NCBI RefSeq assembly: GCF_028694605.1
Contig: NZ_JAQVKP010000002.1
Span: 1-64,000 of the forward strand
Origin: Sulfurimonas sp.
Lineage (GTDB): Bacteria > Campylobacterota > Campylobacteria > Campylobacterales > Sulfurimonadaceae
Direction of reading: 5' to 3'
DNA: 64,000 bases
Position 1 is the first letter of the stretch. Every line of letters begins with the position of its first letter. Position numbers and translations under genes: made by a program. Of the stretch, positions 1 to 64,000 are shown piece by piece. The notes under the pieces are model-generated. The model worked only from the letters and a program-made list of their open reading frames with translations, had not been told where the DNA came from and did not search any database.

Positions 1-101
1 CATAAAAAAGCACCTTGTATTGGTCTGTTGTCGTAAACAAATTATACTTTAAAGTGCCTATTTATGGGCTTTATTTATGCTTTTGAATGTAGGAAATTTA
101 G

Positions 102-305
102 GATTTTCTATGTGCGAAAGTTGAGTATTTAGTAAATAGAAATGCAACTTTGACAAAACCTCTTAAAGATGTATCTTATTTTAAATCATACTTTATAGAT
201 TTTGGTGCCTTATGTTGGAAAAATGGACTTGAGTTGAGCGGTGAGGGACTTTACCTTAAAGCAAAAGAGAATAAAACTATACAAAATTGCCAGAATGTGG
301 CGTAA
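102..305 (+). pseudogene. DUF2442-like gene remnant
   Basis: An open frame without a convincing start codon runs from an in-frame TAG at 99-101 to TAA at 303-305. Its product contains KPLKDVSYFKSYFID, then GALCWKNGLELSGEGLY, which matches the usual C-terminal half of DUF2442 proteins (a PLKD..YF.. stretch followed by a W.NG motif). The N-terminal half is missing or shifted into other frames, where only short stretches starting at ATG 64 and ATG 79 remain. I therefore read it as an eroded gene. A TTG at 150 could in principle start a 51-residue product. Its stop lies just upstream of fabG. Family assignment is from motif memory only. Confidence 0.5.
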
Positions 306-319
306 TGGAGAAGAAAACA

Positions 320-1066
320 GTGAAATTTAGCGGAAAAAATGTTTTAGTAACGGGTTCAAGCAGAGGAATAGGTGCGGAAATCGCAAAGGTTTTGGCAAGT
401 TACGGTTTAAAAGTTTGGATTAACTACAGAAGCGGTGCGGCAGAAGCGGATGCCATCAAAGATGCTATTGAGGCATCAGGCGGAAGTGCAGCGGTTATCG
501 GTTTTGATGTTAGCAATGAAGATGCGTTTGTGGATGCCATAAAAACTATAATCGATTGTGACGGAGAGTTAAGCTACCTCGTAAACAATGCAGGTATTAC
601 AAACGACAAACTGGCTCTTCGCATGAAGAGTGAGGATTTTATGTCGGTAATCAACGCAAATCTTCTATCGTGTTTTGTGGGATGCCGTGAAGCAATGAAA
701 GTGATGAGAAAGAAAAAATTCGGCTCAGTAGTAAACATCGCTTCAATCGTAGGAGAGACAGGAAATGCAGGGCAAACAAACTATTCTGCAAGTAAGGGTG
801 GAGTTATAGCCATGACAAAGAGTTTTGCGCTTGAAGCAGCATCCAGCGGTATCCGCTACAACACTATCACTCCGGGCTTTATAGCAACAGAGATGACGGA
901 TGTTTTAAGCGATGAGATAAAAAACAGCTTTACTTCAAAAATCCCGATGGGTCGTTTTGGAAACCCTGCCGAAGTAGCAGAGGCAACCGCATTTTTACTC
1001 TCAGACCACTCAAGCTATATAACAGGTGAGACGCTAAAAGTAAACGGTGGAATGAATATGGCGTAA
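320..1066 (+). CDS. fabG: 3-oxoacyl-ACP reductase FabG
   Basis: An NADPH-dependent short-chain dehydrogenase that reduces 3-oxoacyl-ACP in fatty acid elongation. From the GTG at 320 the product is 248 residues, the usual FabG length. It has the TGSSRGIG nucleotide-binding loop near residues 11-18, NNAG further on, and the catalytic triad Ser142, Tyr155, Lys159 (YSASK). The C-terminus VNGGMNMA is typical of FabG. The frame is open from a TTG at 287 and has an ATG at 305, but GGAG at 307-310 sits nine bases before GTG 320, and the product then begins MKFSGKNVLVTG as FabG proteins usually do, so I prefer 320. acpP, fabF and accA follow 2 kb downstream, which fits fatty acid synthesis. Confidence 0.9.
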   Translation: MKFSGKNVLVTGSSRGIGAEIAKVLASYGLKVWINYRSGAAEADAIKDAIEASGGSAAVIGFDVSNEDAFVDAIKTIIDCDGELSYLVNNAGITNDKLALRMKSEDFMSVINANLLSCFVGCREAMKVMRKKKFGSVVNIASIVGETGNAGQTNYSASKGGVIAMTKSFALEAASSGIRYNTITPGFIATEMTDVLSDEIKNSFTSKIPMGRFGNPAEVAEATAFLLSDHSSYITGETLKVNGGMNMA

Positions 1067-1072
1067 CATAAA

Positions 1073-1570
1073 ATGAACATAGCAGTTTCGGCTTGTCTCT
1101 TAGGTCAAAAGGTTAGATATGACGGTGGGCATAAACACGATAGATTTATAACCGATGAGTTGGGTCGTTATGCTACATTTATTCCTTTTTGCCCTGAAGC
1201 CACTGCATTTGGTACGCCTCGTTCTTCAATTAGACTTGCTCTTAGAGATGATAATGTTTTTGTGCTATCAAACGAAGATAATTCCGATTTAACGCGGCAG
1301 CTTTTAGATAAGGTGTATGAAGAGATGCATAAAATTGCGGGAGTAAATCTAAGCGGTATCACCTTTAAGTCAAAATCGCCGAGTTGCGCTCTTGGCAGTG
1401 CAAAAATCTACTTTCTGCTTCAAGCAAAAGATGAAAAGCTTTGTAGAGTCTTGGGCAATATTGTTGCAAATCACGAAAAGTTGAGTTTTGATGAGCTTTT
1501 TAAAAACTATGAGTATAACTTTAAAGTTGCAATATCCAAAAGATTTGGCTCTTCGCCAATCAATCTATAG
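1073..1570 (+). CDS. DUF523 domain protein (YbbK-like)
   Basis: A 165-residue protein of the DUF523 family. Visible family marks are the start NIAVSACLLGQKVRYDGGHK, the FCPE stretch with TPRSSIRL, and SPSCALG in the C-terminal half. The conserved cysteines (ACLLG, FCPE, SCALG) could hold a metal or a cluster, but no activity is established for the family and I propose none. It begins six bases after the fabG stop and is followed six bases later by a photolyase gene. DUF523, alone or fused to DUF1722, is often found next to photolyase genes, so a link to light or UV damage is a reasonable inference. Confidence 0.75.
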   Translation: MNIAVSACLLGQKVRYDGGHKHDRFITDELGRYATFIPFCPEATAFGTPRSSIRLALRDDNVFVLSNEDNSDLTRQLLDKVYEEMHKIAGVNLSGITFKSKSPSCALGSAKIYFLLQAKDEKLCRVLGNIVANHEKLSFDELFKNYEYNFKVAISKRFGSSPINL

Positions 1571-1576
1571 CTTCAA

Positions 1577-2920
1577 ATGAAACGCATTCTCTGGTTTAGA
1601 AGAGACTTAAGGGTTGATGACAATCCCCTTCTATCTTTTGGCGGGGAAGTTCTGCCTATCTTTGTCTTTGATGAAAATATCCTAAAAGAGCTGCCGAAAA
1701 ATGACAAAAGAGTGAGTTTTATCTTTTATCATGTAGTAAAACTCAAAGCCGATTTGCAAAAAATTGGGCTGAACCTTAAGATTTTTTACGGCAAACCTGA
1801 TGAGATTTTTGCGCAGTTTAATGGTTTTGACGAGGTTGTGGCATCGGGAGATTATGACTCTTACGCAAAAGAGAGAGACACTAAAATCTCCCACATGCTG
1901 CACTTTCGCTATCTTGGCGACACCTACATTTTTAAACCAAAAGAGGTTTTAAAAGATGATGATACGCCATATCTGGTATTTACCCCGTTTTACAAAAAAG
2001 CAAGAGCCGCTCTTAAAGATAAAAACATCGAGAAGGTAAAAATTGCAGAGCATGTTTTGGCTAAAGCGGATTATGAAGGGATTCAAAAAAGAGATAAAAT
2101 CCTCCTGCTTGAGATTGAGAGTTTAGGATTTATAAAGCAAAATATTGAGATAGTAAACCCACATGTAAAGTTGGAGAGTTTCTTAAAAAAGATAGATGTT
2201 TATCAAGAGATGCGGGATTATTTATCCTCTGATGCCACTTCGGATTTAAGCGTTGATATGCGTTTTGGAACTATCTCCATAAGAGAGGTTTTAAGAGCTG
2301 CAAGAGACTGCGGGGATGTTTCAGAGCCTTTTATCAGGCAGCTGATATTTAGAGATTTTTACGCCTATCTTCTTTTCCATATCCCAACTTTAGAGACGCA
2401 AAACTATAAATATAACTTTAAGGGCATAGATGATGAGGAAAAATTCAAAATCTTTTGTGAAGCCAAAATAGGCGTGCCAATCATTGATGCAGGCGTAAGA
2501 GAGCTTTTAAAGACGGGCAAAATGCACAACCGAGTTCGTATGATAGTTGCCTCTTTTTTTACAAAAGATTTGCTTCTTCCGTGGCAGTGGGGAGAGCGTT
2601 TTTTTGCTTCGCATCTGCTTGATTTTGACATGGCGAGCAACGTTTTATCATGGCAATGGAGTGCAGGAACAGGAGTTGATCCACAGCCATATTTTAGGGT
2701 TTTCAACCCATACTTGCAGAGTAAAAAATTTGACAAAGATGCTCTTTACATCAAAAAATGGCTCCCTGAAATAGCGTACATTGAGCCTAAATTTATACAT
2801 GACGAAACATATCTTTTAAATAGCACGCTCCCAAACTACCCAAAACCTATAGTCGTACATAAAGAAGCGGCAAAAAAAGCGGTTGAATTTTTTAAAATAA
2901 AGCAACACAAGCCGCTATAA
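1577..2920 (+). CDS. phrB: deoxyribodipyrimidine photolyase
   Basis: A flavoprotein of 447 residues that repairs UV-induced pyrimidine dimers using blue light. The N-terminal alpha/beta domain starts with the family signature ILWFRRDLRVDDNPLL. The C-terminal FAD-binding domain carries HNRVRMIVASF, LLPWQWGERFF and the stretch WQWSAGTGVDPQPYFRVFNP, all typical of class I cyclobutane photolyases. The length is normal (about 430-480). It starts six bases after the DUF523 gene, so the two are probably co-transcribed. A cryptochrome-type relative cannot be excluded from motifs alone, but the conserved tryptophan-rich FAD pocket favours a working photolyase. Confidence 0.9.
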   Translation: MKRILWFRRDLRVDDNPLLSFGGEVLPIFVFDENILKELPKNDKRVSFIFYHVVKLKADLQKIGLNLKIFYGKPDEIFAQFNGFDEVVASGDYDSYAKERDTKISHMLHFRYLGDTYIFKPKEVLKDDDTPYLVFTPFYKKARAALKDKNIEKVKIAEHVLAKADYEGIQKRDKILLLEIESLGFIKQNIEIVNPHVKLESFLKKIDVYQEMRDYLSSDATSDLSVDMRFGTISIREVLRAARDCGDVSEPFIRQLIFRDFYAYLLFHIPTLETQNYKYNFKGIDDEEKFKIFCEAKIGVPIIDAGVRELLKTGKMHNRVRMIVASFFTKDLLLPWQWGERFFASHLLDFDMASNVLSWQWSAGTGVDPQPYFRVFNPYLQSKKFDKDALYIKKWLPEIAYIEPKFIHDETYLLNSTLPNYPKPIVVHKEAAKKAVEFFKIKQHKPL

Positions 2921-2947
2921 AAAAAGATTGCTTCAAGGTAAATATGC

Positions 2948-2953
2948 TACAAT
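2948..2953 (+). promoter_or_regulatory. putative -10 element before acpP
   Basis: TACAAT preceded by TATGC lies about 35 bases upstream of the acpP start, in the only gap between the photolyase gene and acpP. There is no clear -35, as is common in Campylobacterota. The acpP start has a good Shine-Dalgarno site, AGGAG, shortly before ATG 2987. Confidence 0.4.
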
Positions 2954-2986
2954 TCCAAGATTTTACACATAAACATAGGAGCTAGA

Positions 2987-3214
2987 ATGGCACTTTTAGA
3001 CGATATTAAAGCGGTAGTAGTTGAGCAATTAAGCGTAAGCGCTGATGAAGTAAAAGAGGACTCAAAATTTGTTGAGGATTTAGGTGCTGATAGCCTTGAT
3101 GTTGTTGAATTGGTAATGGCGCTTGAAGAGAAATTCGATATCGAAATTCCTGATGATGAGGCTGAGAAAATTAGAACAGTTCAAGATGTAGTAAACTATA
3201 TCGAAAGCAAGTAA
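2987..3214 (+). CDS. acpP: acyl carrier protein
   Basis: The small acidic carrier of growing acyl chains in type II fatty acid synthesis. The product has 75 residues, the usual size. The phosphopantetheine attachment site is Ser36 in [17 protein letters not shown], the canonical ACP motif. AGGAG shortly before the ATG gives a strong ribosome site, as expected for a highly expressed gene. fabF follows 107 bases downstream, separated by a hairpin with a T-rich tail (3227-3260) that could let acpP be expressed more highly than fabF and accA. Confidence 0.98.
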
Positions 3215-3226
3215 TTATTTACAATT

Positions 3227-3260
3227 CTACTGAGGATTCCTCAGTAGCAAATATTTTTTA
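3227..3260 (+). terminator. intrinsic terminator or attenuator between acpP and fabF
   Basis: Perfect nine-base arms CTACTGAGG (3227-3235) and CCTCAGTAG (3239-3247) enclose a three-base loop. A T-rich stretch with six consecutive Ts follows at 3251-3260. This has the form of a Rho-independent terminator. Since fabF and accA lie downstream in the same direction, it may act as a partial terminator. Confidence 0.75.
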
Positions 3261-3321
3261 GCGGTCAGTTTTTCTGGCTTTTCAAAAGTATTTCACTATT
3301 TTAAAGTTAACGGAGATTTGT

Positions 3322-4539
3322 ATGAGAAGAGTTGTAGTTACCGGACTTGGCATGATTAATGCGGTTGGAAATGATAAAGAGAGTTCTTTTAAGGCTATTT
3401 GTGACGGTGAATGTGGCATCGACACAATTACTCTTTTTGACCCAGAAAATTACAGCGTAAAGATTGCAGGCGAGGTAAAGAACTTTGATCCTGAGACTGT
3501 TATGGATGCAAAAGAGGTAAAAAAAGCAGACAGATTTATCCATCTTGGACTCAAAGCGGCGCAAGAAGCGATGGCAGAGGCAAATCTGCCTGAAGGTACG
3601 GATATGGAGAGATTTGGTATAAGTGCGGGTTCTGGTATCGGCGGTCTTCCTTCTATCGAGAAAAACTCTATCATTATCGAGATAAAAGGACCAAGACGCA
3701 TAAGTCCGTTTTTTATCCCGGGTGCGCTTGTAAATATGCTTGGCGGTTTTGTCTCTATTGAGCATGGGACAAAGGGTCCAAATCTCTCAAGCGTTACGGC
3801 ATGTGCTGCAGGTACTCACGCTATCAGCGAAGCAGTCAAGACGATTATGTGTGGCGGTGCAGACAAGATGTTGGTTGTTTCAGCAGAGTGTGCAATTACC
3901 GGTGCAGGTGTCGGCGGGTTTGCATCTATGAAAGCACTCTCAACAAGAAATGAAGAGCCAAAAAAAGCATCACGTCCATTTGATGCAGACCGTGACGGGT
4001 TTGTTATGGGAGAGGGCGCTGCTGCTTTAGTTCTTGAGGTATATGAAGATGCGGTTGCAAGAGGTGCACACATTTACGGCGAAATTATAGGGTTTGGAGA
4101 GAGCGGCGATGCAAACCACATCACAACTCCTAGCCTTGACGGTCCTGCACGTGCGATGAAAGCGGCATACGCAATGGCAGGCAAGCCAAAACTTGACTAT
4201 GTCAATGCACACGGTACAAGTACGCCTATCAACGATAAAAACGAGACGGCGGCAGTTAAAGAGCTTCTTGGCGGTAAAGAAAACTGTCCTCCGATGAGTT
4301 CTATCAAAGGGCAAATCGGTCACTGCTTGGGTGCGGCGGGCGGCATAGAAGCAGTTGTTTGTTTGATGGCGATGCGCGATGGAATTATCCCTCCGACAAT
4401 CAACCACGAAACACCTGATGAAAATTGTGATTTAGATATTGTTCCTAATGTTGCAAGAAGAGCTGAACTGATAACTGTTATGAGTAATTCATTTGGTTTT
4501 GGCGGAACAAACGGCGTTTTAATCTTTAGAAAAATCTAA
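3322..4539 (+). CDS. fabF: beta-ketoacyl-ACP synthase II
   Basis: This condensing enzyme elongates acyl-ACP with malonyl-ACP. The 405-residue product has the thiolase-like fold. Its catalytic Cys161 lies in TACAAG, and two histidines follow in NAHGTSTP and [11 protein letters not shown]. The C-terminal [10 protein letters not shown] loop is also present. Length and N-terminus ([15 protein letters not shown]) are standard for FabF. The start ATG is preceded by CGGAG. It sits between acpP and accA, with only ten bases between its stop and the accA start, so fabF and accA are very likely co-transcribed and co-translated. Confidence 0.97.
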
Positions 4540-4549
4540 GGAGTCTATT

Positions 4550-5485
4550 TTGGCAACATATTTAGATTTTGAGAGCAGTATAAAAACGATTCAAGAAGAT
4601 ATTATATCTGCTCAAGTGCGTCATGATGAGGGGCTTGTTGTCTCTCTTAAGGCAAATTTAGACAAAGAAGTTTCAAAAATTTTCAGCAACCTCTCTCCAT
4701 TCCAGCAGCTTCAGTTGGCGCGCCATGTGGATAGACCGTATGCACTTGATTATATCAATCTTTTGATGCGTGACAAGTATGAGATTCATGGGGATAGACA
4801 CTTTCGTGAAGATTCGGCTATTATCTGCTACTTGGGCTATATAGGCGATGAAAAGGTTGTCGTTATCGGTGAGCAAAAAGGGCGTGGAACCAAAAACAAG
4901 ATAAAGAGAAATTTTGGTATGCCTCATCCGGAAGGCTATAGAAAAGCTCTCCGTGCCGCAAAGCTTGCAGAAAAGTTCAATCTTCCTTTGTTGATGCTGA
5001 TTGACACTCCGGGTGCTTATCCGGGGATTGGCGCCGAGGAGAGGAATCAGAGTGAGGCGATTGCGAGAAATCTTTTAGAGCTCTCCGTGCTCAATACGCC
5101 GAGTGTCTCTGTTGTTATAGGCGAGGGCGGAAGCGGTGGTGCTTTGGCTATCGGTGTTGCAGACAGACTTGCGATGATGCGCTACTCTGTTTTTAGTGTT
5201 ATCTCGCCTGAAGGGTGTTCTGCTATTTTATGGAATAATCCTGCAAAGGTAGAAGCCGCTACTAATGCTATGAAAATTACAAGTAGTGATTTAAAAGAGC
5301 TTGGCTTGATTGATGCAATCATTAATGAGCCTTTAATCGGTGCGCATAGAGATAGAGATGCTGCTGCCGATGCGATAAAAGAGTATTTCTTGGGTGAAAT
5401 CGCAAATCTGCGTATGCTTTCTAATGAAGAGCGTATGCAGCAGCGATATAAAAAACTCACGGGCATAGGCGCATTTAGCGAGTAG
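4550..5485 (+). CDS. accA: acetyl-CoA carboxylase carboxyltransferase subunit alpha
   Basis: With AccD this subunit transfers the carboxyl group from biotin to acetyl-CoA, giving malonyl-CoA for fatty acid synthesis. The 311-residue product has the carboxyltransferase motifs [64 protein letters not shown] and [15 protein letters not shown]. The start is TTG at 4550, supported by AAGGAG at 4538-4543, part of which overlaps the fabF stop. The gene ends inside a bidirectional terminator-like palindrome shared with the convergent exonuclease gene. Confidence 0.97.
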
Positions 5486-5510
5486 AGTTTTTTTTAAAAA
5501 AAAGCTACTC
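5480..5510. terminator. bidirectional terminator between accA and the exonuclease gene
   Basis: GAGTAG followed by a run of eight Ts, then eight As and GCTACTC, forms a nearly perfect palindrome. It contains both stop codons: TAG at 5483-5485 on the plus strand and TAG at 5507-5505 on the minus strand. Read from either side it gives a stem ending in a T run, so it can terminate both convergent operons. Confidence 0.7.
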
Positions 5511-6308
5511 TTGCTCTTCTTCCACAAATAAAAAGGGGTCAAATTTTGGTCTCTTTAACCTCTCCGCTTTTTTTACAAATGATATAAGTTCTTCCGTTGT
5601 CTTTATTTCGCTGCTTAGGCGGCTAAGTGATATCTTGAAGAGTTCATACGTCGTCATAACATCGCTCATTGCACGGTGGTGTGTTGCTTCTGGGTGTAAA
5701 TCAAGAAGTTTATTGAGGTAGGAGAGGGCATATCTGTAAGATTCGATTGTTCTCTCCGCTAAAGAGATAGAGCAGAGTGAGCGGTTGAGGAGCGGCGGAA
5801 GTCCTATTTTTTGAAGACTTTGTGAGATGAATTTGTAGTCAAATTTGACATCATGAGCTACAAAAACAGCGTCGCCTAAAAAAAGTTTAAAATCATAAAG
5901 AACTTTTTTTAGCGGCGGTGCATCTTTTGTATCTTCGATATTAATGCCTGTAATTTGTGTGATATGCTCATTGATTTCATCGCATTTTACAAAGGAGTCA
6001 AAGCTGTCAATAATTTGAGCATTTTTTATCTTGAGTGCCGCAATCTCTATGATTTGGTGTTTCTCTATCTTAGAACCGTTTGTCTCAATGTCAACGATGC
6101 AAAAAGTCTCATCTTCTATTTTTGTGAATTTTGTGGAGAAGTAATAGTTGCTAAAATGCTTGACGATATTAAGTCCTTGCGAATGCCAAAGTTCCAGATA
6201 GTAGTCAAGATCGTTTTTTAGTTTTAAAGAGAGGGCATTTGCTCCTATACCGTTTGTCGAGAGGAGATGGAGCGTCTTATCGTCAAGCTCAAAACTATTT
6301 TTTAGCAT
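5505..6308 (-). CDS. DnaQ-family 3'-5' exonuclease
   Basis: A 267-residue protein of the DEDD exonuclease superfamily, related to the proofreading epsilon subunit of DNA polymerase III. About 65 residues of unassigned N-terminus precede the domain. The exonuclease motifs are clear: ExoI FCIVDIETNG, ExoII FVAHDVKFDYKFI, and ExoIII HHRAMSDVMTTYELF, whose His makes it the DEDDh type. Whether it is the replicative proofreader or a stand-alone nuclease cannot be decided from sequence alone; proteins of this architecture are usually annotated as 3'-5' exonuclease in Campylobacterota. The start overlaps the end of trpF by 14 bases, so translation is probably coupled. Confidence 0.85.
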   Translation of the reverse strand: MLKNSFELDDKTLHLLSTNGIGANALSLKLKNDLDYYLELWHSQGLNIVKHFSNYYFSTKFTKIEDETFCIVDIETNGSKIEKHQIIEIAALKIKNAQIIDSFDSFVKCDEINEHITQITGINIEDTKDAPPLKKVLYDFKLFLGDAVFVAHDVKFDYKFISQSLQKIGLPPLLNRSLCSISLAERTIESYRYALSYLNKLLDLHPEATHHRAMSDVMTTYELFKISLSRLSSEIKTTEELISFVKKAERLKRPKFDPFLFVEEEQE

Positions 6309-6882
6309 TTATTATGAACTCTTTTACTTTTTCCGAATCTTTTTTGCCATAACACAGCTCCACTCCGCTACTCACATCAACTCCGTAGAAGCCATATTTT
6401 TTGACCAGAGCTACATTTTGTGCATCAAGACCGCCGGCTAGTATGATTTTAGAGCAGTCCACTCCATTGAACCACTCTAGGTTGACCCTTTTTCCGCTTC
6501 CGCCGTAGGATTCGCAGTAGGCATCGACTAGCCTATACTCGTCGCTATATGTTAAAACATCTTGAGGCTCTTTTGCACGAACAACTTTGATATGAGGGAT
6601 AAAAAGATGCTCATAAAGTTTCGGCGCTGCTTCAAAATGAATCTGTGCCAGAGTTGCTCCTGCTTCTTGGCAGTAAGAGTTGATAATCTGTGCATCGGCA
6701 TTGACAAAAAGAGCTACTTTTTCTACAAAAGGCGGAAGTTTTTTGATGATAGCTCTTGCGTCGCTCGGCGAAATATACCTTGGAGATGCTTCATAAAAGA
6801 CAAACCCAAGTGCATCTGCGCCGGCATCTATCGCCATCATAGCATCTTTATATGATGTAATCCCGCAAATCTTACAGCGCAT
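6295..6882 (-). CDS. trpF: phosphoribosylanthranilate isomerase
   Basis: This enzyme catalyses the Amadori rearrangement of N-(5-phosphoribosyl)anthranilate in tryptophan synthesis. The 195-residue (beta/alpha)8 protein begins with the TrpF signature MRCKICGIT, whose Cys is the catalytic base, followed by DAGADALGFVFYEASPRYIS. The catalytic Asp lies in RLVDAYCES, and the C-terminal ILAGGLDAQNV and GVDVSSGVE phosphate-binding loops are intact. The stop of the upstream rpe gene overlaps its start by a single base. It is separate from the other trp genes, none of which are in this window. Confidence 0.95.
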   Translation of the reverse strand: MRCKICGITSYKDAMMAIDAGADALGFVFYEASPRYISPSDARAIIKKLPPFVEKVALFVNADAQIINSYCQEAGATLAQIHFEAAPKLYEHLFIPHIKVVRAKEPQDVLTYSDEYRLVDAYCESYGGSGKRVNLEWFNGVDCSKIILAGGLDAQNVALVKKYGFYGVDVSSGVELCYGKKDSEKVKEFIINAKK

Positions 6883-7523
6883 TAGATTTGTAAACTCTTG
6901 ATGGCTTTTGCTTTATCTGCATGGGAAAATACATAGCTTCCCGCCACCACGATATCTACACCGGCATCTTTGAGCAGATGGATATTTTTGTCGCTTACAC
7001 CGCCATCAACTTCGATAAGACAGTTCGGGTTTAGGGCATCCCTCATTGCGCTTAGTTTTTTGGCTTTTGGTACAACAGTGTCGATAAAACTCTGCCCGCC
7101 AAATCCCGGGTTTACGCTCATAAGCAGCACCATGTCCAAATCTCCAAGCAGATACTCAATAGCCTCAGGCGGGGTATGCGGGTTGAGTACGATAGCAGGT
7201 TTGATGCCCAAAGAGCGGATTTTTTGGATAAGCCTATGCGGATGTTTCTCCTCTTCAATGTGAAAAGAGATATATTCGGGCTTAAGAGGTGCAAAAAGGT
7301 CAACAAAAAAAGTGTTATTTTCAACCATTAGGTGAATATCTAGCGGTTTTGTAGCAACTTTTGCAACACTTGAGACGACAACAGGTCCGATGGTGAGGTT
7401 TGGAACAAAATGACCATCCATGACATCAACATGCACAAAGTCACACCCTGCATCACAAATAGCTTTGACATCATGTGCCAAATTGCCAAAATCGGCAGAT
7501 AAAATACTTGGAGCTACATACAT
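6882..7523 (-). CDS. rpe: ribulose-phosphate 3-epimerase
   Basis: This enzyme interconverts ribulose 5-phosphate and xylulose 5-phosphate in the pentose phosphate and Calvin pathways. The 213-residue TIM-barrel has all family signatures: APSILSADFGNL at the start, HVDVMDGHFVPNLTIGP, HLMVEN, MSVNPGFGGQSF and IEVDGGVSDKN. The length is standard. The ATG is preceded by AAAGG, and a TAAAAT -10 lies about 24 bases upstream. It appears to head the minus-strand operon rpe-trpF-exonuclease. Confidence 0.96.
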   Translation of the reverse strand: MYVAPSILSADFGNLAHDVKAICDAGCDFVHVDVMDGHFVPNLTIGPVVVSSVAKVATKPLDIHLMVENNTFFVDLFAPLKPEYISFHIEEEKHPHRLIQKIRSLGIKPAIVLNPHTPPEAIEYLLGDLDMVLLMSVNPGFGGQSFIDTVVPKAKKLSAMRDALNPNCLIEVDGGVSDKNIHLLKDAGVDIVVAGSYVFSHADKAKAIKSLQI

Positions 7524-7546
7524 ATTTTTCCTTTATAATTGTGCGA

Positions 7547-7552
7547 ATTTTA
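7547..7552 (-). promoter_or_regulatory. putative -10 element of the rpe operon
   Basis: TAAAAT on the minus strand is followed one base later by CGCA. An SD-like AAAGG and the rpe ATG come next. The same -10 plus CGC layout is seen upstream of rpmB, yajC, greA, rho and the gene at 25374. Confidence 0.5.
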
Positions 7553-7566
7553 CACTTTTGTAACTT

Positions 7567-8961
7567 TTATCTTGTTAAGAAGAAGAGAAATTTATCGCCG
7601 TTAAAGGAGAGATCGACTTGCACTCCTTTTCTGTTTGCAACAACCTCCATCAAGCTCTCTATATCTTGGTAAGTTCTAGGAAGGGTGATGTTAACGCTTA
7701 TCGCCTCATCGGCAAGAAGTGTTTTTATCCTTCCTCCTACAATGTTGACAAGCTCTGCCAATGTATCTAAAACAAGTTCCGCATCATCTGTGCTTTCGCC
7801 TATGAGCAGTTCACACGCTTTTTTTGCAATCCCCTCCGGAAAAACCAAAACAATCATTCCGTCCATGTCGCCATAGTAGCCGATGGAGCTGGCAATTTTT
7901 CCTTTTGCATCTTTAATACTCAAGCTATGGATACTTGCAGCCTCTTTCATGGCTTTTGCATTTGTCATCATCTCAAGCGTAACAACAGTTGCATCGATAA
8001 ATTTTGGCAGTTCAGAGACGGTCTCTTTGTTAAGCACTCTTTTGTTTTTGATGTTTGAAGCACTGCTTGCACCAAGTTCCTTAAGAAGCTCTTTGTTTTG
8101 TAAGATGTCATCCATCTGTTCATAAAAAAGGATTCCTGCGTCTTCCATCGTCTCTTTAAATACAAGAGGAGTTTTGTCAAATTTCATTCCGACAAAGCAG
8201 ATTGTTGCATTGTATTCAGCCCCGGAACTCGCAAGTTTTGAGAAAAAGTTGAGTGCATGTATGTTCATACTGATAACTTTATAAGCATCAAAGATGAAAA
8301 GTCGAAAGCCGACGTTGAGTGAATTGTTATGGTACTCTATATTGAAATTTTCACCTATATCTGCATCTAAAAAAGAGGTGATGGTATAGATGATGGCATT
8401 TCCGGTAACACGTGCAGCAACCTTTTGACCCATTTGTCCTAAAAAAGTTGAGTCAATGATATAGTCGTAAGCATTTTTGTTGGCTGCTTTGGCGGTAAAC
8501 TCCTCAAAAGATTGTGCAACTACAGGATTATGCCCGCCATCATGCAGTTCTATCGCCATAGCAGAGCGCTGCGATTTGTCACCGCTGTATAGCAGGATGT
8601 TTTTCCCCAAATTTTTAAAGCTTGGTGAAAAAAGATGGGCGATTTCAAGAGTTTTAAAGAGTGAAAAATTCAGTTCATCATGAAAAAACTTCTTTATCGC
8701 TTCATATTTTTTGCGGTCATAATCGCAAAATCCTACAACAGCTTGGTTTTTTTTGCGAATCTTGGCAAAGAGCTTCACAAAGATATCCAAGCCGTTACGA
8801 TTAAAAAAAACCACTTTTTTGAGCGAAACCAAAATCATATCCGATTTGATATGCGTTGCGGCTTCTATATCTTCAAGGCTCATAAAAGCGTTAGAGCTGT
8901 TTCCGTCTAAAAACCCCTGAGGCGAAAAAACAGCGATACCATCTTTGACTACGGCTTTCAT
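7567..8961 (-). CDS. STAS / receiver-like / CheX-type protein
   Basis: A 464-residue signalling protein. Residues 1 to about 95 resemble a STAS domain (DMILVSLKKVVFFNRNGLDIFVKL). The next block (about 115-235) has the pattern of a degenerate receiver domain: a hydrophobic strand NILLYSG, then YDYIIDSTFLGQ at the place of the phospho-acceptor loop. The C-terminal 160 residues look like CheX/CheC: GYYGDMDGMIVLVFPEGIA, then LDTLAELVNIVGGRIK, whose ExxN (E-L-V-N) matches the CheX phosphatase motif. CheX proteins dephosphorylate CheY-P, so a role in chemotaxis adaptation is plausible, but the fused domains are unusual. The start overlaps the stop of the HDOD gene by four bases (ATGA), implying coupled translation. 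Confidence 0.65.
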   Translation of the reverse strand: MKAVVKDGIAVFSPQGFLDGNSSNAFMSLEDIEAATHIKSDMILVSLKKVVFFNRNGLDIFVKLFAKIRKKNQAVVGFCDYDRKKYEAIKKFFHDELNFSLFKTLEIAHLFSPSFKNLGKNILLYSGDKSQRSAMAIELHDGGHNPVVAQSFEEFTAKAANKNAYDYIIDSTFLGQMGQKVAARVTGNAIIYTITSFLDADIGENFNIEYHNNSLNVGFRLFIFDAYKVISMNIHALNFFSKLASSGAEYNATICFVGMKFDKTPLVFKETMEDAGILFYEQMDDILQNKELLKELGASSASNIKNKRVLNKETVSELPKFIDATVVTLEMMTNAKAMKEAASIHSLSIKDAKGKIASSIGYYGDMDGMIVLVFPEGIAKKACELLIGESTDDAELVLDTLAELVNIVGGRIKTLLADEAISVNITLPRTYQDIESLMEVVANRKGVQVDLSFNGDKFLFFLTR

Positions 8962-9755
8962 GCAATCTCCATAAGTGAAGCGAAATCTTCATAGATATCG
9001 TTTATATATTCAGGCTGAAAATCAACAAAATCGTTAAGTCCGGCAGCTATAAACTCCGGTTGTGATAGTTCGTAAAAAAGCAAAAGATGCATCCATTTTC
9101 CAAAGTTGTTTATCTCGTTATCTTCTGATGGCTTTACGCCTGAGGCTGCTTGAATAATTTGAGCTATTTTTGGGTGCATATCCCATTTTTGTGCAATCTC
9201 TCCGCAAATATCAAAAAGTCCCATGCCGCAAAGACGTACAAGAATGGTGTTGTAGTCAAGTGCTTTTGCGCTTCTAAGCAGAGCTACATTCTCTTCTTTT
9301 TGTGCAAACAGCGCTTCGGCAACGATAATACTTGCACTCAAGAGAGTTATTGCCGCATAGACATTTGTATCTTTGCAGCCGAGATGTTTAAGGATGTTTT
9401 CCCATTTTTTTGAAAGATTTGCCTGAAGGTCATGAAAGAGAGAGCTGTTTAATTTAAAAAGTACCCATTTTTTTGGATTAAGCAGAGAAATCATGTAATT
9501 GTAAACACTTTGCTGTGCAAGGGATACCCCCAAGATACCAAAGATTTGCCCAACATCACTTACTTCATTTTTGAAACCATATATAGGCTTGTTAACGATG
9601 CTCTTAAGATAAGATTTGAGCGCTAAGTCATTCTGGGCTACTTTTGCTGCTTTTACCAAATCACCGACACGCAAAAGAGCGATAGTCTCGTTTAGTATTT
9701 CCGGAGAAGGAGGAATCTTGTCTATATACGCATCTATGTTTTCTTTGGTTATCAT
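8958..9755 (-). CDS. HDOD domain protein
   Basis: A 265-residue protein with an HDOD domain, a metal-free relative of HD phosphohydrolases found in bacterial signalling. Typical marks are IDKIPPSPEILNETIALL at the N-terminus, then LVKAAKVAQNDLALKSYLKSIVN and the GQIFGILG segment. The longest frame starts at ATG 9785, but TATAAG at 9797-9792 on the minus strand would place the transcription start at about 9785, and family members usually begin MI.. followed by the IDxYIxKIPP segment. I therefore choose ATG 9755, although its ribosome site is weak. It is translationally coupled to the CheX-like gene, so the two products probably act together. Confidence 0.75.
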   Translation of the reverse strand: MITKENIDAYIDKIPPSPEILNETIALLRVGDLVKAAKVAQNDLALKSYLKSIVNKPIYGFKNEVSDVGQIFGILGVSLAQQSVYNYMISLLNPKKWVLFKLNSSLFHDLQANLSKKWENILKHLGCKDTNVYAAITLLSASIIVAEALFAQKEENVALLRSAKALDYNTILVRLCGMGLFDICGEIAQKWDMHPKIAQIIQAASGVKPSEDNEINNFGKWMHLLLFYELSQPEFIAAGLNDFVDFQPEYINDIYEDFASLMEIA

Positions 9756-9848
9756 CGTTACCACGCATCTGTAAAGTTGTATCATTCTACTCTTATATCA
9801 ATAAAAGAAAAATAAAACCCTTAAGCAGAAGTTTGGTTTAGGATTGAT

Positions 9849-9854
9849 ATAATT
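9849..9854 (+). promoter_or_regulatory. extended -10 promoter of rpmB
   Basis: TGATATAAT is an extended -10 about 34 bases upstream of the rpmB ATG, followed one base later by CGCA. No convincing -35 is seen. Confidence 0.6.
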
Positions 9855-9887
9855 CGCAACTTTAAACCTAATAAAAGGAAGCTAATT

Positions 9888-10076
9888 ATGGCAAGAAAAT
9901 GCGCTATCAGTGGCAGAGGCCCAATGAGCGGGAACAATGTTTCTCACGCAAAAAACAAAACAAAACGTCGTTTCTTACTTAACCTTAGAACTGTCCGCAT
10001 CACTTTAGATGACGGCACAACTCAAAAGGTAAAAATCTCTGCAAAAGAGTTGCGTACACTTAAGAAAAACTCTTAA
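9888..10076 (+). CDS. rpmB: 50S ribosomal protein L28
   Basis: A 62-residue component of the large ribosomal subunit. The sequence begins [20 protein letters not shown] and continues [16 protein letters not shown], the standard L28 signature. An AAAGGAAG ribosome site lies seven bases before the ATG. Only one cysteine of a possible zinc ribbon is present, so this is a zinc-free version. The K+ channel gene follows 11 bases downstream. Confidence 0.97.
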
Positions 10077-10087
10077 GGGTTACGACC

Positions 10088-11224
10088 TTGAATCTCTTAG
10101 AGAAGATTCGAAACTTTCTACATTGGGAGATTTCTCCCAAACCTGCTATCACACTCAATGATGAACTTTATGCACAGCTTTTACCCTTTAGAACACCGCT
10201 AATCCTTATCCAGCTCCTTATGTTGATAGGAACATTGGGATATGTCTATATAGAAAATTACACTATTATGGATGCAATCTTCCAAGCCGGCTATACATTT
10301 ACGACGGTTGGATTCGGTGCTCTTAAAGAGGGAGAATTTTCCGCTGCAGGGCAGATTTTTACGGTAACACTTATTATTTTGGGTTTTACTGTTTTTACTA
10401 TTGCCATAGGTATCGTTGTTGATGTTGTGAGCAAAGGCAAGTTATCCAAAATACTCAAGGAGCGAAGAATGCTCTATGCAATAGCGAGGCTTAAAAAACA
10501 CTATGTTGTTTGCTACCATAACGATTATACGCTAGAGGTAACAAAACAGCTAAGAGAAAACCATATCCCTTTTGTTGTTGTTGATCCGCGAGAAGAGATT
10601 CATGAATGGGCACAAGAGCATAACTACACAACCTACCTAAAAGCAGAACCCCATGCAGAACTTACTATGCTCAAAGCGCATCTCGCTTCTGCGAAAGGGC
10701 TTATCACGCTCTCAAGCTCAATGTCTGATAATATCGCTCTTATCGCATCTGTAAGGCTTTTTGAAAAGGAGCACTCTTTACCGCGCCCATACTATATCAT
10801 CTCCTCTGCCGAGACTGTGAGTGATGTGGAAAAACTCAAAAAATTGGGAGCAGATACAGTTGTTTCTCCGACAAAGCTGACTGCACAAAGAGTAAGTGCT
10901 ATGGCGGCTCGTCCTGATATGGAAAACCTTTTGGAGGAGTTTTTATACAAAAGCGACAATCCTCTCAACATGGAAGAGATAGAAATTCCAAAATATAGTT
11001 GGGCAGTACTCAAAAAGCTTAGAGAGACGCACATAAGAGAGATAACAAACTGCTCTGTCGTGGGAATCACAAAGAAAGAGGGGAAGTTTTTGGCAATGCC
11101 AAAAGGGGATGTTTTGATTACAAGCGAGTGTAAACTGCTTGTCATCGGGACACAAAAAGATATTAGTGTGACAAAAGATTTACTAAGAAAAAGAGATAAA
11201 CCAAAGGAGCTTAAGTTTGTATAA
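10088..11224 (+). CDS. potassium channel with RCK/TrkA-N domain
   Basis: A 378-residue inner-membrane ion channel subunit. It has one membrane helix near residues 35-55 (LILIQLLMLIGTLGYVYI), a pore loop with the selectivity filter TTVGFG, and a second helix near residues 95-120 (GQIFTVTLIILGFTVFTIAIGIVV). A cytoplasmic RCK (TrkA-N) domain follows from about residue 135 (KKHYVVCYHNDYTLEVTKQL) and a TrkA-C-like end from about 295. The Rossmann glycine motif is degenerate (CYHNDYTLE), so nucleotide binding may be altered. The start is TTG 10088, with AAGGG nine bases upstream; it follows rpmB by 11 bases. Family-level function (K+ flux) is safe, physiology is not. Confidence 0.85.
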   Translation: MNLLEKIRNFLHWEISPKPAITLNDELYAQLLPFRTPLILIQLLMLIGTLGYVYIENYTIMDAIFQAGYTFTTVGFGALKEGEFSAAGQIFTVTLIILGFTVFTIAIGIVVDVVSKGKLSKILKERRMLYAIARLKKHYVVCYHNDYTLEVTKQLRENHIPFVVVDPREEIHEWAQEHNYTTYLKAEPHAELTMLKAHLASAKGLITLSSSMSDNIALIASVRLFEKEHSLPRPYYIISSAETVSDVEKLKKLGADTVVSPTKLTAQRVSAMAARPDMENLLEEFLYKSDNPLNMEEIEIPKYSWAVLKKLRETHIREITNCSVVGITKKEGKFLAMPKGDVLITSECKLLVIGTQKDISVTKDLLRKRDKPKELKFV

Positions 11225-12395
11225 TATAATCTATTCAAGTGGCGGAGTATGTTTAAGTGACGGTTTTTTTGCTTCAGGCGTACATGCAGGGCTTAAAAAA
11301 GAGGGTGCGCTTGATATGGCGTTTATATATAGTGTAAGTCAATGTGAGGTTGCGGCAGTTTTTACGACAAATAAGATGGCAGCAGCTCCGATAAAGCATT
11401 TTAGAAGTATGGGCGATGTGAAGCCCAATTTTATAGTGATAAATTCTAAAAATGCAAATGCTATGACGGGAAGTGCCGGAGTTGAAGATATAAAAGAGGT
11501 GCTATCTAACTGCCCGCAGGAAGCTAAAAACCCTATCATGAGTTCAACGGGCGTTATAGGTGTTAGGCTTCCAAAAGCTAAAATCATAGAGGGGATGAAA
11601 CTCTTTGATTTAACTAAAAAAGATTCAAGCTCTGCGGCAAAAGCTATAATGACAACCGATAGCTTCGCAAAAGAGATAGCCTTTAAGGTAGTGCTTAGTG
11701 ATGGGAGCAGTTTTAACATAGGTGCTATTGCCAAAGGTGCAGGAATGATAGACCCTGCGATGGCAACGATGCTTTGTTTTATAACGACAGATGCAAAAGC
11801 CGATAAAAGTGAGATGCAAGAAGTGCTTGATGAGGTGGTAAAAACTACATTTAACGCTATAAGCGTTGATGGAGACACATCTACAAACGATACTGTTTTT
11901 GTTTTGGCAAACGGCAGAAGCGGTGTTTATGAGAGAGAGGCGTTTAAAGAGGCTCTTTTTAAAGTTATGCACTTTTTAGCGTTAGAGATGGTGCGTGACG
12001 GCGAGGGTGCTACAAAACTGGTTACTTATAAAATAACAGGTGCAAAAGATGATAGAGATGCTGAAGTAGCCGCAAAAGCACTATCGGACTCACTTTTGGT
12101 TAAAACTGCACTTTTCGGCGAAGATCCAAACTGGGGTCGTATAGCTTCAACTATAGGTGCAAGTGGAGTTGAGGCTTATGAAGAGAAGCTAAAAATCTCA
12201 TTTGACAACCTTTGTGTTTATGACAGAGGAGAGATACTATTTGACGCCGAGATGGAGAAAAAATGCGCCGTTGTTATGCAACATCAAAAGTTTACCATCT
12301 CTTGTGATTTAGGTGTAGGAGAAGGGAGCTTCAAAGCTTATGGCTGTGACCTAGGTCATGAGTATGTTAAGATAAATGCGGATTATAGGACGTAG
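11217..12395 (+). CDS. argJ: bifunctional ornithine acetyltransferase / N-acetylglutamate synthase
   Basis: This enzyme transfers the acetyl group from N-acetylornithine to glutamate in the cyclic arginine pathway. The 392-residue precursor has the self-cleavage motif MATML with nucleophilic Thr184, preceded by KGAGMIDPA and followed by CFITTDA. The N-terminus GGVCLSDGFFASGVHAGLKK and the C-terminal GEDPNWGRI are typical. The start is TTG 11217, overlapping the channel gene by eight bases; AAGGAG at 11204-11209 with a seven-base spacer decides it. argC lies 40 kb away, so the arg genes are scattered. Confidence 0.95.
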   Translation: MYNIIYSSGGVCLSDGFFASGVHAGLKKEGALDMAFIYSVSQCEVAAVFTTNKMAAAPIKHFRSMGDVKPNFIVINSKNANAMTGSAGVEDIKEVLSNCPQEAKNPIMSSTGVIGVRLPKAKIIEGMKLFDLTKKDSSSAAKAIMTTDSFAKEIAFKVVLSDGSSFNIGAIAKGAGMIDPAMATMLCFITTDAKADKSEMQEVLDEVVKTTFNAISVDGDTSTNDTVFVLANGRSGVYEREAFKEALFKVMHFLALEMVRDGEGATKLVTYKITGAKDDRDAEVAAKALSDSLLVKTALFGEDPNWGRIASTIGASGVEAYEEKLKISFDNLCVYDRGEILFDAEMEKKCAVVMQHQKFTISCDLGVGEGSFKAYGCDLGHEYVKINADYRT

Positions 12396-12404
12396 TTGTC
12401 ATTT

Positions 12405-12440
12405 ACAAGAACAAAAGTTACTCGACAAGAATAAATGTTA
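12405..12440 (+). repeat. imperfect 16-base direct repeat before the orphan gene
   Basis: ACAAGAACAAAAGTTA (12405-12420) and ACAAGAATAAATGTTA (12425-12440) match at 14 of 16 bases with a 20-base period. The second copy ends just before the GGAGG ribosome site of the next gene. It could be an operator in the leader, or chance in AT-rich DNA. Confidence 0.4.
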
Positions 12441-12455
12441 TTGGAGGATTGAAGA

Positions 12456-12818
12456 TTGGCTCAAAACAATTCAACAATCCTCGACTTCTTCTCAAAATTT
12501 CCCAATCAACCGTTTGAGTTCGTTACAGTAACTGACATCAATATAAAAGAACATCCAAACTACTACAAAGCAATCTTCCGCAATATAAAAACAAATAAAT
12601 ACTTCTCATATCCTATAGCTCCTGAAATGATGAGATACAAATACAAAGTCGGTCATATATATACAGATGGTGAACATGTAGGTCAAAACAAAACTCTTTT
12701 AAAAAGTGAGTTCACAGTCAATGAAAACACTGATCTAAATCTTGTTGGGCGTGTAACTCATATTTTAGATAACGAAGAAAAAAATATCTTATTATTGCAA
12801 AAATTATCAGAACTCTAA
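12456..12818 (+). CDS. hypothetical protein, 120 residues
   Basis: I do not recognise this protein. It is soluble, has no signal peptide or membrane segment, and is rich in Asn, Lys, Tyr and Phe. The pattern of short beta-like blocks (FEFVTVTDINI, YYKAIFRNI, YFSYPIA, LVGRVTHILDNEEKNILLLQKL) suggests a small all-beta or alpha/beta fold. The start is TTG 12456, with a strong GGAGG at 12442-12446 and a nine-base spacer, which argues for real translation. It stands alone between argJ and a REP-like element and has lower GC than argJ, so it may be an acquired gene. Confidence 0.6.
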   Translation: MAQNNSTILDFFSKFPNQPFEFVTVTDINIKEHPNYYKAIFRNIKTNKYFSYPIAPEMMRYKYKVGHIYTDGEHVGQNKTLLKSEFTVNENTDLNLVGRVTHILDNEEKNILLLQKLSEL

Positions 12819-12836
12819 AACTTATGCTTCTCTCGT

Positions 12837-12907
12837 TTCCAACGCTGAAGCGTGGGAATGCATACTTAAATCTCTCATAGATATATTAATTACCATCGAG
12901 ACGATGG
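12837..12907. repeat. REP-like element with two hairpins
   Basis: The first stem has TTCCAACGCT (12837-12846) and AGCGTGGGAA (12849-12858), ten-base arms with one mismatch and a two-base loop. The second has perfect arms CCATCG (12893-12898) and CGATGG (12902-12907) with a three-base loop. The core ACGCT..AGCGTGGGAATGCAT resembles a dispersed repeat I know from many proteobacterial genomes, often linked to REP-associated tyrosine transposases. No transposase is present in the window. Confidence 0.55.
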
Positions 12908-12986
12908 GAACTAGCCAAATAGTAATAAATAGTGAGGTTGAAAAATATGGTTTATTTTATTGGCAAATAAAAAGCAAATTTTCTAT

Positions 12987-13023
12987 AATCCCTATTTTAA
13001 GGGATTTGTTTTATTTTGTTTAT
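12987..13023 (+). terminator. terminator-like hairpin
   Basis: AATCCCT (12987-12993) and AGGGATT (13000-13006) form a seven-base stem with a six-base loop. A T-rich tail follows. It could end transcription from the 12456 gene or insulate the toxin-antitoxin operon. Confidence 0.5.
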
Positions 13024-13091
13024 TTATTTTGAAAATAAAAAACTGGAGAAGTGTTCCTGATGACCGAGTGCCAGACACCATTTCTAAAAAG

Positions 13092-13110
13092 TATGGTAAA
13101 ATATGGTAAA
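13092..13110 (+). promoter_or_regulatory. tandem repeat operator/promoter of the RHH-RelE operon
   Basis: TATGGTAAA occurs at 13092-13100 and again at 13102-13110, exactly ten bases apart. TAAAAT, a possible -10, spans 13097-13102 between them. Ribbon-helix-helix antitoxins often repress their own promoter through closely spaced repeats, so this is a good operator candidate. Confidence 0.5.
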
Positions 13111-13128
13111 TATTTAAAGGCTGATAAA

Positions 13129-13344
13129 ATGACTAAAAAAATAACTATAACGCTTGAAGAAAGTTTAGTCGAAGAACTTGCAACTATCGCAATGGATAGC
13201 GGGAAGAAAAAAGCTCAAATTATCAGAGAAGCACTACAGGACTATTTTGATATTCAAGCAGTTACAAAAACACTCCAAGAGTATAAAATGGGTACCTTAA
13301 AAACTGTTTCTCATCAAGATGTAAGAGCAACTCTTGGCTTATAA
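13129..13344 (+). CDS. ribbon-helix-helix antitoxin
   Basis: A 71-residue antitoxin-type protein. The N-terminal stretch KKITITLEESLVEELATIAMDSGKKKAQIIREALQDYF is a ribbon-helix-helix DNA-binding fold: a short beta strand, a helix, a turn, then a helix. The remaining 30 residues, with EYKMGTLKTVSHQDV, would bind the toxin. The open frame extends up to an ATG at 13051, but the product then gains a tail that does not fit the family. ATG 13129 with AAAGG upstream sits right after the putative operator. It overlaps the RelE-like toxin gene by 11 bases. The usual role is to neutralise the toxin and repress the operon. Confidence 0.85.
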   Translation: MTKKITITLEESLVEELATIAMDSGKKKAQIIREALQDYFDIQAVTKTLQEYKMGTLKTVSHQDVRATLGL

Positions 13345-13588
13345 CATAGAGTATGACCCAAAAGCCCTCAAGCAACTCCAAAAGATGGATAAAAGTATAG
13401 CTTCAAAAGTACTTGATGGCATAGAAGAGTTCGCATCAAACCCCGTACTCACAAAAATTAAAAAGTTAAAAACTCCTTTTGATGGGGCGTATAGGCTTAG
13501 AATCGGAGACTATAGAGTTGTGTTTTATCAAGAGAATGATTTTATGTTAATATCTAAAATTGCTCATAGAAAAGAAGTTTATATATAG
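13334..13588 (+). CDS. RelE/ParE-family toxin
   Basis: An 84-residue toxin of the RelE/ParE superfamily. The sequence follows the family pattern: a first strand YNIEYDPKALKQLQKMDKSI, a helix, NPVLTKIKKLKTPFDGAYRLRIGDYRVVFYQ, and a final strand LISKIAHRKEVYI. The basic and aromatic residues in RLRIGDYRVVFY and HRKEVY are the ones that usually contact the ribosome A-site or gyrase. The start is TTG 13334 inside the antitoxin gene, so translation is coupled. RelE-type mRNA cleavage is more likely than ParE gyrase poisoning because of the HRKEVY end. Confidence 0.87.
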   Translation: MAYNIEYDPKALKQLQKMDKSIASKVLDGIEEFASNPVLTKIKKLKTPFDGAYRLRIGDYRVVFYQENDFMLISKIAHRKEVYI

Positions 13589-13627
13589 GCAGATAGAAGA
13601 CCCTTGCATTAAAAATCCTTCTACTGC
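13589..13627 (+). terminator. hairpin after the toxin gene
   Basis: GCAGATAGAAG (13589-13599) pairs with CTTCTACTGC (13618-13627), with one bulged base and an 18-base loop, just after the toxin stop. The following tail is AT-rich, not a pure T run, so termination is plausible but not certain. Confidence 0.4.
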
Positions 13628-13715
13628 TAAAATAAAATTCTTTTCTTGCTAAAAAGCTCTTGATTGTAGCGATTTTTTTTCATACAATTTAATTATCAAA
13701 TCATAGGAGTTTTTT

Positions 13716-14528
13716 ATGTCAAAAGTAGTTTTTATTACCGGTGCAACATCAGGTATGGGAGAGCTTAGTGCTAAGTTTTTATCCGATAACGGTTACATAG
13801 TTTATGCAGGTTCAAGAGATGCAACCGTTGCAGAGGGAAGCTCAAATCTAAAACATATATACATAGATGTTACAAATACACAGAGCATAAAAGATGCGGT
13901 CGCAAAGATCATAAAAAACGAAGGCAAGATAGATGTTCTTGTAAACAATGCAGGTTTTGGGCTTTTAGCAACTCTTGAAGAGGGAAGTGATGAAGAGATA
14001 TTTAAGCAGTTTGATGTAAATGTTTTCGGGCTTATAAAAACCTCAAGAGAAGTTCTGCCGTATATGAGAGAAGCTAAGAGCGGTGTCATCATAAACATCA
14101 GCTCGTTTTTAGGGAAGATGGGTCTTCCGCTACTATCACACTATAATGCTTCAAAGTATGCGGTTGAGGGTATAACGGATTCGCTTCGCTTTGAAACTCT
14201 GCCTTTTGGCATAAGAGTTCACTCCATAGAATCAGGGTTGTTTGGAACAAACTTTGTCAAAAAAGGTCTTATTGCAAATGCAAAAACTACGAGTGAAACT
14301 TCGCCTTACAAAGATTTGGTAGCTCATTTTGTGCCGATAGTCGCAAAAGCTATAAACGAAGGTCCGACCCCTCAGCCGATTGCAGATGCTATAAAAATGA
14401 TAATAGAAGATGAGAATGCACCTATTGCAGTACCTGTAGGTGTTGAAGCTACGACATTTGTACCGATGAGAAAAAGCCTAAGCGATGAAGAGTTTGAGCA
14501 AAAAATCAAAGAGACTTTTGGGTTATAA
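13716..14528 (+). CDS. SDR family oxidoreductase
   Basis: A 270-residue NAD(P)-dependent short-chain dehydrogenase. It has the TGATSGMG dinucleotide loop, NNAGFG, INISSFLG with the catalytic Ser, and YNASK with catalytic Tyr and Lys. The C-terminal 80 residues, with EATTFVPMRKSLSDEEFEQKIKE, fit the classical SDRs related to retinol or 3-oxoacyl reductases, but the substrate cannot be read from sequence. TAGGAG precedes the ATG. The cytochrome peroxidase gene starts only three bases after the stop, so the enzyme is co-transcribed with two multihaem cytochromes, an unusual setting. It is not a second FabG: the C-terminal region is quite different. Confidence 0.85.
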   Translation: MSKVVFITGATSGMGELSAKFLSDNGYIVYAGSRDATVAEGSSNLKHIYIDVTNTQSIKDAVAKIIKNEGKIDVLVNNAGFGLLATLEEGSDEEIFKQFDVNVFGLIKTSREVLPYMREAKSGVIINISSFLGKMGLPLLSHYNASKYAVEGITDSLRFETLPFGIRVHSIESGLFGTNFVKKGLIANAKTTSETSPYKDLVAHFVPIVAKAINEGPTPQPIADAIKMIIEDENAPIAVPVGVEATTFVPMRKSLSDEEFEQKIKETFGL

Positions 14529-14531
14529 TAG

Positions 14532-15719
14532 ATGAAAAAGCTCCTCTCTTACGCTCTGCTTATCGCCATTGTTATTGTAAGTATGATGGCTACTATTGCT
14601 TATTTTACACCTCCAAAAAAAGTTCCGAACTATAGCGATGCAGAGTTAAGGGAGTTGGCTATAAACAAGGGGCATAAAGCGATGCCCTCCTCCTTGGATG
14701 AACTTATATCCCTTGTGGATGATGCCTCCAACCCGATGACGCAAGAGAAGATAACGCTTGGAGAAGAGCTTTTCTTCGATACAAATCTCTCAAAGAGCGG
14801 CAAAACAAGTTGCGCAACATGCCACTCTTTTGACAGAGACCTTAAAAATAGCGGCGCACTGCTAAAAATGCTCACGCAAAAAGAGCCAAAAACCAATGAT
14901 TGCGCCGCATGTCATTTGAGAGATCAAAGCGGGGTCGATAGATTTACCTTTTCTCAGGGCGATAGAGACACCATGCACCCACATCTTCTCAACACGCAAA
15001 CCATTTTAAACACAGCTTTCGCAAAACATTTTACATGGAGCGGCGAAGTTAAAAGCATAAGAGAGCAGAGCGCAAACTCACTTTTGGCACATCACAAACT
15101 CAACATGACCAAAGAAGATATCAACTCCACTCTTGCCAAAAATCCAAAATATAAAAAATTGTTTGCAGAGGCTTTTGAAGACGGCATAACATTTGACAAT
15201 ACCGCAAAAGCGATTGAAGTCTATGTAAAAACGCTTGTTACAAGAGGAGCGTATGACAAATTTTTGGATGGAGACGACACTGCCATGAGCCAGCGTGCAA
15301 AGAGAGGGTTGGCAAACTTCATCAACCACGGATGCAAAGGGTGTCATGCAGGCAGAGCATTTGGGGGCGAGAGCGTCCAGAGATTTCCTCTAAGAGAGTT
15401 TGCGCAGCTCTATGATGTAAAGCCAAATTTTGAAGTTATTCCTACTCCAAAAAGGCTTGATAGCGAATTTCCTTTTGAAAATAACGGAGGATATCTCGGC
15501 AAAGGAGACGCTCATCTTTTCAGGGTGCCTATACTCAGAAATGTCACAAAAACATCTCCATATTTTCACAACGGCGCAGTACCAAAGATAAGAGAAGCGG
15601 TTGATATCATGGGAAGACACCAGCTCGGTCGCCATCTAACACTTGAGCAGATTGATGAGATTGTTGCATTTTTAAAAACATTAGAAGGCGATATAGTTGA
15701 CTACAGGGAAACAAAATGA
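14532..15719 (+). CDS. MauG/CcpA-type di-haem cytochrome c peroxidase with a third haem site
   Basis: A periplasmic c-type cytochrome of 395 residues. One membrane or signal segment spans residues 5-25 (LLSYALLIAIVIVSMMATIAYF). The family pattern LGEELFFDTNLSKSGKTSCATCH gives haem site 1 at Cys94. A second CxxCH (Cys124, DCAACH) lies in an insertion of about 30 residues absent from typical members. The third, Cys268 (GCKGCH), is the usual C-terminal haem. The end region RVPILRNVTKTSPYFHNGAV is the CcpA/MauG signature. Such enzymes reduce H2O2 or oxidise proteins. The next gene, a membrane multihaem cytochrome, overlaps it by four bases and is the likely electron partner. Confidence 0.85.
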   Translation: MKKLLSYALLIAIVIVSMMATIAYFTPPKKVPNYSDAELRELAINKGHKAMPSSLDELISLVDDASNPMTQEKITLGEELFFDTNLSKSGKTSCATCHSFDRDLKNSGALLKMLTQKEPKTNDCAACHLRDQSGVDRFTFSQGDRDTMHPHLLNTQTILNTAFAKHFTWSGEVKSIREQSANSLLAHHKLNMTKEDINSTLAKNPKYKKLFAEAFEDGITFDNTAKAIEVYVKTLVTRGAYDKFLDGDDTAMSQRAKRGLANFINHGCKGCHAGRAFGGESVQRFPLREFAQLYDVKPNFEVIPTPKRLDSEFPFENNGGYLGKGDAHLFRVPILRNVTKTSPYFHNGAVPKIREAVDIMGRHQLGRHLTLEQIDEIVAFLKTLEGDIVDYRETK

Positions 15720-17527
15720 GAAGATTTTTAGTAAAATTTTTTATACTTTTGATGTTTATCTCAGGCATGGCTCAGTTCAAACTCTTTGACATTTCATGGG
15801 AGATTTTTAGAGTTGTGCAGCCGCTGCACATAGCCTTCTCGCTTCTTGTCATGCTCTTTTTTATGAACTCTTTTATCTATAAACATATCCGCAGATACTA
15901 TTTTGTAAAAAAAACAAACAGTATGGATGGCTGGATGCTTTTAATCTCTTTTGTTCTTGTCACTCTTAGCGGAGTGTATCTGCTGCTCGTGGGCAATCGT
16001 GGCGGAGATGCCTTGGGAGCAGTCTTATTTAACATCCACCTCTTTGGTTCGTTTGTTTTGATGCTCTTTTTCCTATGGCATATAACAGCGCCTATGAAGC
16101 AAAGCAGAGAGCCGTTGGCACTTCTGGCAGCTATTCTTCTCTTCTACCCGACTATCTCACAAAGCAAGATAACAAACCTCTCCAACCTTGAGATAACCAA
16201 AAATGGTACAAAAAGCTATCACAGCGAGGATTGGACAAGTTCTGCAAAATGCAAATCATGCCATAGCGAGATATTTGAGCAGTGGAGCAACTCTAACCAC
16301 AAGCACATAGCAGGCTCAAACCCTTACTATATGGTTATGGAGACACTAGCAGGTGAGGTTGAGGGAGAGAAGTTTAGGGAGTGGTGTATGAGCTGCCATA
16401 ACCCAAGCGCACTCTCGGTTGGGTTTGGCAAAAGCACCCATGCTATGGATGGTAACTTTGTAAGTAATGAACATTTTGAAAAAGGGGCAAAAACGCTTCT
16501 GAAAGATTTTAAAGAACATGGAAATTTTAGACTCGAAGAGGGTGTTTCTTGTATAACCTGTCATCAGATAAGCGATGCGACTTCAAAGGGAAATGCTTCA
16601 TATAAACTATTGCTTGATAGAAAAAAATATGCTTTTGAAGATAGCAAATTTACCATGCCGCATCTATTTAGCGAAAAACTTATAAATGCAAACCCGAGTG
16701 TTCATAAAGAGAGCTACTCAAAAGAGTTGTATAAAGATAGCAAATATTGTGCATCTTGTCATGACGAGTCACATCCAAAAAACGGTATAAAGATAGTTTC
16801 GACTTATGAAGAGTGGGAAAAATCGCCTTTTAATAATCCAAATGACAAAACAAAGCATAAAAGTTGTATAGACTGCCATATGACAAATCTAAGTGAGGGT
16901 AAATTTGCACCACTAAAGGGAACTTCAACAGACGGCGGAACTCTGAAAAAAGATGTGAAAGTTCACTATTTTGCAGGTTCAAACCACTTTTTGGCAGGAC
17001 TTAGAGATAAAAAAAATGAAGAGCAGACCGTTCAACTGCTAAAGAGTTCCGCCCAGCTTGATGTGGCTATAAAAGGTAAAAATTTAGAGGTAGGCGTAAA
17101 AAATATCGGTGCAGGGCATCATCTACCAACCGGTGTAGCCGACTTTAGAGAGCTATGGCTTGATGTTGAAGTAAAAGATAAAGATGGCAAACTCATTGTC
17201 TCAAGCGGCAAACTAAAGAGTGATGGAAATATAGAAGATAAAAGCAGGCTTTTTCAAAAGGTTTTCGGCGATGAAAATGGCAAGCCTGTCGGACTTCTTT
17301 TTTGGAAGTATAAAACGCTTCTAAGCGATACAAGAATCCCATCAGGAGAGAGAAGAGTAGAGAGCTTTGAACTACCAAAAGATGCTATCTACCCTCTAAA
17401 AGTAAGCGTAAAGCTAAATTTTAGGATATATCCGCAATGGGTAAGTGATAAAGTGAGAAAAGTATTTCCAATCCTTCCAAACCCAAGTATTATAGAGCTT
17501 CAAAGGTTAGAAAAAGAGTTGAAATGA
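15716..17527 (+). CDS. membrane-anchored pentahaem cytochrome c
   Basis: A 603-residue protein. The first 150 residues hold about four membrane helices with histidines in positions that could bind b-type haem (VQPLHIAFSLL, FNIHLFGSF, FFLWHIT). A periplasmic domain then carries five CxxCH haem sites at Cys179, 224, 279, 345 and 384, with the layout of the cytochrome c554 family (EQWSNSNHKHI, WCMSCH, GVSCITCHQI). The C-terminal 200 residues are beta-rich and haem-free. I infer that it passes electrons between the quinone pool and the peroxidase encoded just upstream. The exact reaction is unknown. The ATG overlaps the peroxidase stop by four bases. Confidence 0.75.
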   Translation: MRRFLVKFFILLMFISGMAQFKLFDISWEIFRVVQPLHIAFSLLVMLFFMNSFIYKHIRRYYFVKKTNSMDGWMLLISFVLVTLSGVYLLLVGNRGGDALGAVLFNIHLFGSFVLMLFFLWHITAPMKQSREPLALLAAILLFYPTISQSKITNLSNLEITKNGTKSYHSEDWTSSAKCKSCHSEIFEQWSNSNHKHIAGSNPYYMVMETLAGEVEGEKFREWCMSCHNPSALSVGFGKSTHAMDGNFVSNEHFEKGAKTLLKDFKEHGNFRLEEGVSCITCHQISDATSKGNASYKLLLDRKKYAFEDSKFTMPHLFSEKLINANPSVHKESYSKELYKDSKYCASCHDESHPKNGIKIVSTYEEWEKSPFNNPNDKTKHKSCIDCHMTNLSEGKFAPLKGTSTDGGTLKKDVKVHYFAGSNHFLAGLRDKKNEEQTVQLLKSSAQLDVAIKGKNLEVGVKNIGAGHHLPTGVADFRELWLDVEVKDKDGKLIVSSGKLKSDGNIEDKSRLFQKVFGDENGKPVGLLFWKYKTLLSDTRIPSGERRVESFELPKDAIYPLKVSVKLNFRIYPQWVSDKVRKVFPILPNPSIIELQRLEKELK

Positions 17528-17825
17528 AAATTTTATGGATACTGATTTTTAGCAGCTCTCTCATTTTTGGTGAACATATAAGACGGCTAGAGTTTTTAGA
17601 GGTGCCCTTAAGTAAAATGGTATTTATGTTATCGGTTTGAAAAACTCAGTTATTTCTACATCAAAAAGCTTTGAGAGTTTAAAAAGATGTAGCAAGTTAA
17701 AGTATTTCCGCGGATGTGCAAAGTCTGTTACTTGTAAAAGTCAAGACGACTCTGAGCTAAGAGTTTGTGTACTAGAAGATTGTATAAGGGCACTAGGCTC
17801 TGCTACAGATGAAGGTAGATATTAA
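17524..17825 (+). pseudogene. broken gene for a secreted protein
   Basis: An ATG at 17524, overlapping the stop of the cytochrome gene, starts a good signal peptide (KILWILIFSSSLIFGEHI) but the frame stops at 17637 after 37 residues. A second frame, open from about 17623 to TAA 17825, reads NGIYVIGLKNSVISTSKSF and then a cysteine-rich end (KRCSKLKYFRGCAKSVTC...LRVCVLEDC). The two parts look like the head and tail of one secreted protein joined by a deletion or frameshift. I do not recognise the family. A real 62-residue product from TTG 17637 is possible but less likely. Confidence 0.5.
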
Positions 17826-17827
17826 CT

Positions 17828-18439
17828 CTATCCAAGTCGTGGTAAATGCCACTCTTTTTTATACGCTACAAGTCTTAAAATTATGCTAAAGAGTGCTATG
17901 GCGACTATGCTAAGCTCGTTTATAGCTCCAAAAATATTAAGAACTCCAAGTGAGAGTGCGGCTATAATCGCTATTGAGCCGTAAAAATCACTAATTAAAA
18001 CGGCGGGTACTTGATTTATCATTATATCTCTAGCAACGCCTCCTCCTACCGCTGTTATAAAGCTAAGAATGATAATGCCAAAAAAGTTATAGTCGGCATT
18101 GATAGCCATAAGTGCGCCCGTGATGCTAAATGCGACAAGCCCTATGGTGTCGCTTACTACAAATATCCATCCTCGCTCGATAGAGTCTTTTTTGTAGAGT
18201 CTGAGGGCAAAAATCAAAAAGATGGTAAGTGTTAGCGTGAGGGCCGGATGCAGAGCGGTAAATGAAAAGGGCGGAGTGCTTAGGATAGCATCTCGTACGA
18301 TACCGCCACCTAAGGCGGTAAGCGTAGAGGCTATCAAAATGCCTAAAATATCAAGCTTGTTTTTGATGGCAACCAAAAAACCGCTTATCGTAAAAGCGGT
18401 TATACCTATGATTTCGGCGAAGATAAAGTACTCAGGCAT
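17828..18439 (-). CDS. TRIC-type channel / UPF0126 membrane protein
   Basis: A 203-residue integral membrane protein of the UPF0126 (YicG/YadS) family, the bacterial relatives of trimeric intracellular cation channels. It consists of two repeats of three helices plus a final helix. The repeats show the conserved glycine-rich motif twice: ALGGGIVRDAILSTPPF and AVGGGVARDIMINQVPAVL. Ion selectivity in bacteria is not settled. The gene ends at the TAA of the broken gene with only two bases between, so the two transcripts converge without room for a terminator. It is preceded on the minus strand by the carbonic anhydrase-like gene, with no gap. Confidence 0.88.
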   Translation of the reverse strand: MPEYFIFAEIIGITAFTISGFLVAIKNKLDILGILIASTLTALGGGIVRDAILSTPPFSFTALHPALTLTLTIFLIFALRLYKKDSIERGWIFVVSDTIGLVAFSITGALMAINADYNFFGIIILSFITAVGGGVARDIMINQVPAVLISDFYGSIAIIAALSLGVLNIFGAINELSIVAIALFSIILRLVAYKKEWHLPRLG

Positions 18440-18967
18440 CTAGTTTTGGTAGTGGGATTTGAACTCTACGTAGCGTGAAGCGGAAGCATACAGTTCTTTG
18501 ACCTCTTCATCGGTGAGTTCTCTCATAACCTTTGCAGGGCTGCCCATGATAAGCGAACGAGGCGGAAAGACTTTGTTTTTGGTTACAAGCGCACCTGCCC
18601 CCACAATTGACTCTTTTCCTATTACAGCACCGTCAAGTATAGTCGCACTCATACCGATTAGACACGCGTCTTCGATTGTGCATCCATGAAGCATAACACG
18701 GTGACCGATGGTTACGTCACTGCCGATGATAGTCGGATGTCCGTCGCTTCTGTCTGCTTTTTTGTGGTGTGTGACATGTACCATGCTCAAATCTTGTATG
18801 CTAACTCTGTCACCGATTGAGATGTAGTGAACATCGCCTCGCACAACAGTTCCAAACCAGATGGAGCAATCCTTGCCGCATGTGACATCGCCTATGACAT
18901 CGGCAGACGGTGCTATCCATGTATTTTTGCCGATTTTTGGCTCCATATTTTTAAAACTATACAGCAC
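18440..18967 (-). CDS. gamma carbonic anhydrase-family protein
   Basis: A 175-residue left-handed beta-helix protein of hexapeptide repeats. Typical features are IAPSADVIGDVTCGKDCSIWFGTVVRGDVHYISIGDRVSIQDLSMVHV with Arg and His of the metal site, then TIGHRVMLHGC and GMSATILDGAVIG. Members of this YrdA/CaiE-like family bind zinc or iron; carbonic anhydrase activity is not shown for most. The frame extends upstream to 19009, but GTG 18967 with GAGGAG seven bases before it is the likely start. This overlaps the ppk stop by 11 bases and gives the family-like N-terminus. Confidence 0.85.
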   Translation of the reverse strand: MLYSFKNMEPKIGKNTWIAPSADVIGDVTCGKDCSIWFGTVVRGDVHYISIGDRVSIQDLSMVHVTHHKKADRSDGHPTIIGSDVTIGHRVMLHGCTIEDACLIGMSATILDGAVIGKESIVGAGALVTKNKVFPPRSLIMGSPAKVMRELTDEEVKELYASASRYVEFKSHYQN

Positions 18968-21068
18968 TGTTGTTCTCCTCGCTAAATATATTTGACATAA
19001 TCTGCTCAACCGTGCCCATGCTCTCTTTGGCAGAGGCTTTAGAGACTTTGTTTACATAGTCTTCCAAGAGCAGATGGTTGTTGATGGTTCTGGTGTCATC
19101 ATGTTTTACTTTGATGTAGGAGCCGTCGCTTTGGAGTTCGTGTGCCAAAGAGTTGTCTGCACATTGGAGTTTGAGGATTTGCACTATCTTTGCTTTTGCT
19201 TTTGGGTCTTTGATAGTGGTAAGAAGCTCTATGCGTCTTGTCAAGTTTCTTGGCATCCAATCCGCACTTGAGATGTAAACCCCTGCTTCATCATTTTTAA
19301 AGTAAAAAGCTCTTGCGTGTTCTAGGTATTTTCCAAGAATGGAGATAACTCTTATGTTCTCGCTTACTCCCTCGATTCCCGGTTTGAGGCAGCAGATACC
19401 GCGTACTATAAGGTCTATCTTGACTCCCGCCTGACTTGCTTTGTAGAGCGCACGGATAACATCTTCATCCACAAGAGAGTTGAGTTTTGCGATGATGCGT
19501 CCATCGCTCTTTTTGCGTGCTTCGTTTTGTATAAGCGATAAAATCTTTGGTTTTATCTGTGATGGAGACATATAGAGTTCGTTGAGTTTGCCCTTTTTGC
19601 TAAAACCTGTCAAAAAGTGGAAAAATCTGGTCATATCATTTGTTATCTCGTCTTTTGAAGTGAGGTAGCTCATATCGGTATAGACCTTGGAAGTAGAAGG
19701 GTTGTAGTTGCCTGTTCCAAGGTGTGCATACTGTTTGAGTTTGCCATTTTTCTTTTTTGTAATCAAGGTTGCTTTTGCATGGACTTTAAAGCCTTTGATA
19801 CCGTAGATAACATGCGCACCCGCCTTTTCAAGTGCTTTTGCCCAGATAAGGTTGTTCTCTTCGTCAAATCTAGCTTTTAGCTCAACCATAACCGTGACTT
19901 GGATGCCGGCTTCACTTGCTCCCATAAGCGCTTTTACGATTGGCGAATCTTTGCCTGAGCGGTATAGTGTCATCTTAATTGAGACGACATCAGGGTCTTT
20001 TGCGGCGGTTTGTATAAGCATAACAACCGGATCAAAACTCTCATAAGGATGAAAGAGCAGAATATCTTGCTTCTCTAGCGTAGCAAAGATATTTTCACTA
20101 TGATCAAGAGGCGGTAATGTTTTTGTTTTAAAAGGCTCCAAAAGAAGATGCGCAAAACGTTTATTTGAGACAATTTGCCAAAGGCTTGAGAGATTTAAAA
20201 ATGTGTGAAAACGGAAGATATCATCCTTATAAACATTGGTATGGCGGTTAAAAAAGTTGACTATCTCCTCATCCCCGTCACTTCCGACTTCAAGGCGCAC
20301 CATCGCTCCTTTGCGTCTTAGTTTTAGCCCTTCTTCCAAAATCTCCAAAAAGTCATCTGCTTCTTCCTCTTCTATCTCGATATCTGCATTTCTTGTTACT
20401 CTAAAAGATGCAAATTTTATAAGAGAATATCCGGGGAAAAGGTCTTCTACGTGCTCTGCAACAATGCTCTCAATGGGAACATAGATGTCATTTTCAAGCT
20501 CTACAAATCTCTCCAAAACACGAGGAATACGGATAATTCCAAATCTTTCCACGGATGCATTATCGCTATCTCTTAGTTTAACTATAAGTCCAAAACTAAG
20601 GTTGTTGAGGTGTGGAAAAGGGTGTGTCGCGTCCACGGCGATGGGGATGATAACCGGATAGATGTTTTCATTGAAGTATCTGTTTAGGTAGTGCTTTTGA
20701 CCCTGAGAGAGTTCATGGTAATCTTTTACCTTTATCCCCTCGTGTTCGAGTTTTTTGAGAATGCCAACCAAGCAGTGCTCCGCTACCTGCTGCTCTTGAT
20801 GCAGATACTCTCTTATCTCTCGAAGCTGTTGCAGAGGCGTAAGTTTATCTGCACTTGAAACTACGATACCCGCGGCAAAAAGTTTTTTGAGTCCTGCGAT
20901 TCTTATCATATAAAATTCATCTAAGTTTGTTCCGTAAATCGCTAAAAACTTTAGTCTCTCCAAAAGCGGAAGAGACTCATCAAGAGCCTGTTTTAGAACC
21001 CTTGTGTTGAACTGCAGCCATGAGGTCTCACGGTTGTTGTAAAGGTCTGGATTTTTGAGATTGAGCAT
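18957..21068 (-). CDS. ppk: polyphosphate kinase 1
   Basis: A 703-residue enzyme that makes polyphosphate from ATP reversibly. The N-terminal domain (NRETSWLQFNTRVLKQALDE) is followed by the head domain and two phospholipase D-like halves. The phospho-accepting His lies in GIKGFKVHAKATLI, and YAHLGTGNYN, SADWMPRNLTRRIELL and PLLERLKFLAIYGTNLDEFYMIR are all typical. The length is standard for PPK1. It heads the minus-strand group ppk - carbonic anhydrase-like - TRIC. The 66-base gap to lnt contains no obvious regulatory element. Confidence 0.97.
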   Translation of the reverse strand: MLNLKNPDLYNNRETSWLQFNTRVLKQALDESLPLLERLKFLAIYGTNLDEFYMIRIAGLKKLFAAGIVVSSADKLTPLQQLREIREYLHQEQQVAEHCLVGILKKLEHEGIKVKDYHELSQGQKHYLNRYFNENIYPVIIPIAVDATHPFPHLNNLSFGLIVKLRDSDNASVERFGIIRIPRVLERFVELENDIYVPIESIVAEHVEDLFPGYSLIKFASFRVTRNADIEIEEEEADDFLEILEEGLKLRRKGAMVRLEVGSDGDEEIVNFFNRHTNVYKDDIFRFHTFLNLSSLWQIVSNKRFAHLLLEPFKTKTLPPLDHSENIFATLEKQDILLFHPYESFDPVVMLIQTAAKDPDVVSIKMTLYRSGKDSPIVKALMGASEAGIQVTVMVELKARFDEENNLIWAKALEKAGAHVIYGIKGFKVHAKATLITKKKNGKLKQYAHLGTGNYNPSTSKVYTDMSYLTSKDEITNDMTRFFHFLTGFSKKGKLNELYMSPSQIKPKILSLIQNEARKKSDGRIIAKLNSLVDEDVIRALYKASQAGVKIDLIVRGICCLKPGIEGVSENIRVISILGKYLEHARAFYFKNDEAGVYISSADWMPRNLTRRIELLTTIKDPKAKAKIVQILKLQCADNSLAHELQSDGSYIKVKHDDTRTINNHLLLEDYVNKVSKASAKESMGTVEQIMSNIFSEENNSAV

Positions 21069-21134
21069 AAAAACTCCGAATAATTATTTTTGCTTATTAT
21101 AGCAAACAATGGTTACTGTATAGGCACGGCGGTG

Positions 21135-22373
21135 TCATTTCACAACCCCACTCCCCTTCCAGTTTGCGGCATGATAGACCGTTGTGCCGTTTTTTCTGGC
21201 ATAAAAACGAATTAGGAGTTTTTGCAATGTAGGTTCTATGGATGGGTAGAACCATGCGTTGTTGCTTGTGGCTAGGACATACTGAGCGCCGTCTTCGTAA
21301 ATCTCTTTGCAGGTTGCTTCATAACAGATGGCGTTGCGGAACTTTACGCCTTTGATGATGAAATCTGTCGGTTTGTCTGCTGTTTTAAAGTCCGATGCGC
21401 CGCCAAAAAAGAACTCATTGACAAAGCCTTTTGCAAAGGAGGGAAGCGGAATATACTCTCCAAATGGAACTAAAATCATCTTTTTTGCTATCTGGTATTC
21501 ACCATTCTCAAACATATAAGTAACGTTGTAATGCTGCTCATCCTCTCTTAAAAGTGTGCCTGCAACGATGGAGATTTCATGCGAAAGTTCTTGGAGTTTT
21601 ACTAAAACCGTGGGTGCTTTGTTCATATAAAATGGAAATACGGACTCCGGTAAAACAACTATGTCGTAGCCCTCGTCAATCGCCTTGTTAATTTCTCCAA
21701 AAATGAGTTGCAGCGTAGGTTGCAGGCTCTCTTGCTGCCATTTCTTCTCCTGTTTTATATCTGTGGCTATAAGCTTTATCTTAAGCGGCGCATCTTTTTG
21801 CAGAGGCGGAGTGAAACTGAGCGTTAAAAAAAGAAGCGCGAGCGGCGCGTAACGGTAGGATTTTGGGGTATAGGCAACTAAAGAGAGTGAGAGAAGCAAT
21901 AGTGCAAAATCAAGCTTTTGGATGCCAATGTAGCTATCTACAAACAAAATCTCCGGTTGCAGCCAGTTAAAATCCATCGGCTCAAAAAATGAGAGACCAA
22001 AGAGCAAAACGGCACGAAGCCAAATATGTTTTGTAAGTGCCAAGACACCAAAAAAAAGCATATAAATGACGGCAAAGCCAAATGTTACAAGAGGCGTGAG
22101 ATAGCCTACGCCGTTGTACTCAAAACTATAACCTATCCAGTAAAACCATAGAAGCCCTATGAAAAATCCGGCAACCAAAACAGCTCTTTTTGGGATGTAC
22201 AAAAGAAGTGCTATGGCTAAGAGTCCAAAAAGTGTGTTGAGAAATTTGAGTGTGATACCAAAATTTTCAAGATAAAGAAATGCGCTAAAAAGAAGTGCCG
22301 TAGTGATGCCAATCGCCAAATCAAAAGGCTTACCGTCTCTTTTTTCTCTCAATTTGTTTAGCTTTTCAATCAT
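21135..22373 (-). CDS. lnt: apolipoprotein N-acyltransferase
   Basis: This inner-membrane enzyme adds the third acyl chain to bacterial lipoproteins. The 412-residue product has about six or seven N-terminal membrane helices and a nitrilase domain. The catalytic Glu is in VVLPESVFPFYM, the Lys in KKMILVPFGEYIPLP, and the Cys in RNAICYEATCKEIY. It is shorter than E. coli Lnt (512), as is usual in Campylobacterota. The frame opens at TTG 22397, but TATAAT on the minus strand at 22403-22398 sits directly before it, so a transcript would start downstream of that TTG. ATG 22373 with AAGAG upstream is the better start. Confidence 0.88.
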   Translation of the reverse strand: MIEKLNKLREKRDGKPFDLAIGITTALLFSAFLYLENFGITLKFLNTLFGLLAIALLLYIPKRAVLVAGFFIGLLWFYWIGYSFEYNGVGYLTPLVTFGFAVIYMLFFGVLALTKHIWLRAVLLFGLSFFEPMDFNWLQPEILFVDSYIGIQKLDFALLLLSLSLVAYTPKSYRYAPLALLFLTLSFTPPLQKDAPLKIKLIATDIKQEKKWQQESLQPTLQLIFGEINKAIDEGYDIVVLPESVFPFYMNKAPTVLVKLQELSHEISIVAGTLLREDEQHYNVTYMFENGEYQIAKKMILVPFGEYIPLPSFAKGFVNEFFFGGASDFKTADKPTDFIIKGVKFRNAICYEATCKEIYEDGAQYVLATSNNAWFYPSIEPTLQKLLIRFYARKNGTTVYHAANWKGSGVVK

Positions 22374-22397
22374 CTCATTGCTCTTTTTTTTGGTCAA

Positions 22398-22403
22398 ATT
22401 ATA
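22398..22403 (-). promoter_or_regulatory. -10 element of lnt
   Basis: TGATATAAT on the minus strand is an extended -10. The predicted transcription start is near 22391, giving a leader of about 18 bases before ATG 22373. Confidence 0.55.
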
Positions 22404-22436
22404 TCACTCTTCAGTCTTTTGTTACTCTATTTTTTG

Positions 22437-22442
22437 TATAAT
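22437..22442 (+). promoter_or_regulatory. -10 element of the yajC-secD-secF operon
   Basis: TTTTTGTATAAT is followed directly by CGCCGCA. It lies 34 bases before the yajC ATG. A near-identical block (TTTTGTATAATCTCCGCA) precedes the gene at 25374. Confidence 0.6.
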
Positions 22443-22475
22443 CGCCGCATTTTAAATTTAAGGAAACCCAGATTC

Positions 22476-22742
22476 ATGGAAATATTAGGTCAATTATTAC
22501 CGTTTGTATTTTTAATTGCAATTATGTACTTTGTGATTATCCGCCCGCAGCAAAAAGAAGCAAAAACACGTCAAGAGATGATTATGGCACTTAAAAAAGG
22601 CGACAGAGTGATTACGGCAGGCGGGTTAATCGTTGTTGTTTATAAAGTTGAAGAGCAGTTCTTAAGCGTAAAAATCAATGAAGAAGTAGTTGTAAAGATA
22701 ACAAAAGATTCTGTTATCAGAAAGTACGAGGATGAAGTTTAA
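22476..22742 (+). CDS. yajC: preprotein translocase subunit YajC
   Basis: An 88-residue inner-membrane accessory subunit of the Sec translocon. A single membrane helix (LPFVFLIAIMYFVIIRP) is followed by the YajC motif RPQQKEAKTRQEMIMALKKGDRVITAGGL and a small cytoplasmic domain. The longest frame starts at TTG 22419, upstream of the promoter; ATG 22476 with AAGGA is correct. The stop overlaps the secD start by 11 bases. Confidence 0.96.
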   Translation: MEILGQLLPFVFLIAIMYFVIIRPQQKEAKTRQEMIMALKKGDRVITAGGLIVVVYKVEEQFLSVKINEEVVVKITKDSVIRKYEDEV

Positions 22743-24297
22743 TTACCGCATAGTCGTCTTTGCCGCAGCGATTTTTTTTGGTCTCTTCTTTTCTGCTCCC
22801 TCACTTCTTCAAACGCAGGATGGCAAAAAGATAGCGCTCGGTCTTGACCTTCAAGGTGGACTTCATATGCTCCTTGGTGTCAAAACCGAGGAAGCCGTCA
22901 AATCACGTATCAAATCCATTGCCGCAAGTATCAAATACTTTACCGAGAAAAAAGATATTCTTGTTGACGGGCTATCGTTTGATGAAAATGGCATTTCATT
23001 TACGCTTTTAGATAAAGACGATGTAAAAACGCTTAAGTCTTTTTTGCATGAGATACAAGGTGCCGTAGTTGTTGTTGTGGGAGAAAATATCTCCTTGTCC
23101 CTTACAAATGAAGAGATAGCAAGAACCAAAGAACAGGCGATTTCTCAAGCAATTGAGACCATCCGTAACAGACTTGACCAATTTGGTTTGGCTGAGCCTA
23201 TCGTGGCACGTCAGGGAGAAGAGAAGATTCTTGTGCAGCTTGCGGGTATAAAAACTGCTGAAGATGAACAAAGAGCAAGAGAACTTATCTCACGTGCTGC
23301 AAAGCTTGAGCTTATGGCTGTGGATGAAGATCGAGCGGCACGTGTTGGCAATATGAGTGCGAGTGATGCCGCTGCTTACGGTGATGTGATACTAGAAGAT
23401 GTCGCAAACCCAAGCATTAAGCACCTTGTACGTGAGATTCCAGTTCTTGATGGCGGGATGCTGACCGATGCAAGTGTCGGTTTTGACCAAAACAACCGCC
23501 CTCTTATCACCTTTAAGCTTAACGCTGAGGGTGCGCAGATATTTGGCGACTTTACAGCAAAGAGCGTAGGCAAACGTTTGGCTGTCGTGCTTGATGGCAA
23601 AGTCTATTCTGCTCCTGTTATCAATGAGCGTATCGGCGGCGGAAGCGGACAAATCTCCGGAAACTACACTGTTTTAGAGGCGAAAGATTTGGCGATTGCA
23701 CTTCGTTCAGGTTCTCTTATGGCACCTATCTACGTTATGGAAAAGCGCTCTGTCGGTCCTAGCTTGGGGGCCGATAGTATCAAGGCAAGTATGATTGCGC
23801 TTTTGGGCGGTTTTGGACTTGTCGTTGTTTTTATGGTTGTTTACTACAGAGCGGCAGGAGTTATAGCAAACATAGCTCTTTTTGCAAATATCTTGCTGAT
23901 TATCGCGGTTATGAGTCTCTTTGGTGCTACGCTCACACTTCCGGGTATGGCGGGGATTGTTCTTACTATAGGTATGGCGGTGGATGCGAATGTTATCATC
24001 TCTGAGCGAATCCGTGAGCTATTGCGTCATGGCGTCTCAATGCATAAAGCCATAGAAGATGGGTACTCAAATGCAATGCGTGCGATTTTGGATGCAAACA
24101 TTACCACGCTTATCGCTGCCGTTGTGCTTTATGCTTATGGTACGGGAGCTATCAAAGGATTTGCCATCACTATCAGTATCGGGATTTTAGCTTCCATGCT
24201 TACGGCGATTTTGGGAACACACGGGATTTACCAGATGCTTGAAGAGAAGATGAAAAAGAGCAAAAATAACCTTTTATGGTTTGGGATAAAGGGGTAA
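22732..24297 (+). CDS. secD: protein translocase subunit SecD
   Basis: With SecF this subunit uses the proton gradient to pull exported proteins across the inner membrane. The 521-residue product has an N-terminal helix, the GLDLQGGLHMLLGV motif, a large periplasmic domain, and five or six C-terminal helices. These carry AIALRSGSLMAPI, GPSLGADSIKASM, MAGIVLTIGMAVDANVIISERIREL and ILDANITTLIAA, including the conserved Asp of the proton path (VDANV). Its ATG lies within the end of yajC, so the genes are translationally coupled. Confidence 0.97.
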   Translation: MKFNYRIVVFAAAIFFGLFFSAPSLLQTQDGKKIALGLDLQGGLHMLLGVKTEEAVKSRIKSIAASIKYFTEKKDILVDGLSFDENGISFTLLDKDDVKTLKSFLHEIQGAVVVVVGENISLSLTNEEIARTKEQAISQAIETIRNRLDQFGLAEPIVARQGEEKILVQLAGIKTAEDEQRARELISRAAKLELMAVDEDRAARVGNMSASDAAAYGDVILEDVANPSIKHLVREIPVLDGGMLTDASVGFDQNNRPLITFKLNAEGAQIFGDFTAKSVGKRLAVVLDGKVYSAPVINERIGGGSGQISGNYTVLEAKDLAIALRSGSLMAPIYVMEKRSVGPSLGADSIKASMIALLGGFGLVVVFMVVYYRAAGVIANIALFANILLIIAVMSLFGATLTLPGMAGIVLTIGMAVDANVIISERIRELLRHGVSMHKAIEDGYSNAMRAILDANITTLIAAVVLYAYGTGAIKGFAITISIGILASMLTAILGTHGIYQMLEEKMKKSKNNLLWFGIKG

Positions 24298-24299
24298 TT

Positions 24300-25271
24300 A
24301 TGGAGTTTTTTATACACACTAAAACATTTGGATTTATGGGCAAATCAAAGCCGGCAATGTTTTTTTCCATCGCCCTTATCTTAGCCTCTTTCATCGCTTT
24401 GGCAACAAAAGGGCTTAACTACGGTGTTGACTTTGCGGGCGGGACGATTATTCAGGTCAAATACGCTTCCGCAGCTCCGATTGATGATATGCGTGAAAAA
24501 CTTAAAAGTAATGAGATTTTTGATGGTGCGAGCATTACGGAGTTTGGCTCTGCCGATGAGGTGGTTATCCGTATGAGAACTGCAACGAGTGATGTTGTGG
24601 TGGATGTGGGAGATGTTACAAGAGAGGCGCTAAAGGGTACGGGCGATTTTGAAGTACGCCGTGTCGATATTGTCGGTCCAAAGGTTGGGAGTGAACTCAA
24701 AGAAAAAGGGATAATGTCTCTTGTTTTGGCAATTGCAGGGATTTTGATATATGTTGCATTTCGTTTTGAGTGGAGATTTGCTCTTGCTTCTGTTTTGGCA
24801 CTTGTACACGATGTTTCCATAGCGATGGGGGCCATTGCGCTTACACAAATGGAGGTTAACCTCGATGTTTTAGCGGCACTTCTTACCATTCTTGGATATT
24901 CACTTAACGATACTATTATCGTTTTTGATCGTATCCGTGAGGGGATTATCGGAGGAAAAGGAGTAGAGTTTAGCGAAATCATTGATGACTCCATCACAAA
25001 CACACTTTCAAGAACGACACTTACGTCTCTTACAACTCTTTTTGTTGTTTTCACGCTTTTTGTATGGGGCGGTGAGATTATCCATGCGTTTGCATTTACT
25101 CTTTTAGTAGGTATCACGATTGGAACATACTCCTCTATTTTTGTCGCTTCTCCTACATTGCTTCTTCTTGGTTTTGATGTGAAACAGTACCATATCAATC
25201 TTGCAGAAAAAGCAAAAAGAGAAGCAGAAAAAGAGAAGATGAGAAATCAGTTTGAATCCGGAGTGATGTAG
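24300..25271 (+). CDS. secF: protein translocase subunit SecF
   Basis: This is the partner of SecD in the Sec auxiliary complex. The 323-residue product has the family motifs LNYGVDFAGGTIIQV, VGPKVGSELKEKG, AALLTILGYSLNDTIIVFDRIRE and NTLSRTTLTSLTTLFV, with six membrane helices. The start is ATG 24300, two bases after the secD stop; a longer frame from 24276 would merely overlap secD. The cytoplasmic tail is rich in Lys and Glu (AEKAKREAEKEKMRNQ). Confidence 0.96.
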   Translation: MEFFIHTKTFGFMGKSKPAMFFSIALILASFIALATKGLNYGVDFAGGTIIQVKYASAAPIDDMREKLKSNEIFDGASITEFGSADEVVIRMRTATSDVVVDVGDVTREALKGTGDFEVRRVDIVGPKVGSELKEKGIMSLVLAIAGILIYVAFRFEWRFALASVLALVHDVSIAMGAIALTQMEVNLDVLAALLTILGYSLNDTIIVFDRIREGIIGGKGVEFSEIIDDSITNTLSRTTLTSLTTLFVVFTLFVWGGEIIHAFAFTLLVGITIGTYSSIFVASPTLLLLGFDVKQYHINLAEKAKREAEKEKMRNQFESGVM

Positions 25272-25283
25272 CCACAATACATA

Positions 25284-25322
25284 ACCAATGCAGCGAGTTA
25301 CACACTGCTCATTGCATTTGGT
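25284..25322 (+). terminator. hairpin after secF
   Basis: ACCAATGCA (25284-25292) pairs with TGCATTTGGT (25313-25322) with one bulge, and the inner bases AGCGAGT/ACACTGCT extend the stem imperfectly. The nearest T run, about ten bases later, belongs to the next promoter. Probably an operon boundary. Confidence 0.4.
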
Positions 25323-25339
25323 ATTAAGATACTTTTTTG

Positions 25340-25345
25340 TATAAT
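25340..25345 (+). promoter_or_regulatory. -10 element before the DUF6394-like gene
   Basis: TTTTGTATAAT is followed three bases later by CGCA, 29 bases before GTG 25374. It resembles the yajC promoter closely. Confidence 0.55.
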
Positions 25346-25373
25346 CTCCGCAATTAATACTTAAGGATTTAAT

Positions 25374-25712
25374 GTGGATTGGGGCAAAGTAGTTTATGTT
25401 TTTTTTGCGTTGATGAGTTTAACATCAATTGCGGGGTTCTTGTATGAGCATAGCGCGGCAGCACTCTTTGTCGCGGGCAGCTTAAATCTAGTTTCTACAT
25501 TTTTAAAAATCGGTGTGAGAAATCTTCTCTCTGCCGAACTTTTGGCATCTTCGCTTGTTGCAGATTTACATCTTATTCCGGCATTTATCTATCTTGAAGT
25601 TGTAGGTAATTTAGAGTGGGCTATCGCTTTGGCAATAGGTGCGCTTATAGCAAATCTTTTCTCTGTAGGTCTTATTTATATAGAGAGTTCAAAAAATCGT
25701 GATGAGTATTAG
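25374..25712 (+). CDS. DUF6394-like small membrane protein
   Basis: A 112-residue protein with three or four membrane helices (VVYVFFALMSLTSIAGFLY, AAALFVAGSLNLVSTFLKIG, SLVADLHLIPAFIYLEV, AIALAIGALIANLFSVGLIYI). It resembles the epsilonproteobacterial family DUF6394, whose function is unknown. The start is GTG 25374, with AAGGA at 25363-25367. It ends nine bases before the leuS start and so heads the leuS-lptE-diguanylate cyclase-folC-mfd operon. Confidence 0.65.
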   Translation: MDWGKVVYVFFALMSLTSIAGFLYEHSAAALFVAGSLNLVSTFLKIGVRNLLSAELLASSLVADLHLIPAFIYLEVVGNLEWAIALAIGALIANLFSVGLIYIESSKNRDEY

Positions 25713-25721
25713 GAGTTAGTG

Positions 25722-28172
25722 TTGGAGTATAGTGCAAAAGAGTTAGAAAAAAAGTGGCAAGAGTATTGGGCGCAAAATAGAAGTTTTGAGCCGAGTGAGG
25801 ATTTTACAAAAGATAAAAAATATATCCTTAGCATGTTCCCTTTCCCAAGCGGAAGACTTCATATGGGGCATGTCAGAAACTACACCATAAGCGATGCGTT
25901 TGCCAGATACTACCGCCAACAGGGTTTCAATGTCTTACATCCTATCGGCTTTGACAGTTTTGGTATGCCTGCTGAAAATGCGGCTATCAAAAACGGCTCA
26001 CACCCAAAAACTTGGACTTACAGTAACATAGATTATATGAAAGGCGAGTTTAAATCACTCGGTTTTTCATTTTCAAAAGAACGAGAGCTTGCAACAAGTG
26101 ATGAACTTTATACGAAGTTTGAGCAGGGCTTTATCATCGATATGTATGAAAAAGGGCTGCTTTACCGTAAAAAAGGTTTTTTAAACTGGTGCCCAAGCTG
26201 TCACACCGTTTTGGCAAATGAGCAGGTTATTGAGGGGAGCTGTTGGAGATGTGACAGCCAAGTAGTCAAAAAAGACATGAATCAGTACTACTTCAAAATC
26301 ACGCACTATGCGGATGAACTTTTGGCAGATCTTAAAAAACTAGAGGGCGGCTGGCCAAAACAGGTTCTTACAATGCAGGAGAACTGGATAGGCAAATCTT
26401 ACGGTTTGGAGTTTAAGTTCACTTTTGATGCTGCTTCAAAAGAGAGACTAAGCGGCAGCTTTGAGGGTTTTGAAGTATTTACTACACGTCCCGACACCAT
26501 TTACGGCGTGAGTTATGCGGCACTTGCTCCTGAACATGAAATAGTCTCCTATATGATTCAAAACTCTCTTTTGGATGACAACACAAGAGAACAGATAGAG
26601 TCTATGAAAAATGCCTCTTCCATTGATAGACAAAAAGAGAAGAGCGGTGTATCTTTGGGACTAAGCGTAGTGCATCCTTTGACAAAAAAGAGTGTTCCCG
26701 TATGGGTTGCGAATTTTGTTCTTATGGATTACGGAAGCGGTGCGGTTATGGCTGTTCCTGCACATGATGATAGAGATTTTGAGTTTGCAAAAAAGTACGA
26801 TTTGCCAATTCATGCGGTTATCAAACCATTCGGCGGTGAGGCTGATACTTCAAAAGCGTTTACTGAAGTCGGAGAGCTTTTTGCTTCAGAGCAGTTTGAC
26901 GGGCTTAACTCCAAAGAGGCGCAGGCTAAAATCATAGAGCATTTTGAAGCTCAAAGCATCGGTACAAAAAAGACAAACTTCAAGCTAAAAGACTGGGGTG
27001 TGAGTCGTCAGAGATATTGGGGTGCGCCTCTGCCGTTTGTGCATTGTGAGGATTGCGGCTTGGTTATGGAGAAAAAAGAGAACCTGCCTATCGCACTTCC
27101 TGAAGATATCGTTATTACTGGAGAGGGAAATCCGCTTGACAAGCATCCGACTTGGAAGCATTGCAAATGTCCATCTTGCGGCAAGGATGCTGTTCGCGAA
27201 ACAGATACGATGGATACATTTGTCGAGTCTAGCTGGTACTTTTTGAGATTTTGTGCTTCGAGCCAAAATTGGGAAAAAGAGGCGTTCTCGGCAGAGCAGA
27301 TTAGATACTGGATGAGCGTGGATCATTACATCGGTGGCATAGAACACGCAATACTTCATCTTTTATATGCAAGATTTTTTACAAAAGTGTTTCGTGATTT
27401 GGGCTATGTAGATTTTGATGAGCCGTTTGCGAGACTTCTTACTCAAGGAATGGTGCTCAAAGACGGTGCAAAGATGAGCAAATCAAAAGGCAATACCGTT
27501 GACCCTGATGCTATAATCGAGAAATACGGTGCAGATACAGCCAGACTTTTCATCCTTTTTGCAGCACCGCCTACGCAAGAGTTGGAGTGGAACGATAGTG
27601 CCGTAGAGGGAGCATTTAGATTTATCAAGAGATTTTACGAGAGAAGCGCAAATGTGCTAAAGTCGGATACGATTCCTCAAATTGATCATACATCACTTAC
27701 AAAAGATGAAAAATTTGCCAGGAAAAAAGTGTATGAAGCTCTAGTACGCGCTCAAGATGTTTATAACGAAAAATACACTTTTAATACTATGATAGCAGGC
27801 GTTATGGAGGCGATGAACGCTCTTAATGCACAAAATAGCAGCGCTGTTTGGAGTGAAGCATACTGGATACTCACGTCAATTATGGAGCCGGTTATCCCAC
27901 ATACATGCTCTGAGATAAGCAGTCGTTGCTTCTCTCTTAAAAATCTTGCTTCCCAAAGAGTGCTGGAAGAGGTTTTTGTGCAAGAGAGCATAACTTTAGG
28001 CGTTTCTATAAACGGTAAAGCAAGAGCGGAGATAGAAGTTTCTCCTGATTCTACAAACGACGTGATAATAGCAATGGCAAAAGAGAGTACGGCAAAATGG
28101 CTTGAGGGAAAAACTATAGTCAAAGAGATAGTTGTTCCTAAAAAACTGGTCAATCTCGTTATTAAGGATTAA
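25722..28172 (+). CDS. leuS: leucyl-tRNA synthetase
   Basis: This class I synthetase charges tRNA-Leu. The 816-residue product has the HIGH-type motif in [17 protein letters not shown], a CxxC zinc-ribbon pair (CPSCHTV and CWRC), and the CP1 editing domain with [13 protein letters not shown]. It also has [28 protein letters not shown] and a C-terminal anticodon-binding part. Two starts are possible, GTG 25719 and TTG 25722. AGGAG at 25711-25715 leaves three or six bases respectively, which favours TTG 25722. A 'leucine-specific' insertion is present as in other bacterial LeuS. Confidence 0.97.
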
Positions 28173-28173
28173 A

Positions 28174-28698
28174 GTGAAACGATATTTCAATCTTAAAACA
28201 AGTGCGTTTTTTTTGAGTCTGCTCTTTTTTGCAAGCGGGTGCGGTTATGCACCGAATGCAAAATTTTCTCGTGATGTAATGGGAGAGAAGATTAGCACAA
28301 GCGTTGTTGTATCGGCAGAAGATCCGCAAAATACGGTTGTGATAAAAGATGCAGTTGACAAGGCGGTGATTGAGGTTTTTCAGGCATCATTAACAACAAA
28401 AGAGGCTTCAGATTCACACCTTGTTATTAAGATGGGCAAACCAACCTATACTCCAGTCGTTTATGACGAGAACGGTTATGTAACAGGGTATAGAATGAGC
28501 GTTGTGCTGCACATAGAGAGAGATTCAAAGGGAGTTTCAAAAAAATATCAAACACGAGGGTTTCATGACTTTTCTGTTGCTCCAAATGCGATTGTTACGG
28601 ATCAGGATAGATTTAACGCTATCGGTTTTGCCGCTCAAAGAGCAATTAGAGCTTTTGTCGCACAGGTTTCTGCCGAGGGAGCAAGAGCTAAAAAGTAG
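28174..28698 (+). CDS. lptE: LptE-like LPS-assembly lipoprotein
   Basis: An outer-membrane lipoprotein of 174 residues that should plug the LptD barrel in LPS export. It has a signal peptide ending in FFASGC, a lipobox, then a GYAP start typical of LptE, and an alpha/beta body (VVIKDAVDKAVIEVFQA, LHIERDSKG, AIGFAAQRAIRAFVAQ). The start is GTG 28174, with AAGGA overlapping the leuS stop. LptE genes commonly follow leuS in bacteria, which supports the call despite low sequence conservation. Confidence 0.8.
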   Translation: MKRYFNLKTSAFFLSLLFFASGCGYAPNAKFSRDVMGEKISTSVVVSAEDPQNTVVIKDAVDKAVIEVFQASLTTKEASDSHLVIKMGKPTYTPVVYDENGYVTGYRMSVVLHIERDSKGVSKKYQTRGFHDFSVAPNAIVTDQDRFNAIGFAAQRAIRAFVAQVSAEGARAKK

Positions 28699-28707
28699 GG
28701 AGTTTGT

Positions 28708-30252
28708 ATGAATATCCAAGAGATTATAAAAAAAAGCATCAAGAGACTGGAATTAGAGGGTAAGCTTCTCACTCCGGATTTTTATGCGGAGGCTTTTTGT
28801 AAAGAGGCATCAAAGGCAGGTTTTAATGTTGAGGATTGTTCTAAGCTGGAAAAGTTTAAGTCGATGCTCAATAAAGAGTTCCAAGAAGAACTTAAAAAAT
28901 ACCATATAAAAACTATCTCCGAATTTGCCCATTTTCTGATTTCAAGACTTAATAGAACCAATCCGTCGCACTGCTCAAATCTGCTTGAGGCTCAGAGTGT
29001 TTTTACGAAGCGTGTGCTTCAGGTTGTAGAAGTTTTGCATAACAAAGAGGCGGCAGAACTTGCAAGAAAAAGTCTTGATTTGCTAAATCGTGAGGCTTTG
29101 CCTTTTGAGATTGACCAGTACAGACAGCTGTGGGTCAACTTTATCACAATATATGATGATACTTTTTTGCAAAAATTGAAACTCTTGGGAGATGTAGATA
29201 CCACAAATCTAAGAAAAACAGTTGAAAATTTAAATCTTGAAAATGGCTCATTTGCATCAACACACTCATTTGAACTCTCTAAGATTGCATCACTGCTTGT
29301 TGCTTCATTTGTTCCCTCTATCGCTTCAGATGTGAATGACAAAATAGCCGCTATCAGCCAAAAAATCAAAAAAGAACCATCTTTGCTTGAGAGTTCTACA
29401 ATTGAAGCGGAGATAAAATCCGCAATTTCTCTTAGAATAGCACTTGATAAGCAGAGTGTCAAAGAGATGATTGAATCAATTGACGGTGTGCTTGATAAAC
29501 TCTCTATAAGACTTATTGAGATGATTGAGAGTTCTGACAGCTCTACCGTTGAGATACAAAAGATAAAAAAAGAGCTTGAGAGCTATAATGAGCGTGATTA
29601 CACAAGCTTTTCTCTTGCGCATAAAAAACTCTATACCATAGCAGTAGCGTTGGAAGAAAATACGCAGGCACTGACAAAAGATTTGAAAAAGCATAGCGGT
29701 GAAGTGGCGCTTCTTAGCAAGCGTGTCGAGCAGTTGGAGCAAGAGCTTCAAAAAGCTAAAGAGCAGTCCAAAGAGGATTTTTTAACCAAACTTTTTAATA
29801 AACGTGCACTTGACGAATCTATGAATATTAAAGAGGCAGAGTTTGTGCGATATGGAAAAAACTTCACAATTGTTTTTTTTGATTTGGATTTTTTTAAGTC
29901 TGTAAATGACACTTATGGGCATGATGCCGGCGATGCGGTTCTTTTTGCTTTTGCAAAGATACTTAAAAAAGAGGTAAGAAGTGTAGATGTCGTAGGGCGC
30001 TACGGGGGAGAGGAGTTTATAGCCATCCTTGGAGAGACGGATGCAGAGGGCGGTGCTATTTTTGCAAACAAGGTGCGCATCAAGGTTGAAAATGCACGTA
30101 TGATGTATAAAGAAAATCGTATAGAACTTACCGTGAGTTGTGGCGTAAGCGAGCGCAAAGCTCATTTTTCACTTCAAAATACAGTCAAATCAGCCGATGA
30201 AGCACTCTACAAAGCAAAACAAAACGGCAGAAACAGGGTTGAGACTAAGTGA
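28708..30252 (+). CDS. diguanylate cyclase (GGDEF)
   Basis: A 514-residue soluble protein that should make cyclic di-GMP. About 320 residues of unassigned, mostly helical N-terminus are followed by a coiled coil (LSKRVEQLEQELQKAKEQ) and a complete GGDEF domain. That domain has TKLFNKRAL, VFFDLDFFKSVNDTYGHDAGD and the active site GGEEF. An inhibitory I-site, RSVD, lies five residues before GGEEF, so product feedback is likely. No membrane segment or known sensor domain is seen. It sits in the leuS-folC-mfd operon and overlaps folC by four bases. Confidence 0.92.
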   Translation: MNIQEIIKKSIKRLELEGKLLTPDFYAEAFCKEASKAGFNVEDCSKLEKFKSMLNKEFQEELKKYHIKTISEFAHFLISRLNRTNPSHCSNLLEAQSVFTKRVLQVVEVLHNKEAAELARKSLDLLNREALPFEIDQYRQLWVNFITIYDDTFLQKLKLLGDVDTTNLRKTVENLNLENGSFASTHSFELSKIASLLVASFVPSIASDVNDKIAAISQKIKKEPSLLESSTIEAEIKSAISLRIALDKQSVKEMIESIDGVLDKLSIRLIEMIESSDSSTVEIQKIKKELESYNERDYTSFSLAHKKLYTIAVALEENTQALTKDLKKHSGEVALLSKRVEQLEQELQKAKEQSKEDFLTKLFNKRALDESMNIKEAEFVRYGKNFTIVFFDLDFFKSVNDTYGHDAGDAVLFAFAKILKKEVRSVDVVGRYGGEEFIAILGETDAEGGAIFANKVRIKVENARMMYKENRIELTVSCGVSERKAHFSLQNTVKSADEALYKAKQNGRNRVETK

Positions 30253-31406
30253 GGTTTCAAGAGTATCTAAACGCCAAACCGCTTTACTATGATGAGATAG
30301 ACTACTCGCGGATGCCGCGGGTTTATGAGAAGATAAAACACGCTTTAAAAATCCCAAAAATCATCCACATAATCGGTACAAACGGAAAAGGCACGACAGG
30401 GCGGTTTTTGGCGACTGCACTTTTTGCAAATAACTATGGCGTGGGACACTACACTTCGCCACATATTTTGGAGTTTAACGAAAGAGTGTGGGTGAATGGA
30501 AGTAATGCAAGTAATGAAAGGCTGCAAAATGCCCATGAAGAGCTGCAAAAGCTCTTAAGTAAAGAAGATGCCGATGCACTTAGCTACTTTGAATATACGA
30601 CACTTCTTGCCATGATAATTTTTAGCGAGTGCGAGTTTGTGGTTATGGAAGCGGGGCTTGGCGGTGAGCATGATGCAACGGCGGTATTTCCTAAGATACT
30701 AACTCTTGTAACGCCTATTGCTTATGACCATGAAGCGTTTTTGGGAACGGATATAAAACAAATCGCAACAACAAAGTTAAATGCCATCCAAAACAACGCA
30801 ATAATCGCAAATCAGCGATTTGAAGAGGTTTATGAGGTTGCCAAAAGTTTAGTCGGTAAAAATATCGCTAGAGTAGATGACTTTTTAGATGACAATGATA
30901 AAAAGAATATTTTAGCCATAAGCAAAGAGCTGATTTTAGCTCCATACCTTGCGCAAAATCTCTCTCTTAGCATTGCGGCTTTGAAATTTTTAGGCATGAG
31001 TTACAACGCAAGTGACTTTAAAAATGCAAAGCTCTTTGGCAGACTAAGCCATGTCGCTAAAAATGTTCTTGTTGATGTGGGGCACAATACGCTCGCGGCT
31101 TCAAGCATAGCAGAGGCGCTCTTTGGAGAGAAGTTTACGCTAATCTACAATAGCTACAGAGATAAAAACTATAAAGAGATTTTGTCTATTTTAAAGCCTA
31201 TTATTTTGAGTGTAGAGATTATAGAAGTTGCAAATCAGAGAATAGAGGATGTACAAAAAATCCAAAGTGCACTTGATGATTTGAACATAAAACATACTAT
31301 TTTTAAAGAGATACAAGAGGAGCAAAACTATCTGGTTTTTGGCTCTTTTAGCGTCGTGGAGAAGTTTTTGAAGGAGCATACGGGTGTCGCAAAATATACT
31401 ATTTGA
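30249..31406 (+). CDS. folC: folylpolyglutamate / dihydrofolate synthase
   Basis: This enzyme adds glutamate to dihydropteroate and/or folates. The 385-residue Mur-ligase-like product has the ATP loop IHIIGTNGKGTTGRFLATAL, GHYTSPHILEFNERV, MEAGLGGEHDAT and a C-terminal ligase domain with VLVDVGHNTLAA. It is somewhat shorter than the E. coli enzyme (422), as is common in Campylobacterota. The start is GTG 30249, overlapping the cyclase stop by four bases. mfd starts within its last 23 bases. Confidence 0.93.
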   Translation: MRFQEYLNAKPLYYDEIDYSRMPRVYEKIKHALKIPKIIHIIGTNGKGTTGRFLATALFANNYGVGHYTSPHILEFNERVWVNGSNASNERLQNAHEELQKLLSKEDADALSYFEYTTLLAMIIFSECEFVVMEAGLGGEHDATAVFPKILTLVTPIAYDHEAFLGTDIKQIATTKLNAIQNNAIIANQRFEEVYEVAKSLVGKNIARVDDFLDDNDKKNILAISKELILAPYLAQNLSLSIAALKFLGMSYNASDFKNAKLFGRLSHVAKNVLVDVGHNTLAASSIAEALFGEKFTLIYNSYRDKNYKEILSILKPIILSVEIIEVANQRIEDVQKIQSALDDLNIKHTIFKEIQEEQNYLVFGSFSVVEKFLKEHTGVAKYTI

Positions 31407-34350
31407 CTATTTTAAAAAGGGTCAAAATCTTGATGTTCTTGTCGTTCAAGACCATAAAGAGGCGTATGAGCTTGAGAGTGTGGCAAAATTTTTCGGGCGT
31501 GAAGTTTTAGTTTTTCCCGACTTTCGAGCATCGTTTGGAGATGACCTGAGGGTTTACAAAGAGGAGTTGCATGAGCTTTTTTCATGCCTTAGAAAGTACC
31601 ACGCTTCAAAGAAAAAGCCTCTTGTTATTTCGCCGCTTAAAACGCTTCTTTTTCATCTTCCAAAAGAGGAACTTTTAAAGAGTACGACTTTAGAGTTTGG
31701 CTCAAAGATAGAACTTAAAAAATTTAAAGAGCTTCTTCTTTTTTGGGGATACAGCTTTGTCGATATGGTGGAAGTTGAGGGTGAAGTCTCGTTTCGTGGC
31801 GACATTATAGACATATATCCGCCATCAAGCAAAATGCCGCTTCGCATTTCGCTCTTTGATGATGAGATAGAGCAGATAAAATATTTTGAGCTAGAATCGC
31901 AACGCACACAGGGCGAAGAGCTGGAGAGCATAGAGATAGCTCCTGCATTTTTTTCTTTGGATGAGGAGGCATTTAACACTCTTGATGCAAGGGTGAAAAA
32001 GAGCGATTTTAACTCTCTTGCTTATGATATCGCTTCGCTTGGACTTTGGTATCTGGGTGAAATGGCGGCAAACTTTTTAGAGGGTAAAGGCGCAAAACTT
32101 ATACGAAATCTGGATGCGCTTTTAGTTGATGCTTATGCGCTTAATAATCCGATGCTTAGTCGTGAGTGCTTTAACTTGGAGATTTTGCCGCAAAACGATG
32201 AGTGTAAAGAGTTGGCGGTTACGGATGCTATGGCACTTCTGGGCGTTCATAAAGATAAAAAGATAACCGTTATCGCATCCAATGAAGCAGTTGTAAAACA
32301 GGCGAGGATTTACGATACCAAGGGCATCAAAATCATCTATGCTCCATATGTCTTAAATATCATAGACAAAGACGAAGTTGTAATTTCGCTCAATAAAAAA
32401 GAAAAAGCAAGACGCAGACGAAAAAGCTCCATTCTTTTGGATGATTTAAAAGTCGGCGATTATGTAGTGCATGAAGATTACGGTGTTGGTATCTTTGAAG
32501 GGATTGAAAAGACGGAGATACTCGGCGGCGTGAAAGATTTTATCGTTATAAAATATGTGGGTGACGACAAGATACTGCTTCCCGTTGAAAATATCGACTA
32601 CATAGACCGCTACATAGCTTCGGGCGGCTCAACCCCGGAGCTAGACAGGCTGGGCAAAGGGAGTTTCGGCAAACTCAAAGAGAGCGTGCGAAAACGCCTT
32701 ATGGAGATTGCGGGGCAGATTGTAAACACCGCAGCAGCAAGAGAGCTGATAGCCGCACCAAAAATCAGTATAGACGAGGATGAGTTAAGGGCGTTTCAAA
32801 AGTTATCGGGTTTTGTTTATACGGATGACCAAATCACCGCCATAGATGAGATAATAGAGCAGATGAGTTCAGGGCATATCATGGATAGATTACTCAGTGG
32901 CGATGTCGGTTTTGGCAAAACAGAAGTTGCCATGAATACTATTTACGCGGCATACAAATCAGGCTTTCAGTCAGCTCTCATAGTTCCTACGACGCTTCTC
33001 TCCGCACAGCACTACCGCTCTTTGGCGCAGAGGTTCGATGCGCTTGGTATAAGGGTTGCGAAGCTGGACAGATTTGTAAGCGCAAAAGATAAAACAAACA
33101 TCATAAAAGCTCTTCGTGAGGGAATCTTGGATGCCGTTGTGGGAACTCATGCGCTTTTTGATTTGGATTTTAAAAATCTCGGAGTTGTTATCATAGATGA
33201 AGAGCATAAGTTCGGGGTAAAACAAAAAGAGAAGATAAAAGAACTTTATAACAGCGTGCATCTTCTTTCAATGAGCGCAACTCCTATTCCGCGTTCGTTA
33301 AATCAAGCTCTAAGCTCCATAAAAACGATGTCCCAGCTGCTTACTCCGCCAAGCGAGAGAGAGGCGGTCAGGACTTTTGTAAAAGAGTATGAAGAAAAAC
33401 TCATAAAAGAGGTCATTTTGCGCGAGATCCGTCGTGGCGGACAGATATTTTATGTCCACAACTCCATAGATCATATGCCTATAAAGTACGGCGAATTAAA
33501 AGCGATACTGCCACATTTAAGAGTCGTTATGCTTCATTCAAAAATCTCTGCAACCGACACCGAAAAAGAGCTTTTAAAGTTTGAAGCGGGCGAATATGAT
33601 CTTATGCTTGCAACCTCTATCATTGAATCAGGTATCCACATGCCGCGGGTAAACACCATCATAGTTGACGGAGCTGATAGATTTGGTATGGCGGATTTGC
33701 ATCAGCTTAGAGGAAGAGTGGGGAGGGGAAGCACCGAAGGTTTTGCCTATTTTATAGTGAACAACAAAGAGGAACTAACCGATGAGGCAAAAAAAAGGCT
33801 TTTAGCGTTAGAGTCAAACTCCTACCTTGGAAGCGGCTCGGCTTTGGCGTACCATGACTTGGAGATTAGGGGTGGGGGAAACTTAGTCGGTGATGCGCAA
33901 AGCGGACATATAAAAAATATCGGTTATTCGCTCTATCTTAGAATGTTGGAAGATGCTATCAAACTTTTGAGCAATAAAATAGAGGATGAAAAAGCAAAAG
34001 TCGATATAAAGTTAACGATATCCGCTTATATATCCGATGAGACCGTAAGAGAGGACAGACTTCGCTTGGACATATACAGAAGGCTCTCATCTTGCAAAGA
34101 GGTTGTAGAGATATATGAGATACAAGAAGAGGTCATCGATAGATTCGGTGAGCTTGACATGCCTACAAAGCAGTTTTTTGAACTGATGGTTATAAAAATA
34201 TTAAGCCTTGCAAAAAAGATAAAAATAGTCTCAAATTATGGACAAAATATCACATTTACATATATGAACGATGCAAAAGAGAGTATAAAATCCGACTCAA
34301 AAGATGACGACGACATCATAAAAGCGGTGCTTGGGTGGTTGAGGGGATAG
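31384..34350 (+). CDS. mfd: transcription-repair coupling factor
   Basis: Mfd removes RNA polymerase stalled at DNA lesions and recruits UvrA. The 988-residue product has a UvrB-like N-terminal part, an RNA polymerase-interacting domain (LKVGDYVVHEDYGVGIFEGIE), and a RecG-like SF2 motor. Motor motifs are GDVGFGKTEVAMNTIYAAYKSGFQ (Walker A), IIDEEHKFG (DEEH box), MSATPIPRSL and the TRG region with QLRGRVGRG. It is shorter than E. coli Mfd (1148), as in other Campylobacterota. The start is GTG 31384 within folC. It is the last gene of its operon, and a restriction-modification gene follows. Confidence 0.97.
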   Translation: MSQNILFDYFKKGQNLDVLVVQDHKEAYELESVAKFFGREVLVFPDFRASFGDDLRVYKEELHELFSCLRKYHASKKKPLVISPLKTLLFHLPKEELLKSTTLEFGSKIELKKFKELLLFWGYSFVDMVEVEGEVSFRGDIIDIYPPSSKMPLRISLFDDEIEQIKYFELESQRTQGEELESIEIAPAFFSLDEEAFNTLDARVKKSDFNSLAYDIASLGLWYLGEMAANFLEGKGAKLIRNLDALLVDAYALNNPMLSRECFNLEILPQNDECKELAVTDAMALLGVHKDKKITVIASNEAVVKQARIYDTKGIKIIYAPYVLNIIDKDEVVISLNKKEKARRRRKSSILLDDLKVGDYVVHEDYGVGIFEGIEKTEILGGVKDFIVIKYVGDDKILLPVENIDYIDRYIASGGSTPELDRLGKGSFGKLKESVRKRLMEIAGQIVNTAAARELIAAPKISIDEDELRAFQKLSGFVYTDDQITAIDEIIEQMSSGHIMDRLLSGDVGFGKTEVAMNTIYAAYKSGFQSALIVPTTLLSAQHYRSLAQRFDALGIRVAKLDRFVSAKDKTNIIKALREGILDAVVGTHALFDLDFKNLGVVIIDEEHKFGVKQKEKIKELYNSVHLLSMSATPIPRSLNQALSSIKTMSQLLTPPSEREAVRTFVKEYEEKLIKEVILREIRRGGQIFYVHNSIDHMPIKYGELKAILPHLRVVMLHSKISATDTEKELLKFEAGEYDLMLATSIIESGIHMPRVNTIIVDGADRFGMADLHQLRGRVGRGSTEGFAYFIVNNKEELTDEAKKRLLALESNSYLGSGSALAYHDLEIRGGGNLVGDAQSGHIKNIGYSLYLRMLEDAIKLLSNKIEDEKAKVDIKLTISAYISDETVREDRLRLDIYRRLSSCKEVVEIYEIQEEVIDRFGELDMPTKQFFELMVIKILSLAKKIKIVSNYGQNITFTYMNDAKESIKSDSKDDDDIIKAVLGWLRG

Positions 34351-34542
34351 AAAATCGGTAGTTTAAGGTTTTTAAAAATATTGCAAATTGTCATATTTTT
34401 AAAGTATAAAATTTTATTTTTGTAATATTTCTCTAAATCATATAGAGATATATAATTTAGGTAAACCTTGACCAATTGTAATGTTTATTGGTAATCAAGA
34501 TGAATTTAGATAGAATCAAGTAATTAAAGATGGGACTTTAAT
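34351..34542. promoter_or_regulatory. leader with dyad before the restriction-modification gene
   Basis: This 192-base, very AT-rich stretch has no gene. ACCAAT (34471-34476) and ATTGGT (34487-34492) form a perfect dyad with a ten-base spacer. CTTG just before it and CAAG at 34496-34499 extend it imperfectly. A second short stem, CTCTAAATCATATAGAG, spans about 34431-34447. Operators of this size often control restriction-modification genes, but no C-protein gene is seen nearby. Confidence 0.4.
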
Positions 34543-37002
34543 ATGACGAAAAATGAAGCGAAAACAGACATAGATTTGTTTAACTATTTAACAAATAATA
34601 AAGTATTTTCAAAACTCTGGATTCCAAAAAAAACAAAAAACAAATATGTTCAAGAAGCACTAAGCAAAGCAACCAAGTCGGAGACCGAAGATAACAGGGG
34701 GGAGCCTGATTTAATATATTTAAATGAAGATAAGAAACTTCTTATTTTTGTAGAAAACAAAGACAAAATAAAAGATCATAAATCTAAAAAAGGCGATAAA
34801 CCTAAAGATTTTGCGATTGATGGAATTAAGCATTATTTAAAATTTTTTTTAAAGAATAAACTAAGCCTATTGAGTGAAACAACGCAAAAATATTTGAAAG
34901 ATTTTAGAATTTTAGGTATTGCATTTTCAGGGGATATTAATGATAATTTAAATCATTTAATTAATACATTTATAATTCAAGATGATAAAATTAAAGATAT
35001 TTCTATACTTGAATTTTTAAATGAAGAGGATTATATTTCATTATTTGAAAATTTAGATTTAGAACTTATTTCTAACAATATTTCTAAGAGTTCCAGTGAA
35101 ATAAATAGAATATTACGAAATATAGATTCTCAAAAAAGACCCGTTTTATTAAGTGCTTTGATGATTTGCTTATATGAAAAAAATGATTTTCATAATGATT
35201 TTAAATCAAATTATTTACATTGGAACATAAAAAATATAATTAGAAATATTCCTACAACTATAGAAGATATATTATTAAATGAAAATATAGAGATAAATAA
35301 GATTAATGTTTTGAAAAACGAGTTGGCATTTATCAACACAGATGCTGATTTAAACGATACCGAAATATTAAAAGAAATTTTAACAGAGTTAGAAAATAAT
35401 GTAATTCCCCTTTTCAATAAACAAAGCAGTTACGATATTATTGGAAAATTTTATGAAGAATTTTTAAGATACGCCGGCATTGCGAATGTAAAAAAAGGTA
35501 TAGTACTCACTCCTAACCATATAACGAAATTATTTACTGAATTGATTGATATTAAAACAAATGACATAATTTTTGATGCTTGTTGCGGAACAGGAGCTTT
35601 TTTAATTGCCGGAATGAATAAATTGATTGATACAATTCAAAGTTCTAAAATCGCCAATAAACAAGAACGAGTCAGCAATATAAAACAAAACCAACTTTTA
35701 GGATTTGAAAAAAGTAATACTATGTATTCATTGGCAATATCAAATATGTTATTTAGGGGAGATGGAAAATCAAAAATTTATAATATTGATTTTTTTTCAA
35801 ATGAAGCAACTAGAATATTAGATGATGTAAAACCTTCGGTCGGCTTTATAAATCCGCCGTATGGGGGGAAGGACAATAAAACTAATCCAACAAAAAAAGA
35901 GATACAATTTTTAGAAAAAATGCTAGATAATGTCAGTAGGTACGGTGTCATTATTGCTCCATTATCTACGTTTTTTAAGGATGAAGCAGAAAGAGATAGA
36001 ATTCTTTCAAAACATACACTAAAATATGTGGTAAATATGCCTAGTGAGTTATTTCAGCCAAACGCTTCTACTCATACCGCAATTGCTGTTTTTGAGACAA
36101 ATTTGCCTCATAATGATAAGGAAGTAGTATTTTATGAATTAGAAGATGATGGATTTGTTTTGTCAAAAAGCAAAGGGCGAACAGATGTTTATAGCAAATG
36201 GAAAAATAAGAAAAAAGATCTATTTGAAAAGCTAAATAATCCTAATAAATTTAACGATGAAATCCATTTGGTTTATAAAAGTATAAACGCAACAGATGAA
36301 TGGATCCTGCAAGCACACAAAAAAAATGATTTTTCTATGTTGAATGATAAAGATTTTATTTCAACAATAAAAAAGAATATCATATTCAATGTAAAAAATG
36401 AACTAAATTTACTTTTTACGGATATTGATGAATTAAGCTTGATGGAGATTTTTGGCAAAAATAATATTAACAATGATTCAATTATTGAAAGAAAACTTCA
36501 ATTATTTGAAAATATTAAGTGGCAAGAATTTAAATTAACTGATATCTTTGAAATTTATAAAGGTGAAAGATTAGTTGAAGCAGAAAGAATCGAAGGAGAT
36601 GTGCCTTTGATAACAGCCTCGGCAATCAACAATGGAATAACAAGCTTTATTGATTATGATAGTTTTCATAGAAAGAAAAAAATTTTTGAAAATCAAATTA
36701 CAATAGATATGTTCGGAAGCGTTTTTTATCACAATTATGCTTATTTTAGTGATGATAATATACATACTTTATTGTTAAGAGATGAAAATAAAGATAGGTT
36801 AAATGATATCAATCAAATCTTTTTGGTAACTATACTTAAACAGATATCATCCAAATATGGATATGGAAGACAAGTTAGGATACAAAGATTGGAAAATGAA
36901 GTGATAAAACTTCCTATATTAAAAAAAGATGTTATTTATTGGGATTTTATAGAGGATTATATAAAAACCTTGCCTTATTCTAATAATTTGATAAAAGAGT
37001 AA
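34543..37002 (+). CDS. single-chain restriction-modification enzyme (Type IIG-like)
   Basis: An 819-residue protein that joins three functions. Residues 50-75 hold a PD-(D/E)xK nuclease core: Asp56 in EPDLIY, then Glu71-Asn-Lys73. The middle is a gamma-class N6-adenine methyltransferase with SAM motif I DACCGTGAF from Asp345 and catalytic NPPY at 437-440. From about residue 655 a type I HsdS-like target recognition domain follows (WQEFKLTDIFEIYKGERLVEAERI, ITASAINNGITSF, YGRQVRIQRLENEVIKLPI). I infer a Type IIG or BcgI-like enzyme that cuts and methylates at one site. Base composition is clearly more AT-rich than its neighbours mfd and ung, which suggests horizontal gain. A methylase that has lost cleavage is the alternative. 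Confidence 0.8.
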   Translation: MTKNEAKTDIDLFNYLTNNKVFSKLWIPKKTKNKYVQEALSKATKSETEDNRGEPDLIYLNEDKKLLIFVENKDKIKDHKSKKGDKPKDFAIDGIKHYLKFFLKNKLSLLSETTQKYLKDFRILGIAFSGDINDNLNHLINTFIIQDDKIKDISILEFLNEEDYISLFENLDLELISNNISKSSSEINRILRNIDSQKRPVLLSALMICLYEKNDFHNDFKSNYLHWNIKNIIRNIPTTIEDILLNENIEINKINVLKNELAFINTDADLNDTEILKEILTELENNVIPLFNKQSSYDIIGKFYEEFLRYAGIANVKKGIVLTPNHITKLFTELIDIKTNDIIFDACCGTGAFLIAGMNKLIDTIQSSKIANKQERVSNIKQNQLLGFEKSNTMYSLAISNMLFRGDGKSKIYNIDFFSNEATRILDDVKPSVGFINPPYGGKDNKTNPTKKEIQFLEKMLDNVSRYGVIIAPLSTFFKDEAERDRILSKHTLKYVVNMPSELFQPNASTHTAIAVFETNLPHNDKEVVFYELEDDGFVLSKSKGRTDVYSKWKNKKKDLFEKLNNPNKFNDEIHLVYKSINATDEWILQAHKKNDFSMLNDKDFISTIKKNIIFNVKNELNLLFTDIDELSLMEIFGKNNINNDSIIERKLQLFENIKWQEFKLTDIFEIYKGERLVEAERIEGDVPLITASAINNGITSFIDYDSFHRKKKIFENQITIDMFGSVFYHNYAYFSDDNIHTLLLRDENKDRLNDINQIFLVTILKQISSKYGYGRQVRIQRLENEVIKLPILKKDVIYWDFIEDYIKTLPYSNNLIKE

Positions 37003-37010
37003 CCTAAAAA

Positions 37011-37682
37011 ATGATAAACCCTAAGATGGAAGAGAGTTGGAGAGAAGTTCTTTTTGATGAGTTTCAAAAACCATATTTTGAAGAGTTAAAGAAGTTTTTG
37101 GTTGAAGAGAAGCAAAGACATACTATTTATCCGCATGGTTCAAATATATTTGCCGCATTTGATAACACTCCTTTTGATGGCGTAAAAGTGGTGATTTTGG
37201 GGCAAGACCCGTATCACGGGGCAGGTCAGGCACACGGACTTGCATTTTCCGTAAATGACGGAGTGCCATTTCCCCCTTCGCTTCAAAATATTTTTAAAGA
37301 ACTTTGCGATGATACGGGTTGTTCTATGCCAAAGAGCGGTGATTTGACAAGCTGGGCAAAAGAGGGCGTTTTTTTGCTAAACACCGTCTTAACGGTAAGA
37401 GCGAGTGAGGCAAATTCGCATAAAAACAGGGGATGGGAGATATTTACAGATGCCGTTATAAGACTGCTTAGCGCACAAAAAGAGAATCTTGTATTTATCT
37501 TGTGGGGAGCGCCTGCGGGTGCAAAAGCTTCGCTAATTGATGCAAAAAAACATCTTATCCTTAAAGCGCCGCATCCTTCTCCTCTCTCGTCATACAGAGG
37601 ATTTTTCGGTTCAAAGCCTTTTTCAAAAACAAATGAATTTTTAAAATCAAAAGCGATAAAGCCTATTGAATGGTGTCTTTGA
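37011..37682 (+). CDS. ung: uracil-DNA glycosylase
   Basis: Ung removes uracil from DNA in base excision repair. The 223-residue family 1 enzyme has the catalytic motif VVILGQDPYHGAGQAHGLAFSV with Asp66, GVFLLNTVLTV and the DNA-binding HPSPLSSYRGFFGSKPFSKTNEFL. The length is standard. It starts eight bases after the restriction-modification gene, but its own codon use resembles the chromosomal genes, so the insertion boundary probably lies just before it. Confidence 0.97.
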   Translation: MINPKMEESWREVLFDEFQKPYFEELKKFLVEEKQRHTIYPHGSNIFAAFDNTPFDGVKVVILGQDPYHGAGQAHGLAFSVNDGVPFPPSLQNIFKELCDDTGCSMPKSGDLTSWAKEGVFLLNTVLTVRASEANSHKNRGWEIFTDAVIRLLSAQKENLVFILWGAPAGAKASLIDAKKHLILKAPHPSPLSSYRGFFGSKPFSKTNEFLKSKAIKPIEWCL

Positions 37683-37690
37683 AATTTTAC

Positions 37691-37746
37691 AGAGTATTAA
37701 TAAAAGTTTTTATATAATACTCTTAATCATACTATTTGGAGTATTA
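37691..37746 (+). promoter_or_regulatory. operator/promoter of the Phd-RelE operon
   Basis: AGAGTATTA (37691-37699) and TAATACTCT (37715-37723) are perfect inverted nine-base arms. A third half-site, AGTATTA, spans 37740-37746. TATAAT (37713-37718) overlaps the right arm and would serve as the -10. This is the classic arrangement for autoregulation by a toxin-antitoxin complex. Confidence 0.6.
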
Positions 37747-37748
37747 AA

Positions 37749-38021
37749 ATGGTCGTTATGGCAAATGAGGTAAAGACAAAAGGGGTTTCTCTGTTTGATT
37801 CGCTTCTTCAAAAGGCGGAGGAGATTATCATAAATGTCAGAGGGAAGAACAAATTTGTAGTTGTCGATATAGAGAGATACAAAGAGCTTAGAGCGTTGGA
37901 GCTTGACAGAGCGTATCAAGATGCGATGAATGATATAAAAGAGGGAAGATATAAGGTTTTAAGCGCAAAAGAGCATCTGGAGGAGTTTTTTAAAGAGCTA
38001 GAGCATGAAATACAAAATTAG
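37749..38021 (+). CDS. Phd/YefM-family antitoxin
   Basis: A 90-residue antitoxin. The N-terminal two thirds follow the Phd/YefM pattern: SLFDSLLQKAEEIIINVRGKNKFVVVDIERYKELRALELDRAY. The C-terminal acidic helix (SAKEHLEEFFKELEHEIQ) would bind the toxin. GGAG with a seven-base spacer supports ATG 37749, though ATG 37758 is also in frame. It overlaps the toxin gene by 17 bases, and a strong palindromic operator lies just upstream. It should repress its own promoter together with the toxin. Confidence 0.87.
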   Translation: MVVMANEVKTKGVSLFDSLLQKAEEIIINVRGKNKFVVVDIERYKELRALELDRAYQDAMNDIKEGRYKVLSAKEHLEEFFKELEHEIQN

Positions 38022-38280
38022 CATAACAGATGATTTTAATAAGAAAGTTGTTAAATTTTTAAAAAAACACCCAAATCTATACTCTAAGTTTACAAAAAGC
38101 GTCTCATTGCTTGCGGACAATCCTTTCCACCCCTCACTTAGGCTTCACAAACTTCAAGGGCAGTTAAGTGATTATCACTCTGTATCGATAGATTTGAGTT
38201 ATAGAATGGTGATAGAATTTATCATCAAAGAGAGTGAAATTATACCTATTGATATCGGAACACACGATGAAGTATATTAA
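38005..38280 (+). CDS. RelE/YafQ-type toxin
   Basis: A 91-residue toxin of the RelE superfamily. Family marks are KYKISITDDFNKKVVKFLKKHP at the start, PFHPSLRLHKLQGQLSDYHSVSIDLSYRMVIEF in the core, and the final strand with IPIDIGTHDEVY. The late His with the acidic HDEVY end resembles YafQ/RelE mRNA endonucleases. The ATG lies inside the antitoxin gene. The locus is independent of the one at 13129-13588: antitoxin fold and toxin sequence both differ. Confidence 0.87.
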   Translation: MKYKISITDDFNKKVVKFLKKHPNLYSKFTKSVSLLADNPFHPSLRLHKLQGQLSDYHSVSIDLSYRMVIEFIIKESEIIPIDIGTHDEVY

Positions 38281-38292
38281 GGAAAGAGTATA

Positions 38293-39102
38293 GTGAGAGT
38301 AGCATTTATAGGCGATATCGTAGGAAGTCATGGCAGGGATATGCTCAAGGCGCATCTTAAAAATCTAAGAAAAGAGTATGAGATAGATTTTGTAGTCGCA
38401 AACTATGAAAATGCGTCGCATGGGTTTGGACTTACGGTAAAAAATGCAAATGAGATTGTAAGCTACGGTGTGGATTGTATGAGCGGCGGAAACCATACTT
38501 GGGATAAGAAAGATGTCGAAGCCCTTTTTAATACACATGAGATTTTAAGACCGCATAACTACCCAGACGAGGTAAAAGGGACAGGCTGCAAGGTGTATGA
38601 GGTTGCAGAAGAAAAACTTGGAGTCTTAAATCTGATGGGACATTACTCTATGCCCTATGTAGATAATGCTTTTCGTAAAGCAAAAGAGAGTGTAGAGATG
38701 CTTCATGCAAAGGGCGTAAAAAATATTTTTATAGATTTTCATGCAGAGGCTACAAGTGAGAAACGAGCTTTAATGATGCTGCTTCAAGGGAGCGTGAGTG
38801 CAATCATAGGTACTCATACGCATGTAAGCACAGATGATTTTCAGATAGTTCAAGGCACGGCGTATATGAGCGATATCGGGCTTACGGGATGCCGTGACAA
38901 TATCATCGGGATGGATAATGCAACTCCTATAAAGCAGTTTTTAACGGGCATAAAAGGGCATTTTGATATTCCAAAAAAGTGCAAAAAGATTCTTCAAATC
39001 GCGATAATGGATTTTAAAGACGGAAAATGCGAGGGTGCGTTCAAACTCAAAGTGTTTGATGACGGAGCAGTGCTTAGAACAGATGCTTGGGTGGAGCGTT
39101 AA
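38293..39102 (+). CDS. YmdB-type metallophosphoesterase
   Basis: A 269-residue protein of the TIGR00282 family (YmdB in Bacillus), which hydrolyses 2',3'-cyclic nucleotides. Metal ligands are visible in FIGDIVGSHGRDML, ANYENASHGFGL, SGGNHTWDKKD, FIDFHAEATSEK and GTHTHVSTDD. The length is standard. The start is GTG 38293. The stop overlaps the convergent hypothetical gene by four bases (39099-39102). In Firmicutes YmdB affects biofilm formation; no such role can be assigned here. Confidence 0.9.
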   Translation: MRVAFIGDIVGSHGRDMLKAHLKNLRKEYEIDFVVANYENASHGFGLTVKNANEIVSYGVDCMSGGNHTWDKKDVEALFNTHEILRPHNYPDEVKGTGCKVYEVAEEKLGVLNLMGHYSMPYVDNAFRKAKESVEMLHAKGVKNIFIDFHAEATSEKRALMMLLQGSVSAIIGTHTHVSTDDFQIVQGTAYMSDIGLTGCRDNIIGMDNATPIKQFLTGIKGHFDIPKKCKKILQIAIMDFKDGKCEGAFKLKVFDDGAVLRTDAWVER

Positions 39103-39557
39103 GCAGCTGTGATACGGTAGTAGTTTTCGTTTGCAACATAGGTGTTTATCATCACATGACGCAATGTTTTTACCTTTGCTTCTTTGGTCTCTTGTGGCAA
39201 GGTTATGTCGATTTTTGGAGTTAAGTCCAGAGCAAGTGTAGGTTTTTTAGCTAAAGAGAACTTTTTGGCGCTCTCTTCATACGCATTTTTTGCATCTGCC
39301 AAAACGTTTAGCCCTTTGAGTGTAAACCTATCTTGCCCCTGGAGTTGTTCTTGAAGTTTTTGCTGATTTTGAAATGATTTGTAGTTGGAGATATAGTCGA
39401 TAGGAAGGCTTTTTTCGTTTCTTGGGGCAAACGCCGGTTCATTTGAAGCAGCTTCGCTAAGAAAGAAAGACTCTTTTTTAAACTCGTTTGCTTTAAAATC
39501 TCTGCTTTTGTTGGTGTTGTCTGTTTGAACATAGGTATTGTAAGAAGATACAAACAT
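39099..39557 (-). CDS. hypothetical protein, 152 residues
   Basis: I do not recognise this protein. It is hydrophilic, without membrane segments or signal peptide, rich in Asn, Gln, Lys and Ser at the N-terminus (NTYVQTDNTNKSRDFKANEF) and with a Gln-rich middle (FQNQQKLQEQLQGQDRF). The C-terminus (LRHVMINTYVANENYYRITA) looks structured. The start has GAAGGTG upstream and a TATAAT -10 at 39590-39585. It is divergent from a response regulator gene and shares an inverted repeat with it, so it may be a regulatory target. Confidence 0.65.
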   Translation of the reverse strand: MFVSSYNTYVQTDNTNKSRDFKANEFKKESFFLSEAASNEPAFAPRNEKSLPIDYISNYKSFQNQQKLQEQLQGQDRFTLKGLNVLADAKNAYEESAKKFSLAKKPTLALDLTPKIDITLPQETKEAKVKTLRHVMINTYVANENYYRITAA

Positions 39558-39584
39558 AAAAACACCTTCAAATTATTTGTTGAA

Positions 39585-39649
39585 ATTATAACACTTTTTA
39601 TGTAATAAAAATGAAATTCTTTTTGGATACAATAAATAAAAAAAGTGTT
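39585..39649. promoter_or_regulatory. divergent promoters with inverted repeat
   Basis: AACACTTTTT (39590-39599) and AAAAAGTGTT (39640-39649) are perfect inverted ten-base arms, 50 bases apart. The left arm abuts the minus-strand -10 (TATAAT, 39590-39585). The right arm lies seven bases after a plus-strand TACAAT (39628-39633). A shared binding site for the neighbouring OmpR-type regulator is a reasonable guess. Confidence 0.45.
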
Positions 39650-39660
39650 TTAGGAAAAAA

Positions 39661-40335
39661 ATGAGTGCAAAAATCGTTATTGTAGAGGATGAAGAGGATC
39701 TCTTGGAGCTTGTTGAGTATAACTTGCAAAAAGAGGGGTATGATGTTGTAGGTTTTTTAAACACCAAAAACGTGGAGCAGATGCTCCTAGAAGAGAGTGT
39801 TGATTTGCTTTTGATGGATAGAAATCTCCCCGGGGTAGAGGGAAGTGAGTTTGTGCAATCGCTTAGAAAAGATGGATGTACAACACCTGTTATCTACCTA
39901 AGCGCAAAAAGTCTTGATACGGAGATAGAAGAGGGATTTGTGCGAGGTGCGGACGACTACATCACAAAGCCTTTTAACATGAAAGAGCTTTTGCTTCGCA
40001 TTAAAGCCGTGCTTCGCCGCACCACTAAAAAAGTAGATGACGGTGTTTTGGCACATCGTGACTTGGTACTAGACAAGGGTTCACGTACTCTGAGTGTTGA
40101 TGGCAAAAATGTGGAAGTAACAAAGCTGGAGTTTAACCTGCTGAGCGAATTTATTCTTAACAAAAACAGTGTGCTTGACCGCGACTATCTACTTGAAAAT
40201 GTATGGGACGGGGCAGAGGAGTACCAGTACAAAACGGTCAATGTCGCCATCAATCGCCTTAAAGAGAAAATTGACCCGGACAAAACAAAAGAGTATATCC
40301 AAACAGTTCGCGGAGTAGGGTATAAACTGTGTTAA
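39661..40335 (+). CDS. OmpR/PhoB-family response regulator
   Basis: A 224-residue transcription regulator. The receiver domain (about 1-120) has the acidic pair in EDEED, phospho-acceptor Asp53 in LMDRNLPG, the Thr/Ser position in IYLSAKS, and Lys in YITKPFNMKELL. A winged-helix DNA-binding domain follows (VEVTKLEFNLLSEFILNKNSVLDRDYLLENVW, YKTVNVAINRLKEKIDP, VRGVGYKL). AGGA precedes the ATG. It overlaps the kinase gene by seven bases. The stimulus and regulon are not evident. Confidence 0.93.
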   Translation: MSAKIVIVEDEEDLLELVEYNLQKEGYDVVGFLNTKNVEQMLLEESVDLLLMDRNLPGVEGSEFVQSLRKDGCTTPVIYLSAKSLDTEIEEGFVRGADDYITKPFNMKELLLRIKAVLRRTTKKVDDGVLAHRDLVLDKGSRTLSVDGKNVEVTKLEFNLLSEFILNKNSVLDRDYLLENVWDGAEEYQYKTVNVAINRLKEKIDPDKTKEYIQTVRGVGYKLC

Positions 40336-41723
40336 AAATCCATCAAATCTTTATTCTCAAATTTCTACTTCTTTTCTCAAGTACGCTTTTTATAACTTCT
40401 ATCATCAGTTATTTGGCGCTTAAATCTATCATTATTGAGCACAACAAAAATCACCTCAAGCATGCCATAGAGTTTATTGAGATGGAGTTGGAAAATGTCG
40501 TAGATATGGATAAATATGTGGCAAAAATCCATAAACGTACCTCTTTGCGTGCAACAATTATCGCTGAGGACGGGACAGTTTTGGCAGAATCAAATGCAGA
40601 TAAAACAGAGATGGACAACCACGCTTCACGCCTTGAAGTAATGCAGTCAAACTCTGCGGGCTATGGAGATGTAATAAGATACTCAAACACTGTAAATGCC
40701 GACTTTTTGTATGTGGCAAAAAAAGCGACCTATGGAGACGGATATATCTATATAAGGCTCTCTATGAGTTTGGCGCAAATCATGGATGATTTTTACTCTC
40801 TATGGAAAAAACTTCTGTTTATCTTTTTGGGTATTTTGTTTTTTGCGGCACTTGTTTCTCAGCAGATGAGCAAAAGAGTGGTTTATGATATCACACAAAT
40901 TACAAACTATCTTGACGAAGTTTCAAATAAAAACTATAAAGCCATTCTCAAAACAAAATATTTTTATGAGTTTTTGCAAATCTCTTTACTGCTAAAAAAT
41001 CTGGTAAAAAAACTAAGCAAAAACGAGAAGAAAAAGTCCAAACATATGGCAAAACTCAGACTTATCAATAAGCAAAAAAACGACATTTTGTCTGCCATAT
41101 CGCATGAGTTTAAAAATCCTGTTGCCGCTATCATCGGATACTCGCAAACGATTCAGGATGATGGTGAGATGCCAAAAAATATCCGTGATAAATTTTTGGG
41201 CAAAATCACATCTAACGGCGAAAAAATCTCTAAGATGCTCGATAGACTCACGCTCTCGGTGAAACTTGAAAACGGCGATTTGAAAGTCAACAAAAGCGAG
41301 TTTGAACTCCAGCAGCTTTGTCATGAGGTAGCGTCAAATCTGCTTTTAAAACATAAAAACAGGGAGATTGTAGTTGAAGTAGAGCCGACGGTGCTTTATA
41401 GTGATAAAACCATGCTAGAGCTTGTCCTTATCAACCTTATCGACAATGCACTAAAATACTCAAAAGATGATGTCATTATCACACTTGAGGGGCAAAAACT
41501 CTTAGTCAAAGACAGTGGGATAGGGATAAAAGAGGATGAGCTGCAAAAGGTAACCAGTAAGTTTTACAGGGTTGACAAAAACAGCTGGGACAACTCTATG
41601 GGGCTTGGTTTAGCGATGGTTACCTACACTCTTAAGATGCTTGATTCTTCAATAGAGATAGAGTCAAAGCTTGGCAAAGGGTCAACATTCGGCTTTACAA
41701 TCGCTAAAATGCTCAAGCACTAA
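40329..41723 (+). CDS. sensor histidine kinase
   Basis: A 464-residue inner-membrane kinase, partner of the regulator encoded just upstream. Two membrane helices (about 10-30 and 155-180) flank a periplasmic sensor of some 125 residues with no recognised fold. A linker, an H-box (ILSAISHEFKNPVAAIIGYSQT, His259), the N-box (LINLIDNALKYSKDDV), G1 (VKDSGIGIKEDEL) and G2 (NSMGLGLAMV) follow. The start is GTG 40329. The stop overlaps that of dnaX by four bases in convergent orientation. Confidence 0.92.
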   Translation: MLKIHQIFILKFLLLFSSTLFITSIISYLALKSIIIEHNKNHLKHAIEFIEMELENVVDMDKYVAKIHKRTSLRATIIAEDGTVLAESNADKTEMDNHASRLEVMQSNSAGYGDVIRYSNTVNADFLYVAKKATYGDGYIYIRLSMSLAQIMDDFYSLWKKLLFIFLGILFFAALVSQQMSKRVVYDITQITNYLDEVSNKNYKAILKTKYFYEFLQISLLLKNLVKKLSKNEKKKSKHMAKLRLINKQKNDILSAISHEFKNPVAAIIGYSQTIQDDGEMPKNIRDKFLGKITSNGEKISKMLDRLTLSVKLENGDLKVNKSEFELQQLCHEVASNLLLKHKNREIVVEVEPTVLYSDKTMLELVLINLIDNALKYSKDDVIITLEGQKLLVKDSGIGIKEDELQKVTSKFYRVDKNSWDNSMGLGLAMVTYTLKMLDSSIEIESKLGKGSTFGFTIAKMLKH

Positions 41724-43363
41724 ACCTTTGATTGAACGGTAATTTTTGTTGCTTCAAAGAGTTCTGTCGCTCTTTGAAGCATTGGCTCTTCTAGGATTTT
41801 TGCTCCATCTATCTCTCTTGCAAAATCGCTGCTCTGGCAGTTTGTAACGCAGCTCGCACTTCCGCCCATTTCACTCTCTTCTATCATGGAAGAGGGTTCA
41901 TAAAACTCTGTTTCTTGCGGCTTTTGAGGCACTTCTGCTACTTCATGTGCAACTTTGCTGCAAACTTCATGTTTTATTTTTGTCTCAAAACCAAAGATTT
42001 CACGCACAAACTGTTTGATGACGGAGTATCCGTGTGTCAAAATCTTTTTGCACTCCTCATCCGTACAGCTCTCCCATCTTAAAATACCATCTTCATAGGA
42101 GAGAAAAGAGATGCTTTTTTCAAAGCACTCGCCTAGCTCTATATTTCTATCTTTGACTTTTGCAACAAGTGCGGCAAATAGTTTTTGACTTGGGTCTGCT
42201 TTTGTCTCCGGTACTTTTGGTGTCTGATGAATCGGTGTGCTGCTTTGCGTACGCACTTCTTCTTGTGGAGGCAGTGTGGTGATTTGAGGTCTGTATATCT
42301 CTTTTTGCAGAGACTCTATCATTTGGTCAACCTCTTTGATGCGAAGTGCCTCTACCATTTTAAAAAAGATAAGAGAGAGGACAAAAGAGCCATCGGCATT
42401 GATGCTAAAGAGGTATTTTGCGTCGCTTAAAATCCTGAAAAATCTATCTAGTACCAGAGTTGAGTATAGCGTATCTGAGGCATACATGCGCTCTTTAAGA
42501 TAGGCGATAAGCTCATCGACGACCATCTGCGATTCATAATCCTCAAGCGCCTTGACAAACTCTACTATTTTTGCATAATCTCTTGCAAAAACCGCTCCAA
42601 AGAGTTCGTTTAAAAATTTTGGGTCAACGAGTCCGAGCATATCCGTAACAGTACGCACATCCACATAGTTTTTGGAGTATATGATAGCTTGGTCTAAAAG
42701 TGTGAGCGTATCTCTAAGGCTTCCGCTTCCGCTTCTTGCCAAAATCTCAAGTGCTTCTTGTTCGTACTTGATTCTCTCAAGATTGAGGATATACGCCAAA
42801 TGGTCTGTTATCTTGTTTGTTGCGATGGACTTGAAGCGAAAATGCTGTGTGCGACTTAGGATGGTTGCGGGAAGTTTGAGCGGGTCGGTCGTCGCCAAGA
42901 TGAACTTTACGTAAGAGGGCGGCTCTTCAAGGGTTTTGAGAAGCGCATTGAACGCCTCTTTTGTGAGCATGTGCACCTCATCTATGATGAAGATTTTAAA
43001 CCTTGCAACGGTTGGTTTGTACTTTGTCTGCTCTATAAGGTCTCTTATGTCATCAATCTTGCGAGAGGATGCACCGTCCATCTCCACGATGTCGATATGG
43101 CGGTTTTCAAGTGCGTTGATACAGTTGTGACATTCGCCGCAAGGTTTGTGTGAGATACCTTTTTCGCAAATAAGGGCTTTTGCAAAGATACGTGCTGTAG
43201 AAGTTTTGCCGCTTCCGCGAAGACCTGAGAAAAGATAAGCGTGAGAGAGTCTGTTTGCATCAAGTGCTAGAGAGAGCGTTTGAGAGATACTCTCCTGTCC
43301 GATAAGCTCTTCAAAGTTTTTAGGTCTATATTTTCGTGCTAAAACTTCCGAACTCTCTTGCAT
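41720..43363 (-). CDS. dnaX: DNA polymerase III subunit gamma/tau
   Basis: The clamp-loader ATPase of the replicative polymerase. The 547-residue product starts QESSEVLARKYRPKNFEELIGQE. Walker A is GLRGSGKTSTARI, followed by a zinc module CEKGISHKPCGECHNC, Walker B IFIIDEVHML, the SRC-like SRTQHFRF and the sensor 2 region GSGSLRDTLTLLDQ. Beyond residue 370 the tail is poorly conserved, as in other tau subunits. GTG 43375 is in frame, but ATG 43363 with GGTGGAG upstream is preferred. I saw no slippery site that would force a short gamma form. Confidence 0.95.
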   Translation of the reverse strand: MQESSEVLARKYRPKNFEELIGQESISQTLSLALDANRLSHAYLFSGLRGSGKTSTARIFAKALICEKGISHKPCGECHNCINALENRHIDIVEMDGASSRKIDDIRDLIEQTKYKPTVARFKIFIIDEVHMLTKEAFNALLKTLEEPPSYVKFILATTDPLKLPATILSRTQHFRFKSIATNKITDHLAYILNLERIKYEQEALEILARSGSGSLRDTLTLLDQAIIYSKNYVDVRTVTDMLGLVDPKFLNELFGAVFARDYAKIVEFVKALEDYESQMVVDELIAYLKERMYASDTLYSTLVLDRFFRILSDAKYLFSINADGSFVLSLIFFKMVEALRIKEVDQMIESLQKEIYRPQITTLPPQEEVRTQSSTPIHQTPKVPETKADPSQKLFAALVAKVKDRNIELGECFEKSISFLSYEDGILRWESCTDEECKKILTHGYSVIKQFVREIFGFETKIKHEVCSKVAHEVAEVPQKPQETEFYEPSSMIEESEMGGSASCVTNCQSSDFAREIDGAKILEEPMLQRATELFEATKITVQSKV

Positions 43364-43424
43364 GCTACACTCCACCTTTTAGTTGGTGTGATTTTAACAT
43401 TTGTAGGGTTAAACCCGAATTATT

Positions 43425-45185
43425 TTAAAGCATACAGCTGATAGAGATGTGGTTGGCTTCCTGCTTTGCGACTTTTTTTTGAAAAGAGAAAATCTCGTTA
43501 AGAGTGTCTAAGTCTCTTTTTTTTGATGAACTTCTAACCATAAGCACCGATGCACTCACGCTTAGAAGCGGAAACTTTTTTTTGTTTCCTTCTCTGTCAG
43601 TGGAGAGAATGTAACCGTTTTCTTTATCCTCTTGTGAGTAGAGCTCTCTTGTGTCATCGCAAAACTTTTTTACTATATGCGATATTGCATCTATATGTTT
43701 TTGTTCTTCTTCTGAGCTGCTTTGCGTGGCTATAAAAAAATCATCCCCGCCGATATGTGCTTTAAAAAACTCCTGTGAGAGATTTTTTTTCAAAATATCT
43801 GCAAAAAGTATGATGGCTCTGTCTCCGTTTCTAAACCCGTAAACATCATTGAATGCTTTAAAATTATCTAGGTCAAAATAACAAAGGATATAAAACTCTC
43901 CATTTGTGCTTACCTCATAAAGATACTTTTCTATTATAGCGTTTCCGGGGAGTTTGGTTAGAGGATTTTGCTCTCTGGCGTAGAGAAGATTTTGCTCGTT
44001 CATAATGGAGATAATAGCTCTTGCAGATAAAAATCCGTAGTATTTTGCGTTGTTGGTTAAAATGATGCCGACAGACTCAGGGTTATTGGAAAATAGCTCT
44101 ATAATGGTGGATATGTTTGCGTTAACTTCGGTAATACCGCAAGGTTGCAGAAGATTTTTAAGCTTGAGCTTCATTGTTGTACTGTTTGTCATGAGTGATC
44201 TGCCATAAGGGGAGTAGATATACTCTTTGATTTTACTCTCCAGCAAGATGCCTATAGGCTCATTGTTTGAATTGACGATAACAACGCTCTGTATATGTGG
44301 GTTTTTTTGAAAATGTTTGATAACCGCGCCCATCTCATCGTCAATACAAAGCGGAGGGTTTTTGCCCAGATAGGTTTCAATTTGGTAGTTGCCGACACTT
44401 ACTCTCTTTTCTGTATTTAAGATTTGCGCTATATTTTGGTACTCTTGCAAAATCTCTTGGGCTTTTTTTGTCGGTTTTTGGATTAGGTAGCCTTGGATAA
44501 AGTGGCAGCCGATATCTCTGCATGCGAGCAGCTCCTCTTGTGTCTCAATCCCCTCCGCGATGACTTTTATGCCAAGTTGGATGGCAAGATGCGTAATGCT
44601 ACGTGACATAATCTTTTTTTTGCTGTCAGTGTCGATATCGGCAAGAAAAAATCTATCTATCTTGATGATATCGGGCTTAGAGTCATAGAGAAGTTTGTAT
44701 CCGGAGTACCCCACGCCAAAATCATCTATGGCGATACAGTACTTCTCCTCTTTATAGTGTGCAAGCATCTCTTTCATCCTCTGAATGTTAGAGATTTCAT
44801 GCCTCTCTGATATCTCAAAACAGATACTCTTCTTGCCCATGCCGTAACGTTCAAGCAGTTTGAGTGTGTTGCCATATGAAAAATCCGGCATTTCCAAAAC
44901 TCTGTTGTCAAGGTTGTAAAAGAGCTTTATCTTCTCATATCCCTCTATCTCCACAAATTTTTTGATAGCCTTTTTTCTGAGCTTCAAATCAAAAGAGTAG
45001 AGAAGATTGTCCTCATAAACCGCATCAAAAAGCTCAAAGATAGAACCAAAACCAATCTCTTCATAGTTTCTCAAGAGTGCTTCAACGGCAAAAATTTTAC
45101 CGGTGTGAATATTTAAAATCGGCTGTAGTGCGATATCTAAAATTTTTAAATTTTGTACCCATTTTTTTGGCAGATCTTTTTTCAT
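43425..45185 (-). CDS. EAL-CBS-GGDEF cyclic-di-GMP protein
   Basis: A 586-residue soluble protein. An EAL phosphodiesterase domain (about 10-250) keeps the key residues: EALLRN, FYNLDN, FEISE, IAIDDFGVGYSG, IIKIDRFF, AEGIET and IQGYLIQKP. A pair of CBS domains follows (about 270-395). The C-terminal GGDEF-like domain has CYFDLDNFKAFNDVYGFRNGD but the active site reads GGDDF, a variant that may bind GTP without making c-di-GMP. I infer a phosphodiesterase controlled by adenine nucleotides through the CBS pair. It is nine bases downstream of a chemoreceptor gene. Confidence 0.88.
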   Translation of the reverse strand: MKKDLPKKWVQNLKILDIALQPILNIHTGKIFAVEALLRNYEEIGFGSIFELFDAVYEDNLLYSFDLKLRKKAIKKFVEIEGYEKIKLFYNLDNRVLEMPDFSYGNTLKLLERYGMGKKSICFEISERHEISNIQRMKEMLAHYKEEKYCIAIDDFGVGYSGYKLLYDSKPDIIKIDRFFLADIDTDSKKKIMSRSITHLAIQLGIKVIAEGIETQEELLACRDIGCHFIQGYLIQKPTKKAQEILQEYQNIAQILNTEKRVSVGNYQIETYLGKNPPLCIDDEMGAVIKHFQKNPHIQSVVIVNSNNEPIGILLESKIKEYIYSPYGRSLMTNSTTMKLKLKNLLQPCGITEVNANISTIIELFSNNPESVGIILTNNAKYYGFLSARAIISIMNEQNLLYAREQNPLTKLPGNAIIEKYLYEVSTNGEFYILCYFDLDNFKAFNDVYGFRNGDRAIILFADILKKNLSQEFFKAHIGGDDFFIATQSSSEEEQKHIDAISHIVKKFCDDTRELYSQEDKENGYILSTDREGNKKKFPLLSVSASVLMVRSSSKKRDLDTLNEIFSFQKKVAKQEANHISISCML

Positions 45186-45194
45186 CTTTTTTCT

Positions 45195-47240
45195 TTATGT
45201 CCTAAAAATTTCAAGTTTGGTGCGAAGAGTATCTGTCATAGCGTTTAGATGCTCGGCTGCGGCTGCAATCTCTTCTACGCTTCTTGCGTTGTGTGATGAG
45301 ATGGTGTTTACTTGGGCTATTTGTGAGACGATATTTTGTATATTTGTTCTTGTGTTTTCAAAATCACCGATGGTTTTGTCACTTAGAGTAACAGCTCTAT
45401 CTACTGTCGTTACACTCTCGTTTATCTTTGATTCTACCTCAGATGCACTTTGTGCCAATGTCTGGATCTCATCGGAGTTGATATTCATCTGAGCGCTCAC
45501 ATCTATGATGGAGTGTACGATGATGTTGATGGTCGCATTGATTTCTGTGAGACTTTTTTGCGTCCGCTCCGCAAGTTTGCGTACCTCATCGGCAACAACG
45601 GCAAATCCTCTTCCATGCTCACCCGCACGGGCTGCTTCTATGGCAGCGTTAAGCGCTAAAAGATTTGTCTGATCGGCGATATCGGAGATGATTTCTAAAA
45701 CAACCTTTACCTGATTTGCCTCGTGAGAGAGTGTTTGCATTCTCTGGGCGAGTTCGCTCTCTATCTCTGCACTTTTTTGGACTTGGTGCGTTAAATATGC
45801 TATTTTTTCTCTTGCCGAACTAAGATTTTTATTTGCACTTGCTATCTCTTTTTTGCTCTCGTTTGCCTCATCAATGGCTCTGTTAATCTCATCCTTTATT
45901 ACGTCGGCTTCTTTGCTTGCTCTATCGATAACAATAACGGATTTTTCAACATTTTCTCTAACTTTGAATGCGGTAGTTGAGAGTTCATGGGCGATAGAGG
46001 CGTTTTCATTTGAACTTGCTTTTGAAATTTGAATCAAATCTTTAAGTGTCGCTATAAGTATGTTAAAACTTGATGCCATTTTTGAGAGTTCAAGCGGTAC
46101 ATTTTCATCTGCTTTGATGGTAAGGTTATGTGTTGTGCTGATATTTGAGAGAGTGTTTTGAAAATTTTGCAGAGGTTTTATAACGCTGTGGTTTACTAAA
46201 AACAGAGCAACGGCAATGATAGCACCCAAGATGCCAAATGAAGATAGAATAATGCTGTTTTGGATACTGTTTGGTGTCTGAAGCACCTCTTCTTCATCTA
46301 TATCACAAAGAATTGCCCACATAAAATCCTCTCCGACATGCAGTGGAGCATAAGAGCTTAATACCTTATGCCCATTGTAATCAACAACTATCTTTGTATC
46401 GCTATTTGCCCCAAGAGCCTCTTTGGCTGCCTCTGTATCTACTTTTCCCACAGACGGATTTGCAAAAGAGGCACTTAGCGAGTGCGTTGAAGGGCTAAGA
46501 AAGCTATCGCTTCGCATCAGTTTGTCAGAACCTACAAGATAATCCTCTTGTGTCGCTCCATACCCGTTTCTATAGTTTACTATCTTGCTTATCTGCGTGG
46601 TGTCTATTTTAAAAATAAGCACTGCTTGCATCTCTGCCCGCACCATTACAGGTGTTGCGACAAACATAGCAGGAGCTTCGCCATCGACAGAGTATCTTTG
46701 CGTATCAAGAAATGTTGTGCGTTTGGAACTGCGTGTTTGTTCATATACTTGTGCAAGAGGTGAATTTTTAAGTGTCCCTTTGTGCAGGTTTGCGCCAAAA
46801 TCCTCTTTTTTTGCACCGCTGTAAACTACATGTCCACCTTTGGTTAATACGATATAGATGTCGCTGTAGCCATACTCTTTATAGTATTTTTGAAAATAGG
46901 TCTCATGAGGCAGACGCTCTTCCAGTGTAAGTGAATCTTTAACCGGAAACGACTCCTCCTCTGTTACTTCAAGTTCATTAAAAACGCTCAGCAAATCCCA
47001 AGTCAAATTTTGAAGATTGTCGCTATGCGCCAAAATCTCAATATCTTTGACACATTTGTTGAAAAAGTCTTCAATCTGATGCTTTTTTATATCTCGTGAA
47101 GCGGTCAGTTTTGCATAGCTTTGCGCCATAAGAGCTTCTTTGCTTTTAGAGCCTGAGATGTAAGATGTGATGAGCGCTAAAATAAACAAAGAGATACAGA
47201 CAAGAAGAAGAATCTGAATTTTTATGGAAAGTTTTGGCAT
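45195..47240 (-). CDS. methyl-accepting chemotaxis protein with Cache sensor
   Basis: A 681-residue chemoreceptor. A first membrane helix (about 7-27) is followed by a large periplasmic dCache-type domain (about 30-310, with [29 protein letters not shown]), a second helix (about 330-350), a HAMP-like region and the signalling domain. The hairpin tip [45 protein letters not shown] is the conserved CheA/CheW contact. The ligand is unknown. No CheR-binding pentapeptide is seen at the C-terminus. It precedes the EAL-CBS-GGDEF gene in one operon, so chemotaxis and c-di-GMP signals may be linked. Confidence 0.93.
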
Positions 47241-47312
47241 AAGAGCGAACCCCTTGAAGTAATACCAAAATTGTAATGCGGGATTATTTCTTAATGATTA
47301 CGAAAAAGTCTG

Positions 47313-48056
47313 TTAGAGGTGGAGCCACTTTTTAGCAACGTTTTTGAGTGCTTCGGGATTTTCGGAAGCGAAAAATTCCAGTTTTGTCGTTGTGTATTTT
47401 GTGCTAAAGTCAAAATCTTTCTCCAGCTGCTCTACGATGGCATCACCGGAATGGATAAAAATCGTCTCGTTTGAGAAGTAGTTTTGCAGAGCATCCGTGA
47501 TAAGAGGAAAGTGCGTACACCCCAAGATGACGGCGTCTGGTTTTTCAAGTGCATCAAAATAGTGTGCAAAAGTTGCCTCTAAAATAGCTCCCTCGTAAAT
47601 CTCCTCTTCTACTATGGGTACAAAAAGCCCCGTCGCTTTTGCTTGAAGATTTGTAAACCCTTGTTCTCTTAGACCTATTTCGTAAGCTTTGGAGTTGATA
47701 GTTGCTTTTGTTCCAAGAATGAGTATATTTGAGGTTTTGTCATTAAGCGCATTGGATGTCGCTAAGATTCCCGCCTCAACAACGCCTATAACCGGACAAG
47801 ATGCGACCTCACGCATCTCATCCAGCGCATGTGCGCTCACCGTGTTGCATGCAACGATGATAAGGTCAAGCTTAAAGTTTTTGAAAAACTCCACCGCTTC
47901 TATGGCATAGCGTATGATGGTTGTTTTGTCTTTGATACCATAAGGTACACGTGCCGTATCGCCAAAATAGATAATCTCCTCAAAAAGCTTATGCTCTAAA
48001 AGAGATTTTACAACCGTCAGTCCGCCGATACCGCTGTCAAATACGCCTACTTTCAT
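47313..48056 (-). CDS. murI: glutamate racemase
   Basis: This enzyme makes D-glutamate for peptidoglycan. The 247-residue product has DSGIGGLTV with Asp7 and Ser8, and the two catalytic cysteines Cys70 (VACNTVSAHA) and Cys180 (LGCTHFPLI). The length is standard. It begins three bases after the rho stop, so rho and murI form an operon. Confidence 0.96.
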   Translation of the reverse strand: MKVGVFDSGIGGLTVVKSLLEHKLFEEIIYFGDTARVPYGIKDKTTIIRYAIEAVEFFKNFKLDLIIVACNTVSAHALDEMREVASCPVIGVVEAGILATSNALNDKTSNILILGTKATINSKAYEIGLREQGFTNLQAKATGLFVPIVEEEIYEGAILEATFAHYFDALEKPDAVILGCTHFPLITDALQNYFSNETIFIHSGDAIVEQLEKDFDFSTKYTTTKLEFFASENPEALKNVAKKWLHL

Positions 48057-48059
48057 GAT

Positions 48060-49406
48060 TTACTGGCTTGGATTCATGCTTTCTAAAAATTCTGCATTAG
48101 TCGGTTTTTTGCCCATTGTCGAGTAAACAAAACGCAGAGCTTCCACCTCGTCATCTTGTTTGTGCATCATCTGGCGGAGGATAAATACTTTTTGTAAGAC
48201 TTCAGGAGAGACAAGAAGCTCATCTTTTCGAGTACCGGATTTGAGAATGTCGATAGCAGGGAAAATACGTCTGTCGGCTATCTTTCTATCAAGCACAACC
48301 TCGGAGTTACCAGTACCTTTGAACTCTTCAAAGATAACCTCGTCCATTCTGCTTCCCGTGTCAATGAGTGCAGTTGCGATTATAGTCAAACTTCCGCCGT
48401 TTTCGATGTTTCTTGCGGCTCCGAAAAATCTCTTTGGTTTGTGAAGCGCATTTGCATCCACACCGCCGGAGAGAACCTTGCCGCTTGATGGCGTAACTGT
48501 GTTATAAGCTCGTGCAAGACGGGTGATGGAGTCAAGCAAGATAACGACGTTGCGTCCAAGCTCCACTCGTCTTTTTGCTTTTTCTATAACCATCTCTGCT
48601 ACTTTGACATGGTTTTTTGCAGGCATATCAAAAGTGGAGCTGTAAACCTCGCCCTTAACGCTTCTCTCCATGTCGGTCACCTCTTCTGGTCTCTCATCAA
48701 CTAGTAAAACCATCAAATCTATCTCAGGATGGTTGTGCGTGATACCGTGAGCTATCTCTTTTAAAAGTTCTGTTTTACCGCTTCTTGGAGGTGCGACTAT
48801 AAGCCCGCGCTGACCCTTTCCGATAGGCGCAAAAAGGTCCATCATACGACCTGTCAGTCCTTTTTCTCTGTATTCCAGTTTTATTTGTTCCGTTGCGTAA
48901 AGAGGAGTGAGGTTTTCAAAGAGAGGTCTTTTTTTGCTCTCTTCAGGCGGAAGACCGTTAACCGCTTCTATCTTTATGAGGGCATAGTAGCGTTCCTGCT
49001 CTTTTGGAGGGCGAACCTGACCCGTAACCACATCTCCGTTACGAAGCGCAAAGCGTTTGATTTGAGTGTTGGAAACATAAGCGTCGTTGATACTCTCGTC
49101 AAAACTCTTATCGATAGATCGGATAAAACCGTAACCATCCTGCATAATCTCCAAAATACCGCTAAAGAGGATAAACCCACCCTGTTCGGTTTGTGCTTTT
49201 AAGATTTCAAATATAAGGTCTTGTCTCTTTAGCTCATTTGGCTGCTCAACTCCAAGCTCATCAGCCATAGCCGTCAACTCTTCTATACTTTTGATACGAA
49301 GGTCTTCTACGCTGGCACCCTTGACCGGATTGTGCGTTCTTGATTTTGCGTTGTTATTTTTAGGATTTTGGACTTTGCGAGGTTGCTGCGGAGTATTTTC
49401 GCTCAT
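48060..49406 (-). CDS. rho: transcription termination factor Rho
   Basis: A hexameric RNA-dependent ATPase that ends transcription. The 448-residue product has an unusual hydrophilic N-terminal extension of about 35 residues rich in Asn, Gln and Lys, then the Rho N-terminal helix ([17 protein letters not shown]). An RNA-binding cold-shock-like domain follows ([15 protein letters not shown]). The ATPase has Walker A APPRSGKT (205-212), [13 protein letters not shown] and [12 protein letters not shown], and the Q/R-loop regions are intact. It is transcribed divergently from surE with a leader of about 100 bases. Confidence 0.97.
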
Positions 49407-49504
49407 ATATAAGACTGCCTTAACATTTTGGATTTTTGCCCTGTGGAATTTTGATGGGCGTTAGGAAAGCGTAGGAAAAGATTCATACGATTTTTGATGG
49501 CGTA

Positions 49505-49534
49505 ATTTTACACTAATAGAAGTTGTAATGTCAA
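49505..49534 (-). promoter_or_regulatory. promoter of rho
   Basis: On the minus strand TTGACA (49534-49529) and TAAAAT (49510-49505) are separated by 18 bases, the clearest -35/-10 pair in the window. CGC follows two bases after the -10. The leader to the rho ATG is about 90-100 bases. Confidence 0.65.
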
Positions 49535-49540
49535 GTATGT

Positions 49541-49546
49541 TAAAAT
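49541..49546 (+). promoter_or_regulatory. -10 element of surE
   Basis: TAAAAT ends only seven bases before the surE ATG at 49554. The predicted start of transcription is at or next to the ATG, so surE mRNA may be leaderless. No Shine-Dalgarno sequence is visible. Confidence 0.45.
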
Positions 49547-49553
49547 AGCGGTT

Positions 49554-50363
49554 ATGAAAAATGAAAATAGATATAAGATTTTAGTAACAAATGATGACGG
49601 CTACGAGGCAAACGGTCTATTGGCGCTTGTGGATGCGCTTAGGGAACTTGATGGCGTTGATGTGACTGTGGTTGCCCCTGCAAATGAAAAATCAGCCTGC
49701 GGACACTCTTTGACGCTTGTGCGGCCGCTTCGTTTTGTGGGTGTCGGGGATAACTTTTTTAAGCTTGACGACGGTACGCCGAGTGATTGTGTCTATCTCT
49801 CGCTTAGTGCGATATTTGCAGACTCAAAGCCGGATTTGCTTATAAGCGGTATCAACCGTGGTTCTAACATGGGGGAGGATATTACTTACTCAGGAACGGC
49901 GGCAGGAGCTATGGAAGGGGTTTTGCATGACATACCCTCTATTGCCATCTCGCAAGTTATGGATTTTACAGACCCGCAAGGCGATTTTACTTTGGCGCAA
50001 AAGACGATTAAAGAGTTGGTTACAAAGATACGGGGAGGCTCTTTTCCTCTGCCTGAGCGTGAGTTTTTAAATGTCAATATCCCGCCAAACATCGATAGCA
50101 CGGACAAAAAAGATGCGAAAATGGTCATAACTTACGCCGGATACAGAATGTACGCAAACGACTCACATCTGCATAGAAACCCGCGAGGCGAGGAGTTTTA
50201 CTGGCTCGGTCTGCATCCGCTTAACTTCTCGGCACGCAAAGCAAGCGAGGGGATAAGCGACTATGAAGCCATAGAGATGGGAGATATCTCCATTACGCCC
50301 ATTCAGCTTGATATGAGCGCATACAAAAGTATGAACAGACTAAAAGAGTGGCTAGAGCGGTGA
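49554..50363 (+). CDS. surE: 5'/3'-nucleotidase SurE
   Basis: A metal-dependent phosphatase acting on nucleoside monophosphates. The 269-residue product has the family marks ILVTNDDGYEANG with the two metal-binding Asp residues, VVAPANEKSACGHSLTL, DGTPSDCVYLSL and DLLISGINRGSNMGEDITYSGTAAGAMEG. The length is standard. The ATG is not preceded by a ribosome site. Its stop overlaps the GTG start of the ThiF-type gene. Confidence 0.96.
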   Translation: MKNENRYKILVTNDDGYEANGLLALVDALRELDGVDVTVVAPANEKSACGHSLTLVRPLRFVGVGDNFFKLDDGTPSDCVYLSLSAIFADSKPDLLISGINRGSNMGEDITYSGTAAGAMEGVLHDIPSIAISQVMDFTDPQGDFTLAQKTIKELVTKIRGGSFPLPEREFLNVNIPPNIDSTDKKDAKMVITYAGYRMYANDSHLHRNPRGEEFYWLGLHPLNFSARKASEGISDYEAIEMGDISITPIQLDMSAYKSMNRLKEWLER

Positions 50364-51244
50364 AGTATGAGCGCATAAAACCTCTCTTTGGAGATGATTT
50401 TGTCAAACTTCAAAATGCAAAAGTCCTGCTTTTAGGTGTCGGCGGTGTCGGCGGACACTGTCTTGACTGCCTGTGCAGAAGCGGTGTGAAGCATATAACG
50501 ATTGTCGATTTTGACACTTACGATGCAAGCAACCAAAACCGCCAGCTCCACTCAGAGTTTCATGAAGGCGAAGTAAAAGTCCACGCACTTCAAAAACACT
50601 ACCCGCACATACAAATCATAAACACCAAGATAGACGAAGCATGGGTTGAAGCGTTTGATTTTGGCGGGTACGATGTGGTTTTAGATGCCATAGACGACAT
50701 AAAACCCAAACTCTCTCTTGCGCAAAAATGCCATAAAAAACTTATCTCTTCTCTTGGAAGTGCAAAACGCCTAGACCCTACAAAAGTAGAAGCCGGCGAT
50801 ATCTGGAAGAGCTACGGCGACAAGTTTGGTGCAAAAATCCGCTATGAGCTTAAAAAAAGAGGATTTAACAAAAAATACAAAGTTGTCTTTAGCGCAGAAG
50901 AGGCAAAAACAAAAGAGAAAGCAAGTTTTGTAGGTGTTACGGCAACTTTTGGACTTGTTATGTGTGCAGAGGCACTTGGGATGCTAAGGAGAAAAAAAAT
51001 GGATGATTTGCAAATAAATCCTCTTATGTGTGAGGGAATCATAGGCGATGGATGCGGCGGCGGACGGATTTTTTATATTGAAGATGAAACGCTTTATGCC
51101 CACGACCCCGTCTCCAAAGAGAGCATGACACTGCTAAAAAACATAAAAAAAGCAAAAAAGATAAGCAAAGCAAAGTGTATCATCACTATAGAGTGTGAAG
51201 ACGAGATGATAGAGTTTGACCTCTCGAAGATGAAAAAAGAGTGA
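50360..51244 (+). CDS. TcdA-like tRNA threonylcarbamoyladenosine dehydratase
   Basis: A 294-residue E1-like protein of the ThiF/MoeB family. It starts YERIKPLFGDDFVKLQNAKVLLLGVGGVGGHCLDCL, with the ATP-binding glycine motif, followed by DFDTYDASNQNRQLH and DAIDDIKPKLSLAQKCHKK. The pattern matches TcdA (CsdL), which cyclises t6A in tRNA. The C-terminal region with KAKCIITIECEDEMIEFDLSKMKK is less usual. GTG 50360 overlaps the surE stop (GTGA). A frame from GTG 50348 exists but is less likely. Confidence 0.85.
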   Translation: MKYERIKPLFGDDFVKLQNAKVLLLGVGGVGGHCLDCLCRSGVKHITIVDFDTYDASNQNRQLHSEFHEGEVKVHALQKHYPHIQIINTKIDEAWVEAFDFGGYDVVLDAIDDIKPKLSLAQKCHKKLISSLGSAKRLDPTKVEAGDIWKSYGDKFGAKIRYELKKRGFNKKYKVVFSAEEAKTKEKASFVGVTATFGLVMCAEALGMLRRKKMDDLQINPLMCEGIIGDGCGGGRIFYIEDETLYAHDPVSKESMTLLKNIKKAKKISKAKCIITIECEDEMIEFDLSKMKKE

Positions 51245-51250
51245 ATTTGC

Positions 51251-51256
51251 TATAAT
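51251..51256 (+). promoter_or_regulatory. -10 element of greA
   Basis: TGCTATAAT is an extended -10 about 34 bases before the greA ATG. CGCA follows two bases later. Confidence 0.6.
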
Positions 51257-51289
51257 GGCGCAAAAAAAATCAACAACAGAGAAAAGTAT

Positions 51290-51787
51290 ATGGAAAAAAT
51301 TGAGCCGATGACACTTTTTGGGTATAACAAACTTCAAGCAGAGGTAAAGTACCTAAGAGATGTGAGAAGACCACAGATTGTCAAAGATATAGAAGAGGCG
51401 CTCTCGCATGGCGACTTGAAAGAGAATGCAGAGTACCATGCGGCAAAAGAGAATCAAAAACTCATAGATTTACGATTGGCGGAACTTGCGGAGCTTATAG
51501 GCTCTTCCAAGATTGTTGACCCGAGTGAACTCGAACATGCAAAGGTAAGTTTTGGTTCAACTGTAGTTGTTTGCGATGTCAACACGGAGGAGGAGTTTAC
51601 CTACACTATCGTCGGCGGATGTGAATCAAACCCTGATATGGGGCTTATCTCGTTTAACTCTCCTTTGGCAAGACAGCTTTTGGGCAGAGAAGAGGGGGAT
51701 GATGTGAAAGTTCAGCTTCCAAACGGGCAAAAAGAGTTTGAGATTGTTGAAGTAAAATATCAGGAGATTGTTTTTGAGTGCCATTAA
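51290..51787 (+). CDS. greA: transcription elongation factor GreA
   Basis: GreA rescues backtracked RNA polymerase by stimulating transcript cleavage. The 165-residue product has the N-terminal coiled coil with the acidic tip (ALSHGDLKENAEYHAAKENQKL) and the C-terminal FKBP-like domain (VVGGCESNPDMGLISFNSPLARQLLGREEGD). Length and motifs are standard. It has its own promoter and overlaps argC by 14 bases. Confidence 0.96.
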   Translation: MEKIEPMTLFGYNKLQAEVKYLRDVRRPQIVKDIEEALSHGDLKENAEYHAAKENQKLIDLRLAELAELIGSSKIVDPSELEHAKVSFGSTVVVCDVNTEEEFTYTIVGGCESNPDMGLISFNSPLARQLLGREEGDDVKVQLPNGQKEFEIVEVKYQEIVFECH

Positions 51788-52778
51788 TGTAGGCGTTATA
51801 GGCGCTAGCGGATACACAGGGCTTGAGCTTGTCAAGATTCTTCTTAAACATCCGAAGTTTCATCTCTCTTATGTTGCCAACACGGAGGGGGGAACAACTT
51901 TAGAGAAGCTTCATCCATCACTTGCAAAAGTTGCTTCTATGGAGGTGCAAAAAGCGGATTTTGATGCTTGCGCTGCTGCTTGTGAGCTTGTGTTTTTGGC
52001 ACTTCCGCACCAAACGGCTATGGCATATGTTAAGCCGCTTCTTGAAAAAGGTTTGAGAGTTGTTGATCTCTCGGCTGATTATAGACTTCCACAAGATATT
52101 TATGAAGCGTTTTACTGCCCTCATACCGATACCAAAAATTTAGAGCATGCGGTTTACGGGCTTCCCGAACTTTTTGCCAAGGAACTCAAAAGTGCAAAAC
52201 TTGTTGCAAATCCGGGTTGTTTTTCAACTTCGGCGATTTTGGGCGTTTTGCCTTTTATGAGCAGAAGAGTAAAGGGTACTCCAATAATCGTTGATTCAAA
52301 AACAGGCGTGAGCGGTGCAGGTAAAAAACTTAGCGATGTTACGCATTTTGTAAATGTAAACGACAACCTCTTTGCCTACAACCCTCTTTCTCACAGACAC
52401 GCACCCGAGATTGCCCATAAGCTTGGCGTAACACTTGGCGAGGTTCATTTTGTACCGCATTTATGCCCGCTAACACGAGGGATGCTAAGCTCCATTTATA
52501 TACAGGTTGAGGGAGATTTTGATGCAAATGAGGTGCTTGAAGAGTTTTACAAAGATGCAAAACATGTACGTGTAAGCAAAAATCCGGTCGATATGAAAAA
52601 CGTGGCAGGAACAAACTTTTGCGATATTTATGTCAAGCAAAAAGGCAATCTTCTCTTTATTTCAAGTGCCATAGACAACCTTATGAGGGGTGCATCATCG
52701 GCAGCGGTGGCAAATGCCAACCTGATGATGGGACTTGATGAAGATGTAGGCATACCCAACATAGCGTATGTACCATAG
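51774..52778 (+). CDS. argC: N-acetyl-gamma-glutamyl-phosphate reductase
   Basis: The third step of arginine synthesis. The 334-residue product has the dinucleotide loop GVIGASGYTGLELVKIL, the catalytic Cys in ANPGCFSTSAI, SGAGKKLSDVTHFVNVND, and HRHAPEIAHKLG with the conserved His. The start is probably TTG 51774, with GGAG at 51763-51766 and a seven-base spacer; TTG 51768 is in frame but too close to that site. It overlaps greA by 14 bases and the next gene by 11. Confidence 0.95.
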   Translation: MSAINVGVIGASGYTGLELVKILLKHPKFHLSYVANTEGGTTLEKLHPSLAKVASMEVQKADFDACAAACELVFLALPHQTAMAYVKPLLEKGLRVVDLSADYRLPQDIYEAFYCPHTDTKNLEHAVYGLPELFAKELKSAKLVANPGCFSTSAILGVLPFMSRRVKGTPIIVDSKTGVSGAGKKLSDVTHFVNVNDNLFAYNPLSHRHAPEIAHKLGVTLGEVHFVPHLCPLTRGMLSSIYIQVEGDFDANEVLEEFYKDAKHVRVSKNPVDMKNVAGTNFCDIYVKQKGNLLFISSAIDNLMRGASSAAVANANLMMGLDEDVGIPNIAYVP

Positions 52779-53505
52779 TATAGAACTCAAAGAGGGTGCG
52801 CTTATTGTAGCAGATGCGCACTACTCCCACAAACGCCCTGAACTTTTGGCTTTTCTCAAAGAAATTCACGCCCAAAGCATCCCAGCAACACAGCTTTTTT
52901 TAATGGGTGACATCTTTGATGCACTTTTTGGGGAAATTCCTTATACCCATATACAAAATCAAGAGGCGATAGGGCTAATCAACAAGATAGCACAGCGTAT
53001 AGAGGTTTTCTATTTTGAGGGCAATCACGATTTCAACCTTGCTTCTATCTTTTTAAACGTCAAAATATTTCCCATAGAACATCAGCCCGTAGCATGCAGC
53101 TACGAGAGCAAAAAAATCCTTCTTGCTCATGGCGATATAGATGGTGATTTTGGGTATAAAATCTATGCTAAAGTAATTCGTAATCGCATACTTTTACATC
53201 TGCTATCTTTTTTGGATACTTTTTTTGGACATGCGATTTTAAAGCGTTTGGATGCTTACTTAAGCAGAAAAGATGATTGCAGAGAGTTTGTCGGATTGAA
53301 ACAATTTATACAAAAGAGATTAGGGACAAAATATAGCTGCGATTACTTTGTAGAGGGGCATTTTCACCAGAACAAAACCATACAGATGGATGATTTTGTC
53401 TATATCAATCTTGGTGCTTTTGCTTGCAATCAAAGATACTTTGTAGTAGAATCGTCTCAAAATAGAGAGTTGTTTGAACAAAAAAATTTCTTAAAAGGGA
53501 TTTAG
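52768..53505 (+). CDS. LpxH-like metallophosphoesterase
   Basis: A 245-residue calcineurin-type phosphoesterase. Metal ligands are in IVADAHYSHKR, LMGDIFDALFG, YFEGNHDFNL, LLAHGDIDG and FVEGHFHQNK. The order and spacing resemble UDP-2,3-diacylglucosamine hydrolases (LpxH) of lipid A synthesis, and family members in Campylobacterota are usually annotated so. The GNHD motif (not GNRD as in LpxH proper) makes the substrate less certain. It overlaps argC and is followed three bases later by cheV. Confidence 0.7.
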   Translation: MYHSIELKEGALIVADAHYSHKRPELLAFLKEIHAQSIPATQLFLMGDIFDALFGEIPYTHIQNQEAIGLINKIAQRIEVFYFEGNHDFNLASIFLNVKIFPIEHQPVACSYESKKILLAHGDIDGDFGYKIYAKVIRNRILLHLLSFLDTFFGHAILKRLDAYLSRKDDCREFVGLKQFIQKRLGTKYSCDYFVEGHFHQNKTIQMDDFVYINLGAFACNQRYFVVESSQNRELFEQKNFLKGI

Positions 53506-53508
53506 TGT

Positions 53509-54450
53509 ATGGATATAGATAATTCATTAAAAGTTGGCTCAAATGAGATGGAGCTTGTAGATTTTCGTATTTTTAAGCAGGAAGAGGGCGGAGTTTATGA
53601 GGGCATTTATGGCATCAACGTCTCAAAAGTGCGTGAAATCATCAAGCTTCCAAAATTGACGGATTTGCCGGGTACACCGGAGTTTATTGAGGGAATTTTT
53701 GATCTTAGAAATATTGTAATTCCTGTTGTAAACCTAGCGAAATGGATGAAAATCAAGCAGCCTGAGGGCGTGGAAAAGAGTTCACGTGTCATTATTACTG
53801 AATTTAACAACGTTCTTATAGGTTTTATAGTCCATGAAGCAAAAAGAATCCGACGTATCAATTGGGCTGATATAGAACCTGCTTCTTTTATGAATAGCAG
53901 TTCTGCTATTGAAGGAAACAAGATAACAGGTGTTACAAAGATAGAGGGCGATAATGTTCTGCTTATCTTGGATTTAGAGAGCGTTGTCCAAGATCTTGGT
54001 CTTTATGAGCCGGACACTCAGTTTGATAACACGGAAATCGAGAGTTTTTCAGGACTGGCACTTGTATTGGACGATAGCTTGACTGCACGAAAAATTGTTA
54101 AAGAAGCACTTGTAAATATGGGCTTTGATGTGATTGAAGCTATTGATGGAGAAGATGGGCTGCATAAGCTGGGTGAGCTTTATGAAGTCTATGGCGAAAA
54201 AATTGCAAGAACGTTGAAGATAATTATCTCTGATGTTGAGATGCCGAAAATGGATGGTTTTCACTTTGCAGCAAACGTGAAAGAGGATGCTAGATTTGTG
54301 GATATTCCAATTGTATTTAACTCTTCCATAAGCGATCATTTTAGCGAGGGGCGAGGAGTTGAGGCTGGCGGAGAAGCTTACTTGGTGAAGTTTAAAGCAA
54401 GTTCATTTTATAAAGAAGTAGCGCGAATAGTTCGTGCTCATATGAAGTAG
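53509..54450 (+). CDS. cheV: chemotaxis protein CheV
   Basis: A 313-residue CheW-receiver fusion that couples receptors to CheA and modulates signalling. The CheW-like part (about 15-170) has YGINVSKVREIIKLP, IEGIFDLRNIVIPVVNLAKWM and KITGVTKIEGDNVLLILDLE. The receiver (about 185-313) has the phospho-acceptor Asp242 in ISDVEMPKMDGF, the acidic LDDS at its start, and a Lys in YLVKFKASSFYKEVA. The order cheV-cheA-cheW is the usual epsilonproteobacterial core. Confidence 0.95.
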   Translation: MDIDNSLKVGSNEMELVDFRIFKQEEGGVYEGIYGINVSKVREIIKLPKLTDLPGTPEFIEGIFDLRNIVIPVVNLAKWMKIKQPEGVEKSSRVIITEFNNVLIGFIVHEAKRIRRINWADIEPASFMNSSSAIEGNKITGVTKIEGDNVLLILDLESVVQDLGLYEPDTQFDNTEIESFSGLALVLDDSLTARKIVKEALVNMGFDVIEAIDGEDGLHKLGELYEVYGEKIARTLKIIISDVEMPKMDGFHFAANVKEDARFVDIPIVFNSSISDHFSEGRGVEAGGEAYLVKFKASSFYKEVARIVRAHMK

Positions 54451-54460
54451 GAGTGTAAAG

Positions 54461-56875
54461 ATGGATGAATTTCAGGAGATATTGCAGGATTTTTTAGTTG
54501 AGTCTTTTGAGCTTATTGAGCAGCTGGATCAGGATTTGGTGGAACTTGAGACAAGACCGGATGACTTGGAGCTTTTAAACAGAATCTTCCGTGTTGCACA
54601 TACCGTCAAAGGTGCTTCATCGTTTTTAAATTTTGATGTTTTAACACATCTTACACACCACATGGAAGATGTTTTAAATAAGGCAAGGCATGGTGAGCTT
54701 TACATAACACCGAGTATAATGGATGTTATTTTGGAGTCTATCGACCTTATGAAAGCACTTCTTAGTACGATTCGTGATACAAGTTCGGATGATGGCATTG
54801 ATGTGTCTGGCTGTGTTGCAAGACTTGATAAGTGTGCTAAAGGGGGAGCAGATTTAGAAGTCTCTGCGCAACAAACTTATATTGAAGCGGAAGATGAATT
54901 GATGGAGACTATGGAAGATGAGACCCTTGAGGCTGTCTGTGAGAGTGAACCTGACTATGAAAATATGGATGCCGATGAGATAGAAGCTGAGATAGAGAGA
55001 CTGCTGCAACAACGACAAGCAGAAGACAAAGCAAAAAGAGAGCAGAAAAATACACAAAAAAAAGCTGCCGTATCCAAAGTGCAAGAGGACGAAGAGGACG
55101 AGGAAGAGTATCATACGGTAAGTAAAGCTCCTGTTGTTATCACTCCTGCACGCAAACCAGCCTCTTTGGGAAATGATGAGCAAGAGAGTGACGATGCAAG
55201 AGCAGCGTCTCCTGCAAAAAAACAGTCCGCTGTGGAGCAGACTATCCGTGTGGATGTTAAGAGACTTGACCATCTTATGAATCTTATCGGAGAACTTGTT
55301 CTTGCGAAAAACAGACTTATCAAGATTAATGATGACGTGGAAGAGCGTTATGAGGGCGAGAGCTTTTTAGAGGAGCTAAACCAAGTAGTCTCTATCGTCT
55401 CTATCGTAACAACTGACCTTCAAATCGCAGTTATGAAGACGAGAATGCTTCCGATTGGCAAAGTGTTCAACAAGTTTCCGAGAATGATTCGTGACCTTGG
55501 TCGTGAACTCAACAAAAAGATAGAACTAGAGATATCGGGCGAAGAGACCGAACTTGACAAATCTATCGTTGAAGAGATTGGCGATCCGCTTGTTCATATC
55601 ATCCGCAATTCATGCGACCATGGTATTGAAGCGCCGCATATTCGTGCAGAACAGGGTAAAAGCGAAACAGGTACGATTAAGCTAAAAGCATATAACGAGG
55701 GGAACCAAATCGTTATCCAGATAGATGATGACGGGAAAGGTCTTGACACGGATATGCTTAAGAGAAAGTCTCTTGAAAAAGGGCTTATCACCGAAAAAGA
55801 AGCAGACAATATGAGTGATAAAGAGGCGTTTGGTCTTATCTTTAAGCCGGGCTTCTCTACAGCGGCTGTTGTAACCAACGTTTCAGGTCGTGGTGTAGGT
55901 ATGGATGTTGTCAAAACAAATATAGAAAAAGTTAACGGCATCATCGACATCGACAGTGAAGTAGGTGTCGGTACTTCTATGAAACTCAAAATTCCTCTGA
56001 CACTGGCGATTATTCAAGCACTTCTTGTAGGTGTTCAAGAGGAACATTACGCTATTCCTCTTGCTTCTGTTTTAGAGACGGTACGTATCTCAAAGGATGA
56101 GGTCTATACAGTAGAGGGACGCTCTGTTATGAGGCTACGCGAGGACGTCTTGTCGCTTGTGCATATCGGAGATATTTTTGAAGTGGAGCGTATTTTGGAC
56201 TCAAGCGAGTATGCTTATGTTGTTGTTCTTGGTTTGGGTGCAAGCAAACTCGGTCTCATAGTCGATACACTTGTAGGGCAAGAGGAGATTGTTATCAAGT
56301 CTCTGGGCGAATTTCTCAAGGGCATCAACGGCATTGCAGGAGCGACTATTCGCGGGGATGGCGGCGTAACGCTTATTGTTGATGTTGTAGCTATTATGGA
56401 TATGGCAAAACATGTTAGAGCATCAGCGGTTGTAGATACGAAATCAGACGTAGCGCTCTTAACACGTGAAAAATCAAAAGCAAGTGATTATACAGTTATG
56501 ATAGTAGATGACTCTAAAACCGATAGAACTATCATGAGAAAAGCACTAGAGCCACTGGGAATCACGCTTGTTGAAGCAGGTGACGGTCAAGAGGCACTAA
56601 GTATCTTAAAGCAGGGTGATTATAACTTTGATGCGATGCTGGTCGATATAGAGATGCCGAGAATGGATGGGTACTCTTTGGCAACAGAGATTAAAAAGTA
56701 TAACCGATATAAAAATATGCCTCTCATAGCCGTTACGTCACGCACCGGAAAATCTGATCGTATGCGTGGCGTTGAGTCCGGTATGGTAGAGTACATTACA
56801 AAGCCATACTCCGCTGACTACCTTATGAGCGTGGTTCAAAGAAATATTAATTTTAAATCGGAGTTTTTAAAATGA
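54461..56875 (+). CDS. cheA: chemotaxis histidine kinase CheA with C-terminal receiver
   Basis: An 804-residue CheA-CheY fusion (CheAY), typical of Campylobacterota. The HPt domain carries phospho-His47 in RVAHTVKGASSFL. A variable, very acidic and Lys-rich linker (about 130-260) replaces a canonical CheY-binding domain. Dimerisation (IRVDVKRLDHLMNLIGELVLAKNR), ATPase (HIIRNSCDHGIE, DDDGKGLD, GRGVGMDVVKTN) and CheW-like domains follow. The receiver at the end has Asp729 in VDIEMPRMDGY. It may serve as a phosphate sink or a second output. It overlaps cheW by four bases. Confidence 0.96.
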   Translation: MDEFQEILQDFLVESFELIEQLDQDLVELETRPDDLELLNRIFRVAHTVKGASSFLNFDVLTHLTHHMEDVLNKARHGELYITPSIMDVILESIDLMKALLSTIRDTSSDDGIDVSGCVARLDKCAKGGADLEVSAQQTYIEAEDELMETMEDETLEAVCESEPDYENMDADEIEAEIERLLQQRQAEDKAKREQKNTQKKAAVSKVQEDEEDEEEYHTVSKAPVVITPARKPASLGNDEQESDDARAASPAKKQSAVEQTIRVDVKRLDHLMNLIGELVLAKNRLIKINDDVEERYEGESFLEELNQVVSIVSIVTTDLQIAVMKTRMLPIGKVFNKFPRMIRDLGRELNKKIELEISGEETELDKSIVEEIGDPLVHIIRNSCDHGIEAPHIRAEQGKSETGTIKLKAYNEGNQIVIQIDDDGKGLDTDMLKRKSLEKGLITEKEADNMSDKEAFGLIFKPGFSTAAVVTNVSGRGVGMDVVKTNIEKVNGIIDIDSEVGVGTSMKLKIPLTLAIIQALLVGVQEEHYAIPLASVLETVRISKDEVYTVEGRSVMRLREDVLSLVHIGDIFEVERILDSSEYAYVVVLGLGASKLGLIVDTLVGQEEIVIKSLGEFLKGINGIAGATIRGDGGVTLIVDVVAIMDMAKHVRASAVVDTKSDVALLTREKSKASDYTVMIVDDSKTDRTIMRKALEPLGITLVEAGDGQEALSILKQGDYNFDAMLVDIEMPRMDGYSLATEIKKYNRYKNMPLIAVTSRTGKSDRMRGVESGMVEYITKPYSADYLMSVVQRNINFKSEFLK

Positions 56876-57366
56876 GCGATAAATTAAAACAGATTATAAA
56901 AAAACAGAGCCAAAAAGAGAGTGAAAACTTAACGCATACGGATGATGTTGTACAGTTGGTTGGTTTTGTTATCGGAGATGAGGAGTATGCGGTGCCTATT
57001 CTCTCGATTCAGGAGATTATCAAACCTTTTCCATGGACAAGAGTACCGCAAGTGCCAAAGTATGTGATTGGTGTTTTTAATATGCGTGGCGCTGTTATTC
57101 CTCTGATTGATTTGCGTACGAAATTTGGGCTTAGTCCTAAAAAGCATAACGAAGAGACAAGATTTATCGTTATGCGTGATGGAGATGATGTAGCAGGATT
57201 TGTTATCGATAGACTGACAATGGCGATAAGAATCAAAAAATCAAATATCGGACCGGCCCCTGATACGGCAAGCGGTGATGATACGGCAATTGACGGCGTT
57301 GGAAAACAAGCGGATAAGATTATAACTATTTTAAAGGTTAAAAAGCTTCTGCAAAGGGATTTTTAA
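56872..57366 (+). CDS. cheW: chemotaxis coupling protein CheW
   Basis: A 164-residue adaptor linking receptors to CheA. After a short charged N-terminus it has the CheW pattern: QLVGFVIGDEEYAVPILSIQEIIKPFPWTRVPQVPKYVIGVFNMRGAVIPLIDLRTKFGL and FVIDRLTMAIRIKKSNIGPAP. The ATG overlaps the cheA stop (ATGA). It is the last chemotaxis gene of the cluster; the transporter genes start eight bases downstream, possibly on the same transcript. Confidence 0.96.
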   Translation: MSDKLKQIIKKQSQKESENLTHTDDVVQLVGFVIGDEEYAVPILSIQEIIKPFPWTRVPQVPKYVIGVFNMRGAVIPLIDLRTKFGLSPKKHNEETRFIVMRDGDDVAGFVIDRLTMAIRIKKSNIGPAPDTASGDDTAIDGVGKQADKIITILKVKKLLQRDF

Positions 57367-57374
57367 CATCTCTA

Positions 57375-58496
57375 ATGAACTATTCATCTTTTAGATTTAT
57401 CGACACAAAGGATGCGCTCTCTTTAAAGTTTAAAGGCGAGCTCACTCTTTACAATCTTACTCTCTACCAAAAACAGGTGGAGGGTGCATTTTTTTCAAAA
57501 GAGAAAAAAATCATTCTTGATTTGTCTGAACTTGAGTTTATAGATACGGCAGGAGCCCTTTTTTTAAACAACCTTCAAAAAAAACTCCACACAAAAAAAG
57601 TGCAATTCGAAATAGACTGCAAACATCAAGATGTACTTGCAATGCTCTTGCTTGTCCAAAAACAGTCATTAACTACATCTGCCGTACAAAAAAAGAAGAA
57701 AAGAAATTACATTGAGAAATTAGGTGAAAACAGCTATAAAAATTATCTTAGTTTTCTCTCTTTTTTGGCATTTATGGGTGAGCTTTTTATGCACAAACTA
57801 CACTATCTTTTCTCATTCAAAAGCATTCGTTACAAAGAGATGGCTTTTGAGATTAACGAGAGTGCTATAAAGGCATTTGGTATTATCGCACTTACAAGTT
57901 TTTTGATTGGTGTTGTTATTGCGTATCAGTCATCTGTTCAGTTAAAACAATACGGAGCCAATATATTTATAGTAGATATGCTTGGACTCTCAGTATTGCG
58001 CGAGTTATCTCCGCTCATTACGGCAATAGTTATAGCAGGTAGAAGCGGTTCGGCGTTTACTGCCCAAATAGGCGCTATGAAGATAACACAGGAGCTAGAA
58101 GCGATGCAGACTATGGGATTTGATCCTTTTCGATTTTTGGTGCTTCCAAAGATTGCAGCGCTGATGTTGACGATGCCTATTATGATATTTGTCTCAGATG
58201 TAATGGCTATCATTGGCGGTATGGTTGTGGCAAATCTTGATTTAGGCATTACAGTAGATATGTTTTTGGATAGATTTAGTAATGTGATAGCAGTGAGACA
58301 TTTTCTTGTAGGGATATTTAAAGGACCGTTTTTTGCGTTTTTGATTGCTGCTATTGCTATCTATAGAGGACTTCTGGTAAAAGACGATACGCAAAGCATA
58401 GGATTTAACACGACAAAAAGTGTTGTTGAGTCTATCTTTGCAGTCATTATCTGTGATGCGGTTTTTTCTATCGCTTTTACAAACTTGGGCATATAA
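57375..58496 (+). CDS. MlaE-type permease with N-terminal STAS domain
   Basis: A 373-residue inner-membrane permease of an MCE (Mla-type) phospholipid transporter. Residues 1 to about 95 form a STAS domain (KKIILDLSELEFIDTAGALFLNNL), here fused to the permease; in E. coli the equivalent MlaB is separate. Five or six helices follow with the MlaE motifs GIIALTSFLIGVVIAYQSS, GLSVLRELSPLITAIVIAGRSGSAFTAQIGAMK and EAMQTMGFDPF. It overlaps the ATPase gene by one base. Confidence 0.9.
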   Translation: MNYSSFRFIDTKDALSLKFKGELTLYNLTLYQKQVEGAFFSKEKKIILDLSELEFIDTAGALFLNNLQKKLHTKKVQFEIDCKHQDVLAMLLLVQKQSLTTSAVQKKKKRNYIEKLGENSYKNYLSFLSFLAFMGELFMHKLHYLFSFKSIRYKEMAFEINESAIKAFGIIALTSFLIGVVIAYQSSVQLKQYGANIFIVDMLGLSVLRELSPLITAIVIAGRSGSAFTAQIGAMKITQELEAMQTMGFDPFRFLVLPKIAALMLTMPIMIFVSDVMAIIGGMVVANLDLGITVDMFLDRFSNVIAVRHFLVGIFKGPFFAFLIAAIAIYRGLLVKDDTQSIGFNTTKSVVESIFAVIICDAVFSIAFTNLGI

Positions 58497-59236
58497 TGGA
58501 AAATATTATTAAAGTCAAAGGGGTAAAAACAGAGTTTGACGACAGGGTGATTCATAAAAATATCTCCCTTAGCGTTCCAAAAGGGAGTATCTATGGACTT
58601 TTAGGTCCAAGCGGATGCGGCAAAACAACGCTTCTTAAAGAGATGGTTATGCTTCAAGAGTTTCATGGCGGTACGATTGAAGTGCTTGGGAAGAGTCTTA
58701 AAAACATCAGCTATGACGATGCAATGAGCCTTCGCAGGCAGTGGGGTGTACTATTTCAGATGGGTGCACTTTTTTCTTCGTTAAGCATTCGGGACAACAT
58801 AGCTCTTCCTTTGGTGGAATATACCGATTTATCTGAAGCAATGATTAGTGAAATTGTCGCATTTAAGATAAATATCGTAGGACTAAAAGCTTCAGATGCC
58901 CATCTCTACCCATCCCAGATAAGCGGCGGTATGAAGAAAAAAGCAGCTCTTGCACGTGCTCTTGCTATGGATCCAAAACTTCTTTTTTTAGATGAACCCA
59001 CAAGCGGGCTTGACCCAATCTCTTCACGGGATTTTGATGCTTTGATTTTGAAGCTGCGCGACCTTCTTGGGCTAACCATTGTTATGGTTTCGCATGATTT
59101 GCGCTCCATTTATGATACGCTTGATTATGCAGCTGTTTTAGATGATAAAAAAGTGGTCTATGAGGGGAATTTAGATAATATATTTAGTGTTGAAAATAAT
59201 TTTATCAAAACTTTTTTTAGCGGTGTACAGAGGTGA
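58496..59236 (+). CDS. MlaF-type ABC transporter ATPase
   Basis: A 246-residue ATPase that drives lipid transport with the permease encoded upstream. Walker A is GLLGPSGCGKTTLLK, the Q-loop LFQMGALFSSLSIRDNIALPL (typical of MlaF), the signature ISGGMKKKAALARALAMDP, Walker B LLFLDEPTSGLDPIS and the switch His in VSHDLRS. Length is standard. It is followed by the MCE gene after three bases. Confidence 0.93.
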   Translation: MENIIKVKGVKTEFDDRVIHKNISLSVPKGSIYGLLGPSGCGKTTLLKEMVMLQEFHGGTIEVLGKSLKNISYDDAMSLRRQWGVLFQMGALFSSLSIRDNIALPLVEYTDLSEAMISEIVAFKINIVGLKASDAHLYPSQISGGMKKKAALARALAMDPKLLFLDEPTSGLDPISSRDFDALILKLRDLLGLTIVMVSHDLRSIYDTLDYAAVLDDKKVVYEGNLDNIFSVENNFIKTFFSGVQR

Positions 59237-59239
59237 AGT

Positions 59240-60202
59240 GTGAATAATAGGGTCAACTATAGTTTAATCGGTTTTTTAATGCTTTTTGCAATCTCGTTGA
59301 TGCTTGGATTTGGATATTGGCTCTTAAAGCCTGCCAAAGAGATTGAGATGAGAACATACGCTATCTACTTTGAAGAGTCTGTTTTGGGGCTAAATCTTGA
59401 TGCAGCCGTAAAGTACAGAGGTATTAGTGTCGGTAAAGTAACACAACTCTCCATAAATCCTAAAAATTCACAAGAGGTAATGGTGCTTGTAAGCATACTC
59501 AAGTCAACGCCCATCAAATCATCAACAAGAGCGCAGCTCACATCGCAGGGCATTACGGGCTTGAGTTATATTAACCTAAGCTTTAGCGACGATAGCGCAG
59601 AAGAGCTTAAGCGTACAAAAGGCGAGGATTATCCTGTGATAAAAACTATCCCATCACTGCTCATTAAAATTGAAAACAGTCTCGGCGATATCACACTGCA
59701 ACTCTCAGAGACGCTGAAAAATTTCAATGTACTGCTAAGAGATAAAAACCAAGAGGAGGTAACGCTTCTTTTGAAAAATAGTGCGCTTTTCGTTTCAAAA
59801 CTTAATAGTTTGTTGGATGATAAAACAGCAGAGAGTTTAAAGCAAACTATAAAAAACTTAGAGAACTCTTCGGCAAAACTTGATGCAATGATGCCGCGTA
59901 TCGCAAAGCTTATTGATAACAGTATTGTCTGGGAAGATCGCATTGCAGGCTCTTTTGCATCTATTATGCAGAGCTATATCGGTATCCGTGGGGCTATGGA
60001 TACCATCAACAATGCAGTTAAAAGCGGTGATTTTAACTTTAAAGAGATGACAAGCGAACTCTTGCCTACAATGAACAATACACTTTTAGAGATGCAGACC
60101 CTTATGATAAAAATAGAAGAGACACTTAAAAAATATGAAAGAAGCCCTTCTGATATTTTATTTTTGCAAGAGCAGATGAAAAAAGGACCGGGGGAGAAGT
60201 AA
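59240..60202 (+). CDS. MlaD-type MCE domain protein
   Basis: A 320-residue periplasmic substrate-binding subunit anchored by one N-terminal helix (YSLIGFLMLFAISLMLGFGYWLL). The MCE domain (about 35-120) has YFEESVLGLNLDAAVKYRGISVGKV and AQLTSQGITGLSYINLS. The remaining 200 residues are mostly helical with coiled-coil character, a likely tube or tether towards the outer membrane. The start is GTG 59240, just after AGGTGAAGT. One base separates the stop from the lipoprotein gene. Confidence 0.92.
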   Translation: MNNRVNYSLIGFLMLFAISLMLGFGYWLLKPAKEIEMRTYAIYFEESVLGLNLDAAVKYRGISVGKVTQLSINPKNSQEVMVLVSILKSTPIKSSTRAQLTSQGITGLSYINLSFSDDSAEELKRTKGEDYPVIKTIPSLLIKIENSLGDITLQLSETLKNFNVLLRDKNQEEVTLLLKNSALFVSKLNSLLDDKTAESLKQTIKNLENSSAKLDAMMPRIAKLIDNSIVWEDRIAGSFASIMQSYIGIRGAMDTINNAVKSGDFNFKEMTSELLPTMNNTLLEMQTLMIKIEETLKKYERSPSDILFLQEQMKKGPGEK

Positions 60203-60799
60203 ATGAGAATTTTTTTATATGTAGCAGTTGGGCTGCTTTTTTTGGGATGTACAACACTCAAGCCGACTGTGGCGGAGTATAGGATGGGTGTAAAAGAGGA
60301 TGTGGTAAAGAGTAGTGCAAAGGGGTGCGCTGCAAAATCACTCAAAGTCGCACAGGCTTTCAGCACAGCTTCACTTCTCTCTTTGCAGATGGAGTATGCA
60401 GAGACGGGTGGGAAAGTTTTTGCCTACTCGCAGTCGCAGTGGCAGGAGTCGCCAAATAGTTTTATCACATCACAGCTCTTTGGAAGCGTAAGAGATTTTG
60501 AGCTTTTTGGAAGTGTCCACTCTTTTGGCTCCAGAGTAAAAACAGATTTGATTTTAGAGACAAATATAGAGGAGTTTATGCAGTTTTATGCACCTGATAT
60601 GAACAGTTCTTATGTAAATGTTCTTATCTCACTGACACTTATCGACACCAAAACATCTACGGTTATTGCAACTAAGACATTTCGCTCAAAAGTAAAAACA
60701 AAAACAGCTGATGCCTCCGGTGGGGTGGAAGCATACAGAGAAGCTCTAGCAGAGATTGTCGCAAATAAGAGAGTATGGCTTGAGGAGAGTTGTAGATGA
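60203..60799 (+). CDS. ABC transport auxiliary lipoprotein
   Basis: A 198-residue lipoprotein with a signal peptide ending in VGLLFLGC, so Cys16 should be lipidated. The body resembles the PqiC/YmbA-like auxiliary component of MCE systems: beta strands around FELFGSVHSFGSRVKTDLILETNIEEFMQ and SYVNVLISLTLIDTKTSTVIATKTF. It probably completes the transporter at the outer membrane. It overlaps pepP by four bases. Confidence 0.8.
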   Translation: MRIFLYVAVGLLFLGCTTLKPTVAEYRMGVKEDVVKSSAKGCAAKSLKVAQAFSTASLLSLQMEYAETGGKVFAYSQSQWQESPNSFITSQLFGSVRDFELFGSVHSFGSRVKTDLILETNIEEFMQFYAPDMNSSYVNVLISLTLIDTKTSTVIATKTFRSKVKTKTADASGGVEAYREALAEIVANKRVWLEESCR

Positions 60800-62076
60800 T
60801 TTTAGAGAGTGAGTACAAAAGCCGCAGGGACAAAGTTTTCAAAAAGTTGGCAAAAAGCTCTTTGGCGGTTATCTTTAGCGCTGAGACAACAACACGTTCT
60901 CATGATACACACCATCCATACAGGCAAGACAGCAATTTTTATTATCTTACCGGCTTCAAAGAGGATAATGCGATACTTCTTTTTATAAAAAGCAGTACAA
61001 AGAGCAGAACAGTTCTTTTTGTGCAAAAAAAAGAAAAAATAATGGAGCTTTGGAACGGAAAACGACTTGGTGTCAAAGAGGCAAAAAAGAGATTTTTGGT
61101 AGATGAGGTCTATGCAAGTGAAGATTTTATAAAAATTTTTAAAAAGTATGCAAGAAGAAGAAAAAATCTCTATTATGAGCAAAATGTAAAAAAAATTTGT
61201 GTAAAAAAGATAGCAAAAACTGCAAAATCTTTTCAAACAGAGCATGATATCCTTCCGCTTATCCAAAAAATGAGACTTTACAAATCTGCTTCAGAGATAG
61301 AGCTTATAAGAGAGTCTATAGCAATTACGGCAAAAGCACATCATAGAGTTATGAATATGCGCAAGAGTGGCATATATGAGTATAATCTTCAAGCAGAGAT
61401 TGAACATGAGTTTAAGATGAATGCTGCCTACAGTGATGCCTACATATCCATAGTTGCATGTGGCAATAATGCAAATACACTTCACTATATAGAAAACTCC
61501 AAAGCACTTGTCGAGGGGGAGCTTATTCTTATTGATGCCGGATGTGAGCATAATTATTACGCTAGCGATATTACAAGAACCATCCCGGTCAATGGAAGAT
61601 TCAGTGAGGCGCAAAGAGAGCTTTATAATCTAGTGCTAGATACGCAACTTCAAATCATTCGCATGATAAAACCTTTCGTAAAAAGAAGCCATCTGCAAGA
61701 GAGTGCAGAGAGGCTTTTGACAAAGGGGATGGTAGAGCTTGGGATTTTAAGCGGTGATGTCAAGGAGCTTATTAAAAAGCAGAAACATAAAAAGTATTAT
61801 CCTCACGGCATAGGGCATTGGATGGGTATAGATGTACATGACCAGGCACCATACAGAGATGCAAAAAATCAAGAGATACCTCTGCAAAAAGGGATGGTTT
61901 TGACCATAGAACCGGGTCTTTATATCGACGCAAAAGATAAAAGCGTGCCAAAAAAGTATCGTGGTATCGGAATTAGAATCGAGGATAATATCTTAGTTAC
62001 AAAAGATGGATGTGAAAATCTCTCTTCTTCCATTGCCAAGAGCATTGAAGAGATAGAGATGATGTCTAAAAATTAG
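60796..62076 (+). CDS. pepP: M24 family aminopeptidase P
   Basis: A 426-residue Xaa-Pro aminopeptidase. The N-terminal domain (RSHDTHHPYRQDSNFYYLTGFKEDNAILLF) is followed by the pita-bread catalytic domain. The five metal ligands are in LIDAGCEHNYYASDITRT (two Asp), HGIGHWMGIDVHD (His), LTIEPGLY (Glu) and GIGIRIEDNILV (Glu). The length is standard for PepP. It is the last plus-strand gene; its stop overlaps that of the convergent nap-linked gene by four bases. Confidence 0.93.
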   Translation: MILESEYKSRRDKVFKKLAKSSLAVIFSAETTTRSHDTHHPYRQDSNFYYLTGFKEDNAILLFIKSSTKSRTVLFVQKKEKIMELWNGKRLGVKEAKKRFLVDEVYASEDFIKIFKKYARRRKNLYYEQNVKKICVKKIAKTAKSFQTEHDILPLIQKMRLYKSASEIELIRESIAITAKAHHRVMNMRKSGIYEYNLQAEIEHEFKMNAAYSDAYISIVACGNNANTLHYIENSKALVEGELILIDAGCEHNYYASDITRTIPVNGRFSEAQRELYNLVLDTQLQIIRMIKPFVKRSHLQESAERLLTKGMVELGILSGDVKELIKKQKHKKYYPHGIGHWMGIDVHDQAPYRDAKNQEIPLQKGMVLTIEPGLYIDAKDKSVPKKYRGIGIRIEDNILVTKDGCENLSSSIAKSIEEIEMMSKN

Positions 62077-62504
62077 CTATCGTAAACATAGCTCCATCCG
62101 GTAAGGCTGTTTGTTTTTGCTTCGCTAAAATTTTGGGAATCCGCCAAAAAGTCCATTACAAACATAGGAGTGTGAGGGATATTTTGCATATCCTCTTGTT
62201 TTACAAGAAGAAGCGGCATATGCGTTTCATGTACGCCCTTGCCAAATCCCACAGGCATTATCCGGCTTATAACTTCTTTGGGGTTTCTGATACCGTGTTC
62301 ATCTAAAAATTTCTCAAAAACAGCCTCTTGAATCTTTTGCGGTAAATTCTCATGTGTGTTTAAAAAAAGCGTAAAATGAATGGGTGTCTCTTTAAAGTGC
62401 TCTGGAGCCGGTGCAGCCATGATAATATAAGAAACACCACCAAGGTGTTTTTGAATCTCGGCTGGCTCAAGATAACTTAGCGTTTGTATAGCTTTTGCTT
62501 CCAA
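62073..62504 (-). CDS. uncharacterised protein at the end of the nap cluster
   Basis: A 143-residue soluble protein that I do not recognise. It has no signal peptide, CxxC or haem motif. The sequence seems well structured (GGVSYIIMAAPAPEHFKETPIHFTLFLNTHENLP, then IMPVGFGKGVHETHMPLLLVKQEDM) with several histidines. TTG 62504 is the start, with AAGAG upstream. It follows the 96-residue gene by five bases and so is part of the napL-napD operon. A cytoplasmic maturation or regulatory role for nitrate reductase is possible by context only. Confidence 0.65.
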   Translation of the reverse strand: MEAKAIQTLSYLEPAEIQKHLGGVSYIIMAAPAPEHFKETPIHFTLFLNTHENLPQKIQEAVFEKFLDEHGIRNPKEVISRIMPVGFGKGVHETHMPLLLVKQEDMQNIPHTPMFVMDFLADSQNFSEAKTNSLTGWSYVYDS

Positions 62505-62509
62505 ATCTC

Positions 62510-62800
62510 TTAGTTTCCTTTGATAAGCGGCTCGCCAATCTCATCTTCTAGTTCACGTTGAAGTTTTGACATCTCAAAGCGGATGCCATCCATGACATAA
62601 GGCGGAACATTGAGATCTTTTGTCCATCTTACCTCAATATTTCCGTCATAAGCTTTGCCTAACTCCTCTATCTTTTTAGAATACTCCTGCAAATCTGCAC
62701 AGATTTCAGTTTTATTTTCAAAAAGGTCTCTTAACTCTATATACCAATCTTCACGGCTGTCTTGTGCCATTTTTATGGTTGATTCAAATACTGCCGCCAA
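62510..62800 (-). CDS. small uncharacterised protein behind napD
   Basis: A 96-residue acidic, mostly helical soluble protein (DSREDWYIELRDLFENKTEICADLQEYSKKIEELGKAYDGNIEVRWTK, then MDGIRFEMSKLQRELEDEIGEPL). I do not recognise the family. The start is TTG 62800 with AGAGGT six bases upstream, part of which overlaps the napD stop; ATG 62770 lacks a ribosome site. Three bases separate it from napD, so it is very likely part of the nap operon. Confidence 0.65.
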   Translation of the reverse strand: MAAVFESTIKMAQDSREDWYIELRDLFENKTEICADLQEYSKKIEELGKAYDGNIEVRWTKDLNVPPYVMDGIRFEMSKLQRELEDEIGEPLIKGN

Positions 62801-62803
62801 AAT

Positions 62804-63193
62804 CTACCTCTTTGTAGCGTCGAATTTTTTAGTAAATGTTACTAAATCATCTTTTGTTTTTAAGTCGCCGTTGTATTTGATGGCAGCTAAATCAATATTG
62901 TCGTCATTAAGCATTTTAGGAACAGCATCGCCGTTTGCTATAACTTCCATGTGTGAATCAAGCTCATCTTCACTATATGACATCTGCATATCAGCAGTAA
63001 CAACATGGGGAATCGCTTCAATAACTCTTAGTTTTTCAAGCTCCTGCGCAACATTTTCACCCTCAATAGTGATAATAATTCTTCCTTGACCATCATGCAT
63101 ATGATAATCACAAACTTCACAATCCTTAAGACTTTGTACTACTTCATCTATATATTTTGGAGCAGTCTTTACCACAATACTCGATATATTCAT
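62804..63193 (-). CDS. napD: periplasmic nitrate reductase chaperone NapD
   Basis: NapD binds the twin-arginine signal of NapA and helps load its molybdenum cofactor. The 129-residue product has the ferredoxin-like pattern: MNISSIVVKTAPKYIDEVVQSL, then DYHMHDGQGRIIITIEGEN and VIEAIPHVVTADMQMSYSED. About 45 residues beyond the usual end (about 87 in E. coli) form an extra acidic and Lys-rich tail. AGGA precedes the ATG. It follows napL by 25 bases. Confidence 0.88.
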   Translation of the reverse strand: MNISSIVVKTAPKYIDEVVQSLKDCEVCDYHMHDGQGRIIITIEGENVAQELEKLRVIEAIPHVVTADMQMSYSEDELDSHMEVIANGDAVPKMLNDDNIDLAAIKYNGDLKTKDDLVTFTKKFDATKR

Positions 63194-63218
63194 CTGTTTA
63201 TCCTTTTTTTTGTAAATT

Positions 63219-64000
63219 TTATTTTATACTATATAAATTAATGGTTTTGTCATCACTCCCAACCAAAAATCTATTTTCATCAATGAACTCTATCTTTGTC
63301 AGCGTCATTTTGTTGCCTCCAAACTTCCCAATCGTTGCTTTAGTGATAGTGTCAAAAACTGTTACATTATTTTGTTCGTCTGAAGCAAAAGCGGCAGTTT
63401 TGCCACTTGGAGATAGACCTACACTATAGATTAGGAACCCAGATACTATAAAATAGGCAGAATTTACCTTTGGAACATAGATAACTGTTCTTCTGTCTTG
63501 TCCGGCAGTAGCAACAACACCTTTTTTATAGTCAACTTGAAAAACATTGTCAAGGTTTTGATCAGCCAAAGTTTTTATGCGTTTGCCGTTTTTTGTGTCA
63601 AAAATCCCAAGATCTCCGCTTTCATCTGCCACTATAACTTCGTTTTTTTGCTCATTTAAAACAAAATCGGAAAACTTTGCTCCAGATACCTGCATCGACC
63701 AGTTATATGTTTTTTTGTTTATGTCATAGGAGATAAGTTCATTACTTAAAAGTCCGAGTAGAATTGTATTTTTACTTAAAAATTTCGCTTTTGCAACAGC
63801 GAGTGACTTACTACTGTCAAAAAGTATCTCTGTTTTGCCATTTTGGTAAATATGAATCCTTCTAAAACCACTTTTATCCTGTGAGAGAATAAGAATTTTA
63901 TCTTCAACCACATCAACCGAATATACTTTCGAATGAACCAAGTCACCGGCAAAATCAACAATTTTTGGAACTTCTATCTTTTGCAGCAGTTTTTTTGTTT
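63219..64000 (-). CDS. napL: NapL-like beta-propeller protein (partial)
   Basis: The frame stays open to the window end, so the N-terminus with any signal peptide is missing. The visible 260 residues read as a WD40-like beta-propeller: repeated blocks such as DESGDLGIFDTKNGKRIKTL, DRRTVIYVPK, DEQNNVTVFDTITKATIGKFGG and SDDKTINLYSIK. NapL of Campylobacterota nap clusters is a propeller of unknown function placed next to napD, which fits here. The TTG at 63941 is inside the gene, since the upstream frame continues in keeping with the same fold (KKLLQKIEVPKIVDFAGDLV). Confidence 0.8.
   Translation of the reverse strand, partial: TKKLLQKIEVPKIVDFAGDLVHSKVYSVDVVEDKILILSQDKSGFRRIHIYQNGKTEILFDSSKSLAVAKAKFLSKNTILLGLLSNELISYDINKKTYNWSMQVSGAKFSDFVLNEQKNEVIVADESGDLGIFDTKNGKRIKTLADQNLDNVFQVDYKKGVVATAGQDRRTVIYVPKVNSAYFIVSGFLIYSVGLSPSGKTAAFASDEQNNVTVFDTITKATIGKFGGNKMTLTKIEFIDENRFLVGSDDKTINLYSIK

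Follow-up and report, generated by a model that had tools for sequence, protein, structure and literature searches.

A three-haem cytochrome c peroxidase-like protein paired with a membrane pentahaem cytochrome: a candidate quinol-linked module in Sulfurimonas

The window analysed here, a stretch of 64,000 nucleotides from Sulfurimonas sp. (contig NZ_JAQVKP010000002.1, assembly GCF_028694605.1), harbours three closely spaced genes followed by the stub of a fourth. These genes encode an oxidoreductase of the SDR family, a protein resembling bacterial cytochrome c peroxidases (BCCPs, here also CCPs) and a membrane cytochrome:

13716..14528, + strand: SDR-family oxidoreductase, 270 aa, cytoplasmic (from ORF and Pfam; AraC/SDR link at nir-nor loci of relatives)
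14532..15719, + strand: three-haem CCP-like protein, 395 aa, with N-terminal hydrophobic helix, BCCP fold and changed distal pocket
14811..14825, + strand: CxxCH 1 of the CCP-like protein, residues 94-98, equivalent to the P-haem of BCCPs by alignment
14901..14915, + strand: CxxCH 2 (extra haem), residues 124-128, within an insertion without counterpart in the 35/35 two-haem CCPs compared
15096..15098, + strand: Lys189, at the position of catalytic Glu118 of NgBCCP (alignment; PMC10094543)
15333..15347, + strand: CxxCH 3, residues 268-272, E-haem, axial Met being M360 by alignment
15716..17527, + strand: membrane pentahaem cytochrome, 603 aa, with four helices, pentahaem domain and haem-free C-terminal beta domain
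15827..16081, + strand: span of the four invariant transmembrane histidines H38, H57, H108 and H122 (HHHH in 52/52 form-A rows), candidate ligands of two b-haems
16250..16879, + strand: span of five CxxCH motifs, residues 179-183, 224-228, 279-283, 345-349 and 384-388
17040..17524, + strand: C-terminal beta domain without haem (residues about 442-603); its invariant H468 aligns with a His in c552 of Thermochromatium tepidum
17524..17583, + strand: thioredoxin-like fourth-gene stub, recognisable only in its N-terminal 20 residues (against the L064 gene, 60% over 20 aa with E 8.6e-6)

All three genes share the + strand, with a gap of 3 bases (14529-14531) between the SDR and CCP-like genes and an overlap of 4 bases (ATGA, 15716-15719) between the CCP-like and pentahaem genes. 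The coordinates thus bear out the spacing described in the first-pass annotation, and co-transcription can be inferred from it. A scan for promoter-like and terminator-like sites around the unit gave frequencies not above those in shuffled sequences. Pfam matches were obtained for the SDR (adh_short, 155 bits) and for the CCP-like protein (CCP_MauG, 133 bits). As dN/dS versus two relatives amounts to 0.07-0.12 for all three genes alike, the unit is more than a chance arrangement.

Four N-terminal helices are predicted for the pentahaem cytochrome. Their four histidines are kept in 52/52 form-A rows, a paired-His pattern as in four-helix b-cytochromes of the cytochrome b561-like and DUF4405 kinds and suggestive of two b-haems, and the five CxxCH motifs are likewise present in 52/52 (rows from the best 80 of 86 relatives; form-B row L121, which aligned oddly at the helix region, stands outside the 52). 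Hence, the candidate b-haem histidines proposed earlier are indeed conserved, and so are the five c-haem motifs, which in the window protein are followed by a C-terminus without haem motif. The 'c554 layout' ascribed to the protein is roughly right, in that Cytochrome_C554 (PF13435) matched with 28.9 bits against a cut-off of 20.8, though over residues 178-233 only. Cytochrome c554, however, has four haems in contrast to the five of this family, and the solved relative is instead the pentahaem cytochrome c552 of T. tepidum (5ze8), to which the model of residues 171-602 was superimposed with Z 26.6 and rmsd 3.7 over 337 aligned residues. Together with Geobacter ExtKL, the latter represents the PHC family (described in excerpts of PMC11976967), which shares with the window protein five c-haems and a C-terminal Ig-like domain; judged by the structure model, it is this domain of the c552/ExtKL family that forms the haem-free end. 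In contrast to PHC members, the window protein adds the N-terminal four-helix part with its invariant histidines, and its score for ExtKL proper (NCBIfam NF040886) is 63.5 bits, below the cut-off of 250. The four-helix part itself remained below every Pfam cut-off (DUF4405, 16.4/26.7 bits, and Ni_hydr_CYTB, 15.5/30.1 bits), and the fold searches covered little of it. It recurs, along with the pentahaem domain and up to 64% identical, in form B, fused cytochromes of 1100 residues from Campylobacterota, Alpha- and Gammaproteobacteria. Form B differs in that a sixth CxxCH and a segment resembling a beta-propeller lie between both parts. In place of a CCP it has as partner an unnamed protein of about 670 aa, which gave no match in Pfam, NCBIfam and PDB sequence searches. 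Comparison of form A and form B pentahaem domains using FastTree yielded support of only 0.33-0.68 regarding the direction of exchange.

Relatives of the locus had to carry one of two conserved peptides, so that divergent members were missed, and the best 80 of 86 were evaluated. Within this set, the CCP gene lies directly upstream of the pentahaem gene in 55/55 form-A loci whose upstream sequence reaches 300 nt or more (four further loci being too short there to be scored), and 48 of these 55 display the 4-base overlap. The pair was found in Sulfurimonas, Arcobacteraceae (Arcobacter, Poseidonibacter) and Sulfuricurvum. The pair is constant, but the SDR gene is located directly upstream of it in only 18/49 loci and downstream in 3/49. 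Since the pair occurs beyond this strain and its helices carry four invariant histidines, a quinol-facing redox module, as in the quinol-to-peroxide (or other acceptor) respiratory module originally suggested, may fairly be inferred.

The patchy position of the SDR gene could mean that it is a neighbour without shared function and that only CCP and pentahaem cytochrome belong together, in line with L176 and L177, where the nir/nor loci include an SDR gene but neither a CCP nor a pentahaem gene. We regard this as doubtful, given that the SDR (or a paralogue), AraC, CCP and thioredoxin genes are found together in the pentahaem-free genomes L170-L175 and L178, a recurrence which marks their linkage as old. 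SDR and AraC genes belong to the nir/nor neighbourhood even in the absence of a pentahaem gene. Hence, the SDR, which had seemed the odd member of the unit, belongs to a broader AraC-SDR neighbourhood that is linked to nir/nor genes in relatives, and its presence as an accident of one strain is ruled out.

The CCP-like protein carries three CxxCH motifs, not two, as do 52/52 members of its family (the window and 51 form-A loci, from the best 80 of 86 relatives). For comparison, 35 two-haem CCPs were used, comprising 27 from relatives' loci and the genome's own CCP (28) plus seven nir-locus CCPs; 27 of 30 added CCP loci gave an ORF over the locus centre, while L143, L151 and L167 were dropped. 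The structure model matches the mixed-valence BCCP of P. pantotrophus (2c1v; Z 34.3, rmsd 2.1, 299 aligned), and, as in this enzyme and NgBCCP, the E-haem CxxCH with its axial Met (M360, at the Met280 position of BCCP) and the Trp bridging the haems (W169) are retained, both in 52/52 members. Because the Met rather than a Tyr ligates the E-haem, membership in the di-haem MauG or MbnH groups is ruled out; in MauG and BthA the six-coordinate haem has an axial Tyr, according to excerpts of PMC6405878. Classical BCCPs possess two c-haems, whereas the extra CxxCH here is inserted into the BCCP core after the P-haem motif; pLDDT is below 50 at residues 107-128, so the model does not fix the position of this third haem. 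YhjA, QPO and PerC are similar in having three c-haems, an N-terminal membrane helix and probable quinol dependence, but their additional haem resides in a separate N-terminal domain and they retain the Glu and Gln of the pocket (PMC10301912, in excerpt). The internal haem of the window protein therefore rules out a YhjA-like architecture, and quinol oxidation would here fall to a separate protein.

The distal Phe, Pro and catalytic Glu of BCCPs are replaced by T168, S183 and K189 in the window protein; across the family of 52, Phe and Pro occur in none and Glu in one (L134), the catalytic position being occupied by Lys, Gln, Thr or Ile in 50 and by a gap in another. In contrast, Phe, Gln, Pro and Glu are all present in 35/35 two-haem CCPs. 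Inside the family, conservation at the F97, Q108, P112 and E118 sites is about average (54th-63rd percentile), and the Trp and E-haem Met rank at the 88th percentile. Replacement of the distal Glu or Gln inactivates BCCP and a Glu to Gln exchange inactivates BthA, as stated in excerpts of PMC10094543 and PMC6405878, the latter also giving kcat/Km values near 1e6-1e8 M-1 s-1 for H2O2 as the canonical BCCP range. Owing to the lost Phe, Pro and Glu, the CCP-like protein most likely does not reduce H2O2 by the BCCP mechanism, and with its third haem and membrane partner it has probably ceased to be an ordinary peroxidase. Peroxidase as the function of the second gene product, as proposed earlier, is accordingly not supported. 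Nonetheless, the protein might still reduce H2O2 or an organic peroxide with electrons drawn from the quinol pool via the pentahaem cytochrome, another residue taking over from Glu, which would resemble the outcome in YhjA and QPO. YhjA offers a precedent as a membrane-anchored, three-haem, quinol-linked peroxidase, yet it retains E270 and Q260 (both from excerpts of PMC10301912). Gln108 of BCCP (residue 179 of the window protein, Trp98 + 10) is kept in 37/52 members including the window's, so the peroxide-binding pocket is not fully gone; moreover, fold and E-haem machinery persist and the ancestor was a two-haem CCP of the same operon type. Weighed against the absence of Phe and Pro, the near-complete loss of Glu and the inactivating effect of its replacement, we consider such a reductase unlikely.

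That ancestry follows from a tree including the two-haem CCPs, in which 51 of the 52 three-haem proteins form one clade with 100/100 support. This clade is nested within a grade of two-haem CCPs whose genes belong to SDR-AraC-CCP-thioredoxin loci; 6/7 of the loci shown lie beside nor/nir genes. By this phylogeny, the three-haem protein descends from a normal two-haem BCCP, and the pentahaem gene seems to have arrived together with the change from two to three haems. Sulfuricurvum CCP L119 falls outside this clade on a very long branch and may represent a separate, independent case. The genome itself also encodes a separate two-haem CCP with intact pocket, and 15/15 pentahaem-bearing genomes covered by a CCP search have a second CCP, scoring 150 bits or more.

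The genomic setting points to denitrification. Within the genus, nirS is present in 23/24 pentahaem-bearing genomes versus 14/36 others (Fisher 6e-6, uncorrected for kinship, by which the association is confounded), and cNorB in 23/24 versus 11/36. Among loci from the best 80 of 86 relatives, nor/nir genes lie within 14/59 form-A loci, or 11/29 where the downstream flank reaches at least 9 kb, the remaining 18/29 having none there. The intact window copy is located away from nor/nir genes; the genome has a second, decayed copy of the unit on a different contig, immediately ahead of norC-norB-nirS. These associations, and the Lys found at the Glu position in 38/52 members, would also suit a protein that reduces a nitrogen oxide, be it NO, nitrite or peroxynitrite, at its altered P-haem, where a basic residue would favour an anionic ligand; hydrazine synthase gamma, a CCP-superfamily relative acting on N compounds, gave a weak profile match (31.5 bits). 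Such likeness proves no substrate, though, Lys is confined to those 38 members, with Thr, accompanied by two Met, at this position in one subclade (MWVMTMM, 4 rows), and cNorB or NirS already cover such steps in the same genomes, which makes this activity rather improbable.

Somewhat better than even, in our judgement, are the chances of a quinol-to-periplasm electron-transfer module with a repurposed peroxidase in the denitrification neighbourhood of sulfur-oxidising Campylobacterota. In this module, the four-helix part, with two b-haems ligated by its histidines, would oxidise menaquinol, and electrons would pass via the five c-haems to the CCP-like partner, which its N-terminal helix would tether to the membrane. 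This partner would have kept its electron-transfer parts, i.e. both original haems, the E-haem Met and the bridging Trp, while gaining a third haem and losing the Phe, Pro and Glu of the peroxide pocket. From there, as gene location suggests, electrons may be relayed to periplasmic NirS and NorCB of the same locus, bypassing bc1 and its cytochrome c; alternatively, the partner itself could reduce another oxidant such as a nitrogen oxide. Against the module speaks that another group could replace Glu. Only tentatively do we propose the full scenario, namely that a peroxidase was converted once into a three-haem conduit (or nitrogen-oxide reductase) and, with its pentahaem dihaem-b partner, forms a bc1-independent menaquinol branch to periplasmic denitrification enzymes in Sulfurimonas and Arcobacteraceae.

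In excerpts of licensed PMC papers, a three-haem, Glu-less CCP with pentahaem partner was not found described. The family offers a natural experiment, setting operons with two-haem, Glu-bearing CCPs and no pentahaem gene against closely related three-haem, Glu-less CCPs that are always paired. Should the catalytic Glu prove dispensable in this family, the accepted BCCP mechanism would have to be revised. Otherwise, the pocket has to be checked behind thousands of 'peroxidase' annotations that rest on the CCP_MauG profile, and it becomes possible to test for a new quinol branch that supplies denitrification in sulfur oxidisers of global abundance.

Three adjacent genes were found in the window as the first-pass annotation had described them, with a gap of 3 bases between the first two and an overlap of 4 bases between the last two:

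13716-14528, forward strand, SDR (adh_short)
14532-15719, forward strand, CCP-like protein, hereafter CCP (CCP_MauG)
15716-17527, forward strand, membrane pentahaem cytochrome (Cytochrome_C554)

Purifying selection acts on each of them, with dN/dS values of 0.07-0.12 in comparisons with the relative loci L056 and L063. The dS of the CCP gene (14532-15716 against L056) is 0.47, roughly half the values of its neighbours, the SDR (1.05) and pentahaem (0.93) genes, as if, judging from these rates, the CCP had been swapped between copies.

Among 99 relatives searched (60 genomes of the genus and 39 others of the order), the pentahaem protein is whole or nearly whole in 24/60 genus genomes, one copy being split across two contigs (G034) and one carrying an internal stop (G004), and only weak matches occur in the other 39. 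When 84,980 species genomes were scanned, 86 relatives came up. The best 80 of these include Sulfurimonas, Arcobacter caeni, Aliarcobacter, Poseidonibacter ostreae, Sulfuricurvum and others, and sort into 59 CCP-pentahaem pairs (form A) and 21 single fused proteins of ~1000-1150 residues (form B). Where a form-A locus extends 300 nt or more upstream (4 shorter loci excluded), the CCP gene lies immediately before the pentahaem gene in 55/55 cases, with the 4-base overlap in 48 of these. An SDR adjoins the pair upstream in 18/49 and downstream in 3/49 loci. Hence, of the trio proposed earlier, the CCP-pentahaem pair is the recurring core and the SDR a frequent neighbour. AraC lies nearby in 17/43 loci with at least 4.5 kb upstream, and a thioredoxin-like gene downstream in 25/54. 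The unit also occurs in L118 (CAMCYD010000073.1), a metagenome bin whose title, Helicobacter pylori PMSS1, looks wrong for a MAG of aquatic type.

The first-pass annotation made no mention of the three CxxCH motifs of the CCP, which are present in 52/52 pentahaem-linked CCPs; two-haem CCPs from the same genomes and order carry two (35/35). The insertion site spans 4 residues in the latter (n = 35) versus 24-34 in the three-haem family. In the bacterial cytochrome c peroxidase NgBCCP, the pocket comprises Phe97, Gln108, Pro112, Glu118 and Met119, with Trp98 between the haems and Met280 on the E-haem, and single Glu or Gln replacements are inactive (PMC10094543). Likewise, a Glu-to-Gln variant of BthA is inactive, and Glu, Gln and Pro are described as conserved across bCCPs, MauG and BthA (PMC6405878). 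At these positions the window CCP has T168, W169, Q179, S183, K189, L190 and M360, and the other CCP of its genome, encoded on contig C8, reads F, W, Q, P, E, M and M. Across the three-haem family (n = 52), Phe is kept in 0, Trp in 52, Gln in 37, Pro in 0, Glu in 1 and Met280 in 52; Phe, Gln, Pro and Glu are each kept in 35/35 two-haem CCPs. Within the family, electron-transfer residues rank at the 88th conservation percentile versus the 54th-63rd for F97, Q108, P112 and E118, a contrast which, at the level of sequence, fits lost peroxide chemistry and retained electron transfer. The three-haem CCP has thus probably, in our moderately confident reading, been repurposed and is no BCCP-type H2O2 reductase. 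That it is still a peroxidase we consider rather unlikely; a new pocket chemistry is conceivable because Thr-Gln-Ser-Lys is still the commonest pattern. The best matches of the predicted model (pLDDT 80.9), which does not resolve the insertion, are mixed-valence BCCPs.

Candidate b-haem histidines had been suggested in the helices of the pentahaem protein, and indeed H38, H57, H108 and H122 are His in 52/52 form-A rows and lie within helices 28-64 and 99-124 of the predicted model, two stacked b-haems being the natural inference. Pfam scores of this four-helix part for b561/DUF4405 are all sub-threshold. Residues 171-602 of the model superimpose on T. tepidum pentahaem c552 (Z 26.6, rmsd 3.7, 337 aligned; Foldseek E 1.3e-15). 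As the cable-bacteria paper PMC11976967 places c552 and ExtKL in one pentahaem family, in which an Ig-like domain makes up the rest of the protein, the previously noted haem-free end is explained. Its H468, invariant in 71/71 rows, corresponds in the alignment to a c552 His, and therefore this end may supply a haem ligand.

Form B (21 loci among the best 80 of 86 relatives, in Campylobacterota and Alpha/Gammaproteobacteria) combines four helices, a beta-propeller-like segment, a sixth CxxCH and the pentahaem domain; in L123, L128, L129 and L135 the helices are encoded by an ORF of their own upstream. A ~670-residue protein without match in Pfam, NCBIfam or PDB sequences lies upstream in 17/21 loci. 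Examples are:

L031:3244-6591, form B
L108:8000-11353, form B
L122:8207-11617, form B
L108:4799-6817, ~670-residue partner
L031:6753-8777, ~670-residue partner

In pentahaem-free genomes, AraC and SDR homologues adjoin nor/nir genes. Seven of ten such stretches examined (L170-L179), namely L170-L175 and L178, encode a normal two-haem CCP that retains F, Q, P and E, the gene order being SDR-AraC-(SDR)-CCP, and six of the seven include nor/nir genes, the exception being L178, a 6.5-kb end. A thioredoxin-like gene directly follows this CCP in L171, L172, L175 and L178, lies ~0.9 kb away on the opposite strand in L173, and was not seen in the L170 and L174 stretches. In L176 and L177 an SDR adjoins norC-norB-nirS without a CCP, and L179 holds an SDR only. 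In a tree of 87 CCPs, 51/52 pentahaem-linked CCPs form one clade (100/100), nested in a larger one (100/99) with the seven nir/nor-type and two further two-haem CCPs. It follows from this nesting that third haem, pocket loss and pentahaem partner arose together, once, on the branch to the 51-member clade. The exception, L119, has a very long branch; in Sulfuricurvum L119 (8958-12136) and L120, a divergent three-haem CCP with a 715-residue six-CxxCH partner stands directly before norC-norB-nirS, possibly of separate origin.

Within the genus, nirS is found in 23/24 genomes with the pentahaem protein versus 14/36 without (Fisher 6e-6, kinship ignored), or 19/19 versus 9/22 at a completeness of at least 90%, and cNorB in 23/24 versus 11/36 (kinship ignored). 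Nor/nir genes lie within 14/59 form-A loci. The window's intact copy is located away from such genes in its own genome, where a decayed second SDR-CCP-pentahaem copy (L035:118-1650, i.e. G000:C16:118-1650) stands just before norC-norB-nirS, with norB at 3661 and nirS at 5362; its SDR and CCP parts are 90-91% and its pentahaem parts 71-74% identical in DNA to the intact copy. A nitrogen-oxide reductase is a rival reading which overlaps with that of a repurposed CCP. Under the latter, electrons would pass from menaquinol to the putative b-haems of the four-helix part, then via the pentahaem domain to the three-haem protein, and from there to NirS/NorCB or another oxidant. Each part belongs to or near a known kind; what is new is the way they are combined, along with the third haem inside the CCP and its changed pocket, and a literature search found no report of such a CCP combined with a pentahaem protein. 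In S. denitrificans, NirS and NorBC are described as receiving electrons via bc1 and cytochrome c (review PMC6682613); a bc1-independent branch, if true, would be new relative to the route described there.
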